From IMG/VR virus record IMGVR_UViG_3300009703_002664, positions 1 through 43,161 of that record: 43,161 nt of DNA; one strand, given 5' to 3'. Source of the stretch: a virus. The notes below the pieces were generated by a model. It ran no database searches. It had not been told where the DNA came from and saw only the letters and a program-made list of their open reading frames with translations. This document shows positions 1-43,161 of this stretch, one piece after another (positions within the stretch are counted from its first letter, which is position 1; every line of letters begins with the position of its first letter). A program made the translations under genes and the position numbers.

Positions 1-187
1 CTGTCTGTTCCTCAACAGGGATACTCAGCTCATATAGCTGGTCAATCTTTTTGCTGGTATCATAGTCGACACCACCTGTATTCACGACCAAACGTGGTTC
101 CTCACCCTCATACACACCAGCAAGCGCAGTGAATGCCTGAAGACATTGAACTCCCATTTTACCACGAATATGGCAATCAATTTTCAT
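1..187 (-). CDS. Hypothetical protein, N-terminal part only (cut by window edge)
   Basis: The ATG at 187-185 opens a frame that runs without a stop to the window edge, giving 62 residues that begin MKIDCHIRGKMG. It lies 1 nt downstream of the stop of the P-loop protein at 189-806, so it is almost certainly the next gene of the same operon. I recognise no domain. The visible part is mixed charged/hydrophobic with no signal peptide or membrane segment. The 3' end lies outside the window. Confidence 0.75.
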   Translation of the reverse strand, partial: MKIDCHIRGKMGVQCLQAFTALAGVYEGEEPRLVVNTGGVDYDTSKKIDQLYELSIPVEEQT

Positions 188-188
188 G

Positions 189-806
189 TTAGAACCCCAT
201 TGGATGATAAGTCTTATCAGCATCAGGTTGTATCCAGTCATCATAGACTAAATCCTCTATGTGCTGTATGACTGTATCCATATCTTCCTCTGTGTGATGC
301 TGAAACTTTTTTACAATGCCATCGTCAAACAAACTAGATCCGAATTCCTCATTGATATTCTTAATCTTCGTGATACGACCCTGAATGAACTTCTGATTTT
401 GAGTAGACATTCGTTCACCATACCTCGCATTTCGAATCTCAAGTGATGTCTCTAATATAATTATATGAACTTTGTACCCTAATTGGAGAGCAGCATTGAA
501 AAATTTACTAGAAGTCAGGCGATCACCCTCAAAAATCATGACACCGTCAGTTGCTCTCTTATTTTCCAGATAATCTATAGCTGACGGCATGACTGCCATA
601 CTGAGTTTATCAGTGCCAGCATATATCTCGCCTTCCTCATAGCGACCAAACACACAAAGCCCTTGTCCAGAGGGATGATCATCAGAAAGATTGCAATCAA
701 CAAGTCCTTCCTTCATCGGTCTCCAATGCCGAGGTTCCATCCACTTCCGCATGAGCGTAGTTTTACCAGTCCCAGGAACACCGCATATTGCAATTAATTT
801 TGGCAT
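189..806 (-). CDS. P-loop NTPase / kinase-like protein
   Basis: 205 residues with a clear Walker A near the N-terminus (GVPGTGKTT, about residues 9-17) and a hydrophobic strand ending in an acidic residue (VMIFEGD, about 88-95) that can serve as Walker B. The size and single P-loop fit the small nucleoside/nucleotide-kinase-like class rather than an AAA+ ATPase. The substrate cannot be read from the sequence. T4-like phages carry dNMP and polynucleotide kinases, and phages that hypermodify DNA carry P-loop kinases acting on hydroxymethylated bases. The TET/JBP gene elsewhere in the window makes that second role worth testing, but it is inference. The ATG abuts the stop of the upstream gene. 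Confidence 0.75.
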   Translation of the reverse strand: MPKLIAICGVPGTGKTTLMRKWMEPRHWRPMKEGLVDCNLSDDHPSGQGLCVFGRYEEGEIYAGTDKLSMAVMPSAIDYLENKRATDGVMIFEGDRLTSSKFFNAALQLGYKVHIIILETSLEIRNARYGERMSTQNQKFIQGRITKIKNINEEFGSSLFDDGIVKKFQHHTEEDMDTVIQHIEDLVYDDWIQPDADKTYHPMGF

Positions 807-1100
807 TTAACAATATCCAACATATATGCTGCTTTTCTTTTCAATCTCATAACGAACTTCCTGATGCTTCAGATGATAAGATCTTGCAACAGTCTTATTT
901 GCTGCTGCCTCAATGAGATTAACTTCAGATTCTGAAACATTAATCCACGTGGGATGACCATTAGCATTTTTAGTATCATGCTTCCTTTTGCAAATGCCAT
1001 TTACCACAATGGGTGCTAATTTACCTGTAGCAGAAACCACAAATCCAGATTTGTCTTTGAAATAAGCCTTATTAGACCAAGGTGATAATTCGTACGTCAT
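807..1100 (-). CDS. Hypothetical small phage protein
   Basis: 97 residues, no recognised domain. It is rich in Lys and Asn and has one Cys at residue 37 and one at the C-terminus, so no zinc-binding pair is evident. The start overlaps the stop of the zinc protein at 1097-1366 by four bases (ATGA), and the stop directly precedes the P-loop kinase gene. This translational coupling is the main evidence that it is real. Confidence 0.7.
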   Translation of the reverse strand: MTYELSPWSNKAYFKDKSGFVVSATGKLAPIVVNGICKRKHDTKNANGHPTWINVSESEVNLIEAAANKTVARSYHLKHQEVRYEIEKKSSIYVGYC

Positions 1101-1366
1101 CTGACACGCAGCAAACTATACGCCCCAGCTGCCCTATTCTTTACCCGCTCATCCCAACAAGAGACACATACTGCTTCCACATCATTATCATGTTTCCGCA
1201 GCGATGCGCTTCTTAGGTAGAATGAGGAGAGTGGTTTTAACATTTTGCATGATTTGCATGGGTTTTTAACAATTTCATAAAGACCTGTGATGATACTCAT
1301 TACCCTCAGATCTGAAGCAGTTCTACGCCATAAAACAGCTTCAGCTTCCTTCCTACGTGTGTTCAT
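1097..1366 (-). CDS. Small zinc-finger protein (endonuclease VII-like Cys pattern)
   Basis: 89 residues with two CxxC pairs (CKSC about residue 37 and CVSC about residue 67). Between them lies a stretch of the type K-x-L-S-S-F-Y. This resembles the zinc-binding half of T4 endonuclease VII-like recombination nucleases and the many small Zn proteins of marine T4-like phages. The catalytic part of endonuclease VII is not visible, so the gene probably encodes only a zinc/nucleic-acid-binding module. Its Shine-Dalgarno GGAGGG is formed by the last codons of the clamp gene (Phe-Gly-Gly), four bases before the ATG. Confidence 0.65.
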   Translation of the reverse strand: MNTRRKEAEAVLWRRTASDLRVMSIITGLYEIVKNPCKSCKMLKPLSSFYLRSASLRKHDNDVEAVCVSCWDERVKNRAAGAYSLLRVR

Positions 1367-1367
1367 A

Positions 1368-2039
1368 CTACCCTCCGAATGAAGAGCTTGTTTCAGTCGC
1401 TATGAAATAACGAACCTTCGGAACACCTATAGCATCCCAACGAGAAATACCCTTTGAAGACACTTCAACGTCATAATCCCTCGGCAACAGCTTGAGGTTA
1501 TCGACCTTGAATATCAGGCGAAATTCATCTTGGGTTTCACCGACCGGAGTTTCAAACTTATTTGACCCCATATTCTTTGAGTCAAGTGCTGTAAGATATA
1601 CGGCAGAACCTTTACCGACGAGAGCAACCTCAGGCAGTTCGAGGATACCTGCCATTTTCAGAGCATTACTCATAGCATCGCTCTTAATCATGATTTTCAC
1701 GTCAGTAGATGGAATGGATAGTTCCTTATCAGGTGGGGTGATAATATTTCCCACATCAGCATAACTGATATATGCCTTGCCACCTGACCCATTCGTCACA
1801 GTTATCTGCTTTTCATCGAACCCAATATCGGGGTCTTGGAATGCCTGAAATGTGGATAAAAATTGATTCAGGTCGAATATAGCAAACCCGCGAGGAATAT
1901 CCTCAGAAATAGTCGCTTCAGCAAGCACACTTTTCTGGGGAGATACTGTTCGCAGACTCGTCCCTTCCTTAAACTGTAGGGACATATTAATTGCGGCGAA
2001 ATTCTTTAACACCTCAACTGTTGTCTCAGATATCTTCAT
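1368..2039 (-). CDS. 45: Sliding clamp, DNA polymerase accessory protein (T4 gp45-like)
   Basis: 223 residues, close to the 228 of T4 gp45, and alignable by eye along its length. The N-terminus (MKISETTVEVLKNFAAIN) matches the T4 start MKLSKDTTALLKNFATIN, and the domain-1 strand IFDLNQFL matches T4 IYDLNGFL. The family forms a trimeric ring that tethers the replicative polymerase to DNA and, in T4, is also the sliding activator of late transcription. That is relevant here because TATAAATA late promoters are present. A good Shine-Dalgarno (AGGAGA) precedes the ATG. Clamp loader and polymerase genes are not in this window. Confidence 0.9.
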   Translation of the reverse strand: MKISETTVEVLKNFAAINMSLQFKEGTSLRTVSPQKSVLAEATISEDIPRGFAIFDLNQFLSTFQAFQDPDIGFDEKQITVTNGSGGKAYISYADVGNIITPPDKELSIPSTDVKIMIKSDAMSNALKMAGILELPEVALVGKGSAVYLTALDSKNMGSNKFETPVGETQDEFRLIFKVDNLKLLPRDYDVEVSSKGISRWDAIGVPKVRYFIATETSSSFGG

Positions 2040-2050
2040 AATGTAGTCTC

Positions 2051-2911
2051 CTATTGACCAAGGTGCGGTTTTCCTATCGCTTTTGGATCTACCGTAGCAG
2101 ACGCACCTATCTGCGCAAGATCCGTTAAACTGCCACCAAATACCATAGTGCCTGTATGCTCAAGTTTCATCCATGGGCATAACCATACTTTGATACCTGC
2201 TTTTCTTGCTTGCTGACAGAACATATAATCCTCAGACAAATAGCGTTTCGTCTCAGGATCGATAATACAATCAAAATACGCTATAATTTCACGCGACCCA
2301 TCGAAATGCTTCGTCCTTGCGTGATCTGGTTTGTAGCTGTATTCCGGATATGCCTCAGCATACTTTTCAAAGGCAGAACGCTGAACCATCATGAAACCAG
2401 TTCCACCCTCTAAAACTTCTACAGGTTCATCTAACCTGATCTCAGCATCACCCTTTACAGGGTTGAACACATAATCGCCCACATATTTGTCCAGATCATT
2501 TGGATTTTTATCAGCAAATCCCTTATCGACTGCTCGTTTAATTTTTTCCCATGATATACATTTTTTAGGATAGGGTCCGCATACGATTTCTTTATCTGAA
2601 CCCTCTTCCGCTATAACGGACAGGGCGACCACATCGTTAGGATCAAACCCAATATCCGCATCGATGAACATCATATGCGTGCATTCGCTACGCAGAAATT
2701 CATCGACAAGATAATTCCTTGCTCGTGTAATGAGACTCTCGTTGTAAAGATAAAAGAATGAAATTGTCATCTGGTAATTTGCTGCCAGCATAGCAAGGTC
2801 CGCTGTGGACTTACAATACTGACCCAGACACATGCCACCATACATTGGCGTTGCTACAAATATTTTTCTTTTTCTGAGTTCTTCTACTGAAACCGTAATA
2901 TCTACTGACAT
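2051..2911 (-). CDS. GT-A fold glycosyltransferase
   Basis: 286 residues. An N-terminal strand (KIFVATPMYGG, about 15-25) is followed by a DxD-type nucleotide-sugar/metal motif in MFIDADIGFDP (about 80-90), the layout of GT-A/GT2-like enzymes common in large marine phages. A later acidic stretch in the EDYMFCQQA region (about 228-236) can supply the catalytic base. It has no membrane segment, so it probably acts in the cytoplasm on DNA, LPS precursors or virion protein; which of these is unknown. It starts with GGAGGG four bases from the ATG and is served by the late promoter at 2946-2953. Confidence 0.8.
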   Translation of the reverse strand: MSVDITVSVEELRKRKIFVATPMYGGMCLGQYCKSTADLAMLAANYQMTISFFYLYNESLITRARNYLVDEFLRSECTHMMFIDADIGFDPNDVVALSVIAEEGSDKEIVCGPYPKKCISWEKIKRAVDKGFADKNPNDLDKYVGDYVFNPVKGDAEIRLDEPVEVLEGGTGFMMVQRSAFEKYAEAYPEYSYKPDHARTKHFDGSREIIAYFDCIIDPETKRYLSEDYMFCQQARKAGIKVWLCPWMKLEHTGTMVFGGSLTDLAQIGASATVDPKAIGKPHLGQ

Positions 2912-2945
2912 AATCCCTCCATTTTATACACATCAATCACTCTTC

Positions 2946-2953
2946 TATTTATA
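2946..2953 (-). promoter_or_regulatory. T4-type late promoter TATAAATA
   Basis: The minus strand reads TATAAATA, a perfect match to the T4 late promoter -10 element recognised by gp55-type sigma with the gp45 clamp. It lies 33-35 bp upstream of the glycosyltransferase start at 2911 and just downstream of a UUCG hairpin. It would drive that gene and then the clamp gene late in infection. Confidence 0.8.
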
Positions 2954-2959
2954 TGGGTT

Positions 2960-2981
2960 GTCGGGGACCGAAGTCCCCGAC
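2960..2981 (-). terminator. UUCG-tetraloop hairpin terminator or processing hairpin
   Basis: On the minus strand a perfect 9-bp GC-rich stem (GTCGGGGAC pairing with GTCCCCGAC) is closed by a TTCG tetraloop. C(UUCG)G loops are typical of T4 intercistronic terminators. No strong U-tract follows. Instead the late promoter begins within about 10 bp, so the hairpin may end early readthrough from the HTH gene or protect the 3' end of that mRNA. Confidence 0.65.
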
Positions 2982-3015
2982 TTCCCAAGAGAGGAGAGAT
3001 AAAAATGCCTTGCTC

Positions 3016-3264
3016 TTAAGCGGAGGCACCTAGCGCACGATACCCAGCAGCAACCACTGCACGACTGGGAGTGCCGAGACGGAAGAAATTCTTCGTCTCA
3101 CCTTTGCTGTTCGTCCGAGGATTCGAATAAACGGCAAAGCCTTTCAAGCGCAATTGACGGACAATCTCATAAGGATTACCAGCACCAAAGCGAGAAGAAA
3201 TCTGCTTTGCGGTAATTTCCTGACCTTCCATCAGTACGCTCAACACACGATCTGTCTTAGTCAT
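3016..3264 (-). CDS. Small helix-turn-helix / winged-helix DNA-binding protein
   Basis: 82 residues. The pattern TDRVLSVLMEGQEITAKQISSRFG, followed by a second helix ending in LRLKGFAVYSN, is that of a short winged helix: helix, Thr-Ala-Lys-Gln recognition turn, helix, beta wing. Such mini HTH proteins are common in marine T4-like phages and are thought to act as transcription regulators. It is probably in the same early transcript as the AAA gene upstream. It has a good Shine-Dalgarno (AAGGAG) six bases from the ATG, and its 3' end is followed by the UUCG hairpin. Confidence 0.75.
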   Translation of the reverse strand: MTKTDRVLSVLMEGQEITAKQISSRFGAGNPYEIVRQLRLKGFAVYSNPRTNSKGETKNFFRLGTPSRAVVAAGYRALGASA

Positions 3265-3300
3265 AATGACTCCTTTCTGTCAGATCTAACACAACTCAGA

Positions 3301-4515
3301 TTAATCTGAGCTACTCGAGTCGGGACGAAGAGGGTTGTACATTTCTTGTTCAACTGCCTCTTCGTCGACTGGAGTCTCGGGCACCACGGTCGGGTCGACC
3401 TTGGCATATAATTCGAGGAATGCTAACTTAGTTTCCTCGTCGAACCGATTGATGCAAAGTTCAATTGCTCTCATCCGGTTATTGAAAAGGGCATAGGTCT
3501 TGGCGATATGAACCAACCGTCTGGTTGAAACCAACTCGTCAATAGCACCTTCCATAAAAGTTTTCCGTATAACAGCAGACCAAGCAACGAGATGGGTGAT
3601 GAAATCCTCATCTAACCCATGACCCCGAAGGATCTTCTTCTCTACTGCATCAGAGGGGAAATTCTGCTCAATCGTGATAGGGAACCGCTCTAACCAAGCA
3701 TCATCCAGAATAGTGGCGGCAACATACCGACCATCGTCTGAACCTTTACCCTTGGTATTCGCAGTCACAATCACGTTGAACCCAGTCTCAGGTTTAACCA
3801 CCTCACCAGTTTTCTTAACATAGTAAGGCTTTCCTTCGAGAACACCCTGCAAGCACATAACTTTGCCGGGATCTGCTCGGTCAGCTTCGTCGATAAGAAG
3901 GACAGCACCAAGTTCCATTGCCCGAAGGATCGGACCTTTCATAAAACGAGTTTCGCCATCGATCAACCGGAAACCACCGATTAAATCATCTTCGTCAGTT
4001 TCGCGAGACATCTGCACCCGAACCATCGGACGCTTTGCTCGTGAGCATGCCTGTTCAACCATAAAGGTCTTACCATTACCGGATAGACCGGAAATGAATA
4101 CAGGAAAAAACTGGCAGGATTTTATGATGCTCTCGACATCTTTAAAATCACCGAAAGGAACATAACTCCGATCCCGATCAGGAACGACAGCATATTCATA
4201 TTCGGAAACTGCATTAGGGTCAAATTTGACTGCCTCAGGTGCAGACCGTCGAGTCAACGGAACAATTTGTGCAGCTGCCATATCAACTTCAGTTGCTGGT
4301 GTGGCACCATTATTCATGAGCAATGCCTCAGATGGATTCACAGCATATTTGCCGCGACTTTCTTTCACGGCATACTCACGAAAGAACCACCAAGGTGGTG
4401 ATATTCCATATTCATTTCGAAGGTCTTCGACCTGCTTGTTGGTCACGATATTGCCGTGACGATTGAGCAAATCAGAAACAAAGTTCGCTTTGGTTGATTC
4501 ATTAATTGTGGTCAT
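3301..4515 (-). CDS. cobS: AAA+ ATPase, MoxR/CobS-like
   Basis: 404 residues from the ATG at 4515, chosen over the GTG at 4521 because the GAGAGAGA ribosome site is better spaced. Walker A GLSGNGKT is at about 143-150 and Walker B VLLIDE at about 205-210, with sensor-type Asn in VIVTANTKG further on. This is the CobS-like family found in nearly all marine T4-like phages. A phage without cobalt-insertion substrates is unlikely to make cobalamin. The neighbouring VWA gene makes a MoxR-VWA chaperone or remodelling pair more probable. It has its own early promoter at 4549-4577. Confidence 0.85.
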   Translation of the reverse strand: MTTINESTKANFVSDLLNRHGNIVTNKQVEDLRNEYGISPPWWFFREYAVKESRGKYAVNPSEALLMNNGATPATEVDMAAAQIVPLTRRSAPEAVKFDPNAVSEYEYAVVPDRDRSYVPFGDFKDVESIIKSCQFFPVFISGLSGNGKTFMVEQACSRAKRPMVRVQMSRETDEDDLIGGFRLIDGETRFMKGPILRAMELGAVLLIDEADRADPGKVMCLQGVLEGKPYYVKKTGEVVKPETGFNVIVTANTKGKGSDDGRYVAATILDDAWLERFPITIEQNFPSDAVEKKILRGHGLDEDFITHLVAWSAVIRKTFMEGAIDELVSTRRLVHIAKTYALFNNRMRAIELCINRFDEETKLAFLELYAKVDPTVVPETPVDEEAVEQEMYNPLRPDSSSSD

Positions 4516-4548
4516 TATCACTCTCTCTCATTATCATTCAATATATAC

Positions 4549-4577
4549 ATTGTACCTAAAAAACGCTCAATTGTCAA
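4549..4577 (-). promoter_or_regulatory. Early sigma70-type promoter upstream of the AAA gene
   Basis: Minus strand: -35 TTGACA (4577-4572), 17-bp spacer, -10 TACAAT (4554-4549). The spacer starts with the shared ATTG, giving the common core TTGACAATTG. Expected transcription start is near 4542, leaving a leader of about 27 nt with the GAGAGAGA ribosome site before the ATG at 4515. A partial dyad (AAGC and GCGTT) flanks the -35 box. Confidence 0.85.
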
Positions 4578-4590
4578 GGCTTATTTTACC

Positions 4591-6954
4591 TCAAGCAGCT
4601 ATTTTATCAATAAATTTACTCAGGATAACACGACTGGTTTTGCGCTTGCTGTTCGCCTTAATGAAAGCACGCGCCATTTTACCTTTGGTTTCACCAACTG
4701 GGATATCGTCTAAACTGGTTGCCTCAGTTTCTAATGCGTCACCACCCATAATCACGTGAACCTCATCGAATCCTGCCGTGTTGGGAACACTCATATGCTT
4801 TTGTTTTCTCCATAATTTCCTGATTTCTTTGACTTCATCATCATCAATCCAAGGATTTTTACCAGCATTTGCGCGAGATTCTCCTATCATTTTAATAAGG
4901 TTATAAGGATAACCACGTTCTGGAGTAATGTAAAAGTTGATGATATTAACATCACACGATTTCCGAATGACATTCAGCATATATTCAGTTTGCCCATGCC
5001 GATTATTCCTATATTCTTCCTTGTTGGTCAATTTTGTGATAGGATCACGGATTATCAAGTGACGAGAACCAACTAGGTTACCAGTATCATCATAATGACC
5101 AGCTGCTATTAGATGATCCCTATCATACGAGAAACCATTGGATTCACCGTCGGTCAAACAAACGAAATTTACTATCTGGGAATTGGTTTCTTTCCGGAAA
5201 TCATTAATCAGATCTCTACAATAAACCAAAGATTGATTTAATGGGGTTCCACCAAGAGAAAGAACAGTTGACCTCCAAGCTGTCAGACCTCTATTTTCTT
5301 GGGTGTACCATCCACGAGTGTATCTACCACCATAGTGATAATGACATTCGCTACCAAAATCTAGCAGGTATTTGGTCATTTCAACAAAATCTGAATTATT
5401 CATCTTCTCAGTGTATAATTCCATGAGGCAGCAGTTACTTCTATCCAACAACCCATCTTTTTTCATTTTATAAGATGAAAATACTTCCTTCAATCCTTCA
5501 TAATAATCTTCGGTCCTGATATTATCGATAAATCCATAAACACGATGGGGGATATTGACCCTCCGACAAAACATAACAAGATTTACCAATTGCTCGATTG
5601 TTCCTTTCATATTTTCTGCCATTGAACCAGAGAAATCGACTAACATGACCAATCCATGGTTTTTAGCGTCAGGAAGAACCGAAATGCGTTTGAAAATGGT
5701 TTCACTGTATTTGTAGGAATGTAACTTAGTAGGATCAATAACACCAGTTTTTGCGTCACGGGATCTGCTATACTGATCAGCTGCTTTTTTCATCTCAAAC
5801 TCTTTTACAAGATACAGGACATTTTTCTTATTGGCAGAGACAAACTCGGAATATCGAGTTTCAGTATTTGCATCCCACTCTTTTACACGCTCAGGTAAAG
5901 AAGGATCCTCTGGATAGATAAGACCCTTTCTCATGTCGGCACGGAAAATACGAATAGTATCCTGAATTAATTTGTAAGGAATTATATGTTTTTTATAATC
6001 ATACAACCTCTTGAGCTCGACATAAGTCGTAGGAATAGCAGACTCGTCGACTAACTGATCAATCATATTTTTTTCTAGATTTTCATCAGTCGTGGCAGTT
6101 ACTTTATCGTTCCAGTCATCACCGCCATTGCGACCACCTGAATCATTTTCACCGTCATCATCGTCATATTCACCGCTGGCATCAAAATCACCTTCACCTT
6201 CGCCATCAGTTTCTTCATCATCAGTTTCTTCATCAGTTTTTTCTGAGTTGGCAGGAGAGGAAGGAGTCGAACCCTCGTCTTCGGATTTGGAATCCGCTAT
6301 GTTACCATTGTCACCACTCTCCTCGAAGTCGCCATCTTCATCCCAATCACCGAACTCATCACTCATTTCACCGAAATCGTGATCTTCATCAGTTTCAGCA
6401 GTTTCTTTTGCATAAGCAAGCATTTCTTCTGAAAGAAGAACGACATCATCAAAAGTTGTGGTAGACTCTACACGTTCCACATATTTCATTTCCTCAGATG
6501 AAAACGTGACATCCATAGAGGAACCTAATTTGAAATATAGATTTACACGGTCGATAAAATTCATTTTTTCGGTTGGTTTATATTTAACACCAAAAATGTC
6601 TCGGTCATAGATTTCTTTATATCCAACCGTGAAATCCCGACGTGACCCAGGATATTTGTTTTTCATATTCCGCTCGATACGAGCATCTTCTACAACGTTC
6701 ACATATCCTTTGAGTTTCTTGCTGTCCTTGACTGCATCAACCCAGTCTTCCTCGGGAGTATATAAAGCATGACCAACCTCATGGAGGATCAAGAGGTGAT
6801 ATAATTCCTTACTCATTTCTTTCCACAAAGGAAGAGTGAGGATTCGAGATTTTACGTCAAATGAAGCTGTAGGAACCTTGCGGTGTTCAACCGTGATATT
6901 TTCGGTTGCTAGAAGATTCGTCAGCTTGTCAAGATTAGGAGTGGTGGTTGTCAT
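4591..6954 (-). CDS. cobT: VWA-domain protein with N-terminal HExxH motif (CobT-like)
   Basis: 787 residues from the ATG at 6954. A TTG five codons upstream is in frame but would leave no ribosome site, whereas GAGAGAGA precedes the ATG. The N-terminus carries a zincin-type HEVGH (58-62) and a second acidic motif VVEDARIE (about 87-94), as in CobT/VWA metalloprotease-like proteins. A long Asp/Glu-rich linker spans about 190-290. The C-terminal half is a von Willebrand A domain with a MIDAS DFSGS near residue 438 and a later TDGES. It is the expected partner of the AAA ATPase downstream, forming a MoxR-VWA type remodelling pair. Whether the HExxH site is proteolytic is not known. Confidence 0.85.
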   Translation of the reverse strand: MTTTTPNLDKLTNLLATENITVEHRKVPTASFDVKSRILTLPLWKEMSKELYHLLILHEVGHALYTPEEDWVDAVKDSKKLKGYVNVVEDARIERNMKNKYPGSRRDFTVGYKEIYDRDIFGVKYKPTEKMNFIDRVNLYFKLGSSMDVTFSSEEMKYVERVESTTTFDDVVLLSEEMLAYAKETAETDEDHDFGEMSDEFGDWDEDGDFEESGDNGNIADSKSEDEGSTPSSPANSEKTDEETDDEETDGEGEGDFDASGEYDDDDGENDSGGRNGGDDWNDKVTATTDENLEKNMIDQLVDESAIPTTYVELKRLYDYKKHIIPYKLIQDTIRIFRADMRKGLIYPEDPSLPERVKEWDANTETRYSEFVSANKKNVLYLVKEFEMKKAADQYSRSRDAKTGVIDPTKLHSYKYSETIFKRISVLPDAKNHGLVMLVDFSGSMAENMKGTIEQLVNLVMFCRRVNIPHRVYGFIDNIRTEDYYEGLKEVFSSYKMKKDGLLDRSNCCLMELYTEKMNNSDFVEMTKYLLDFGSECHYHYGGRYTRGWYTQENRGLTAWRSTVLSLGGTPLNQSLVYCRDLINDFRKETNSQIVNFVCLTDGESNGFSYDRDHLIAAGHYDDTGNLVGSRHLIIRDPITKLTNKEEYRNNRHGQTEYMLNVIRKSCDVNIINFYITPERGYPYNLIKMIGESRANAGKNPWIDDDEVKEIRKLWRKQKHMSVPNTAGFDEVHVIMGGDALETEATSLDDIPVGETKGKMARAFIKANSKRKTSRVILSKFIDKIAA

Positions 6955-6978
6955 CGTTCTCTCTCTCAATTATGATTA

Positions 6979-7007
6979 ATTGTACCGTAATAATGCCCAA
7001 TTGTCAA
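6979..7007 (-). promoter_or_regulatory. Early sigma70-type promoter upstream of the VWA gene
   Basis: Minus strand TTGACA (7007-7002), 17-bp spacer starting ATTG, TACAAT (6984-6979). GCC and GGC flank the core as a short dyad. Expected start near 6972, 18 nt before the VWA ATG. The -35 lies only 15 bp beyond the stop of the upstream gene (7023). Confidence 0.85.
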
Positions 7008-7022
7008 GGCTTATTTTACACA

Positions 7023-7328
7023 TTAATCAATTATTTTATCGATGTCATCCGGATGGACATTGAGAATCCAAATTTTCTTTTTGCGCTTGCCGACCGTAAA
7101 TTCTGACATCCCAGCTGGAATTGGTTTATTCCATCCATTTTTACGTGCTGCCGAGACACTGGGGAACAATCCAACGAAGTGCATCAAGTGGCACATCATC
7201 CAATCACCAGTTGTCGAATTGACAGCGGTTCCGATGGTATGCTCATCGCCTGTATCGAAACCTAACAGCTTTCTATCCTCTTCTGACACATCTGGATGCA
7301 CGAATGAAATTTCGTTAGACATTACCAT
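7023..7328 (-). CDS. Hypothetical phage protein
   Basis: 101 residues, with a Trp/Met-rich middle (GDWMMCHLMHFVGLFPS) and a basic beta-like C-terminal part (KRKKKIWILNV). No domain recognised and no membrane segment. The ATG at 7328 overlaps the stop of the small gene upstream (TAATG), indicating coupled translation; an internal ATG at 7322 is also possible. It sits between two early promoters. Confidence 0.65.
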   Translation of the reverse strand: MVMSNEISFVHPDVSEEDRKLLGFDTGDEHTIGTAVNSTTGDWMMCHLMHFVGLFPSVSAARKNGWNKPIPAGMSEFTVGKRKKKIWILNVHPDDIDKIID

Positions 7329-7492
7329 TACGCAACCCCACGATTGTTTGATTTTGGGAAAACCAAACCTGACGCTTTGAAGGCATCATTGACTTTCTTT
7401 TCGTTGTCGAGCGGGACTACATCAATCCCTGCTTCTTTCAACATTTTCTTTTTGATCAGAAGATTCCGAACTATCCAATTACAATTCATCAT
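7328..7492 (-). CDS. Small basic protein (54 aa)
   Basis: A short frame from ATG 7492 to a TAA that overlaps the next start (TAATG at 7326-7330). The product begins MMNCNWIVRNLLIKKK and is Lys-rich and soluble. A Shine-Dalgarno AAGGAAC sits upstream, and the early promoter at 7521-7549 gives a leader of about 22 nt. No homologue recognised. Ribosome site, promoter and coupling together make it a credible gene although it is short. Confidence 0.65.
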   Translation of the reverse strand: MMNCNWIVRNLLIKKKMLKEAGIDVVPLDNEKKVNDAFKASGLVFPKSNNRGVA

Positions 7493-7520
7493 AACGTGTT
7501 CCTTTTTTCCATTATGACTT

Positions 7521-7549
7521 ATTGTACCTCATAAAGCCTCAATTGTCAA
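7521..7549 (-). promoter_or_regulatory. Early sigma70-type promoter with full dyad
   Basis: Minus strand TTGACA (7549-7544), 17-bp spacer, TACAAT (7526-7521). Here the flanking dyad is complete: AAGCCT and AGGCTT, nine bases apart, enclosing the -35 box. The TGA stop of the CmoA-like gene (7546-7548) is inside the -35 hexamer. It serves the small genes at 7492-7023. Confidence 0.85.
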
Positions 7550-8241
7550 GGCTTAATCGCAATGAATCCCGTAAAAGAATGATTCTGCCAAAACGAGTCT
7601 ATCTGCTCGAACCCAGCATCCTTGCACATATCAATCAGGTCATTGCGTGTATCGGGTTTCTGCATGTGCCTCAGTTCCTGCTCTTTGGTCATAATATCTT
7701 CATAATCAAAGTTTTCACGCTTGAAATCATAATAGGTGAAGGTTCGGATATCATGAATCATACTATGAGGAGACATAGTCTTTTCAGCAAAAACAAACCC
7801 ACCACCCTTGTTTAATGCCTTGTATATCCTTTTTACCGTTTCGAGTCTATCAGCTCTAGGCATAAACTGTAATGTGAAAATAGATGTCACAAATGAGGTG
7901 TTTTCAAAAAATATGGTCTCACGGACATCACGATTCCTGAAATACACAGATTTTTCTTTTTGACGAAATTCATCTTCGAGTTGATCCAAACCAGGATAAC
8001 CAAAGAAATCTTCTTCAATTTCTATTCCCTCCCATTTTACATCTTGAACCCAAGTGTTCCGCTCTACCATCGCGCTTATCAATTTACCAGTTGAACAACC
8101 TATATCATAGACCCAAGTATCATCCTCTATGAAATACTCGGATATCTTAATAACGTCATTCCACAGGTCAGAATACCTGCGGATTGATAGATCAATATGC
8201 TCATCGAAACCTTCAGGTCTTTGTGCGAACGTAAACTTCAT
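7546..8241 (-). CDS. CmoA-like class I SAM methyltransferase-fold protein
   Basis: 231 residues, near the 247 of E. coli CmoA, and alignable along its length by memory. An N-terminal FDEHIDLSIRRYSDL-like segment is followed by SAM motif I VYDIGCSTGK (44-53). FTLQFMPRADRLETV corresponds to CmoA FTLQFLEPSERQALL. Later come a YYDFKRE segment (CmoA HHDFKRA) and a C-terminal AGFEQIDSFWQ. CmoA makes carboxy-SAM for wobble-uridine modification of tRNA. The Arg of CmoA KARLHNAGF appears to be Met here, so it may bind ordinary SAM and act as a methyltransferase on another substrate. Its position after the inositol and TET genes leaves tRNA or DNA-base tailoring open. Confidence 0.75.
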   Translation of the reverse strand: MKFTFAQRPEGFDEHIDLSIRRYSDLWNDVIKISEYFIEDDTWVYDIGCSTGKLISAMVERNTWVQDVKWEGIEIEEDFFGYPGLDQLEDEFRQKEKSVYFRNRDVRETIFFENTSFVTSIFTLQFMPRADRLETVKRIYKALNKGGGFVFAEKTMSPHSMIHDIRTFTYYDFKRENFDYEDIMTKEQELRHMQKPDTRNDLIDMCKDAGFEQIDSFWQNHSFTGFIAIKP

Positions 8242-8684
8242 CTCTCCACCAATCCATGTCTAAGATAGACAATTTCTATATCCGAGTGCCTTTGGCGAAT
8301 TTCCTCAATCTGTATCGGATCATCCTCAAAATGAATTCCGATATCATAACACTCTTTAAGCAGCGTCAGAACTTTTGCCTTCCATTTCCCACTCGCTTCT
8401 CGACCATATTCAGCACTGCTACGAGAAATAGGATTCATAATCACATGGTTATTTATGTCCATGCTATCAAGTTTCGTGCGAAGCTCAGTGTACTCGCTGA
8501 TAGGTTTGCCTGTGACTATGATATCCTTTTCGCAAGGTTTGACTCCAGTATATCCATGACCCAAATTGATGACGCCATCATAATCAAATGTATTGATCTT
8601 AAGTTTTTTAGACTTACCAAATAAGCGACCTTCACCTAATTTTACATTATAAGGTTGCGACCAATCTCTCATGTTATACAGCAC
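8238..8684 (-). CDS. HAD-superfamily phosphatase-like protein
   Basis: 148 residues. HAD motif I is TFDYDGV (nucleophile Asp about 34, Asp 36), motif II Thr is in IVTGKP (about 58), a Lys for motif III is in SGKWKAK (about 100-104), and motif IV is FEDDP (119-123). All catalytic positions are therefore present in a small, capless HAD. The start is probably GTG at 8684, because GGAG lies seven bases upstream inside the end of the preceding gene; an ATG at 8672 is the alternative. Overlap with the inositol-phosphate synthase gene suggests it may dephosphorylate that enzyme's product, but this is inference. The family also includes nucleotidases and polynucleotide phosphatases. Confidence 0.75.
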   Translation of the reverse strand: MLYNMRDWSQPYNVKLGEGRLFGKSKKLKINTFDYDGVINLGHGYTGVKPCEKDIIVTGKPISEYTELRTKLDSMDINNHVIMNPISRSSAEYGREASGKWKAKVLTLLKECYDIGIHFEDDPIQIEEIRQRHSDIEIVYLRHGLVER

Positions 8685-9813
8685 GTTGAGTCTCCGTCAG
8701 GTTTGTAAATGAACGATCAGCAAGAGCGTCACACTCTAACTTAGCATCTTCAATGGTCATCTGTTCCGGTGGAGTTTTTTGAGTCCAAGCTGATGGTCCA
8801 CGAAGGGATCCAACAATACCCATTTCACGGGCAACTTTCAAGAACCGAATAGCGTCGATAACGACTCCTGCCGAATTAGGACTATCCTGTACCGACAACT
8901 TACAATCAATTTCAACTTCGGCACCACCAAATCCATGCGCTAACACTTTAATGTAAGCAACCTTGTTGTCTTTCAAATAAGGAATAAACGAAGACGGTCC
9001 AGCATAGATACCGTCTTTAGGAACAGGAATACCGCGAATATCATTCTGACTGCGTATTACATTTTCCTTGGATGTTTTCTTTGATGCTAAACGAGACTGG
9101 TCCATCATATTAGCAAAGTCACTGTTTCCTCCCACATTCAACTGCTGATGGAACTCCACGCTGTGTCCTCGATTGAATAAAGTTTCCTGTAAAACCTGAG
9201 ACAATATTGAAGCACCAAACTGTGATTTCATATCATCACCAACTATAGGTAATCCCGCATCAACAAATCGTTTCTCCCAAATCGGATTAGAAGCGATGAA
9301 AACCGGAATGCAATTCAAAAATGCAACGTCTGCTTGAATAGCAGCATTGACATAAAATTCAGTTGCTTTCTGGGACCCAACGGGAAGATAATTAACAACG
9401 ATATCCACCTCTCGGTCTTTCAATATCCTTGTAATATCAGCATGAGGTTCATCAGATACTTTAAAATTTACATCCTCATGGTAATCTGCCATATGCGAGG
9501 CAACACCATCAAGAGGCATACCCATTTCCACTACTGTGTCATCATCAATATCAGTATGAAATGTTGGGGTGTTATTGGGATCACTGAATATTGCTTCACT
9601 GATGGGACTACCAACTTTTCTCTTATCCACATCAAATGCCGCAACAACTTCTATCTCGTCAGCGTCGTACCCACCTATATTTGGATACATGACTCCTGGG
9701 ACATCCTTTTGGTTTCGATGGCGATAATAATTAATGCCTTGTAAAAGGGCAGATGAGCAATTGCCAACTCCAACAACCGCTATACGAATCTTTCTATTTT
9801 TAACTGCATTCAT
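8674..9813 (-). CDS. ino1: myo-Inositol-1-phosphate synthase (Ino1 family)
   Basis: 379 residues, the length of the actinobacterial/archaeal type rather than the longer eukaryotic type. The N-terminal Rossmann motif is VVGVGNCSSALLQG (13-26). Family blocks follow in order: NYLPVGSQKATEFY, FLNCIPVFIASNPIW, GDDMKSQFGAS, and the catalytic-domain segment LNVGGNSDFANM with downstream Lys residues. The enzyme converts glucose-6-phosphate to inositol-1-phosphate with NAD. A strong Shine-Dalgarno (AAGGAG) precedes the ATG. It is unusual in a phage. Its neighbours (HAD phosphatase, FkbM methyltransferase, TET/JBP, glycosyltransferases) suggest inositol-based decoration of DNA or of a surface glycan. 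Confidence 0.88.
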   Translation of the reverse strand: MNAVKNRKIRIAVVGVGNCSSALLQGINYYRHRNQKDVPGVMYPNIGGYDADEIEVVAAFDVDKRKVGSPISEAIFSDPNNTPTFHTDIDDDTVVEMGMPLDGVASHMADYHEDVNFKVSDEPHADITRILKDREVDIVVNYLPVGSQKATEFYVNAAIQADVAFLNCIPVFIASNPIWEKRFVDAGLPIVGDDMKSQFGASILSQVLQETLFNRGHSVEFHQQLNVGGNSDFANMMDQSRLASKKTSKENVIRSQNDIRGIPVPKDGIYAGPSSFIPYLKDNKVAYIKVLAHGFGGAEVEIDCKLSVQDSPNSAGVVIDAIRFLKVAREMGIVGSLRGPSAWTQKTPPEQMTIEDAKLECDALADRSFTNLTETQRAV

Positions 9814-9841
9814 TTCATTCTCCTTTATGTCAGTTTATTAA

Positions 9842-9875
9842 CGAGACAATCCTTGATCGGAGTGAGTAGGTCTCG
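9842..9875 (-). other. Weak intergenic hairpin upstream of inositol-phosphate synthase
   Basis: CGAGAC and GTCTCG form a 6-bp stem with a 22-base loop in the 66-bp gap between two genes. No U-tract follows, and I see no convincing promoter in the gap. It may be an RNA processing site or a chance dyad. Confidence 0.3.
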
Positions 9876-9879
9876 GGTC

Positions 9880-11037
9880 TTAGTGAATAAAATCGTAAAT
9901 CGATTTTCCTTGATTTTCAACATAATTATTAAAATTATTCTTTATTTCTATTCTCCCAAAATTATTGAAGTCAGTAAGCCATGACTGATTTACACCGAAC
10001 TCTTTATACATATCAGGCAAATCCTCATTGTCCTCATGCATATTAATCATTTGACCTGTCATTGCGCCTGTCTTCATAAGAATCTTATTCTGAAATGTTT
10101 TCCTTACGCAAGGTGCAGAATATTTTGATACATCCTCATAAAAATCCCACTCAAGCTCTGACCATGCTTGTTTTAACTTATACCAACGAGTGTACGCATC
10201 CTGAGTTGGGGTTCCCGGAGCGTCGCCGCCAGTCGCAATCATTTTCTTATACTGACACAGATGCGTTTCTAATGTGAATGGACTAGACATATCAGTGGGC
10301 AATACAAATTCAGCGCAAGACTCTATGAATTCCTGCTCACGACTTTCAATCCATTTTAGGTCATCACTGCTGTATTTCTTTTTGCTATCCAAATCCATCA
10401 ATTCCGGTTTGTTATAAATGTAAACCAGTCCTGATCTTACTGACCAATTTGACGGATCAGTTGCTAACATATTTTTCGGTACAATATGACTCATTCCAGC
10501 ACATTGCTCATAAAATGCCTGAGTTGTTAACCAACCAGACATACGTCCTATCCTATAAATTGTCATAACCTCTTTGAGCGCATGGTCGAAATCCTGAAAC
10601 GTGTTAATCCATGATCTGAGGGTTCCATGCTTTTCTAGAACCTTTTCATGAATATCTTTTAGGATAGGAATAAACTTGCCTTTGTTGTATTTTGTGTCTT
10701 TTGAAAAATGTTGTCGAGCATAATTTTCATTATTCCAGTCTTCGAGAGTTTTCCAGTTTATCTTTTCGATATCAGGAAAATGCGACCAAATCACCCACGC
10801 CATTGATGATTGATAAGTTATACCAAACAGCATAGAAAAATAGATCCTCTGCTCATCACTCATAGAACCTTGATTCATGTATGCTTCATTGTAAGTATGA
10901 TGGTCTACATCACGATGCTTCATTCGCCAACCATATGACCGAAGACACATCTCTATTCTATTTTCAGGTAGACGCCAATCCACATATGGTTTATCACGAT
11001 TGTCTGGGTGCAGATACTTAGTCAATGCGCTTCTCAT
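9880..11037 (-). CDS. Unknown helical protein, possible aGPT-PPlase/amino-acid:DNA transferase-type enzyme
   Basis: 385 residues, strongly helical and rich in Trp and Tyr. The segment YFSMLFGITYQSSMAWVI (about 65-82), followed by a fP-x-I...W-x-x-L pattern, and a central block with TTQAFYEQCAG, recall the HhH-glycosylase-like helical proteins called alpha-glutamyl/putrescinyl thymine pyrophosphorylases. Those act on hydroxymethylated bases in phage DNA. I have no alignment, so this stays a hypothesis. It is supported by location: the start overlaps the FkbM methyltransferase, which in turn overlaps the TET/JBP dioxygenase. No membrane segment or signal peptide. An alternative is a structural or unrelated metabolic protein. 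Confidence 0.45.
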   Translation of the reverse strand: MRSALTKYLHPDNRDKPYVDWRLPENRIEMCLRSYGWRMKHRDVDHHTYNEAYMNQGSMSDEQRIYFSMLFGITYQSSMAWVIWSHFPDIEKINWKTLEDWNNENYARQHFSKDTKYNKGKFIPILKDIHEKVLEKHGTLRSWINTFQDFDHALKEVMTIYRIGRMSGWLTTQAFYEQCAGMSHIVPKNMLATDPSNWSVRSGLVYIYNKPELMDLDSKKKYSSDDLKWIESREQEFIESCAEFVLPTDMSSPFTLETHLCQYKKMIATGGDAPGTPTQDAYTRWYKLKQAWSELEWDFYEDVSKYSAPCVRKTFQNKILMKTGAMTGQMINMHEDNEDLPDMYKEFGVNQSWLTDFNNFGRIEIKNNFNNYVENQGKSIYDFIH

Positions 11038-11752
11038 AAAAGCAGTCTATTCCCCAAATATTTCTATATGATGCTGGAGAGTTTTGCCAAGTGAATTCTG
11101 TATCACCTTTCACATAATTCAAATTTTCGTAGACAGGATCAAAGTCGTTATCAAGGATTTTAGATCTCCACCCATTTTCATAGGATAAAACCTTATCCTG
11201 CCAGTGAAACTCTACTGCCATTTCTTTGACGCATTCAGGAAACTTCCAGTCCCAGCTATCAAAAATTCTATATTCCTCACCCTCGATATCACATTTGAAA
11301 TGAGTTGGTTTATATTTCTCCATCAACTCATTTGCTTGTTCTGTAGGGACATCTATCTTAGTCTGACGTAAACTGGCAGCAGCTTTGCTCTTTAAATTAA
11401 TAGTTCCTGAACAATAATTTTGCTTTGAGTTTGTGAGGTGAAGTTCTATAGAATCCACAGGTTCGTTTGTAACCGCTGCTTGAATTAAAACTGCTCTCGG
11501 GTCATGACCTAGATTCGCCTTGGCAACCTCAAAATTATCTGGATGCGGTTCGATACCAATATACTGTTTAATGGGTTCCCGCAACATCATGTAACCGAAC
11601 CCACCAATATTCATACCCCAATCCATGACAACAGCATCTTTAAGAGAGTGCTTGCTACCAAACTTATCATAATGTCGGAAACAATCTCTTACCATATTCT
11701 TATCGACAGCAAGACCGTCTCGTACATAGACTCCTTTGTACGTTTTATACAT
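11018..11752 (-). CDS. FkbM-family methyltransferase
   Basis: 244 residues. SAM motif I is in VVMDWGMNIGGFGYM (about 41-55), the acidic loop in YIGIEPHPDNFEVAK (about 64-78), and the family signature in FKCDIEGEEYRIFDS (about 153-167). FkbM proteins O-methylate sugars or polyketides and are frequent in phage modification clusters. The ATG overlaps the stop of the TET/JBP gene and the 3' end overlaps the next gene by 20 bp, so the three are translated as a block. A role in methylating a sugar or hydroxyl placed on the oxidised base is plausible but inferred. Confidence 0.85.
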   Translation of the reverse strand: MYKTYKGVYVRDGLAVDKNMVRDCFRHYDKFGSKHSLKDAVVMDWGMNIGGFGYMMLREPIKQYIGIEPHPDNFEVAKANLGHDPRAVLIQAAVTNEPVDSIELHLTNSKQNYCSGTINLKSKAAASLRQTKIDVPTEQANELMEKYKPTHFKCDIEGEEYRIFDSWDWKFPECVKEMAVEFHWQDKVLSYENGWRSKILDNDFDPVYENLNYVKGDTEFTWQNSPASYRNIWGIDCFYEKRID

Positions 11753-13070
11753 TATATGTGCTCTGCCAATCTTTCCACTCCTCTGAAAAAAATATGTCTG
11801 GGTCTATGCCATTGTAATTCTTAGGTCGCCCGTCCTTACCTGCTAAACGCTCTTTCCTGTCGTATACAAAATCACGACGCATATTCTCATGCTTTAGTGA
11901 ATCACAACCTAACATTGCTTCACGGAAATATAATACAACACTACACCGCTCGATACCCTCTTCTCCTGATATAAGAGGTGTGTTTGCATGAATTTGATGA
12001 GCATCCATCATGAGTAAATCGCCATCACGAATATCAACAGCTGCTTTGTACTCAGGAAAACAAAGATAGAACCCTTCATACTCTTTTCCATTTGTCATAG
12101 CAGTGAGATTACTGAATCCACGAGGAACTGCTCGATCTTCTGGTTGCTCACATAAGTCACCCGCATCACGATGGCATGCTGTACGAAAATCCCTATTGAG
12201 TGTGATAGTTGTGTAGACCGTATCCCCTATTCGCCAATCTTCCGATAGTTGATCAATACAATCTTTCTGTCCCTGCCACCGTGATGGAACCTCACGCTGA
12301 AATACCTTAGAACATTCTTCCATCATAGGTATTCCTGAATTGAACCTTTCTTTATTAGCAGCAGTCCAAGCAGTTTCACGGCAAAATGGAATACGAGGAT
12401 ATCTATCCATGTATCCGGCAGTACCTGAATATACACCGTTTCCATATGTAGTAGATGAAATCTTATCATTCAAAATTGATGAAGCAGCTGCATATCGTTC
12501 CTCAGTATCCATATCAAAAGTCGACTCAAACCAACCATTGATATCGAAATCTTTAACCCTTTCAACAACCCATATGGAACCGCCACCGATAAGACCAGCA
12601 CCGCCTCTTCCTGGGATTGGATTAGGACTAACACTATTCCATAAACTTTCTAACTGGTCTTCCCCATAGATATCCTTAACTGAACCTTTCATCATATAAG
12701 AAAGGCAAACTGATTCACGTTCTGTGACCCATCTACGTTTGCCTGAGGATGAACCTTGTGCTGTTATCAACTGTTGATATTCTTGTTTCTCTGTTCCTGC
12801 CGCAAGACCACGATTATCTGTAAGACTAGCACCATGCCTCAAACCATCATAAGCAGCGCGAACCTTTTCTTGAGGTATCACGTTCTTGCGGAATTTGAGC
12901 AACAAATTAGACTCGGACTCCTCCTCAAAAAGACCGGACTTTTTATATACATCCGTGTCCTCTGTTATGAGGATATCATAAGCATCATGATCTATGAATT
13001 TACCGCCAAGAGTATCGTCTGCCTCTTTTTTGCTACGAAATATATTTTCAAGGTGTAGTTTTTGGGTCAT
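11745..13070 (-). CDS. TET/JBP-family 2-oxoglutarate/Fe(II) DNA dioxygenase
   Basis: 441 residues from ATG 13070; an upstream GTG would overlap the preceding gene by over 50 nt. The C-terminal double-stranded beta-helix shows the TET/JBP pattern. An Arg-Glu-Thr-Ala-Trp-Thr segment (231-236) and a Gln-rich WQGQ lead to TTITLNRDFRTACHRDAGD with iron ligands His300 and Asp302. Then come YEGFYLCFPEY, DLLMMDAHQIHANTP with the distal His (361 or 358), and ERCSVVLYFRE with the 2OG-binding Arg. TET and JBP enzymes hydroxylate the methyl of 5-methylcytosine or thymine in DNA. Residues 1-200 are an extra domain I do not recognise. No cytosine C5-methyltransferase is in the window, so the substrate base is undecided. 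Confidence 0.82.
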   Translation of the reverse strand: MTQKLHLENIFRSKKEADDTLGGKFIDHDAYDILITEDTDVYKKSGLFEEESESNLLLKFRKNVIPQEKVRAAYDGLRHGASLTDNRGLAAGTEKQEYQQLITAQGSSSGKRRWVTERESVCLSYMMKGSVKDIYGEDQLESLWNSVSPNPIPGRGGAGLIGGGSIWVVERVKDFDINGWFESTFDMDTEERYAAASSILNDKISSTTYGNGVYSGTAGYMDRYPRIPFCRETAWTAANKERFNSGIPMMEECSKVFQREVPSRWQGQKDCIDQLSEDWRIGDTVYTTITLNRDFRTACHRDAGDLCEQPEDRAVPRGFSNLTAMTNGKEYEGFYLCFPEYKAAVDIRDGDLLMMDAHQIHANTPLISGEEGIERCSVVLYFREAMLGCDSLKHENMRRDFVYDRKERLAGKDGRPKNYNGIDPDIFFSEEWKDWQSTYNV

Positions 13071-13278
13071 GTTTATATCCACTATAAATTTCCAATTCAC
13101 CGTTTTCTTCTTTAATGATTATAATACCATCATCTTTCAAATTATCAAGAACTTCATCAACTACCTGCGCATAAAATTTTACATTGTTTTTCTGATATCG
13201 ATACCCAATATACATTGATATCATTACCAACCCAAGCAACATCAATATTGTCAATAGATCGTAACCTGTAATATACAT
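13048..13278 (-). CDS. Small single-pass membrane protein
   Basis: 76 residues. One N-terminal membrane helix (about 7-27, LLTILMLLGLVMISMYIG) is followed by a charged C-terminal region of about 48 residues with alternating Lys, Glu and Asp, probably cytoplasmic. No family recognised. AGAGGAA lies seven bases before the ATG. It ends 22 nt inside the TET/JBP gene, so it is translationally linked to it. Confidence 0.65.
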   Translation of the reverse strand: MYITGYDLLTILMLLGLVMISMYIGYRYQKNNVKFYAQVVDEVLDNLKDDGIIIIKEENGELEIYSGYKHDPKTTP

Positions 13279-13279
13279 G

Positions 13280-13978
13280 TTATTCCTCTAGATTTGCTAA
13301 TAATTGTTCGTATGTGCAATAATGAACTCTTTCTCCTGCGATAGGAACTACTATGTCCCGTGATGTTGCGGGAAATGCAGGTTGTCTGTGACGACGCTCT
13401 ACAGTACAATCAAGCACAGAATCATCATGAATATCTTTATCAAATTTAGGATAGACGAAAAAGAATGTGACGTCGGGATTTTGTTCTACGAACCACTGAA
13501 GATAACGGCATCTCCCCTTATTATCTTGCGCTGTAGCTCTTGTTTCCATAGTATAATTTTCAGTTCCATCATACATATTGGTCACATTTCCTGGGAGAAG
13601 AAAATCAAACCCAAGGCAAATCAAAATGTTTGCTCCTTTTCGTATTGCTTCAATCATTGCGTTCATGCCAGCATTACTACGTGGTCGACCAGGATTCACT
13701 TCAGCTGGTTCATACTGTTCATCATGATCAGGAACAATAAATCTTTCTGATGGAAACTCAGAATTTTCTATTTCTGAAATAATCCCGTGATCTATCGAAA
13801 CCAAATAGTCCGGTAACATAAATCTCCTATTAGAACCTTCATTTGCCCAATCTCTATAAAGAGCATTACACCCCCAAATAGTTCCGGATCCTATCAATTG
13901 TTCTAAGTCAAAACCATCCCGAGAGCGACCATTACCTACTATATATGCGACTTCACTCGTCAATGCTCTTCCTGCCAT
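13280..13978 (-). CDS. DUF115/MptE-like (sialyltransferase-like) Rossmann protein
   Basis: 232 residues. The N-terminal YIVGNGRSRDGFDLEQL (12-28) and CNALYRDW (about 37-44), followed by PDYLVSIDHG (about 55-64), match the pattern of the DUF115/MptE group. These small Rossmann proteins are related to sialyltransferase-like GT29/GT42 enzymes and recur in marine phages near glycosyltransferases. The central ILICLGFDFLL block (about 115-125) fits the second half of the fold. No membrane segment. The overlap of 19 nt with the upstream gene and its place before TET/JBP suggest a sugar- or nucleotide-transfer step in the same modification cluster; this is inferred. Confidence 0.6.
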   Translation of the reverse strand: MAGRALTSEVAYIVGNGRSRDGFDLEQLIGSGTIWGCNALYRDWANEGSNRRFMLPDYLVSIDHGIISEIENSEFPSERFIVPDHDEQYEPAEVNPGRPRSNAGMNAMIEAIRKGANILICLGFDFLLPGNVTNMYDGTENYTMETRATAQDNKGRCRYLQWFVEQNPDVTFFFVYPKFDKDIHDDSVLDCTVERRHRQPAFPATSRDIVVPIAGERVHYCTYEQLLANLEE

Positions 13979-14202
13979 TTAACTTCCCGCACATCGTGCC
14001 AAGTCGTTGTAGCATGCTGAACAGGTGCTTCTGCTTTCACGCTTTCTCTTAGTTCTGTAATGCGTGATTCTAGAACATTGATAGTTGTGTGAATATGACC
14101 TGTATCATGTGGTTGTATCCTGCCTTTAAGGATTTCAACTTCACTCATTAATGCTGCTAAATGGTTAGCAGTTCGAGTATCTAAATATTTTTCAGTCACC
14201 AT
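13960..14202 (-). CDS. Hypothetical small coiled-coil-like protein
   Basis: 80 residues, with heptad-like hydrophobic spacing through residues 12-55 (LAALMSEVEILKGRI and INVLESRITELRESV). No catalytic motif. The ATG overlaps the stop of the upstream gene (ATGGTGA), with GGAG four bases ahead. Function unknown; it could be a structural adaptor. Confidence 0.65.
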   Translation of the reverse strand: MVTEKYLDTRTANHLAALMSEVEILKGRIQPHDTGHIHTTINVLESRITELRESVKAEAPVQHATTTWHDVREVKWQEEH

Positions 14203-14615
14203 TGTTCTCCCGGATATGCTTCTTCTAAAGCACCCTTCTTGACCTTCAGGTTTTTCTCCTTCATTCTAATAAGGAGTAGCGCATCATCCGGATGCACTGT
14301 TTCCAATAATTCAATAAAAACTTGCTCTCTTTTCATAGAGGAAATTTCTAAACCCTGCGGTGTATTGACAAATAAATCAAGTTTCTTAACCTCAGAATAT
14401 AATCGCCCTTCTTGGTCGACTCCCTGTTCTTTGGTCAAGGGTTCATAGGGTGGTTTTCCCGCAGGAAGTTGCCACTCTACAACAGGACAACAGGACATCA
14501 CAAAAATTTCTTTTAGAGCAGGTGAGTCGTTTTCTTTTATCGCCTCAGCCTGCTGTTTGATCGTTTTCTTAGATTCAATACTCTTTACAATTTCACTCAA
14601 AGGTGTAGCAACCAT
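14196..14615 (-). CDS. Conserved T4-like phage protein (DUF6433-like)
   Basis: 139 residues. The N-terminus begins with the helix LSEIVKSIESKKTIKQQAEAI. The segment VMSCCPVVEWQLPAGKPPYEP (about 39-59) resembles the L-P-x-G-x-P-P-Y core that I associate with DUF6433, a family of marine T4-like phages adjacent to replication genes. No function is established. It has a strong Shine-Dalgarno (AGGAGGT) and lies nine bases after the RNase H stop, so it is in the same early operon. Confidence 0.65.
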   Translation of the reverse strand: MVATPLSEIVKSIESKKTIKQQAEAIKENDSPALKEIFVMSCCPVVEWQLPAGKPPYEPLTKEQGVDQEGRLYSEVKKLDLFVNTPQGLEISSMKREQVFIELLETVHPDDALLLIRMKEKNLKVKKGALEEAYPGEQW

Positions 14616-14624
14616 ATTAACCTC

Positions 14625-15503
14625 CTAGAATGCCTGAACATCAGACATAAGTTTCTTCAGTTTCTTCTTCATAAAATATTCAATGATTTTTGATCTTGGA
14701 TTTTGAATGTCTGGAGCAAGGTGATAGACATAATATTGCTCCAAAGTCTTATCCTTTATTTCTTGAGGAATTTCGGTTAAATCAACAAGTGACTTATTCC
14801 GCATATAACCATCAAGCATCTCCTTCGTGCAAAACTCTTGCGGTTCTTTTTCACACCACTCAGCTAATTTTACACGGGAAATAGGTTTCTGACGTTTTCC
14901 TTCGACAAACGTATCATCATCAGAAAGGAAATTAGGAACACCATCACCCCTATCCCCTAACATAATGTGCTCTCGTAAATATCGTTCAGGGTTGTCCACC
15001 CTCACTTCTTTCTTAAGAATGGGATTGTAAATATCCACATTATAATATCTTTGAAGTTGTACGAAATCTTTATCGCCAGACAAAATTAGAATTGGTTCAC
15101 CAATAGGTCTGGAAGAAGTATGACCAAACTCGTGACAAAGAGCGGCAATAATATCATCAGCTTCGGCATGAGGAACTTGAATAACAAGATATGGCATATT
15201 TTCACGAATTTCATCACGAATTTTGTTTAACGTGACGAATACAGTATTCCAATCAATTGAAGATGCCTGACGATCTTTCTTTCTTGATGCTTTATAATAA
15301 GGGAATAGATCTTTTCTCCAATAACTCTTATCATCACAGCAAATTACAAGTTCTCCATACTTTTCATAAAATAGACCACGATATTTCCGCAAACTGCTGA
15401 GAACCATATGCCGCATCAGACCCTCCTCAACAACCCCACCAGAATGTTTGAGTTGTATCATAAGGTTCGATATCATCACTTGATTTAAATCAACCAAAAT
15501 CAT
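14625..15503 (-). CDS. rnh: RNase H / 5'-3' exonuclease (T4 Rnh-like, FEN family)
   Basis: 292 residues, against 305 in T4 Rnh. Acidic metal ligands appear in order: MILVDLNQ (Asp5), ICCDDKSYWRKDLFPYYK with the conserved basic helix, HAEADDIIA, and LSGDKDFVQL. The C-terminus KKLKKLMSDVQAF mirrors T4 KAGLSKLTNSINEF. The enzyme removes RNA primers from Okazaki fragments, working with the primase (38320-39330) and the clamp. It is the first gene behind the promoter at 15536-15564, and the modification cluster lies downstream on the same strand. The Shine-Dalgarno is weak (GGAAAT). Confidence 0.88.
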   Translation of the reverse strand: MILVDLNQVMISNLMIQLKHSGGVVEEGLMRHMVLSSLRKYRGLFYEKYGELVICCDDKSYWRKDLFPYYKASRKKDRQASSIDWNTVFVTLNKIRDEIRENMPYLVIQVPHAEADDIIAALCHEFGHTSSRPIGEPILILSGDKDFVQLQRYYNVDIYNPILKKEVRVDNPERYLREHIMLGDRGDGVPNFLSDDDTFVEGKRQKPISRVKLAEWCEKEPQEFCTKEMLDGYMRNKSLVDLTEIPQEIKDKTLEQYYVYHLAPDIQNPRSKIIEYFMKKKLKKLMSDVQAF

Positions 15504-15535
15504 ATTATTTCCAACGTATTATCATTCATCATTTC

Positions 15536-15564
15536 ATTATATAGGTGATGACGTCAATTGTCAA
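15536..15564 (-). promoter_or_regulatory. Early sigma70-type promoter upstream of RNase H
   Basis: Minus strand TTGACA (15564-15559), 17-bp spacer starting ATTG, perfect TATAAT (15541-15536). Expected start near 15529, about 26 nt before the RNase H ATG. It lacks the GCC/GGC dyad of most sister promoters. It is the only promoter I can see for the whole 15503-7546 block. Confidence 0.85.
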
Positions 15565-15573
15565 ATTTATTTT

Positions 15574-15960
15574 TCACCCTCGAATATCCGGAACAGTGTC
15601 TGGCAATTTCAATTTAAATCGCCTTTGAATTGTCGCACCGCTACATTGTTTCTTAACGCTATCGTCAAAGAAATTGCGTTCCAAATCGCCCCACCCTTCA
15701 CGGCACTTCGATAACCAATTTTCATTTGGAACCTTTTCTTCTTCACCCAACTGTTGCATTTCTCTTACCAGCTTCATAAATTTATCAAACAATTGATCCA
15801 CCTTTGAACGAGCAACAGGGACGCAATATACTTTAGCATCCTCATCTTGCTTCATGATAATTTGTTTTACAACCTTGCATTCGTGCATAGATTCGTATTC
15901 ACTTGTAGAGTCTACACTCACACCGCCAACCATGGCAATTATCATCATTGCTTTTAACAT
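15574..15960 (-). CDS. Small exported protein, unknown function
   Basis: 128 residues from ATG 15960, chosen because GGAGG lies eight bases upstream and it overlaps the previous stop by a few bases. A longer frame to 16008 would run further into the upstream gene. The N-terminus MLKAMMIIAMVGGVSVDS is a short hydrophobic signal. The mature part has four Cys (near residues 28, 45, 84 and 105), compatible with disulfides in the periplasm. No family recognised. Confidence 0.65.
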   Translation of the reverse strand: MLKAMMIIAMVGGVSVDSTSEYESMHECKVVKQIIMKQDEDAKVYCVPVARSKVDQLFDKFMKLVREMQQLGEEEKVPNENWLSKCREGWGDLERNFFDDSVKKQCSGATIQRRFKLKLPDTVPDIRG

Positions 15961-16649
15961 TTTAGTGCCTCCTGATAAACCGCTGGAACCTTCCAAGGTG
16001 TGAACCAAATTGTAGACAAACTATAAGAAGTCACACCTGCATTCTTATAATCTCTGACATCCTGAGGAGTATATATTCCCCCACCTGCTATTATAGCAGT
16101 TCCCTTTAAATCCATATTGGCAACCTTTTCTATTAATGGAAGATTGACTTCCTTGAGTTGCCTTCCGCTGATGCCACCCCTGTTAGTTGGAATAGTATTA
16201 GAAAGGTGAAATACTTTCACTCCTAAATTATACATTCTAGCAACATCATCAGGCATATTATCAGTTGGACTAAATTTAACCTGAAGCATAGGAAACCTGT
16301 TAACAAATCGTTTCACTTCATCATCTGTTATTGAATAACCGCTAACATTGGGACAACCTATATTGATTTCTAATTTACTCCATGAAGGGGGCTTTTCAAT
16401 AAAAGGGGTCCAATCACTATCCAAAGCAGCAATAGAATAAACCGCCTCGCGGTCGCACTTCTTTAAGTTCTGCGCTCCACAGTTACGGAACCCAATCTTA
16501 TTAATCCACCCTCCTGGAACTTTCCTAAGAGTGCGAGCAATCTGTTTAATCAATCCTGTTCTTCTTTCCCAGGTATAGGTTCCTCGTATCCGAACGCATC
16601 TACCATACCCAACATAATTACCAAATGGTGGGGAGATGTAAACCGACAT
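15954..16649 (-). CDS. Dihydroorotate dehydrogenase-like FMN TIM-barrel protein
   Basis: 231 residues, shorter than the roughly 310-340 of class 1/2 PyrD. Family blocks are visible in order: GGWINKIGFRNCG (about 46-58), LEINIGCPNVSG (about 92-103, the FMN-site I-N-x-x-C-P-N), QVKFSPTDN (about 122-130, with the flavin Lys), HLSNTIPTNRGGISG (about 147-161), IIAGGGIYTPQDV (about 181-193), then STIWFTPW. The reaction would be dihydroorotate to orotate in pyrimidine synthesis. With RNR and ThyX in the window this would supply pyrimidine precursors. The catalytic base is not obvious and the N-terminus is short, so another flavin oxidoreductase role is possible. Confidence 0.7.
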   Translation of the reverse strand: MSVYISPPFGNYVGYGRCVRIRGTYTWERRTGLIKQIARTLRKVPGGWINKIGFRNCGAQNLKKCDREAVYSIAALDSDWTPFIEKPPSWSKLEINIGCPNVSGYSITDDEVKRFVNRFPMLQVKFSPTDNMPDDVARMYNLGVKVFHLSNTIPTNRGGISGRQLKEVNLPLIEKVANMDLKGTAIIAGGGIYTPQDVRDYKNAGVTSYSLSTIWFTPWKVPAVYQEALKC

Positions 16650-16993
16650 TATTCCTCTTCCTTTACATCAACTGCCATTTCAACTTTTTCTGCCATATCC
16701 TTTAACACTGGCAAAAGCGGATGATGTAAGTCTAAAGTGTTATAAACTGTAGCACGAAGGCATTCAATAGATAGAGCAAAAAGTTTATCAAAATCTTCTG
16801 ACTCAATATCGATGCCATCTAATGCAAATACCTGTACCAAATGATGAGCATGATAGTCGATCATCTGAGAAATCAGTTCCCTTTGAGTTGCCTCAACTGA
16901 CTCTTTGTTTTTATGCAAAGCAACTATGTTTTCGCGTTTAATAATTGCAGATTTTGGAAACTGTATGAGATTGGTATTTGCTGAATCGTTCAA
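16649..16993 (-). CDS. Hypothetical phage protein with TTG start
   Basis: 114 residues, helical, with a His-rich central stretch (MIDYHAHHLVQVFALDG) and an acidic C-terminus. No domain recognised. The start is TTG at 16993, which overlaps the TGA of the upstream gene (TTGA). GAGGG lies seven bases upstream, and no ATG fits. It is in the transcript running from the large hypothetical gene to the DHODH-like gene. Confidence 0.65.
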   Translation of the reverse strand: MNDSANTNLIQFPKSAIIKRENIVALHKNKESVEATQRELISQMIDYHAHHLVQVFALDGIDIESEDFDKLFALSIECLRATVYNTLDLHHPLLPVLKDMAEKVEMAVDVKEEE

Positions 16994-18123
16994 TTAATCA
17001 CCCTCAATAAGACCGTCATTTTATTTAGTCGACCATTACAATCTTTTGCTTTTGTAGTAAGTTCATCAAATCTTTTAATAATTGCTTTCGGTCCACCATT
17101 TAAAATTTTCTCGATAGTTTCTTCCGGTTTGCGGAGAACCTTATATTTAGACAGCTTCTCATCATAATTTTTAATAGAAGTTCCCTTAAATGTAAGACCG
17201 CCACGATCGATGGCAACATAGTGAAACAATGCTTTATATTTTGTCCAATAGACCCAAAGTTCTGATGCACCAATAACCTTAGATGGATCAATGCTTGCTA
17301 TTTTTAGGGATGGATCTTCTTCCATGTACTGTACATTCTTAACGATTTGCTGTACAGACATAGATTTCTTTTTCCTAGGTTGCCGAACCTTACGTTTATT
17401 GCTGCCAAATTTACGAGCATCATCAACAATCATGGACAGAAATTCAAACAACTGAACACGTTGTTTCTTGGTGATAAACTTATATGCCTCGTTTACCTGT
17501 TCATCTTCACCAGACACTGCCAGCTCAGCTTCTTCCATTACAGGAACATAATATTCACCGATCTTTGAAGCAATCATTGGTTTAATATCCGAACTCTGCA
17601 ACCAATCATACATAGAAAATTCACTCTTGCATTTGGCGTTGACGAAGTCATCAATTTCTTGCTCCAATTCAGCGATACGTTCATTCGCCGCATTCTGAAC
17701 ACGTTCTTGAATTGAAATTACCTTTGCTTTTGGAGCAGCTTCTATAACCTTTTCTGCTTTCTTTTGATCAGCAAGAGATTTAAAAGATGATATCTGTTCA
17801 TCTAACCAAATTCTGCTATCATCAGGTAAATCTAAACCTTGTTCCATCATACTACATAGATCAGCAACCGTAGAAAACCTATAATCCTCTAATGATTTAA
17901 TTGCTGAAATGGTTTTCTTATTCATTTTGATGGATTGGAGATATCTGACAACGATCCCCTTATATTTTTTCCGGTCCAGCATATAATTATACCAGTTATA
18001 TGCACGAAGCATCTTTGATTTTAGTTCATCTTCGGAAAGTTCATGTTGATCTTCCCAAGTTGGTTCATCGCCATAGAAGGATTGAGTTAGAGTTTTCGAT
18101 GCCTTCCTTGGTTTCTTTGCCAT
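16990..18123 (-). CDS. Conserved large hypothetical phage protein
   Basis: 377 residues, Lys-rich at the start (MAKKPRKASK) with an internal basic patch (KRKVRQPRKKKS, about 245-256) that could contact nucleic acid. A long helical region spans about 140-180. I recall similar proteins in T4-like marine phages but no assigned function. The ATG has AGAGG seven bases upstream. The gene follows directly after the structured RNA element at 18143-18259 and may be regulated by it or by readthrough past its T-run. Confidence 0.65.
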   Translation of the reverse strand: MAKKPRKASKTLTQSFYGDEPTWEDQHELSEDELKSKMLRAYNWYNYMLDRKKYKGIVVRYLQSIKMNKKTISAIKSLEDYRFSTVADLCSMMEQGLDLPDDSRIWLDEQISSFKSLADQKKAEKVIEAAPKAKVISIQERVQNAANERIAELEQEIDDFVNAKCKSEFSMYDWLQSSDIKPMIASKIGEYYVPVMEEAELAVSGEDEQVNEAYKFITKKQRVQLFEFLSMIVDDARKFGSNKRKVRQPRKKKSMSVQQIVKNVQYMEEDPSLKIASIDPSKVIGASELWVYWTKYKALFHYVAIDRGGLTFKGTSIKNYDEKLSKYKVLRKPEETIEKILNGGPKAIIKRFDELTTKAKDCNGRLNKMTVLLRVIN

Positions 18124-18142
18124 AATAGACCTCTATCATTAG

Positions 18143-18259
18143 AAAAAAGACGCGATAGTTAAGGAGTGTGAATAACGCTTTCATGCTGATGAAGTGACCA
18201 CCGTCGTCGTCGCTTCTAGTTTTTGTGGGGAGAACGCCCCACCACACTCCTTAACTATA
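18143..18259 (-). ncRNA. Candidate structured small RNA or 5' leader with 16-bp closing stem
   Basis: An early promoter (18266-18294) predicts transcription starting at about 18259. The first 16 bases (18258-18243) are a perfect reverse complement of 18170-18155, so the ends of an RNA of about 105 nt pair fully. Directly inside is a 6-bp hairpin (GTGGGG at 18242-18237 with CCCCAC at 18230-18225). The paired 3' arm is followed by CGCGTC and six T (18148-18143), like an intrinsic terminator. The 5' arm holds AAGGAG, which the 3' arm masks. It could be a free-standing phage sRNA or an attenuating leader of the gene starting at 18123. No convincing ORF lies inside it. It occupies most of the only gene-free stretch of more than 100 bp in the window apart from the gap at 2912-3015. 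Confidence 0.6.
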
Positions 18260-18265
18260 ACAACC

Positions 18266-18294
18266 ATTGTAAACTATAAAGCCTCAATTGTCAA
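18266..18294 (-). promoter_or_regulatory. Early sigma70-type promoter upstream of the structured RNA
   Basis: Minus strand TTGACA (18294-18289), 17-bp spacer, TACAAT (18271-18266), with the AAGCCT/AGGCTT dyad. The block is essentially identical to the promoter at 30722-30750 over about 30 bp. The TGA stop of the 48-aa gene (18291-18293) lies inside the -35 box. Confidence 0.85.
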
Positions 18295-18437
18295 GGCTTA
18301 TTTTCATTATTTTTATTTTTTGCCCACTGCACGATATCTTTTTCGTCCATACGACCAGCTTTATACCCCATCCACCAAGACGCACCAACACATGCGCTGA
18401 TAAACAGGACATGAAATATAACCATTCCTACACTCAT
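18291..18437 (-). CDS. Small membrane protein (48 aa)
   Basis: A frame from ATG 18437 to the TGA inside the next promoter. It begins MSVGMVIFHVLFISACVG, a single membrane helix, followed by a Trp-Trp pair and a charged tail with about equal acid and base. GGGGAG lies eight bases upstream, and the ATG overlaps the preceding stop (ATGA). No family recognised. Confidence 0.6.
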   Translation of the reverse strand: MSVGMVIFHVLFISACVGASWWMGYKAGRMDEKDIVQWAKNKNNENKP

Positions 18438-18556
18438 AACGAGTCTCCCCATTCCTTTAATCTTTTTCGAATATCTCTACACTCCATGATCATAACAATA
18501 ACGAACGCCAATGTGGCACCAGTAAAAAATCCACATAAATAATCCAACAATTCCAT
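18434..18556 (-). CDS. Small membrane protein (40 aa)
   Basis: ATG 18556 overlaps the stop of the GT4 gene (TAATG), and the TGA overlaps the next start (ATGA). It begins MELLDYLCGFFTGATLAFVI, one membrane helix, followed by a basic tail (RDIRKRLKEW). GGAG lies eight bases upstream. With the 48-aa neighbour it forms a pair of overlapping single-pass proteins, possibly a two-component membrane factor. No function assigned. Confidence 0.58.
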   Translation of the reverse strand: MELLDYLCGFFTGATLAFVIVMIMECRDIRKRLKEWGDSL

Positions 18557-19602
18557 TATAGGTTCTCCATACTCTGTAGGAATCCCGTCCACTGGGTAGT
18601 ACGAAGATCCCAATTGTAAAAATTATTAACGTACATTGCCTGAAATTTGAGTTTGTTCTGTACGTTATCTTCCCAATGAATTGTTAATGCCGCATCCAAT
18701 GCCTGAGCAAAAGTATTGGCATGCTTATTCACATCCTCATTCCAATTATACATTATTCCAAAATTGCCAAGAGTTTCAGGTATTGCCGCAAAATTAGGAG
18801 CAACAACCGAACAACCAGCACTCATCGCTTCTATAATAGAAATTCCGCTTGTTTCGGGCCATATGTTCGGATATGAATATATGTGTGCTTTCTTGAGGGC
18901 ATCTCGGACAACATGATTGGGTTGGTATCCATGATAAGTGATATCAGGATGCTCTTTACATTTATCCAAAATTTCTTTATATTGCTTATCCCTATCTGCC
19001 CATCCATAAATTTCAAAAGATGAATAAACATCCAAATGAAGTTTCTGTTCTGGTTTTACCTTCCGAAAATGCTCAAAAACTGGAACAAGTATTTCAAGTC
19101 CTCTATGCGGGGTGGTATGATAAATCAGATTAATCGTATCATCTTTAGGTTTCTCGTGTTCCTCAATCGGAACTATTGCATTTTGAATAACGAGACCCTC
19201 GGAATAAGGAACTCCAAGACCCATATTAAATGTTGCCTGTTGATAATTACTCACGAATACAATTTTCCCAAACCGTTTTCGTGATTCAGGGTCTTTTAAA
19301 TGTTCACACTCAGGGTCATCCCAAGTATCATGCATCCAGAGAATATTTTGCTTATCCTCGCTAATGCTTCGAACACGTGAACATATAATATGAAATTTAT
19401 CCAGCAGTTCAGGGTCAACACGTTCACGTAGACCCTCCAACATCATTTCAGTTCCACCCCGACTTTCGGTATAAGTACCATTTTCTGAAGGTGCAGGAAT
19501 TTCCTTATTACCAGCTATCAGTTGCCCATCTCGTGGTTTAGTCGTTTTCCGAGTAAACTTATCAGAACCACTGGTTAATCCTGTTACATTTAACTTAGTC
19601 AT
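18556..19602 (-). CDS. GT-B glycosyltransferase (GT4-like)
   Basis: 348 residues. The C-terminal Rossmann half shows the GT4 pattern: a basic residue after the first strand (LIYHTTPHRGLEIL, about 159-172), VYSSFEIYG, ITYHGYQP, and the E-x7-E nucleotide-sugar motif in PETSGISIIEAMSAG (about 258-272). The N-terminal acceptor domain contains IICSRVRS and ILWMHDTWD. It transfers a sugar from an NDP-sugar; the acceptor is unknown. The ATG overlaps the previous stop by four bases. Confidence 0.85.
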   Translation of the reverse strand: MTKLNVTGLTSGSDKFTRKTTKPRDGQLIAGNKEIPAPSENGTYTESRGGTEMMLEGLRERVDPELLDKFHIICSRVRSISEDKQNILWMHDTWDDPECEHLKDPESRKRFGKIVFVSNYQQATFNMGLGVPYSEGLVIQNAIVPIEEHEKPKDDTINLIYHTTPHRGLEILVPVFEHFRKVKPEQKLHLDVYSSFEIYGWADRDKQYKEILDKCKEHPDITYHGYQPNHVVRDALKKAHIYSYPNIWPETSGISIIEAMSAGCSVVAPNFAAIPETLGNFGIMYNWNEDVNKHANTFAQALDAALTIHWEDNVQNKLKFQAMYVNNFYNWDLRTTQWTGFLQSMENL

Positions 19603-19874
19603 TGCGGTCCAATCATATCTTCAGTAAGCATTTGTGGACCGACATCTGAGACACTTTCAACGCGAAATGAACGCCAACCTCCTATATCAACATCCCAAAC
19701 AGAAAGAACTTGATCGTTTGGTTTACTTTCAGAAAAATCCATCTGCTTCGGTAAATATTCAGAAAGAAGAGTGCAATTCATAACTCTTTCTTCACCATTT
19801 ACCTTAGTAAAACGGACATTGATAATTCCGTTTCGAGCTTGTTCCTGAATTTGTTGTTTACTATAATTACCCAT
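19599..19874 (-). CDS. SH3-like beta-barrel phage protein
   Basis: 91 residues from the ATG at 19874, eight bases after GGAGG; an ATG seven codons upstream is too close to that site. The pattern INVRFTKVNGEERVMNCTLL, then VWDVDIGGWRSFRVESV, is a small beta-barrel of the type I know from T4-like marine phages, where the first half reads as V-x-F-x-K-x-x-G-x-x-R-x-M-x-C-T-L. It is thought to bind nucleic acid or protein; function not established. Confidence 0.65.
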   Translation of the reverse strand: MGNYSKQQIQEQARNGIINVRFTKVNGEERVMNCTLLSEYLPKQMDFSESKPNDQVLSVWDVDIGGWRSFRVESVSDVGPQMLTEDMIGPQ

Positions 19875-20070
19875 CACCATATCCTCCACTAACATTTTCT
19901 AATAGGATTAATAAATCATTCAAAGTTAAAAAATACTCACCACCACTACAACAAATAAAATCCCGAATATCTTCAGCAAAAAAACCACGTTCTTTAAAAA
20001 GGACAGGAGTTTTCTTAATGAACATTAATGCTTGTTCATAACAAGGGTGAAGAATATTCAATTCTATCAT
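19867..20070 (-). CDS. Hypothetical small protein (67 aa)
   Basis: I take ATG 20070, with AAGGA six bases upstream, as the start. The frame stays open to 20148 but would then overlap the exported protease gene by almost 70 nt. The product begins MIELNILHPCYEQALMF and is helical and acidic, with two adjacent Cys. No family recognised. Its 3' end overlaps the SH3-like gene start by eight bases. Confidence 0.55.
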   Translation of the reverse strand: MIELNILHPCYEQALMFIKKTPVLFKERGFFAEDIRDFICCSGGEYFLTLNDLLILLENVSGGYGDG

Positions 20071-20080
20071 ACCAAATCCT

Positions 20081-20578
20081 TCAATCCATTTGTGGAACCC
20101 AATAACCATCATAGGGGCAAGCAAACATTGTTGCCATATACAAACCATTTAAATCCAATGCTTCCATCACACCCACATGATCTTGCGCTTTTAACCATTC
20201 ATCTTGAATTTCATATGCCTCTATTTCCCGTTTTCCCATACAAGCATATTTGCCCTTATTTGAATATTGCATATGGTGAACCAACTCGTGAACTATAACC
20301 GATTTATAGACAATATCAGAAAGTGTTTCTTTAAGGTTATCTCGCAACCAAATAGTTTTCGTATCATTATTATATATTGCAAGTGTTTTGCCTACTGTTT
20401 CTGCTTCACCCGAACAAACTAATTTGTTTCCTCGTTCCTCAGTAATATTACCGCAACCATAAAGCATGTATTGAAGAGTTGCATGGTTTGCATATTTCAC
20501 ATCAGGCAATGCAGGAACATTCCAGTTTGGGACAAACGTAGATATCCAGATCATAGCTGCTAACATGAATTCGTTCAT
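20081..20578 (-). CDS. Exported zinc metallopeptidase-like protein (HExxH)
   Basis: 165 residues. A hydrophobic N-terminal signal (MNEFMLAAMIWISTFV) and a zincin motif VIVHELVHHMQY (about 93-104, HELVH) are visible, followed by an acidic REIEAYEIQDEW helix that could give the third ligand. Four Cys in the mature part suggest periplasmic folding. The family resembles small bacterial proteins of the DUF6647 kind. The substrate is unknown; cell-wall or envelope turnover during infection is one possibility. Confidence 0.7.
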   Translation of the reverse strand: MNEFMLAAMIWISTFVPNWNVPALPDVKYANHATLQYMLYGCGNITEERGNKLVCSGEAETVGKTLAIYNNDTKTIWLRDNLKETLSDIVYKSVIVHELVHHMQYSNKGKYACMGKREIEAYEIQDEWLKAQDHVGVMEALDLNGLYMATMFACPYDGYWVPQMD

Positions 20579-20931
20579 CAGTTTCTTCTCATTTTAGAAA
20601 TATCTTCTGCATCCTTTTTACTAAAAACAGGAACCATATTTGATTTGTGCATAGTAGCAATGCCTAGCAATTTGCGTTTCCCATCATATTTCTTTGGCGC
20701 ATCTTTAGCAGCGGTGCCTGTAGGGATAACGCCAGAAGTGGGTGATAAATTATCTACCTTATCTATATATGATGGAATTTCCGACCTATAATTACTTTTC
20801 TTGCTTTTCGTATATCCGTTCTTCTTCAACCATTTCTGGTGTTCACGCTCAGCAGCTAACTGTTTTGCAGATTTCTTGACCTTACGTTTGCGCGTGCTGG
20901 TCGTGGTAAAGTATGCGGGCATCAGACTCAT
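20578..20931 (-). CDS. Small basic protein, candidate leaderless mRNA
   Basis: 117 residues from ATG 20931, strongly basic (TRKRKVKKSAKQLAAERE near residues 12-29) with a disordered middle. No domain recognised; DNA or RNA binding is plausible. The promoter -10 box at 20939-20944 ends eight bases before this ATG, so transcription would begin at or within a base or two of the start codon. An ATG three codons upstream overlaps the -10 box and cannot be used from this promoter; another ATG at 20922 is possible. Confidence 0.7.
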   Translation of the reverse strand: MSLMPAYFTTTSTRKRKVKKSAKQLAAEREHQKWLKKNGYTKSKKSNYRSEIPSYIDKVDNLSPTSGVIPTGTAAKDAPKKYDGKRKLLGIATMHKSNMVPVFSKKDAEDISKMRRN

Positions 20932-20938
20932 GTTAATC

Positions 20939-20967
20939 ATTGTACTATAAAAGTTGCCAATTGTAAA
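20939..20967 (-). promoter_or_regulatory. Early sigma70-type promoter, leaderless layout
   Basis: Minus strand TTTACA (20967-20962), 17-bp spacer starting ATTG, TACAAT (20944-20939), with GCC/GGC flanks. The next ATG is at 20931, so the leader is at most about two bases. It is the leftward half of the divergent junction with the plus-strand island. Confidence 0.8.
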
Positions 20968-20978
20968 GGGCTAAATAT
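20967..20978 (+). promoter_or_regulatory. Possible late-type promoter for the plus-strand island
   Basis: The plus strand reads GGGCTAAATATG. GCTAAATA matches the T4 late box TATAAATA at six of eight positions. It lies about 20 bp upstream of the first plus-strand gene (20997) in the only intergenic gap available to it. No sigma70-like pair is evident on this strand, so this is the best candidate but a weak one. Confidence 0.35.
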
Positions 20979-20996
20979 GGCTAGAGGTGAGAATAA

Positions 20997-21275
20997 ATGG
21001 ATTTTCTATCATTTGTAAGCGATGTCGGGTTCCCTATAGCGGCAGCAGTTGCTGGTGGGTTTTTCGTGTTTTTAACTATCAAATATATTTTAGATAGTGT
21101 CACAGGATCTATAAAATCATTAAGATCCATCATACAAGCATTGGATAATCGCGTGCAGACTATGAATAATGACGTAACAAAAATTGATGTTCTACTGTCG
21201 TATGCTTTAGGGGTGAAACCAAATATAGACAGATTAGCAGCGAATGAAGGTAAAGAGGACGCAAGGAGAGATTGA
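20997..21275 (+). CDS. Single-pass membrane protein, paralogue A (holin-like layout)
   Basis: 92 residues: a short N-terminus, one membrane helix (about 10-31, VGFPIAAAVAGGFFVFLTIKYI), then a helical coiled-coil-like cytoplasmic part. The G-F-P-I-x-A-A start of the helix and overall plan are shared with the next gene, so the two are paralogues. The layout recalls BhlA/UviB-type holin-like peptides, but no lysis gene is adjacent. GAGGTGA lies about six bases before the ATG. Confidence 0.68.
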   Translation: MDFLSFVSDVGFPIAAAVAGGFFVFLTIKYILDSVTGSIKSLRSIIQALDNRVQTMNNDVTKIDVLLSYALGVKPNIDRLAANEGKEDARRD

Positions 21276-21553
21276 TGGATTTAGCAGACGCGATAGGGAA
21301 ATATGGATTTCCTATCATAGCAGCAATGGGTTTAGGATATTTTGTATATTATATTTGGAATTGGGTTACAAATGAAGTCAAACCAATTTTAGGGGAAACA
21401 TCCGCAACCCTCATAGCGTTGATTGATAGAATCAGAATGTTAGATAACGATTGTATTCGTCTTACCCAAAAACTAAATATGGTATTAGAGTACAAAGATC
21501 CGGACTGGGAAAAATACACGACTGAAGAAAAGAATGAAAAGAAGAAAAAATAA
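21275..21553 (+). CDS. Single-pass membrane protein, paralogue B
   Basis: 92 residues from ATG 21275, which overlaps the TGA of paralogue A (TGATG), with GGAG seven bases upstream. The membrane helix (about 10-32, YGFPIIAAMGLGYFVYYIWNW) is followed by a soluble helix and a Lys/Glu-rich tail. Similarity to the upstream gene in the GFPI-AA motif and in spacing indicates duplication. The pair may form a hetero-oligomer in the inner membrane. Confidence 0.68.
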   Translation: MDLADAIGKYGFPIIAAMGLGYFVYYIWNWVTNEVKPILGETSATLIALIDRIRMLDNDCIRLTQKLNMVLEYKDPDWEKYTTEEKNEKKKK

Positions 21554-21744
21554 TGGCATATTGTATGAATTGCGGACATGCGTCCCACTGTGGCATACGT
21601 CACACAAGAACCGAAAGGGATTGGAGGGATTCAATTTTAGGGGAAATCGTTGTTTGCGAATATTGTCGTTGTGAACTTTGTTCAGAAAAAGCATCAGGAG
21701 TTTGGTCCGAAAGTATATTAAACCGAGATAGAAAGGTATTTTAA
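21553..21744 (+). CDS. Small cysteine-rich zinc protein
   Basis: 63 residues with seven Cys: CxxC at 4-7 plus Cys13, and a cluster CEYCRCELC around residues 35-43. This is the spacing of a treble-clef or double zinc knuckle. The ATG overlaps the previous stop (TAATG). No family recognised; possibly nucleic-acid binding, given the nuclease gene that follows. Confidence 0.65.
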   Translation: MAYCMNCGHASHCGIRHTRTERDWRDSILGEIVVCEYCRCELCSEKASGVWSESILNRDRKVF

Positions 21745-21748
21745 TTGA

Positions 21749-22177
21749 ATGACAAAAAATAGAACATTTTCCTACCGTGCTAAAATAATAAAAATCATAG
21801 ACGGAGATACCGTTGATGTTGACCTTGACCTAGGATTTTCCGTATGGTTAAGAAAACAAAGAGTCCGTCTTTATGGCATAGATACTCCTGAATCCCGAAC
21901 TCGTGATTTAGAAGAAAAGAAAAGAGGACTTCTTGCTAAAGATAAAATCAAAGAATTTTGCCCTGTGGGATCTAGCATAGAACTCAAAACTATTATCGGT
22001 GACGAGAGAGGCAAATTCGGTAGAATTTTAGGAATCCTTGAAGTTGATGATATTGACGTAAATAAATATCTTGTTGAAAATAATTATGCCGTTGCGTATC
22101 ATGGGCAGAGTAAAGATGATATCGAAGCGGAGCATTTAAAAAATGCTGAAATCCTTAAAGGACGTGGTGAAATATAG
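21749..22177 (+). CDS. Staphylococcal-nuclease-like (thermonuclease) protein
   Basis: 142 residues covering one SNase OB-fold domain. The calcium and catalytic positions are present: IIDGDTVDVDL, then RVRLYGIDTPE (equivalents of Arg35 and Glu43) and GKFGRILG (equivalent of Arg87). It has no signal peptide, so it should act inside the cell, for example on host DNA or RNA. The enzyme class cuts both DNA and RNA. It sits in the plus-strand island, five bases after the zinc protein. Confidence 0.85.
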   Translation: MTKNRTFSYRAKIIKIIDGDTVDVDLDLGFSVWLRKQRVRLYGIDTPESRTRDLEEKKRGLLAKDKIKEFCPVGSSIELKTIIGDERGKFGRILGILEVDDIDVNKYLVENNYAVAYHGQSKDDIEAEHLKNAEILKGRGEI

Positions 22178-22191
22178 CATAGGAGTTTATT

Positions 22192-22830
22192 ATGATTGAA
22201 CAGATTTTTAGTATTCCGATTTTTAGAGATACCATAGATCCAACGATATATAACAAAAAACAAATCAGAGAACAAATCGCCTCTAATTATCAAAAAGACC
22301 CTCATCGTAATGTTGATTGGGGAATGAGCGAATTGCATCATCTTAATTCTGATGAGAATAATCCAAAATTCGAACAATTAAATTTAGAAATTCTCAACAA
22401 TATATACAAAAAAAAGATTCAAGAATATTTCAACACATTTTCAGCAGATCCCTTCGGTTGGGATTTTCACATGTGCAACTATACTTGCTATGGAAATTCT
22501 CAACATATTTCTGAACACATCCATTCGGGAGCTGACTACGTTGCGATTCATTATGTAAAATACGATCCTGAAATTCATACGCCAACAATGTTCGTGAACA
22601 AAAGCGGACACATAGATTATATTGATGATATTAGACCTGATAAACCAAGATACGATTTATCTGATCCTATCCACTCATGGTTAGCTAAATTTTGGGCATT
22701 TGAAACAAAAGAAGATGATTTCCTTATTCACCCTGCCCTACTGTATCATTTTCTTCCCCCGCAAAAAAATGATGATGATAATTTAAGAATGGCAATAGTT
22801 TTAAACATCTCCACATATGATCAGAGCTGA
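22192..22830 (+). CDS. 2OG-Fe(II) oxygenase superfamily protein
   Basis: 212 residues. A beta-helix core is suggested by SEHIHSGADYVAIHYVKYD (about 103-121), with iron ligands of the H-x-H type common in the phage TIGR02466-like group, and by FLIHPALLYHFLPP (about 181-194), with the distal His followed by an Arg in LRMAIVLNIS. Such enzymes are frequent in marine T4-like phages, with unproven protein, lipid or nucleotide substrates. It is distinct from the TET/JBP gene. Its stop overlaps the convergent GT10 gene by 10 bp, leaving no room for a terminator. Confidence 0.7.
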   Translation: MIEQIFSIPIFRDTIDPTIYNKKQIREQIASNYQKDPHRNVDWGMSELHHLNSDENNPKFEQLNLEILNNIYKKKIQEYFNTFSADPFGWDFHMCNYTCYGNSQHISEHIHSGADYVAIHYVKYDPEIHTPTMFVNKSGHIDYIDDIRPDKPRYDLSDPIHSWLAKFWAFETKEDDFLIHPALLYHFLPPQKNDDDNLRMAIVLNISTYDQS

Positions 22831-23756
22831 GGTTTAGATATCCCAAGTTCCTTATATAAATCATCGAACATATAATCTAAAGGATTTTCTAATTTTTTAA
22901 CTCGCTGTAAGTTATCCTTGACTGCAGTCATTTTACTTAAATATAATTCTTTACTCAATTGCTTTAAATTGAAATCCGGTTCAAGAAATATAATACCATC
23001 CTCATTGAAGAAATGAGTAATCTTTTTAGAACCCCAATAAATCGGTATAGTTCCTGTAGCAAAGCAGTCTAAAACTTTTTCTGTAATCCATACATCAGTT
23101 CTTGCATTTTCTACTACCACCGAAAACATATAATCACAAAGTCCCTCTTCTTTAGTTTCGATTGTTAAATTATCTTCAGGTCCTGCTCCTCCTCTAGTTC
23201 TATCCTTTCCAAATAAATTAAACCTCCCTACATTTTCTGGATCTCTTTCTTGTTTCCTCAATTTATCTACCCAAGTGCATCTTATTCTTTGCCCCTCGGT
23301 CATTTGCTTGAGCGAAGCAATCATAGAACACATGTGAGTTTTCGGATATATCTTGGGGTCTTTAATCCAAAAACCATTACCCAATAAAAACTTAAATTTT
23401 GTTGGATCAGTTCGAACTAGATCGTAGTCATGGGTGTATAGGTATTTAAATCCGTCACCCCCAAACCAATGAGAAAGGTTGTTTGCAACTTTATCATAGT
23501 GCTGACCATGAAGTTCCCTTGGTTCTTGAATCCAACCGATCTTAGTTCCCGTTTTCCCGTGCTTATGAACTTCATGAAATGCGTCACTTGTGAATAAATC
23601 GAAAACCCCTTCACCCGCATGAGGACCATGTAGTCCCGGAAGTATTTCAACTGTTTTTGCTACTTTTCCGGCAACTGCATTACAACCCGCGCTATGTCCG
23701 TTGCCCTTACATTTATCCCAATAGTTTATTTTGATTCTATTTTGTGGTGCTGACAA
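22821..23756 (-). CDS. GT10 family (fucosyltransferase-like) glycosyltransferase
   Basis: 311 residues. The C-terminal signature of alpha-1,3-fucosyltransferases is clear: FSVVVENARTDVWITEKVLD followed by GTIPIYWGSKKI (about 211-246), matching the family pattern E-N-x5-T-E-K ... I-P-I-Y-W-G. The donor would be GDP-fucose or a related sugar. The start is TTG at 23756, strongly supported by GGGGAGGGG just upstream inside the cyclase gene. It is the last gene of the amyloid/cyclase operon and could modify a surface glycan or the secreted proteins; this is inferred. Confidence 0.82.
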   Translation of the reverse strand: MSAPQNRIKINYWDKCKGNGHSAGCNAVAGKVAKTVEILPGLHGPHAGEGVFDLFTSDAFHEVHKHGKTGTKIGWIQEPRELHGQHYDKVANNLSHWFGGDGFKYLYTHDYDLVRTDPTKFKFLLGNGFWIKDPKIYPKTHMCSMIASLKQMTEGQRIRCTWVDKLRKQERDPENVGRFNLFGKDRTRGGAGPEDNLTIETKEEGLCDYMFSVVVENARTDVWITEKVLDCFATGTIPIYWGSKKITHFFNEDGIIFLEPDFNLKQLSKELYLSKMTAVKDNLQRVKKLENPLDYMFDDLYKELGISKPQL

Positions 23757-25758
23757 ATTCCCCTCCCCAATTTTCGGGAAGAGGTGTGGTCTTATATTTC
23801 TCTATCCGTTCAATCATCATATCATAATATCCTGAAAGTTTTTCATCAAACTCCCCAGCTAATTCTATTGCAAACTGCCTAGCGTTTGCCCAATCCTGAG
23901 CGCGATATCTCTCCAAAAATATCTTATGTAGTTTTGTATCGTAAGTCTTATCTAAAATCGTATATATTGCAACAGGTTTTGTTTTGCCCTTAACCACCAA
24001 TAAATCTAATTCTATACAGGGATACTCAGGAAGTTGCTTTACTGTTTCTTCACCAAGAATAATATCAACTGAATATGATTTACTTTGACCTTCAAGGCGA
24101 GCAGCTAAATTAACCGAGTCGCCAAGGCATGTATAATCGAAACGCTGATCACTACCCATATTGCCGACCACAACACTACCAGTGTTGATCCCAATACCCA
24201 TTCCAAATGGCGGGGTTCCTTCCACTGAAACTTCATCATTAAATTCCTCCAATCGTTTCATCATTGTTAAAGCCGTATCAACCGATTTCTTAGCATGATC
24301 CGTATCATCAAGCGGAGCATTCCAAAATGCCATCTGAGCGTCACCAATATATTTATCGATAGTACCATTATTCCCTAGTATGCTTTCTGACATAGCAGTC
24401 ATATATCGATTCATTATTTTTGTTAAACCTTGGACATCTTTACCATAATGCTCAGATATAGTAGTGAAACCTCGCACGTCGGTAAACATAATAGAAAGAT
24501 CCCTAGTTTCACCACCAAGTTTCAACAGGTCTGGATCTTTCTGTAATTTCTCAACCATATCGGGAGAAAGATATGTTCCGAATTGCTTTTTAATTTGTTG
24601 CTTGAGGCGATATTCTTCCATAAACCGAAGGAACGAAGCAATTGCCCAAGCAACAAATATAGTTATTACAGGATAAGACCAATCTATTAAATAACTATGA
24701 TTAACGAAAAGATAATGACTAGTGTAATATGCACCGCCTAATGTTAACGGTAGAAGAACCGCACCAAAATACCACTTCAAAGTAAGAACTACAGCACAAA
24801 CAATCAGAGCTAATATAAAAGAAACACCCAGCTCGCTTAAATCTGTCCAAAATGGTCTAGAAATATTTCTTCCCGTCATCATAGTTGCAAGAGCAGAACC
24901 GATAAAATCGTGCGAGTGAATAACTCCTACAGGAGTTGTTACGGGATTGTCCAATCCTGTCGCAGTCATACTCAATATTACTATTTTCCCCTTGATGTCT
25001 GGAAGTTTTTCATGCAACGCATGTACAGGAGTTTTCCATTTAAAATCTAACCATATACTCCCATGCGGATCTGTTTTAATAATTTTATATTTTGGTATTC
25101 TAACAGCTTCTACACCAGCAATACCAGTTTTCATCTGATAAGATATATCACCTGCCGCCATTCGTAGGACTTCCAAACTGATAGAAGGATATACTTCATC
25201 CCCAACTGCAATTACCAGAGGCATACGTCTCACCACGCCATCTTTCTCAGGTGCAATAATCATCATCCCGACAGCATTTGCATTTTTAGCAAGTTCTGGT
25301 ATTGGTCCAAGAGCACCACTATATTGGTACACCCAACCTTTCCACGGTTGACCTACCTTTGCGACTCCTCTTGTCACACCGGAACTGCTATTATCATTAG
25401 TTGGAATTTGCCCTATGATTGTAGGACTACGTTTTAATGTTTTTGCGAGAACTGCGTCTTTTCCGAATCTGTCCTTGTCTGCAAAAAGGATGGGAAGTAC
25501 AACCAAACCAGCACCTTGCTGATACAGTTTGATAATTTCTGTGGACAGTGTACTTCTGTCCCATGGCCATTGACCTCGTTTTTTGATAGTTTCATTATTA
25601 ATTTCTACTGTTACCAGATTTGAAAGTGACTGTGTAACTTGATTGCGCTGATGTTGATCTAGTGCTTTCATTCGCACCATATCTAAAAACCAAGGGTCTG
25701 AATAGCGAATGCCACATAAGACTAATATAACTAAGATAGATACAATCCATTTTTTCAT
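23737..25758 (-). CDS. CHASE2-domain class III adenylate/guanylate cyclase
   Basis: 673 residues: N-terminal membrane anchor (about 5-20), extracytoplasmic CHASE2 sensor domain (about 30-300), three membrane helices (about 308-385), then a class III nucleotide cyclase domain (about 410-600). The metal-binding Asp are in IMFTDVRGF (about 426) and KYIGDAQMAFW (about 474). The DYTCLGDSVNLAARLE block (about 540-556) holds the purine-site and transition-state Asn and Arg. All key residues are present, so it should make cAMP or cGMP. Full-length CHASE2 cyclases are bacterial membrane sensors and very unusual in phages. It follows the FecR and curlin genes with a 1-base gap, as in bacterial FecR-CHASE2 clusters. 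Confidence 0.88.
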   Translation of the reverse strand: MKKWIVSILVILVLCGIRYSDPWFLDMVRMKALDQHQRNQVTQSLSNLVTVEINNETIKKRGQWPWDRSTLSTEIIKLYQQGAGLVVLPILFADKDRFGKDAVLAKTLKRSPTIIGQIPTNDNSSSGVTRGVAKVGQPWKGWVYQYSGALGPIPELAKNANAVGMMIIAPEKDGVVRRMPLVIAVGDEVYPSISLEVLRMAAGDISYQMKTGIAGVEAVRIPKYKIIKTDPHGSIWLDFKWKTPVHALHEKLPDIKGKIVILSMTATGLDNPVTTPVGVIHSHDFIGSALATMMTGRNISRPFWTDLSELGVSFILALIVCAVVLTLKWYFGAVLLPLTLGGAYYTSHYLFVNHSYLIDWSYPVITIFVAWAIASFLRFMEEYRLKQQIKKQFGTYLSPDMVEKLQKDPDLLKLGGETRDLSIMFTDVRGFTTISEHYGKDVQGLTKIMNRYMTAMSESILGNNGTIDKYIGDAQMAFWNAPLDDTDHAKKSVDTALTMMKRLEEFNDEVSVEGTPPFGMGIGINTGSVVVGNMGSDQRFDYTCLGDSVNLAARLEGQSKSYSVDIILGEETVKQLPEYPCIELDLLVVKGKTKPVAIYTILDKTYDTKLHKIFLERYRAQDWANARQFAIELAGEFDEKLSGYYDMMIERIEKYKTTPLPENWGGEFVSTTK

Positions 25759-25759
25759 C

Positions 25760-26572
25760 CTAATTGCCTTGTGTTACTGAAACAGTACAACCCCCACTAG
25801 TATAACAATTTTGTGTTAAAGAATATGATTGATTAGTATTGCCTCTTTGTGTAAGTGTTATATCAGTATGTTCAGAACCATATAGATTAACAACAGCGGT
25901 ATGATCCCCATCTCCCTTTTGCATAACCTCTTGCTCTCCACCATCCGTTCTGATATCCATTCTTAAATCTTTATTCCCATTTCCTTTTTGAGTGACAAAG
26001 GTATCGTTGTTATCACCACCATAATAATATATCTGTGCATAGTGGTCAGCATTTCCTGTTCCTGTTTCTTGTCCTATCTTTAGATTGTTACCATGTGCAT
26101 GTATATCTATGTTGATTGTATGACCACCATATTCAGAATTGGGTGTAGTGCCAGAACACGTTGTATCTGTGCTACTAGAAAATGTTGCACCCTGACAAGC
26201 ATGAACAATATTGTTATTGCCAGGCATATGAAAACCTATTCGATTGGAATCTGAACCTGTAGTATTGGTCTGTTCAAACTTAAGATCATTATTCGTACCA
26301 TCTAAATCACCGCCCCAAGATTTTCCAGATCCCCAATAAGAGACCCAACTTACTGTGTTATTATTTCCTACTTGATCAATATCAATTGTATTATCGTCAT
26401 GTGCTATACTAAGATCAACAGAATTATCATTACCATCCTGATTGATGGTTAATGTTAAATCGTCAGCAGTTCCAACCTGTTCGATGTTTATGCTATTACC
26501 TGCATAGGCAATACTACTCAGACTGAAAAATAACAACAGTGTTGTCAATATCGTCTTTAGTTGAAAATTCAT
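25760..26572 (-). CDS. Curlin-repeat amyloid subunit-like protein 2
   Basis: 270 residues. A Sec signal peptide (MNFQLKTILTTLLLFFSLSS to about AYA-23) is followed by many curlin-type repeats of the form I-x-Q-x-G-x-x-N: NIEQVGTADD, TINQDGNDN, DIDQVGNNN, VTQKGNGN, VMQKGDGD, TLTQRGNTN, and VSVTQGN at the C-terminus. CsgA/CsgB subunits have the same Q-x-G-x-x-N pattern and polymerise outside the cell through the CsgG pore. The repeats are less regular than in CsgA, with a Cys pair in the middle and another near the end. The first 59 nt lie inside the end of the FecR gene in another frame. Confidence 0.8.
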   Translation of the reverse strand: MNFQLKTILTTLLLFFSLSSIAYAGNSINIEQVGTADDLTLTINQDGNDNSVDLSIAHDDNTIDIDQVGNNNTVSWVSYWGSGKSWGGDLDGTNNDLKFEQTNTTGSDSNRIGFHMPGNNNIVHACQGATFSSSTDTTCSGTTPNSEYGGHTINIDIHAHGNNLKIGQETGTGNADHYAQIYYYGGDNNDTFVTQKGNGNKDLRMDIRTDGGEQEVMQKGDGDHTAVVNLYGSEHTDITLTQRGNTNQSYSLTQNCYTSGGCTVSVTQGN

Positions 26573-27602
26573 TGACGGGAATTCCTCCCTGAGTTAAATT
26601 AATTTCGTATCCATAATCATTATTTAGTATGAGATCGATAGTGCTATTTCCAAAGTAACGAATGATTCTAGTTTCGTTCCCATCTATAATCGTGTTCACT
26701 TGACTGATTTTATTAAATCCTGACGTTCTACCATCTATATGCTCGTCACCCCTTTTCTTTTTATCTAATGCGGTAACTAATTGATCTAGAATATTTAACA
26801 ATAAATCAACATCTAAAGGATTAACATCTAACAAACCAAACTCTAACTCATCTTCGTCTAATTGATTTTCATCCAAGTCTTTAAATTCTAATAAATCTAT
26901 ATCAAGAAGATTCTTAATATTCTTACTATCTTTAACAAGAGCAATTATCTTTTCTTTTGGCGGTTTAATAATCAGCAAATTATTAATTTGATCTATTGTG
27001 AGATCAAGGACAACAGGTTTAGACGGATTTGTTTCAGAAGTGCCTACCATCGTAGACTGAAATGCTTGAGTAAGAATAACTTGCCCCGCATCACTCTCTA
27101 CTGAAATTTCACCAACTGAACCATCTTTATTAGGTAAAAGAATAACAAGAGATCTACCAACCTCATCAACGGTCATACTGAAAGCTGTACCGCGAACACC
27201 TATTCTTGCAGTGGGTGTACGGATATCAACATTTTGTTGATTTAATTTTGCAATATTACCACTAGCATATCTCACCGTTCCAAGAGCGATGTTCATAACT
27301 AACTTCGACCCTGTACGAGAATTAGGGTCATATACAAACTCATCAATTATCAAAGAACTGTGAGAACTCACAGCGACATTAGTATCATCAATAAATCTGA
27401 TACCAACGTCGCCCTTCCCTGTTCTTACATTATCCTTAAATTTAATTCCAGAACCCTTCTCTAGAATTGTCGATTTTCCTGACCTTTCTACAGAAGCGTT
27501 GCCTTTATGCTTTACTACATTACCAATACTTGCATACGCTGTGCTGGCAAATATTATAAAACTAATCGTCCACAGTAACCGTAACACTATGACCAGCTCC
27601 AT
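26514..27602 (-). CDS. FecR-domain exported protein
   Basis: 362 residues. A signal peptide (VLRLLWTISFIIFASTAYA, about 6-24) is followed by a FecR domain (about 25-165) with the typical FKDNVRTGKGDVGIRF and VDIRTPTARIGVRGTAF stretches. A middle region is a run of Leu-Asp-rich units (about 235-275, DLLEFKDLDENQLDEDELEF type). The C-terminus has a curlin-like INLTQGG. FecR domains occur in envelope sensors and S-layer-like proteins and are often next to CHASE2 cyclases. Here it lies between two curlin-repeat genes, so it may be a minor fibre component or sensor. The start overlaps curlin 1 by 41 nt. Confidence 0.82.
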   Translation of the reverse strand: MELVIVLRLLWTISFIIFASTAYASIGNVVKHKGNASVERSGKSTILEKGSGIKFKDNVRTGKGDVGIRFIDDTNVAVSSHSSLIIDEFVYDPNSRTGSKLVMNIALGTVRYASGNIAKLNQQNVDIRTPTARIGVRGTAFSMTVDEVGRSLVILLPNKDGSVGEISVESDAGQVILTQAFQSTMVGTSETNPSKPVVLDLTIDQINNLLIIKPPKEKIIALVKDSKNIKNLLDIDLLEFKDLDENQLDEDELEFGLLDVNPLDVDLLLNILDQLVTALDKKKRGDEHIDGRTSGFNKISQVNTIIDGNETRIIRYFGNSTIDLILNNDYGYEINLTQGGIPVNEFSTKDDIDNTVVIFQSE

Positions 27603-28251
27603 TGGTTGTCATGACAACAGTGGAATCATGAGCACCATCTTGTGTAATTGCAAATGTACCAGATGAACCAGTATGAGACAATGTAGTATCATGATCTCCA
27701 GCACCAGCATGAGTTGTTGTCACTGTATTGCTACTTCCTGATATAGTAACACTAGTCACTTTCTTATCATCACCAATCATTGTTGCTGTACTGTTCTCAT
27801 TAATAGTAACAGTGTTGCTATCTCCTGTGGCAACAAGGTCAATATCTGCATCACCAGATGCAGCAGTTTTACCCACGTTTACAGTAGTTGTATTAGAACT
27901 ACCAGTAATGGTTTGTATAATACTGTTATCAGCAGCTGCAGAGTTTTCACCAACCGATACTGTAGATGTATTACTATTACCCTCTTGTTTAAGAGTTATC
28001 GTTTGATCAGCACCAACAACAGATGCAGCAATTGTATTAGTGTTACCAATTTGGTCTATATCCAATGTTTGATTATCACCTGTATGTGTCGCAACTGTAC
28101 CTGAAACACCATACTTATTGGTTTGACCATCTTGATTGATATTTGCTGTAAAACTTGCACCAGACTGAGTGATATAAACATCACTTGCTAATGCCACATT
28201 CGTTCCCATCATCAGCATACCCATAATAAAACTAAGTATGCGTTTTCGCAT
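27562..28251 (-). CDS. Curlin-repeat amyloid subunit-like protein 1
   Basis: 229 residues. A signal peptide (MRKRILSFIMGMLMMGTNVALA) is followed by repeats with the curlin spacing: YITQSGASF, NINQDGQTN, DIDQIGNTNTI, TLKQEGNSN. The C-terminal half changes to Ser/Thr-rich units (G-S-S-N-T and G-D-S-N-T) that keep the Asn/Thr ladder but lose most of the Gln, as in diverged or nucleator-type subunits. It starts one base into the stop of csgG (TAATG). It should be exported and assembled by CsgG/CsgF. No CsgE or CsgC is seen in the window. Confidence 0.8.
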   Translation of the reverse strand: MRKRILSFIMGMLMMGTNVALASDVYITQSGASFTANINQDGQTNKYGVSGTVATHTGDNQTLDIDQIGNTNTIAASVVGADQTITLKQEGNSNTSTVSVGENSAAADNSIIQTITGSSNTTTVNVGKTAASGDADIDLVATGDSNTVTINENSTATMIGDDKKVTSVTISGSSNTVTTTHAGAGDHDTTLSHTGSSGTFAITQDGAHDSTVVMTTNGAGHSVTVTVDD

Positions 28252-29051
28252 TATTCTTCCTCCTCTGTTTCTTTAAATTCCCATAGTCCATTTTTGGCAC
28301 CTTTTTCTATTAATTCGCATATAGATTGTTCTATAGCTTTTATAACAGCATAACTTACGGATTCATTTTCAGTAAATCCTACTTCTGTTTCTAACAGTTT
28401 AGTTCCCATATCTAAGAATTTAAATACACTACCAGTTAATCTATAGCTCAATATTGTTTTCTCAGCACTCACTGCTAATAAAACTTCTCCTGTTTGGACT
28501 GAAACTAATCTCAATCCGACAGATACAACATCCCTTCTATATTCATCATTAATTCCTATACCAAGATAACGAGCACCACTTCCTCCGGTTTCTATATTAG
28601 TATCATATCCTACAATTCCACCCTCTATCAAGACACCAGCAAACAGAAGTGGTTTTATTTTCTTTGCCTTTTCTCCTTCATACGTTGAACGTGTGCTTCG
28701 GATTATTTGTCGTTCTTTTACTAAGTTATCTAATCCAACTCGTTCTAATACCTGAAACCATTCGCCTCTTCCTGCACTTTTTAATGCTTGAATTAACCAT
28801 ATTTCTGGAGCTTGGGTAACAGCAGAACTCAGCAACGCAACACTTGAACTAGGTTTCCTTTGACCAGTATTATCCGTAAATTTGTAGACCGCTATTGTCA
28901 CCTTCCGTTTGGGTGGAGGGTAATCTGCCAGTTTATTGACGAGAGGTTTTACTATGGTTGTTGGTTGTTCTATCTCCTCTACAGTAGCACAACCGACAAC
29001 ACTAAAAAGTAAAATCGCCGATAGGAACGGTAATAACAGTTTGACTGCCAT
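28251..29051 (-). CDS. csgG: CsgG-like curli secretion channel lipoprotein
   Basis: 266 residues from ATG 29051. A lipobox gives Cys21 (LLFSVVGC). The body aligns with E. coli CsgG in many blocks: VAVYKFTDNTGQRKPS (CsgG VSVYNIQDETGQFKPY), VLERVGLDNLVKERQIIR (PLERQGLQNLLNERKIIR), VEGGIVGYDTNIETGGSGARYLGIG (its full counterpart is present in CsgG), KTILSYRLTGSVFKF, ETEVGFTENE. CsgG forms the nonameric outer-membrane pore that exports curlin. The first 50 nt overlap the csgF 3' end in another frame. Presence of the pore in a phage implies a Gram-negative host envelope. Confidence 0.93.
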   Translation of the reverse strand: MAVKLLLPFLSAILLFSVVGCATVEEIEQPTTIVKPLVNKLADYPPPKRKVTIAVYKFTDNTGQRKPSSSVALLSSAVTQAPEIWLIQALKSAGRGEWFQVLERVGLDNLVKERQIIRSTRSTYEGEKAKKIKPLLFAGVLIEGGIVGYDTNIETGGSGARYLGIGINDEYRRDVVSVGLRLVSVQTGEVLLAVSAEKTILSYRLTGSVFKFLDMGTKLLETEVGFTENESVSYAVIKAIEQSICELIEKGAKNGLWEFKETEEEE

Positions 29052-29457
29052 TTGGATCAACTATTGTTAGAGTTACATTTTCGCTATCCTTCAGATAACT
29101 TATCGTTGTACCTTCAAAGGTAACAGAACCTTCTGTACCTGAATCTTCACCAAACATACTATCAACCAACTGTTTAGACAGCTGGGCATATATCCGAGAT
29201 TCTACATTTTTCATAAATTTTGCGAGATTAGTGTTAGCTGCATCTCTAGCAGCTTGCCTGGCATCAGCAGCTTTTTTATCTTCTATTGCTTTATTTCTCG
29301 TGAACTCCTGATTTTCAATAGTCATCACGTGTGCACTGTATCCCTGCCCACTAAATGCAGGAGATTTGAAAGAATGCGTTAATTGACCAGCTTTTAATCC
29401 ATTCGCAGCGTTTAATAATAACAAAACCATGATAAAAGTGCCGACTGAATGAGTCAT
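29002..29457 (-). CDS. csgF: CsgF-like curli assembly factor
   Basis: 151 residues with a signal peptide (about 1-23, MVLLLLNAANGLKAG). The mature N-terminus QLTHSFKSPAFSG corresponds to CsgF TMTFQFRNPNFGG, the segment that in E. coli inserts in the CsgG pore. A helical linker rich in Ala/Arg/Asp (about 55-90) leads to SQTVITVPIGDF at the end, like CsgF STIQVSGL. CsgF caps the pore and couples secretion to fibre nucleation. It is the first gene of the operon, with AAGGTG six bases from the ATG, directly behind the late promoter at 29490-29497. Confidence 0.85.
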   Translation of the reverse strand: MTHSVGTFIMVLLLLNAANGLKAGQLTHSFKSPAFSGQGYSAHVMTIENQEFTRNKAIEDKKAADARQAARDAANTNLAKFMKNVESRIYAQLSKQLVDSMFGEDSGTEGSVTFEGTTISYLKDSENVTLTIVDPNGSQTVITVPIGDFTF

Positions 29458-29489
29458 ATCTGCACCTTTTCATTGTTAAAAGAACGAAC

Positions 29490-29497
29490 TATTTATA
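29490..29497 (-). promoter_or_regulatory. T4-type late promoter TATAAATA in front of the amyloid operon
   Basis: The minus strand carries a perfect TATAAATA, preceded by AA and followed by GTTCG, 33 bp upstream of the csgF ATG. Expected start near 29484. It overlaps nothing but the last bases before the SprT stop (29499). It implies that CsgF, CsgG, curlins, FecR and cyclase are made late, with virion genes. Confidence 0.82.
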
Positions 29498-29498
29498 T

Positions 29499-29789
29499 TT
29501 ACAGTTCGTATCCAACTTCTTTTGCTACCTTTTTAAATTTTGTGAATGATCTTCCGTGGTCTGGTTCTTTATCCAAAATTTGTATCTGATATAAATGAAC
29601 CAGTTCGTGTGCTATAGTCGTAGCACAATCAGTTGCTGTTGGAAAACGATCTGATAGACCAATGATAGGGAACGGATCATCTATCTCCTGAAGGCAATAT
29701 CCCCACTCGGTATCGAGTTTTTCAATCACAATATCAACTTGTTTAAGGTTGAGCGCGTCATCAAAAAGTAGTGAATTGATGCGCTTCAT
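29499..29789 (-). CDS. SprT-like zinc metallopeptidase
   Basis: 96 residues containing IAHELVHLYQIQ (about 60-71), the HExxH of SprT-like proteins. A downstream HGRSFTKFKKVAKEVGY fits the family's third His and C-terminal helix. It has no signal peptide, so it acts in the cytoplasm. Its stop lies two bases from the late promoter. Family members cleave DNA-protein crosslinks or act in recombination; the substrate here is unknown. Confidence 0.75.
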   Translation of the reverse strand: MKRINSLLFDDALNLKQVDIVIEKLDTEWGYCLQEIDDPFPIIGLSDRFPTATDCATTIAHELVHLYQIQILDKEPDHGRSFTKFKKVAKEVGYEL

Positions 29790-29844
29790 TGTTTCTCTGA
29801 CTACACTTTCAGTGGGATAAAAAATTTGCCTTCTCCTCTCGTTG

Positions 29845-30018
29845 CTATGCTAAATATGCAAGACCAAAAAGAACAATGAAACAGACAATCGATCCCGCTA
29901 AGAGAATGACCATCCCTTTCATCATTACTTTAAACGATCTAATGGGGTGACGGATTAAATAGCAGGTCGCAAGACCAACACCGAATATAACCAACAGGAA
30001 TGTTAAGATAGCGACCAT
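29845..30018 (-). CDS. Small two-helix membrane protein (57 aa)
   Basis: ATG 30018 lies inside the end of the 58-aa gene (overlap 16 nt); stop TAG at 29845. Two membrane helices (about 2-22, MVAILTFLLVIFGVG type, and about 35-57, MVILLAGSIVCFIVLFGLAY) are joined by a short basic loop (IRHPIRSFK). This hairpin layout is that of small class II holins or inner-membrane regulators. No homologue recognised. A 55-bp gap (29790-29844) follows, in which I see nothing. Confidence 0.55.
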   Translation of the reverse strand: MVAILTFLLVIFGVGLATCYLIRHPIRSFKVMMKGMVILLAGSIVCFIVLFGLAYLA

Positions 30019-30179
30019 TCTTCCAATCCGTTCAGAAAATCAGTGCAATCCTGTAGGGGAATTTCCTCTACCCCAACAACAGGAACATCGGCACCTACAT
30101 TGTAAGTCGAAATCAGATACTCCTTTAGAGTATATGGGATTTCATTATGATCCATGAAATCATATCGTTTATATGGCAT
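30003..30179 (-). CDS. Small acidic protein (58 aa)
   Basis: ATG 30179 overlaps the TGA of the upstream gene (TGATG); the stop at 30003 lies inside the next gene. The product begins MPYKRYDFMDHNEI, is acidic and soluble, and has one Cys. No domain recognised. Coupling on both sides supports it as a gene. Confidence 0.55.
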   Translation of the reverse strand: MPYKRYDFMDHNEIPYTLKEYLISTYNVGADVPVVGVEEIPLQDCTDFLNGLEEWSLS

Positions 30180-30415
30180 CAATCTGCCTCTTTTAAAAGT
30201 TCTGGTTCAAAAATCCCTATCATCATGTACTCAAGATTTTCAAAAATCCCTAGTTCAATTTCACTCACTTTGGTCAGGTCAATAACCTCACCTCTTAAAA
30301 TCCGTTCATTCAAAACTGCTCGCTTCTCATCATCAGCGTCAAAAGCTCTCAAGTCATCACGCGTGGCGTTGGTTGTAAGTTCAACTATGGTGTTTTCAAA
30401 TCTTCGTACGTTCAT
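30179..30415 (-). CDS. Hypothetical acidic protein (78 aa)
   Basis: The ATG at 30415 is preferred to the one at 30442, which lies at the predicted transcription start and has no ribosome site; GAGAGAGA precedes 30415. The product begins MNVRRFENTIVELTTNATRD, is acidic and helical, and has no recognised family. It is first behind the promoter at 30449-30477, and the two small genes after it are coupled. Confidence 0.6.
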   Translation of the reverse strand: MNVRRFENTIVELTTNATRDDLRAFDADDEKRAVLNERILRGEVIDLTKVSEIELGIFENLEYMMIGIFEPELLKEAD

Positions 30416-30448
30416 ATCAGTCTCTCTCTCATTTCCAATCATAGGTTC

Positions 30449-30477
30449 ATTCTACCCTAAAAAGCCACAATTGTCAA
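30449..30477 (-). promoter_or_regulatory. Early sigma70-type promoter
   Basis: Minus strand TTGACA (30477-30472), 17-bp spacer starting ATTG, TAGAAT (30454-30449), with AGCC/GGCT flanks. Expected start near 30442. It serves the small-gene cluster 30415-29845 and probably SprT. The upstream gene's stop (30481) is four bases from the -35 box. Confidence 0.82.
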
Positions 30478-30480
30478 GGG

Positions 30481-30690
30481 CTAAATTTCACCAAAAACTT
30501 TCTCGAGATATCCTCTGGCATACCTTTTTGCCTCATCAGACTTAAAATACATACCAACATCCTCGATCACCTCTTCAATGGTAAAGTCTTCGTCCTCCAT
30601 GACGATGCTGTTACCATCGGAATGATTATCATAAAAATATCCATTACAGAAATCTTCGATGTCCATCATGTAATTTTTCATCTTACTCAT
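30481..30690 (-). CDS. Hypothetical very acidic small protein (69 aa)
   Basis: Begins MSKMKNYMMDIEDFCNGYFY, then a run of acidic residues (VMEDEDFTIEEVIEDV). Net charge is strongly negative, as in DNA-mimic or anti-restriction proteins, but no family can be assigned. AAGGA lies upstream of the ATG. It has its own early promoter (30722-30750) and no other gene in that transcript before the next promoter, which fits a highly expressed early host-takeover protein. Confidence 0.6.
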   Translation of the reverse strand: MSKMKNYMMDIEDFCNGYFYDNHSDGNSIVMEDEDFTIEEVIEDVGMYFKSDEAKRYARGYLEKVFGEI

Positions 30691-30721
30691 ATTATATATC
30701 CTTTTTCCTAATCATATACCC

Positions 30722-30750
30722 ATTGTAAACTATAAAGCCTCAATTGTCAA
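30722..30750 (-). promoter_or_regulatory. Early sigma70-type promoter
   Basis: Minus strand TTGACA (30750-30745), 17-bp spacer, TACAAT (30727-30722), identical to the 18266-18294 promoter from the -35 box to the -10 box. The TGA stop of the upstream glycosyltransferase (30747-30749) is inside the -35 box. Expected start near 30715, about 25 nt before the ATG at 30690. Confidence 0.85.
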
Positions 30751-32501
30751 GGGCTTAATTTAAGAAAATCAATCTGATTTTTCGTATCGATTGTCCATTT
30801 ACACCATCCGGAATAGAATCGCCTGACCCGTTCCAGATCATATTCACAATCAATAAGAGACTGCTTTAAGTCCTCCCTATTTTTAACCTGATGGGCAACA
30901 CAGGAATATTCTGCTCGACCGAACATTATAACTGGTTTATGGTGCAATAAAGATTCCATTCCTGTTCCGGAATTTACTACTACAACTGCTTTCGCTTTCA
31001 ATAAAATGTCATGAATGTTGATATTTTCCATCCAAACCGCATTATCGCTTCTGTTAGTAATTTCTCGAAGAGGTTTCATACTTCCTGGGTTCACAGGATG
31101 ACCCTTAACAATAACTTGTATCCCTAGCTCATTACAAACATCAATAGTCATTTCCAGTGCTTCTGGAACTGTAACATCTGAATGATATTTTATGGTTTCA
31201 TCATGAGGTATTTGACAAGGGAAGAAAATAAACTCCTGACTTAATTTCAATGCTCGGGATTCGGGTTGTTCAAATTTAGTGCCACCATCCAATGAATATT
31301 GCCTAAGAGTATCGAACATACTATCATACAAATCACCCAGTACTCCATTTTCAATTAAGACTTCAGGTTCCATAGAAGCACCACCTGCAAATCCAATAGG
31401 GTCAACATAAAATCTCCAAGGAAATACCGTTTGCATATAATACCGAACATCTATGTTTTCTATTTCCGGAATCGGAAAACTATGAGCTTCCTTGTGCGGA
31501 ATATATACAATATCTGGGTTTAAACGGCAAACCAGTTCAGGAGTAAATTGCCAGTTCGGTAATTCTAACACATGAACTTGATCATCCCTGCATTCGTGCT
31601 CCGACCTAGTGCCTTCAACAAAGTTCGCCCAATGAGTACGAATCGGTTCTATTGGACCTCTAGTTTGTGGTACTGGTCCTTGCTTAAACATAACGTCAAG
31701 ACGAGGTTTTAATATTAGAACTCGTTTCCCCGTCACTTCATCATCATCTACCCAAATAGTCTTTTCCACACTTGGCAACATATCTTCGAAATCTTTTTTC
31801 TTAGAGACATAGACGGGATTATCATACTTCCTCGGTCCCTTGCCCGTCCATATGGTTGTTCCTTCTTTGAATTCCCAGTCCATAAAGTTGTTATCAAATA
31901 CCCTAGCATCTAATTCATCCTTTCTCTGTTTATATACCTCCCATAATGTTACCTGATCTAAAAACCATATCAATTTATTATTTAATATTGTATGACCAAC
32001 CTCTACTGCAAATCTAGATGATATTTTAGATCTACTATAATAGACCACCCCAGCAGCAACATGAGAACCTAATGTCTCCCACTGATTTGCGTTTTGAAAT
32101 GGTTCCCGTAAAAATAATCCAATATCTTCCTGCGGTTGCTCTATCTTTTTCATGAGCAAACAATCGATATCAATAATTAAAAATGGTCCCCCATCATTTA
32201 ACAATATTTGACCAGCAGCAATAAACCGATTACAGGAATAATAAACTCTTCGTTCTTCTGCAGACAGTTTAGAAATATCAGTATCTTCAGATGTATAAGT
32301 GAATTTTATTTTACCTTCCGCATGACGGGAAAGTTCATGTAAAAATAACCAATCATCATAAGTTCCATTTATAACATGAAGATGTAAATTATTTCCTGAA
32401 ACTATCGCCGAAGAGAGTAAAGCGGGAGCATGTTCATGTAAATATACAGAGTCTGCTGAAGCAAAACAACAAAACTCTTGGGGGATTTCACCTACTATCA
32501 T
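30747..32501 (-). CDS. Two-domain glycosyltransferase (GT-A-like plus KpsS/capsule-like GT-B)
   Basis: 584 residues. The N-terminal half (about 1-240) has a nucleotide-sugar transferase layout with a DxD in FLIIDIDCLLM (about 107-117). The C-terminal half (about 330-570) resembles capsule polysaccharide KpsS/KpsC-type transferases: FFPCQIPHDETIKYHS (about 438-453), VIVKGHPVNPG (about 476-486) and VVVNSGTGMESLLHHKPVIMFG (about 513-534). Two joined transferase units suggest two sequential sugar additions to one acceptor. No membrane helix. The ATG directly follows the stop of the upstream transferase. Confidence 0.75.
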   Translation of the reverse strand: MIVGEIPQEFCCFASADSVYLHEHAPALLSSAIVSGNNLHLHVINGTYDDWLFLHELSRHAEGKIKFTYTSEDTDISKLSAEERRVYYSCNRFIAAGQILLNDGGPFLIIDIDCLLMKKIEQPQEDIGLFLREPFQNANQWETLGSHVAAGVVYYSRSKISSRFAVEVGHTILNNKLIWFLDQVTLWEVYKQRKDELDARVFDNNFMDWEFKEGTTIWTGKGPRKYDNPVYVSKKKDFEDMLPSVEKTIWVDDDEVTGKRVLILKPRLDVMFKQGPVPQTRGPIEPIRTHWANFVEGTRSEHECRDDQVHVLELPNWQFTPELVCRLNPDIVYIPHKEAHSFPIPEIENIDVRYYMQTVFPWRFYVDPIGFAGGASMEPEVLIENGVLGDLYDSMFDTLRQYSLDGGTKFEQPESRALKLSQEFIFFPCQIPHDETIKYHSDVTVPEALEMTIDVCNELGIQVIVKGHPVNPGSMKPLREITNRSDNAVWMENINIHDILLKAKAVVVVNSGTGMESLLHHKPVIMFGRAEYSCVAHQVKNREDLKQSLIDCEYDLERVRRFYSGWCKWTIDTKNQIDFLKLSP

Positions 32502-33233
32502 TCATTTTCCAATAATGTTATATTCGCCAAACATATTCACAGGCACATTTTCAGTAAAACCATTGTCCGCAGCTTCAATTTTAAGATCTTCAAGTAATTG
32601 GACCAAATCCGCTCTAGGGTGGTTAATGGGTGTTCCTGTAAACCAAGAAGGTCGCCAAGGTTGTGACGCCATATTTGTCCAATGGAGTTGCCATATATTA
32701 TTCAGTTCCCGACCCTCTCCATCAAGGCAATTCCATCTTGCGTCAATGTCCTTTACCATCCCATCATTGCCGCTGAACGTGTTAATCATACGAGGGTGAT
32801 ATTCCTGCATCTGTCTTTGTCGTGAAACAGGAGCAAGTTCATTGCCTAATTTTTCATTATCTATAACCATAACACAAAACTCATGACCGCCAAACCTCAG
32901 TCCCCTCCTAGCAGCAATCGGTTTTCCTTCTAGATCGGTTTCCCAAAGTTCAGCAATATCACGAAAATTAATCATATCACAATCCGTATATATCGCCCTT
33001 CCCTTGAACTCACAATACTCAGGAATTGCCCAACGATATCCTGAAAATGGGGTCGACCATCTTTCTGTTTCAAACCCATACCAATGCTCTGAAGCGTCAT
33101 GAGTTTGACGCATCCAAATAATTTCTAATTCCTGTGAACAATTTTTCCGAAGAGTGTATTCGTAAACTGCTTCAATAGGGGCATCCTCTCCATTAGAAGA
33201 AGATCCTATGAATAATCGAATAGGATCAGTCAC
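32502..33233 (-). CDS. GT-A glycosyltransferase (GT8-like)
   Basis: 243 residues. FIGSSSNGEDAPIEAVYEYTLRK at the N-terminus (about 8-30) and the DxD in GRAIYTDCDMINFRDI (about 77-92) match the glycogenin/LPS galactosyltransferase-like group. Conserved late residues include GNDGMVKD and LHWTNM. The start is GTG at 33233, overlapping the stop of the methyltransferase by eight bases; no good ribosome site is visible. It is co-transcribed with the two-domain transferase downstream. Confidence 0.72.
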   Translation of the reverse strand: MTDPIRLFIGSSSNGEDAPIEAVYEYTLRKNCSQELEIIWMRQTHDASEHWYGFETERWSTPFSGYRWAIPEYCEFKGRAIYTDCDMINFRDIAELWETDLEGKPIAARRGLRFGGHEFCVMVIDNEKLGNELAPVSRQRQMQEYHPRMINTFSGNDGMVKDIDARWNCLDGEGRELNNIWQLHWTNMASQPWRPSWFTGTPINHPRADLVQLLEDLKIEAADNGFTENVPVNMFGEYNIIGK

Positions 33234-33813
33234 GAGCTTTATAGAACATTCCTGTTCTTCCCAAGAAACCTTTTTGCATTGTTGATTCTTTTCTAATCGC
33301 CTCAGTTTCTACTTCGTCAATATCAAATCCATACTCTGAAAACTTATCTACCCAATATTCTTGAGGTTGCTCATTGACGTGATGGTGACCGCCCCATCCC
33401 GGAGGAGCAGCAGTAACTACAACATATCTGCATTGCATAAATGCGTCCATATAATTTGGAATATATTTTGCTTCAACATGCTCTAAAAATTCTACCGACC
33501 AACATAAATCAAAATAATCATCTAACGGTGCAGGTCCTTCGGTAAAATCATGGATCATAACATTCAGTTCACCATAATCTAAAGTATAATCTCCATCAAT
33601 ACCAAATGCGCTAACACCACGCATTTCTGCAATTTCTAGCATGCCGCCAGTGCCGCACCCAACGTCCAGCATTGTTTCGATGTCGAATTTGTTTTTAACG
33701 TATAAAAACGCACCACGATCTGTGTGCGTTTTATTCAGATGACCCCCGAGATGCTCTGGTAGAGTATCTTGATTTTTCTCTGATGTGGTCTGGAGATTTG
33801 TGCCACTTGCCAT
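33226..33813 (-). CDS. Class I SAM-dependent methyltransferase
   Basis: 195 residues from the third in-frame ATG (33813); the frame is open to 33837. Motif I is TMLDVGCGTGGMLEIA, followed by FGIDGD (acidic loop), and FDLCWSVEFLEHVE is typical of UbiE/Methyltransf_11-like enzymes. The substrate is unknown; the neighbouring transferases suggest a sugar. The 5' part overlaps the GIY-YIG gene by about 80 nt. The start region is a 12-bp tandem repeat encoding MVIS twice, so the exact start is uncertain. Confidence 0.75.
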   Translation of the reverse strand: MASGTNLQTTSEKNQDTLPEHLGGHLNKTHTDRGAFLYVKNKFDIETMLDVGCGTGGMLEIAEMRGVSAFGIDGDYTLDYGELNVMIHDFTEGPAPLDDYFDLCWSVEFLEHVEAKYIPNYMDAFMQCRYVVVTAAPPGWGGHHHVNEQPQEYWVDKFSEYGFDIDEVETEAIRKESTMQKGFLGRTGMFYKARD

Positions 33814-34183
33814 TGATATTACCATTGATATAACCATCCTCTTCTAGAACTCCGTGAAGAAATTGCTCACGGACCTCTTCATAATTTACACGACCTTTAG
33901 TAGAATGTAAAGATAATATATCTCTTCTAAAGTTTTCTTTGCCGTGCTTTTCAATTTCTGCTTTCAACTCATCACTTGACCCATAATAATCTTTCCAATT
34001 TGATTCAGATTTCGTACGTCTCTTGGCTTTTTTAGAAACCTTTCTGCTTGAGTAAAAATATTTTCGCCCAATATATTTCCTATTATCTATCAGGGACGTA
34101 ATAAGATAAACAAATCCAGCATAACCATTGATGTCGGGAGTGTCAAATGGTTGCCCATCAAGTAACCAAGGGTTGTCGTACAT
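33731..34183 (-). CDS. GIY-YIG-type endonuclease-like protein
   Basis: 150 residues. GFVYLITSLIDNRKYIGRKYF (about 22-42) carries the GIY-YIG core in its F-V-Y ... Y-I-G form with the catalytic Arg. It continues with a Lys/Arg-rich loop, NWKDYYGSS (about 62-70) and a later Glu (about 96-105) that can bind the metal. This architecture is common in marine T4-like phages, where it is annotated as putative Seg-like homing or repair endonuclease. No intron or insertion border is visible, so mobility is not shown. The C-terminus overlaps the methyltransferase gene. Confidence 0.75.
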   Translation of the reverse strand: MYDNPWLLDGQPFDTPDINGYAGFVYLITSLIDNRKYIGRKYFYSSRKVSKKAKRRTKSESNWKDYYGSSDELKAEIEKHGKENFRRDILSLHSTKGRVNYEEVREQFLHGVLEEDGYINGNINGKWHKSPDHIREKSRYSTRASRGSSE

Positions 34184-34186
34184 AGT

Positions 34187-34387
34187 TTATTTCTCTGAAT
34201 CAAATTCATCAGTAAATTCTTCCTCTTCTATATAGTCATCTTCATCGTCATCAATTCCAATGTCGAATCCGCAAAATGGACAAAAACAAGGATTGTCCCT
34301 AACTGCTTCACTATCCCACTTAACGATAAATTCCGCACCACATGATGGGCACTCTGTTTCCTCCTCTAAATCTGAAAACAGCGTCAT
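34187..34387 (-). CDS. Zinc-ribbon protein with acidic tail
   Basis: 66 residues with CPSC (13-16) and CPFC (36-39), a classic zinc ribbon, followed by an Asp/Glu-rich C-terminus. This form is common in T4-like phages and may bind RNA polymerase or nucleic acid. The ATG overlaps the previous stop (ATGA). Confidence 0.7.
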   Translation of the reverse strand: MTLFSDLEEETECPSCGAEFIVKWDSEAVRDNPCFCPFCGFDIGIDDDEDDYIEEEEFTDEFDSEK

Positions 34388-34563
34388 ACCAATTTGCCTA
34401 TCTGTTTGAAGGGAATTAAATTTCCATAAGAATCACGAACTAATTCACCATCTACAACACCAACCATTTTCCTTTTGGTGCCATACATAACAGGTCTAAC
34501 CTCTTTATTTTCGATCATCCGTTTCCTAGCATTAGGATCCTTTAAATTATTTTTCCTTGCCAT
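34384..34563 (-). CDS. Small basic phage protein (59 aa)
   Basis: ATG 34563 follows the stop of the NrdB gene directly (TAA ATG), and its TGA overlaps the next ATG. The product begins MARKNNLKDPNARKRM and is strongly basic, with a short beta-like middle (GVVDGELVRDSYGNLI). No family recognised. Tight coupling on both sides supports it. Confidence 0.6.
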   Translation of the reverse strand: MARKNNLKDPNARKRMIENKEVRPVMYGTKRKMVGVVDGELVRDSYGNLIPFKQIGKLV

Positions 34564-35826
34564 TTACACTACTCCATCTTCTTCTTCATAGTTCCAACTA
34601 CCAGATAACCCAGCAACCTCATATTCAGTCACACGGTTTTCAAAGAAATTTGTGTGATCCGCACCATTCAGTATCCATTCTAACCAAGGTAAAGGATTTT
34701 CCTTAACTTTGAAATTAGTTTTCAAACCCAACTGAAGTAACCTTCTATCCGTTATATATCTTATATAGGATTTTACTTCAGATGCGCTTAGACCCTCCAC
34801 CTCACCTAATTTATATGCAAGATCAACAAACTTATCTTCTAATTTAACTGCGACCCTCGCCATATTATATATTTCAGATTTAAAGTCGTCATCTACAATT
34901 TTAGGATGTTCCACACAAAACTGTCGAAATATTTTTGAATTACCCTCAACGTGCATAGACTCATCACGAATAGACCACTCAACAACCTTGCCCATACCTT
35001 TCATCTTGCCGAATCTTTGAAAGTTAAGCAACATAACGAATGACGCAAACAGCGCAACACCTTCATTGAATACTGACTTCGCAACAGCTAGACCTAACCC
35101 TCTCATTGAACCTATATCTGACTCCTGCATAAACTCAATCTTATCAACCATCACCTTATATTCTAAGAACGCATGATACTCACTGTCTGGTAGACCTAGT
35201 GTTTCATTCAACAATGCATATGCACGTTGATGAATACCTTCTCGAGCTGCAAAAGAACCAAGCATATTACGAATTTCATTATTTTTAAACTTAGGAATAA
35301 ATTGGTCATAATAGTTCTGACCCACTGCAACATCCGACTGAGTAAATAAACGCAAAATATTAGTTACATATTCTTTATCAACATCCGTTACCTTATCGGA
35401 TTTCCAATCAGAAATATCCTCTGATAAATCAAGTTCATCTTCAATCCAATGTGCCTTTTCATGTCGAGTAGTAATTTCAACTGCCCAAGGATAATGAAAT
35501 GGTTTATAGGTTTCACTGAATTGAAGCAAACCACCACCGCTTCTTTTCTTTATTAGTTCGTCGCCAACTTTCATCAGATCATCATAACCACCAATATGAT
35601 CTTCATTAAGAAATATTTGTGGAACCGAATTGATACGGCGAATCTGCATGTCTTCACCTACAACTTCGGTCGCACCATTTATAGTTTGATAAAAAGCAAG
35701 ACGCTCTTCTTCGTTATCCATAAGTTCTTCATTATATTCAAAACCATGAGTGTCTAACCATGACTTCGCCATATCGCAAAAAGGACAAAGTGACTTAGTG
35801 ACTACGCGGATACTCAACCCTGACAT
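34564..35826 (-). CDS. nrdB: Glutaredoxin-ribonucleotide reductase beta subunit fusion
   Basis: 420 residues from ATG 35826. Residues 1-93 are a glutaredoxin with CPFC (14-17) and the Val-Pro-Gln and Gly-Gly substrate sites (68-70, 79-80). Residues about 105-410 are class I NrdB: iron ligands around Glu129-Asp133, Glu196 and His199 (REGIHQ), Glu255, Glu289 and His292 (RDESMH). The radical Tyr is at 203, four residues after His199, as in E. coli Tyr122. The fusion would place the reductant next to the catalytic complex. The start overlaps the nrdA stop, and co-translation with NrdA is expected. Confidence 0.9.
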   Translation of the reverse strand: MSGLSIRVVTKSLCPFCDMAKSWLDTHGFEYNEELMDNEEERLAFYQTINGATEVVGEDMQIRRINSVPQIFLNEDHIGGYDDLMKVGDELIKKRSGGGLLQFSETYKPFHYPWAVEITTRHEKAHWIEDELDLSEDISDWKSDKVTDVDKEYVTNILRLFTQSDVAVGQNYYDQFIPKFKNNEIRNMLGSFAAREGIHQRAYALLNETLGLPDSEYHAFLEYKVMVDKIEFMQESDIGSMRGLGLAVAKSVFNEGVALFASFVMLLNFQRFGKMKGMGKVVEWSIRDESMHVEGNSKIFRQFCVEHPKIVDDDFKSEIYNMARVAVKLEDKFVDLAYKLGEVEGLSASEVKSYIRYITDRRLLQLGLKTNFKVKENPLPWLEWILNGADHTNFFENRVTEYEVAGLSGSWNYEEEDGVV

Positions 35827-37622
35827 GCTACACACTCTTCCTGAGTCATTGCTTGTATTGCCTGTGTCTCATAGTCTTTAAGTGCATCGCGAACAACTTT
35901 CGTTGATACATTTTCCGCTTTGTTTGAAGTTTCTGTCCTCAAATAGTACATTCCTTTACATCCCCATTTCCAAGCATTGTAATGAACCTTATGTAAATCC
36001 GTACGCAATGCACCCGCAGGAAAAAATACATTAAGAGATTGACCCTGACAAAGATATTCCTGACGATCAGCTGCTAATTTTACGATTGCATTTTGATCTA
36101 TTTCGATTGCTGTTTTAAATACTTCTTTCACTTTATCGGGTAAAAACTTTAGATGTTGAACTGAACCACCATTTGTTATAATAGAGCTCCATACCTTTGC
36201 TGTGTTCTTACTAACCTTTTCTAGTTCTTCTTCTAGATAAGAATTTTTGACTAGATGAGAACCAGCACGAGTTCTATGAGTATAAGCATTTGCCTTATTG
36301 GGTTCAATTGAAGGGGAAGTGTTTCCTATAATAGAACTATTAGCATTGGGAGCAATTGCAAGAAGATGAGAATTTCGTCGACTCGTCCCTTCCATATCAG
36401 GGCACTCACCTCGCTCTTCAGCTAAAACTATTGTTTCCGCTACAGCTTCATCTTTAATATGTTTGAATATAGTTCTATTCCACTCCTTTGCATCATCAGA
36501 TTCGAAAGGAATACGTTTATGGTGTAAAAATGAATGCCAACCCATTGCACCAAGACCAAGGGAACGCTCTTGCTCAGCAGAATAACGTGCTCTGCTAATT
36601 TCATCCCCTGCGTTGTCGATAAAAAATTGAAGAACATTATCAAGAAACCGAATAAGATCTCGTATCATTGGAGTGTCTCTCCACTCTTCAAATTTTTCAA
36701 CATTTACAGATGACAGACAACAAACAGCGGTTCTATCCTCATTAGTTGGTAGATGAATTTCATTACATAAATTAGACCCATTAATCTTAAGACCCTTATC
36801 CTTCATAGTTTGCGGAAGAGCGCGATTAGCAGTATCTATAAAATTCAAATAAGGTTCACCAGTACGATAACGAATTTCTAAAATCGTTTCCCATAATTTT
36901 CTAGCTTTTGTAGTATCGCGAGCAGTAGAATCATTAGGATCAACCAAATCCCACATTTCATCACGTTCAACTGCACGCATAAACGCATCAGAAATATTAA
37001 CCGCATGATGAAGATTAAGATTCTTACGATTCACATCACCTGTAGGAATACGCATGTTAAGAAACTCAACAATATCTGGATGAGAAACGTCCATGTAAGA
37101 AGCATACGAACCTTTTCTAGTTTTGCCCTGACGATACGCAGTCATATCAGCATCTACTGTGTGTATAAAAGGCATTGGTCCCGGAGCTTTATCTGACACT
37201 GCACGAATATCACTCCAATGACCGCCAACGCCACCTCCCTTTACTGATAACCAGCGAAGTTCAGCGGAATGTTCTATGAGACCTTCTAGAGTATCCGGAA
37301 CATAGGTTAGAAAGCAAGAAATAGGAAGTGCCCTTACCCTTTCTCCTGGCATTGGAGCATTAGATAAAACAGGAGAGGCAAACATAAACCAACCGTCACT
37401 TACATAATTATAAATTCTTTGTGCTAAATCCATATCTCCGTATGAATATGCAACTGCTGCTCTGGCATACGCTTGCTGTGCCGATACCTCATCACTCGTT
37501 TGATAATAATCTTCTAACAATTTCTTTGCTTGCTCAGTTAAAAATTGATCTTTAGTCCTATCAATTTCTATTCCAACATATTCTTCTTTGGTGTTGAGGT
37601 ACAATACTTCGGCAGTTTCCAT
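35814..37622 (-). CDS. nrdA: Ribonucleoside-diphosphate reductase alpha subunit
   Basis: 602 residues, short because the N-terminal ATP cone is absent; it would not be switched off by dATP. Redox Cys103 (PISCFL), active-site N284-L-C286-N-E288 (radical Cys and Glu), Cys301/302 as the partner, the Tyr-Tyr radical relay in KGMYYLRT (about 565-572) and the C-terminal shuttle pair C597-C600 are all visible. It reduces NDPs to dNDPs with NrdB. The GGAG ribosome site is ten bases upstream of the ATG. It lies between ThyX and NrdB as a deoxynucleotide operon. Confidence 0.92.
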   Translation of the reverse strand: METAEVLYLNTKEEYVGIEIDRTKDQFLTEQAKKLLEDYYQTSDEVSAQQAYARAAVAYSYGDMDLAQRIYNYVSDGWFMFASPVLSNAPMPGERVRALPISCFLTYVPDTLEGLIEHSAELRWLSVKGGGVGGHWSDIRAVSDKAPGPMPFIHTVDADMTAYRQGKTRKGSYASYMDVSHPDIVEFLNMRIPTGDVNRKNLNLHHAVNISDAFMRAVERDEMWDLVDPNDSTARDTTKARKLWETILEIRYRTGEPYLNFIDTANRALPQTMKDKGLKINGSNLCNEIHLPTNEDRTAVCCLSSVNVEKFEEWRDTPMIRDLIRFLDNVLQFFIDNAGDEISRARYSAEQERSLGLGAMGWHSFLHHKRIPFESDDAKEWNRTIFKHIKDEAVAETIVLAEERGECPDMEGTSRRNSHLLAIAPNANSSIIGNTSPSIEPNKANAYTHRTRAGSHLVKNSYLEEELEKVSKNTAKVWSSIITNGGSVQHLKFLPDKVKEVFKTAIEIDQNAIVKLAADRQEYLCQGQSLNVFFPAGALRTDLHKVHYNAWKWGCKGMYYLRTETSNKAENVSTKVVRDALKDYETQAIQAMTQEECVACQG

Positions 37623-37624
37623 TT

Positions 37625-38326
37625 TTATTTTTCTCCTGCTGCAACTTGGTGAATATGACTAAACTCTGAAATCATAGGTAATATTTTCATGATATGTATT
37701 CCACACATTTTAGCAATTTCCCTATGCTCTTTTTGCGTAGAGACATCTGTTCTTAATTCAACATAATGTAACCAAGAACGTAATGTTCCGTTGATGTATA
37801 AACGTGATATTGTATTGCCTTCCGGTAAAACAGCGCGAGCTTGTTCTTTTGCAATATCATTTTCTCGTGCCCAAGCATATACTGTTTTAGACATTTCTAT
37901 TATCATTTTTTGCTTTTCTTCCCACTGCTCTTTAATTTTTTCATCATCAGTTTCAAAACTGTTTTGACGATTCTTTTTATCTTGCATTCGAGCTTCTCTT
38001 ACAACAAATTCAAGATCCTTAGTTGGATCTGCATACCTCTGTGAAAACTCCTGAAAAGAAAATGATCTATGACGTAATATTTGGCGTGCTATATCCCGAG
38101 TAGTTGTTATTTCTAAACAAGCACTCGCCATTTCAAAAGGACTCCAATGGGAATGTTTAATAAGATAATCTAATAATTTATTAGATGACTCAGTATTCAT
38201 TTGATTATCGGGATTCGAAACCCTAGCACAAAATGCTATGAGATCTTGGCAATCCTTGAGACCCTGTTTGACTTGAGCTGCTGGTTTAGAATATGATATA
38301 AGTCTAACATGGGGGTGCTCTAGCAT
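37625..38326 (-). CDS. thyX: FAD-dependent thymidylate synthase ThyX
   Basis: 233 residues from ATG 38326; a TTG three codons upstream is an alternative. The ThyX motif R-H-R-x7-S is at 85-95 (RHRSFSFQEFS) followed by QRY. A conserved HWSPFE (60-65) and the C-terminal SWLHYVELR with Arg for dUMP binding are present. It makes dTMP using folate, FAD and NADPH. It is translated with the primase gene (overlap 7 nt). Confidence 0.92.
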   Translation of the reverse strand: MLEHPHVRLISYSKPAAQVKQGLKDCQDLIAFCARVSNPDNQMNTESSNKLLDYLIKHSHWSPFEMASACLEITTTRDIARQILRHRSFSFQEFSQRYADPTKDLEFVVREARMQDKKNRQNSFETDDEKIKEQWEEKQKMIIEMSKTVYAWARENDIAKEQARAVLPEGNTISRLYINGTLRSWLHYVELRTDVSTQKEHREIAKMCGIHIMKILPMISEFSHIHQVAAGEK

Positions 38327-39330
38327 TTCTTCCAATCTCTTATCGCTAGTCTTAAAGAAAGACCTTGGTGGGTGTTTGTATTTAGCAACTGCATGATTTC
38401 TGACTGACTCATACCATCAACGACTGCATCATTTATATCTTTATATTTCCATGTTGAAGGAAATATTACCATAGAATAATTATATCTACAAAAATATTCT
38501 ATCTTTTTTACAACCTGTTTGTTCCTAGGTTGATTATCTAAAATAAGAGTTACTCGTTCTTTCGGAAGATACTTCACCGCACGATTAAAATCTGTTCCTC
38601 CGGGAGCAATGCAGTTATCAATGAACATACTGTCAAATTGTCCCTCAACTACATAAATCTGCTTCATGTAGTCCAATCTATTTAATCCATAGACTAGCGG
38701 TTTATCTACCTTAGTTCTTATTGTGACATATCTAAGATTTGAATTACCCATTGACCTTCCGGTCACTCCGATTAAAGTCCCTTCGTCATCTCGGAATGGA
38801 ATAATTATTCGTTCATCAGCAATTAATCTACCTTTATATAGGTCATTTAGGTATTCCAAGTTCTTCATGCTTTTTGTGTAATATAAATCCCTCCATCGAT
38901 CTTGTGGGATCTTTCTGCTCTCGAGATACCCAACTGCTCTATGGTTCTTAGCAAGATCACTTATAAGGGGAAGGTCTATATCAACAGTTTCTTTTAGTTT
39001 AACCGGAGGATCATCCGCTATAATAAAAGGTTCATTGTTTGCTGATGTATGCTCACGCTCACCAAATGTTTCTAACTTATATGCTCTTGCTAATGGAGGA
39101 TCTACAAGATCTAACAATTTATATAAGGATGCACTGAAATCACAATTATGGCATTTGAATATCAAAGAGCTGTTGTGCTCAAAAAGATATCCTCTTGCTT
39201 TATATTTGTTCTTTTGCGAGTCTCCGCACACAGGGCAACGGAAATTGTATAGACGATCGGTCTTACGCTTGAATTGTCCAAGACGCGTTGCTATCATTCC
39301 AACGTATTTGTGGTCTGTTTGAAGAGTCAT
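38320..39330 (-). CDS. 61: DNA primase (T4 gp61-like)
   Basis: 336 residues. Zinc-finger Cys are at 32, 35, 60 and 63 (CPVC ... CHNC). A TOPRIM core follows, with YVVEGQFDSMF (about 227-237) and LILDNQ (about 262-267), and the RNA polymerase block ERIIIPFRDDEGTLIGVTGR (about 171-190). The size equals T4 gp61 (342). It primes lagging-strand synthesis with the replicative helicase, which is not in the window. The promoter -10 box ends eight bases before the ATG, so the mRNA may be leaderless. Confidence 0.9.
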   Translation of the reverse strand: MTLQTDHKYVGMIATRLGQFKRKTDRLYNFRCPVCGDSQKNKYKARGYLFEHNSSLIFKCHNCDFSASLYKLLDLVDPPLARAYKLETFGEREHTSANNEPFIIADDPPVKLKETVDIDLPLISDLAKNHRAVGYLESRKIPQDRWRDLYYTKSMKNLEYLNDLYKGRLIADERIIIPFRDDEGTLIGVTGRSMGNSNLRYVTIRTKVDKPLVYGLNRLDYMKQIYVVEGQFDSMFIDNCIAPGGTDFNRAVKYLPKERVTLILDNQPRNKQVVKKIEYFCRYNYSMVIFPSTWKYKDINDAVVDGMSQSEIMQLLNTNTHQGLSLRLAIRDWKKC

Positions 39331-39338
39331 TAAGAATC

Positions 39339-39367
39339 ATTATATAGTATTTGAGATGAATTGTAAA
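39339..39367 (-). promoter_or_regulatory. Early sigma70-type promoter, leaderless layout, upstream of primase
   Basis: Minus strand TTTACA (39367-39362), 17-bp spacer starting ATTC, perfect TATAAT (39344-39339). The ATG of primase at 39330 is eight bases after the -10 box. The GCC/GGC dyad is absent. Stop of the upstream gene (39371) is four bases from the -35 box. Confidence 0.82.
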
Positions 39368-39370
39368 GAG

Positions 39371-39808
39371 CTAATTTAACAAATTATTGATTACTGGCAT
39401 CCTTGAGATAATAAAGCCAACGACTACCGCACCGCCAACCATTAAGTATTTCCATTTTTCTAATTTGTCTACTCTTGCTGAAATTTCAGAGAGGGTTTTG
39501 GTTTGCGCAGAATCTAGATCTGCCATTTTGTTTATGATTATTTCACGACCCTTAGTCAAATCATCATTAAATTCTTTTCGACTTGTATTGATTCGTTCAT
39601 GGAGACCTTCATATTGACTGTTCCATAATTGAATTTGTTTTTCATGATTTTCTAACTTGAGTTCATGGACAGCTAAGATTCTGTTCATTCCATCTGCAAC
39701 CTCAGACAGCTTATCTATAGCAATATCAAGTCTTTCTGTTAAATTATTGAGCGCACTGAAATCTTTTTTCAATAATTCAAAATCTGTACGAAGATTTTCG
39801 TCTGCCAT
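39371..39808 (-). CDS. Coiled-coil protein with C-terminal membrane anchor
   Basis: 145 residues from ATG 39808, which overlaps the stop of the IscA gene (TGATGG). Long heptad-like helices fill about 5-115 and a single C-terminal membrane helix is at about 121-139 (YLMVGGAVVVGFIISRM). It is a tail-anchored layout with the coiled coil in the cytoplasm. I recall similar genes next to hesB in marine T4-like phages. No function established; a scaffold or lysis-timing role is conceivable. Confidence 0.7.
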   Translation of the reverse strand: MADENLRTDFELLKKDFSALNNLTERLDIAIDKLSEVADGMNRILAVHELKLENHEKQIQLWNSQYEGLHERINTSRKEFNDDLTKGREIIINKMADLDSAQTKTLSEISARVDKLEKWKYLMVGGAVVVGFIISRMPVINNLLN

Positions 39809-40119
39809 CACACACCAAAACTTTCCCCGCATCCACAAGTGCTTGTAGCTGTGGGATTGACTACTTTGAGGAAACTTCCCCCAAGTTCTGTTACATAATC
39901 AATCACGCTTCCAATGACATACATCTCTGCTACTGGGTCTAGCAATAGCACATCATCAATGGGTTCAGACCATTTTATACGTTCATGAGTTTTTTCTTTG
40001 GAAAGACCCCAAATATATTGGAATCCTGAACAACCGCCACCTTTTACTCCAAGAGTTACATACCCACCTTCATTCACGCTGTTCATATAATGTTTTGCGC
40101 TATCAGTGAGCTCTACCAT
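39808..40119 (-). CDS. hesB: A-type Fe-S cluster carrier (IscA/HesB/ErpA family)
   Basis: 103 residues, full length for the family. The three conserved Cys are in GGGCSGFQY (about Cys30) and in STCGCGESF (about 96, 98). The enzyme passes Fe-S clusters or iron to apo-proteins. It is a well-known T4-like marine phage auxiliary gene. In this genome, iron-dependent clients such as NrdB, the 2OG oxygenases or host Fe-S enzymes are possible. GGAGA precedes the ATG. Confidence 0.88.
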   Translation of the reverse strand: MVELTDSAKHYMNSVNEGGYVTLGVKGGGCSGFQYIWGLSKEKTHERIKWSEPIDDVLLLDPVAEMYVIGSVIDYVTELGGSFLKVVNPTATSTCGCGESFGV

Positions 40120-40593
40120 TCAGTCTCCTTCCCTCGGAATGATGGACCAGCGTCCAAAAAGAACAACAGCATAGTATGCCGCATAAATTTTCCATTTAGG
40201 AACAGAAGGTTCTGCATCTAACATTGCTGCTAGAAATACCTTGTCTGCTACGACTTTTGCTGTTCTATAATTATTAATCTTAGCATTGACATTAAGATCT
40301 TTTTCATCAATTTTTGCACGATATTGTCGAATTCGTTTATAAAGAAGGTCATGAATTATAGCTGCACGAGCAACATCCCATGGCGCAATAAACGCCCAGC
40401 AAATACGAGGAACGGAAGCTAAATCTGTAACAAAATCTTTCTTACAAGTTATCTTATGAGAAGAACATTTCACTCCAACTTTTTCCAAGGCACTAACATC
40501 TATATCTTCATTTTGATAACTCAACGCACGTTCCAGAATCCACTTACGAGGAGGATTATATTCCGCTGATATTTTATTATTGAACGATCCCAT
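40120..40593 (-). CDS. DUF1353 protein
   Basis: 157 residues. The DUF1353 signature FVTDLASVPRICW (about 54-66) and ARAAIIHDLLYKR (about 75-87) is plain. A hydrophobic C-terminal helix (YAAYYAVVLFG) follows. The function is unknown, but genes of this family often lie in phage lysis or tail regions, as here. The ATG overlaps the stop of the holin-like gene. Confidence 0.8.
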   Translation of the reverse strand: MGSFNNKISAEYNPPRKWILERALSYQNEDIDVSALEKVGVKCSSHKITCKKDFVTDLASVPRICWAFIAPWDVARAAIIHDLLYKRIRQYRAKIDEKDLNVNAKINNYRTAKVVADKVFLAAMLDAEPSVPKWKIYAAYYAVVLFGRWSIIPREGD

Positions 40594-40916
40594 TATTTCT
40601 TTCCTCCTGTAGGTTTATGCCCACTCCCTACATATAAACCAAAAAACGCAGCACCTGCGCCAACTATTGTCGATATGAATGCTGCCTGAGCATTCGTCGG
40701 ACTCGGCAACGCCATAAACCAAGTTGTTGCCATATAAAATGCGTAGATATAACCAAGCATTAAAAGTCTAGGAATCAATCTTAATGTGTCCATAAACCCA
40801 GCGGTTGTATTATACCAAGTCTTACTTTGATCCCAACCTTGAATGTTAATAAAATCACTTCTATTCACTTCATAGGTCTTTTCAGTAACTAGAACTTGTA
40901 CATCATTATCTGCCAT
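40593..40916 (-). CDS. Membrane protein, holin-like
   Basis: 107 residues with two membrane helices (about 47-69, RLIPRLLMLGYIYAFYMATT, and about 78-98, AAFISTIVGAGAAFFGLYVG), a soluble N-terminus and a short basic tail. It directly follows the spanin genes, with GGGAGG upstream of the ATG, which makes a holin or antiholin role probable. No endolysin is in the window. Confidence 0.65.
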   Translation of the reverse strand: MADNDVQVLVTEKTYEVNRSDFINIQGWDQSKTWYNTTAGFMDTLRLIPRLLMLGYIYAFYMATTWFMALPSPTNAQAAFISTIVGAGAAFFGLYVGSGHKPTGGKK

Positions 40917-41287
40917 TATTTTCCTCCCTTGTCGGGCGTCAACGCCTGTTCATAATAAACAATAATTTGTTTCTGCTGTTCTATATAGCGTCTCAGTTCA
41001 GCAAAATTTAAAGCAAGATTTTCATAGTCCTTGACTGATAACGCTATATAAGAATCTGCGCCATTCTTCTTTTCATAGTCCTTAACAAATTGAGCATAGT
41101 TCAACTTAGACACTACATAAATTTTTACATCATTTAGCTGGACTTGCTTTGGTCTTGCTACTATCGGAACTTCCTGTTTTAACACCTTTGTGACAGTTAC
41201 TACTTTTTGTTCCGGTTTTCGACTGCACCCCGTCATCAGCAGGGTCAGTGATGTCAGCAAGACAATCCCATAACCTATTAGTCGCAT
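40916..41287 (-). CDS. Outer-membrane spanin lipoprotein (Rz1-like)
   Basis: 123 residues with a lipoprotein signal: hydrophobic TSLTLLMTGCSRKP gives lipobox LMTGC. A periplasmic region follows, ending in a coiled-coil-like LAELRRYIEQQKQ. The start lies 158 nt inside the i-spanin-like gene in another frame, the embedded/overlapping arrangement typical of Rz1. It would fuse outer and inner membranes at lysis with its partner. Confidence 0.72.
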   Translation of the reverse strand: MRLIGYGIVLLTSLTLLMTGCSRKPEQKVVTVTKVLKQEVPIVARPKQVQLNDVKIYVVSKLNYAQFVKDYEKKNGADSYIALSVKDYENLALNFAELRRYIEQQKQIIVYYEQALTPDKGGK

Positions 41288-41615
41288 TTTGCATTTTCCG
41301 TTCTATATAACTTGGTTTCTTATTTGCCAAGTGGGTTAAATTGTGTTTCCGTAGAGTATCACGTAATTGATCGCCATAACTTTCAGCTGTCTGTAATTTC
41401 TTCTGTAGTCCTTTATTTAGTTTGTTCAATTCTGCACGATCTTCAATCATCGTATTGATTGTTTCTTCCTGTTGCTGAGCAGCAACTTCTAACTTAGCAT
41501 TGTTTTCAGTTAAAGCAGCAATTCGTGATTGTGTATCTTTATAGTATGAAAACCCACCATAACCAACACCACCAAGAATTCCTATAATCAATAACGCCAT
41601 ATAAACTTTAATCAT
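41130..41615 (-). CDS. Inner-membrane spanin (Rz-like)
   Basis: 161 residues: one N-terminal membrane helix (about 4-22, YMALLIIGILGGVGYGGF), then a long coiled coil (about 28-95), and a KPSYIERKMQNATNRLWDCL segment reminiscent of Rz family ends. The C-terminal tail is low complexity because it overlaps the lipoprotein gene. With the overlapping o-spanin it forms the outer-membrane disruption complex of lysis. Its ATG overlaps the previous stop (ATGA). Confidence 0.72.
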   Translation of the reverse strand: MIKVYMALLIIGILGGVGYGGFSYYKDTQSRIAALTENNAKLEVAAQQQEETINTMIEDRAELNKLNKGLQKKLQTAESYGDQLRDTLRKHNLTHLANKKPSYIERKMQNATNRLWDCLADITDPADDGVQSKTGTKSSNCHKGVKTGSSDSSKTKASPAK

Positions 41616-42190
41616 TTCTTTCCCTTCACCGCCATTTGAGCTTGAACCGCTTTTCGTCTTTTTATAAACGCCATAGCATCAAAATGTTGACCATACTTTT
41701 TTAATTTTCCTTTTTGCCCTATCTTCGGTTGCCGTTTAGACCAGTGTACTGGGTCGTCACCAGTCCCTGCCACAGCTGCTCCGGTTGCGTTTGCGGGTGC
41801 ATCTTCCATCATTGTTTTGAATTCTGAATAATTTTTATTTGAACTTTCGTTGAGTTCTTTCATAGTAGAGTGTAGTTCTTCGCTTAAAAATGCCGGATCA
41901 TCTATCAGACGTTCATCTTGCTCTCGTAGCAAAAGCAATGCTGCCGCAAAGGAGGCAAGTCTAGTTTTACCTCCGGGAATTTTGCCAAGGAGTTTCTTTA
42001 GGTTTGCAAGTAGACGATCATAATAACCCCAAGACTTATCTTGTTCTGAAGTCCTTTCGTTTTTCTTTGTAATGACCTTACCATCTTTATCTATAACACC
42101 AGTTTGAAACGCATCCCACTTTTCAAAAGGTGTGACTAGTCTCTTTAAAAACTGATAAATTAGAAATAGATCTACAACACCCTTTGCCAT
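41612..42190 (-). CDS. Conserved phage protein, probably virion-associated
   Basis: 192 residues. The N-terminal block FLIYQFLKRLVTPFEKWDAF (about 9-28) and the LLGKIPGGKTRLASFAAALLLL block (about 67-88) are regions I recall as conserved among marine T4-like phages. The C-terminus is basic. No enzymatic motif. It lies in the virion and lysis region, so an internal or structural role is likely. Confidence 0.65.
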   Translation of the reverse strand: MAKGVVDLFLIYQFLKRLVTPFEKWDAFQTGVIDKDGKVITKKNERTSEQDKSWGYYDRLLANLKKLLGKIPGGKTRLASFAAALLLLREQDERLIDDPAFLSEELHSTMKELNESSNKNYSEFKTMMEDAPANATGAAVAGTGDDPVHWSKRQPKIGQKGKLKKYGQHFDAMAFIKRRKAVQAQMAVKGKK

Positions 42191-42582
42191 TAGATTTCCC
42201 TTAACTTTTCGACTAACTTGGAATCCATAAAAATATCACTTCCTACAATTGTATTATCCCCACCGACCCCTTCGATTCGTTCTGGCCACATGCTAATTAA
42301 CATTAGAAATGGTTTCAAATATTCCAAATAATCCTTCAATTTAAACGCCAACATCTTAGTCATTGCTTGAGGTTCAAACACATTATAAAGAACGATCAAA
42401 TGATTAAGCACCAATCGTTCATTTATTTTGCCGACCTTTTTGTACCGACTAAATGAACGACCGATGCTTCGTATCCTTGCTAAATCCTCACGAAACTCCG
42501 CTTCACCTGTACAAGAAGGACTGTCATAATGTTTAATCGCAAACATCATAAAATTACCGTCATTAACATTATCAAAAAACAT
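42190..42582 (-). CDS. Conserved phage protein of the structural region
   Basis: 130 residues, helical. MMFAIKHYDSPSCTGEAEFREDLARIRSIGRSF and the later ERLVLNHLIVLYNVFEPQAMTKML are strongly reminiscent of a small family found beside structural genes in many T4-like and other myophages. No assigned function. It ends at the ATG of the next gene (TAATG). Confidence 0.65.
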   Translation of the reverse strand: MFFDNVNDGNFMMFAIKHYDSPSCTGEAEFREDLARIRSIGRSFSRYKKVGKINERLVLNHLIVLYNVFEPQAMTKMLAFKLKDYLEYLKPFLMLISMWPERIEGVGGDNTIVGSDIFMDSKLVEKLREI

Positions 42583-42599
42583 TCACTCTACCCTTGAAC

Positions 42600-42989
42600 T
42601 TAACTAAAATCGCTTAGAGCAACTCTCCTTACCATAGCATTTGATATCGCGAGATATATATGCGTGTTCGTAAACTTCAATTCGCCCTTGATCATTCCTG
42701 CAGTCGTTGCATTATTTGAACTGGGAGCTGTAGCGGAAACCGTTATCTTTGAAGTATTTGCCAACAAAGTTCCGGTCACCGATACATTCCCTGTGAACCA
42801 AGTATTTGGAGAATTGATAGTGTTTTTGGCACCAGTAAACTTTGTATTGGCAGGAATCGTACCAAACATACTTTTAATGGTGATACGCTTAGAAGCTGGT
42901 GTTCCATTCGGATCATCAACAACCAGCAACTGATCTTCAGCAACAGTTGTCGTCAGCTCAGTAAGCTGTGTTACTTTTTTATCTGCCAT
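42600..42989 (-). CDS. Small fibre/decoration-like structural protein
   Basis: 129 residues. The N-terminus MADKKVTQLTELTTTVAEDQLLVVDDPNG, followed by a SKRITIKS strand, matches the opening of phage tail- or head-fibre proteins. The rest is Thr/Asn/Ser-rich beta structure. AAGGAC precedes the ATG. Probably a virion surface component; attachment site unknown. Confidence 0.65.
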   Translation of the reverse strand: MADKKVTQLTELTTTVAEDQLLVVDDPNGTPASKRITIKSMFGTIPANTKFTGAKNTINSPNTWFTGNVSVTGTLLANTSKITVSATAPSSNNATTAGMIKGELKFTNTHIYLAISNAMVRRVALSDFS

Positions 42990-43013
42990 TATTCAAAGTC
43001 CTTTAATTTACGA

Positions 43014-43161
43014 TTACGATACCGCAGTTGTTACACCAATCAAACATTGTGCTGAACCAGAACTTGACCCAGCTACAGTTTCTTCGGTCATAATACTTGA
43101 ACCTGTTTTTGCAGCAGTATTACTAAAGACCTCAGCATTACCTGCTGCTCCACCAATTGCA
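43014..43161 (-). CDS. C-terminal fragment of an upstream structural-type protein
   Basis: The frame is open from the window edge and stops at 43014-43016, giving 48 residues rich in Ala, Gly, Ser and Thr (AGNAEVFSNTAAKTGSS type). Low-complexity composition fits a fibre or virion protein. The start lies outside the window. Confidence 0.6.
   Translation of the reverse strand, partial: AIGGAAGNAEVFSNTAAKTGSSIMTEETVAGSSSGSAQCLIGVTTAVS

Follow-up and report, generated by a model that had tools for sequence, protein, structure and literature searches.

A probable T4-type late promoter in a conserved place before the amyloid and cyclase operon of a T4-type phage

What turns on an amyloid operon carried by a phage, and at which stage of the infection would that happen? 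The question is raised by a window of 43,161 bases (the whole stretch of viral DNA analysed here), in which a Pfam search gave the gene order csgF-csgG-curlin-fecR-curlin-cyclase (Table 1), which qualifies as a phage curli (T8SS) operon. The window is a fragment of a T4-type phage: its gp45, gp61 primase, nrdA/nrdB, RNase H, cobS-type AAA and vWA genes match those of Pelagibacter phage HTVC008M, and a megablast of the window against isolated phages returned no match. ARAGORN also calls a tRNA-Trp (6249–6323, minus strand) that falls within the vWA-type gene itself (4591–6969) and is probably a false positive. The same six-gene order was found in HTVC008M and in Methylophilales phage Melnitz, and it is the order of the curli (type VIII secretion) operons described for these two phages and for HTVC023P-type podophages (PMC9599517). 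Our analysis indicates that a T4-type late promoter very probably heads these genes in the window, as the only conserved core-promoter element before them, and that it would give the operon a late start insulated by a hairpin.

Table 1. Positions of the operon, its putative signals and other features of the window, with the closely spaced starts of HTVC008M in the last row
Feature	Position	Strand	Evidence
csgF	29002..29457	-	Pfam PF10614, E 1.5e-20; true CsgF
csgG	28251..29060	-	Pfam PF03783, E 8e-55
Curlin-repeat protein 1	27562..28251	-	Pfam PF07012, 21.2 bits against a cut-off of 20.7
FecR-domain protein	26514..27602	-	Pfam PF04773, E 9.4e-7
Curlin-repeat protein 2	25760..26572	-	Pfam PF07012, E 1.4e-6
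CHASE2 adenylate/guanylate (class III) cyclase, last gene of the operon	23737..25758	-	PF05226, E 4.4e-36; PF00211, E 6.8e-21
SprT-like gene of the upstream unit, ending just before the box	29499..29789	-	Pfam PF10263, E 8.8e-6
T4-type late box TATAAATA, at -13 to -6	29490..29497	-	Sequence; kept at operon head in relatives
Predicted transcription start (+1), 27-nt leader	29484	-	T4 late promoter geometry (PMC2988020), predicted
Shine-Dalgarno-like AAAAGGTG before csgF	29463..29470	-	Sequence
Terminator-like hairpin ACGAACTGT-AAATATAA-ATAGTTCGT, then TCTTTT	29484..29509	-	Fold; box spans loop and 3' arm
Sigma-70-like (early-type) promoter TTGACA-17-TAGAAT, upstream unit	30449..30477	-	11/12, consensus match only
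Other perfect copy of TATAAATA, upstream of gp45 and 34 nt from the start of the gene at 2911	2946..2953	-	Sequence
gp45 sliding clamp, T4 late transcription component	1368..2039	-	phrog_223, E 1.7e-61
Late box of variant form, GCTAAATA, with a 19-nt gap to the small membrane gene pair	20970..20977	+	Sequence, lineage comparison
Small membrane protein TM1 (phrog_18771), which in most relatives comes first in the csg operon	20997..21275	+	Weak holin match, E 0.0027
Small membrane protein TM2 (phrog_18771)	21272..21553	+	PHROG match
Genes of HTVC008M (L067-L069) with a 5-nt gap from box to start	6280, 7562, 16007(-), 18916(-), 19456, 31132, 49760, 75559, 142360		

The original prediction had placed a perfect T4-type late box 33 bp before csgF, and the scan of the window found it there: the minus strand, which is also that of csgF, reads TATAAATA from 29497 to 29490, with its last A 33 positions upstream of the ATG at 29457 and a gap of 32 nt between box and start. 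Two perfect matches had been claimed and exactly two exist, the other at 2946–2953, also on the minus strand; counting the motif and its distances to starts, the check proposed at the time, gave gaps of 32 and 34 nt. The prediction had also taken this rarity as an argument against chance, and here it failed, since shuffles of the window give 3.99 ± 1.94 copies, so that two represent no enrichment and lie below the chance expectation. Placement is more telling than number, as both copies are non-coding, intergenic and in the sense orientation at the distances given, compared with 12 of 308 occurrences (3.9%) lying sense and 20–50 nt upstream for the 55 remaining arrangements of these eight letters in the window. 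T4 late promoters, which depend on gp55, gp33 and gp45, have the identical 8-bp TATA box and no −35 element (PMC2988020), and the distance from box to ATG in the T4 late region has its mode at 27–28 nt, to which the 32 nt of the window are near. The marine T4-like cyanophages S-PM2 and Syn9 use the same motif with a relaxed first base, NATAAATA, and cyanophage late promoters have been reported ahead of genes homologous to T4 late genes, with no mention of an amyloid operon (PMC2984593). By the geometry of T4, host RNA polymerase carrying the late sigma factor gp55 would read the box, gp33 would couple the gp55-polymerase to the replication clamp gp45, and the RNA would begin at about 29484, leaving a short leader with a ribosome site before csgF. 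A difference from T4 is that gp55 does not lie on the window fragment.

The case is carried by conservation among related phages. A first set was made up of 64 IMG/VR loci drawn by the CsgG of the window, together with HTVC008M, Melnitz and the window itself, and reduced to 36 non-redundant csgF lineages; a box was scored as a sense N(A/C)TAAATA no further than 80 nt from the leading gene of the operon, with dinucleotide shuffles as the control. By this rule, 33 of the 36 lineages have a sense NATAAATA or NCTAAATA box in front of the csg operon, against 4.1 ± 2.0 in shuffles (maximum 11 in 300), and a looser choice of start raises the number to 35. In a second set of 66 new lineages, fetched with a CsgG alignment when the rule was already fixed, the box is present in 45 (6.4 ± 2.2 in shuffles, with a maximum of 13) and missing from 21. 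A division of the box-less lineages into podophages and myophages by T4-type core genes in their flanks did not succeed, as the flanks were too short. The box is specific in strand and in place: its antisense form precedes csgF in only one of the 36 first-set lineages, and it is absent before csgG (0/26) and FecR (0/15) and nearly absent before the two curlin genes (1/34 and 1/23). In addition, permuting the letters of ATAAATA leaves the actual word at the top for the 80 nt upstream of csgF, with 16 of 36 lineages in sense and none in antisense. The SprT-like gene upstream gave no relatives by search, so the exact SprT-csgF junction has no comparison partner. Two other records deserve mention: a 338-kb IMG/VR contig (L129) holds a csg operon with the box as well as a gp55-like sigma factor gene, and OR851715.1, a 1.5-kb record labelled 'Salmonella phage', has a csgG homologue over about half of its length and is possibly host DNA.

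The box tracks whichever gene comes first in the operon. Most relatives have a pair of small membrane genes directly before csgF, and in these the box lies ahead of TM1, of csgF, or of both. Seven first-set lineages, the window among them, have the pair on the other strand and roughly 7–9 kb away; in all seven csgF has a box of its own, and in five the pair keeps one as well. Two further lineages, in which the pair was not seen, also have the box directly before csgF, which makes nine of nine first-set lineages that lack the pair upstream. The pattern is looser in the second set, where seven lineages encode the pair on the strand opposite to csgF and four of these have a csgF box. The box before the pair in the window is the variant GCTAAATA, whose C in second position resembles an Aeh1 variant cited in PMC2988020, and the two phrog_18771 proteins may be the histidine kinases of PMC9599517.

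If the box marks where late transcripts begin, the operon may also be reached from upstream. Two sigma-70-like sites matching 11 of 12 consensus positions lie on the csgF strand about 1–1.3 kb upstream (30477 and 30750), the gap between the SprT-like gene and csgF is only 41 nt, and overlapping early and late promoters have been described in cyanomyoviruses (PMC2984593). An early transcript from one of these sites could thus run through the SprT-like gene into csgF, with the late box only boosting expression. We regard this as unlikely, though it is the most serious of the alternatives, because a hairpin of high predicted stability, ending in a T-rich tail, lies exactly between the SprT-like unit and csgF, and because sigma-70-like sites occur in the scan at the level of chance (41 against 39.6). 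The 26-nt hairpin folds at −13.3 kcal/mol (z −3.15), with none of 200 shuffles as stable; its stem has nine pairs, only three of them G-C, and its tail is TCTTTTAA. Terminator-like hairpins adjoin the box in other lineages too, which also argues against read-through: they were found at five of the 35 sites with a box, where 0.1 would be expected, two of the five (L057 and L048) having an identical hairpin sequence. Hairpins around the box occur in few lineages, however, and are not a general feature. Being AT-rich and followed by a short T run, the hairpin may terminate leakily.

The preferred reading, a late promoter set within a putative terminator, has a precedent in gene e of T4, where the promoter lies inside a hairpin that is formed by the longer upstream transcripts and not by the late one (PMC3014915). 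The same would hold in the window, where the predicted start at 29484 is the last base of the hairpin. RNA running in from the upstream unit would fold into the hairpin and tend to stop there, whereas late transcripts would lack it and begin where the early ones stop. The two cases differ in that the gene e hairpin masks the ribosome site, while that of the window ends before the ribosome site and looks terminator-like; because the ribosome site is left unmasked, insulation by termination is the better reading. The hairpin could in this way end upstream early transcripts at the point where late ones start.

It might also be asked whether the box is a −10 element of host sigma-70 and not a promoter for gp55, since TATAAA differs from TATAAT at only one of six positions and the region is AT-rich. 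This is very unlikely, and the sigma-70 reading was rejected for want of a −35 element: whatever the spacing, only 0–2 of six positions match TTGACA at the window site, which has no extended −10 TG either, and the sites of 35 aligned relatives show no conservation and low information content at −35. The variants found, NATAAATA, CCTAAATA and GCTAAATA, resemble late-promoter variants of S-PM2 and Aeh1 (PMC2984593, PMC2988020). Moreover, the box goes with virion genes in the two isolates. With classes that we assigned from the annotations, it precedes 13 of 34 structural but one of 21 replication genes in HTVC008M (p 0.005), and nine of 30 structural but one of 22 replication genes in Melnitz (p 0.02). 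Both phages encode gp55 (phrog_234), a gp33-type late-transcription coactivator and gp45. That the box is a chance eight-letter word in AT-rich DNA, for which two copies where four are expected might speak, is highly improbable, because its position and strand are conserved across lineages against the shuffle, antisense and internal-gene controls, and it is this placement and conservation that contradict chance, copy number proving nothing.

A late promoter at the head of the amyloid and cyclase genes is therefore supported by conservation, by the tracking of the operon head, by the missing −35 element and by the virion genes of the isolates. The original prediction had gone further and assigned these genes to the time class of virion and lysis genes, of which the promoter type is well supported and the exclusivity is not. 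In long relatives with the layout of the window, boxes do precede tail-fibre, baseplate and virion structural genes, as identified by PHROG profiles, which replaced direct matching because most structural genes in the three long relatives have diverged too far for it. The box is also found before gp32 and before nrdA in relatives, and the second perfect copy of the window heads a unit containing gp45; the box by itself therefore would not denote virion or lysis genes. Around this second copy (2946–3000, minus strand), a strong GTCGGGGACTTCGGTCCCCGAC hairpin is followed by TATAAATA, then by a phrog_1574 gene and gp45. The window has seven recognisable replication or nucleotide genes, and all of them start without a box nearby. 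As to the late transcription factors, gp45 alone was found in the 43-kb window, a fragment, with gp55 and gp33 not found there; neither was found in several contigs of the same layout, and gp55 searches in related fragments were mostly empty, all of them being fragments for which absence is not implied; part of the related contigs do have gp55/gp33. Late timing of the csg operon is plausible.

The relatives point to a second arrangement of late boxes. In HTVC008M, a gap of exactly 5 nt lies between the end of NATAAATA and the ATG of nine annotated genes. Among these are csgF, with its start at 7562, gp48, two genes for baseplate wedges, the tape measure and the DNA end protector. Other permutations of ATAAATA are absent at this spacing in the genome, and three more genes, the cyclase among them, have NCTAAATA there. 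Gaps of 4–6 nt were found in none of 13 cases in the T4 late region and none of six in a Syn9 stretch. With a 5-nt gap and the geometry of T4, the late mRNA would start on the A of the ATG and be leaderless. The cyclase has its own box 4–7 nt before its start in nine of 27 lineages, HTVC008M and Melnitz included, which suggests a second late unit in these relatives. The csgF of the window has an ordinary box spacing. We lean towards the view that this group often makes leaderless late mRNAs, and that the operon of the window would instead have a leadered promoter within an insulating terminator hairpin.

The csg operons of pelagiphages and Melnitz have been described before (PMC9599517, PMC7029224 and PMC9004378), with no account of how the operon is controlled: for Melnitz, 15 late promoters are counted and none is assigned to csg in the passages of PMC9004378 consulted. 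Late-promoter prediction in pelagimyophages had been reported as unsuccessful (PMC7029224), and late boxes are now found in them. Curli transcripts occur in ocean metatranscriptomes, where infection timing is not given (PMC9599517), and the published pelagiphage RNA-seq that a search turned up concerns podophages and not the curli-bearing myophages (PMC12753301). The promoter itself would be a signal of a well-known type, and what is worth following, in our view, is its conserved place before a phage amyloid operon, together with its setting inside a terminator-like hairpin and the spacing in relatives that would give leaderless mRNAs. The role of phage curli is disputed, with an uptake pore, cell clumping, lysis timing and a superinfection block all having been proposed. 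A conserved late promoter would place curli expression after replication begins, a simple prediction that can be tested in the two cultured phages, and such late expression would fit roles in the exit phase, such as lysis timing or fibres on dying cells, better than an early takeover of the host.
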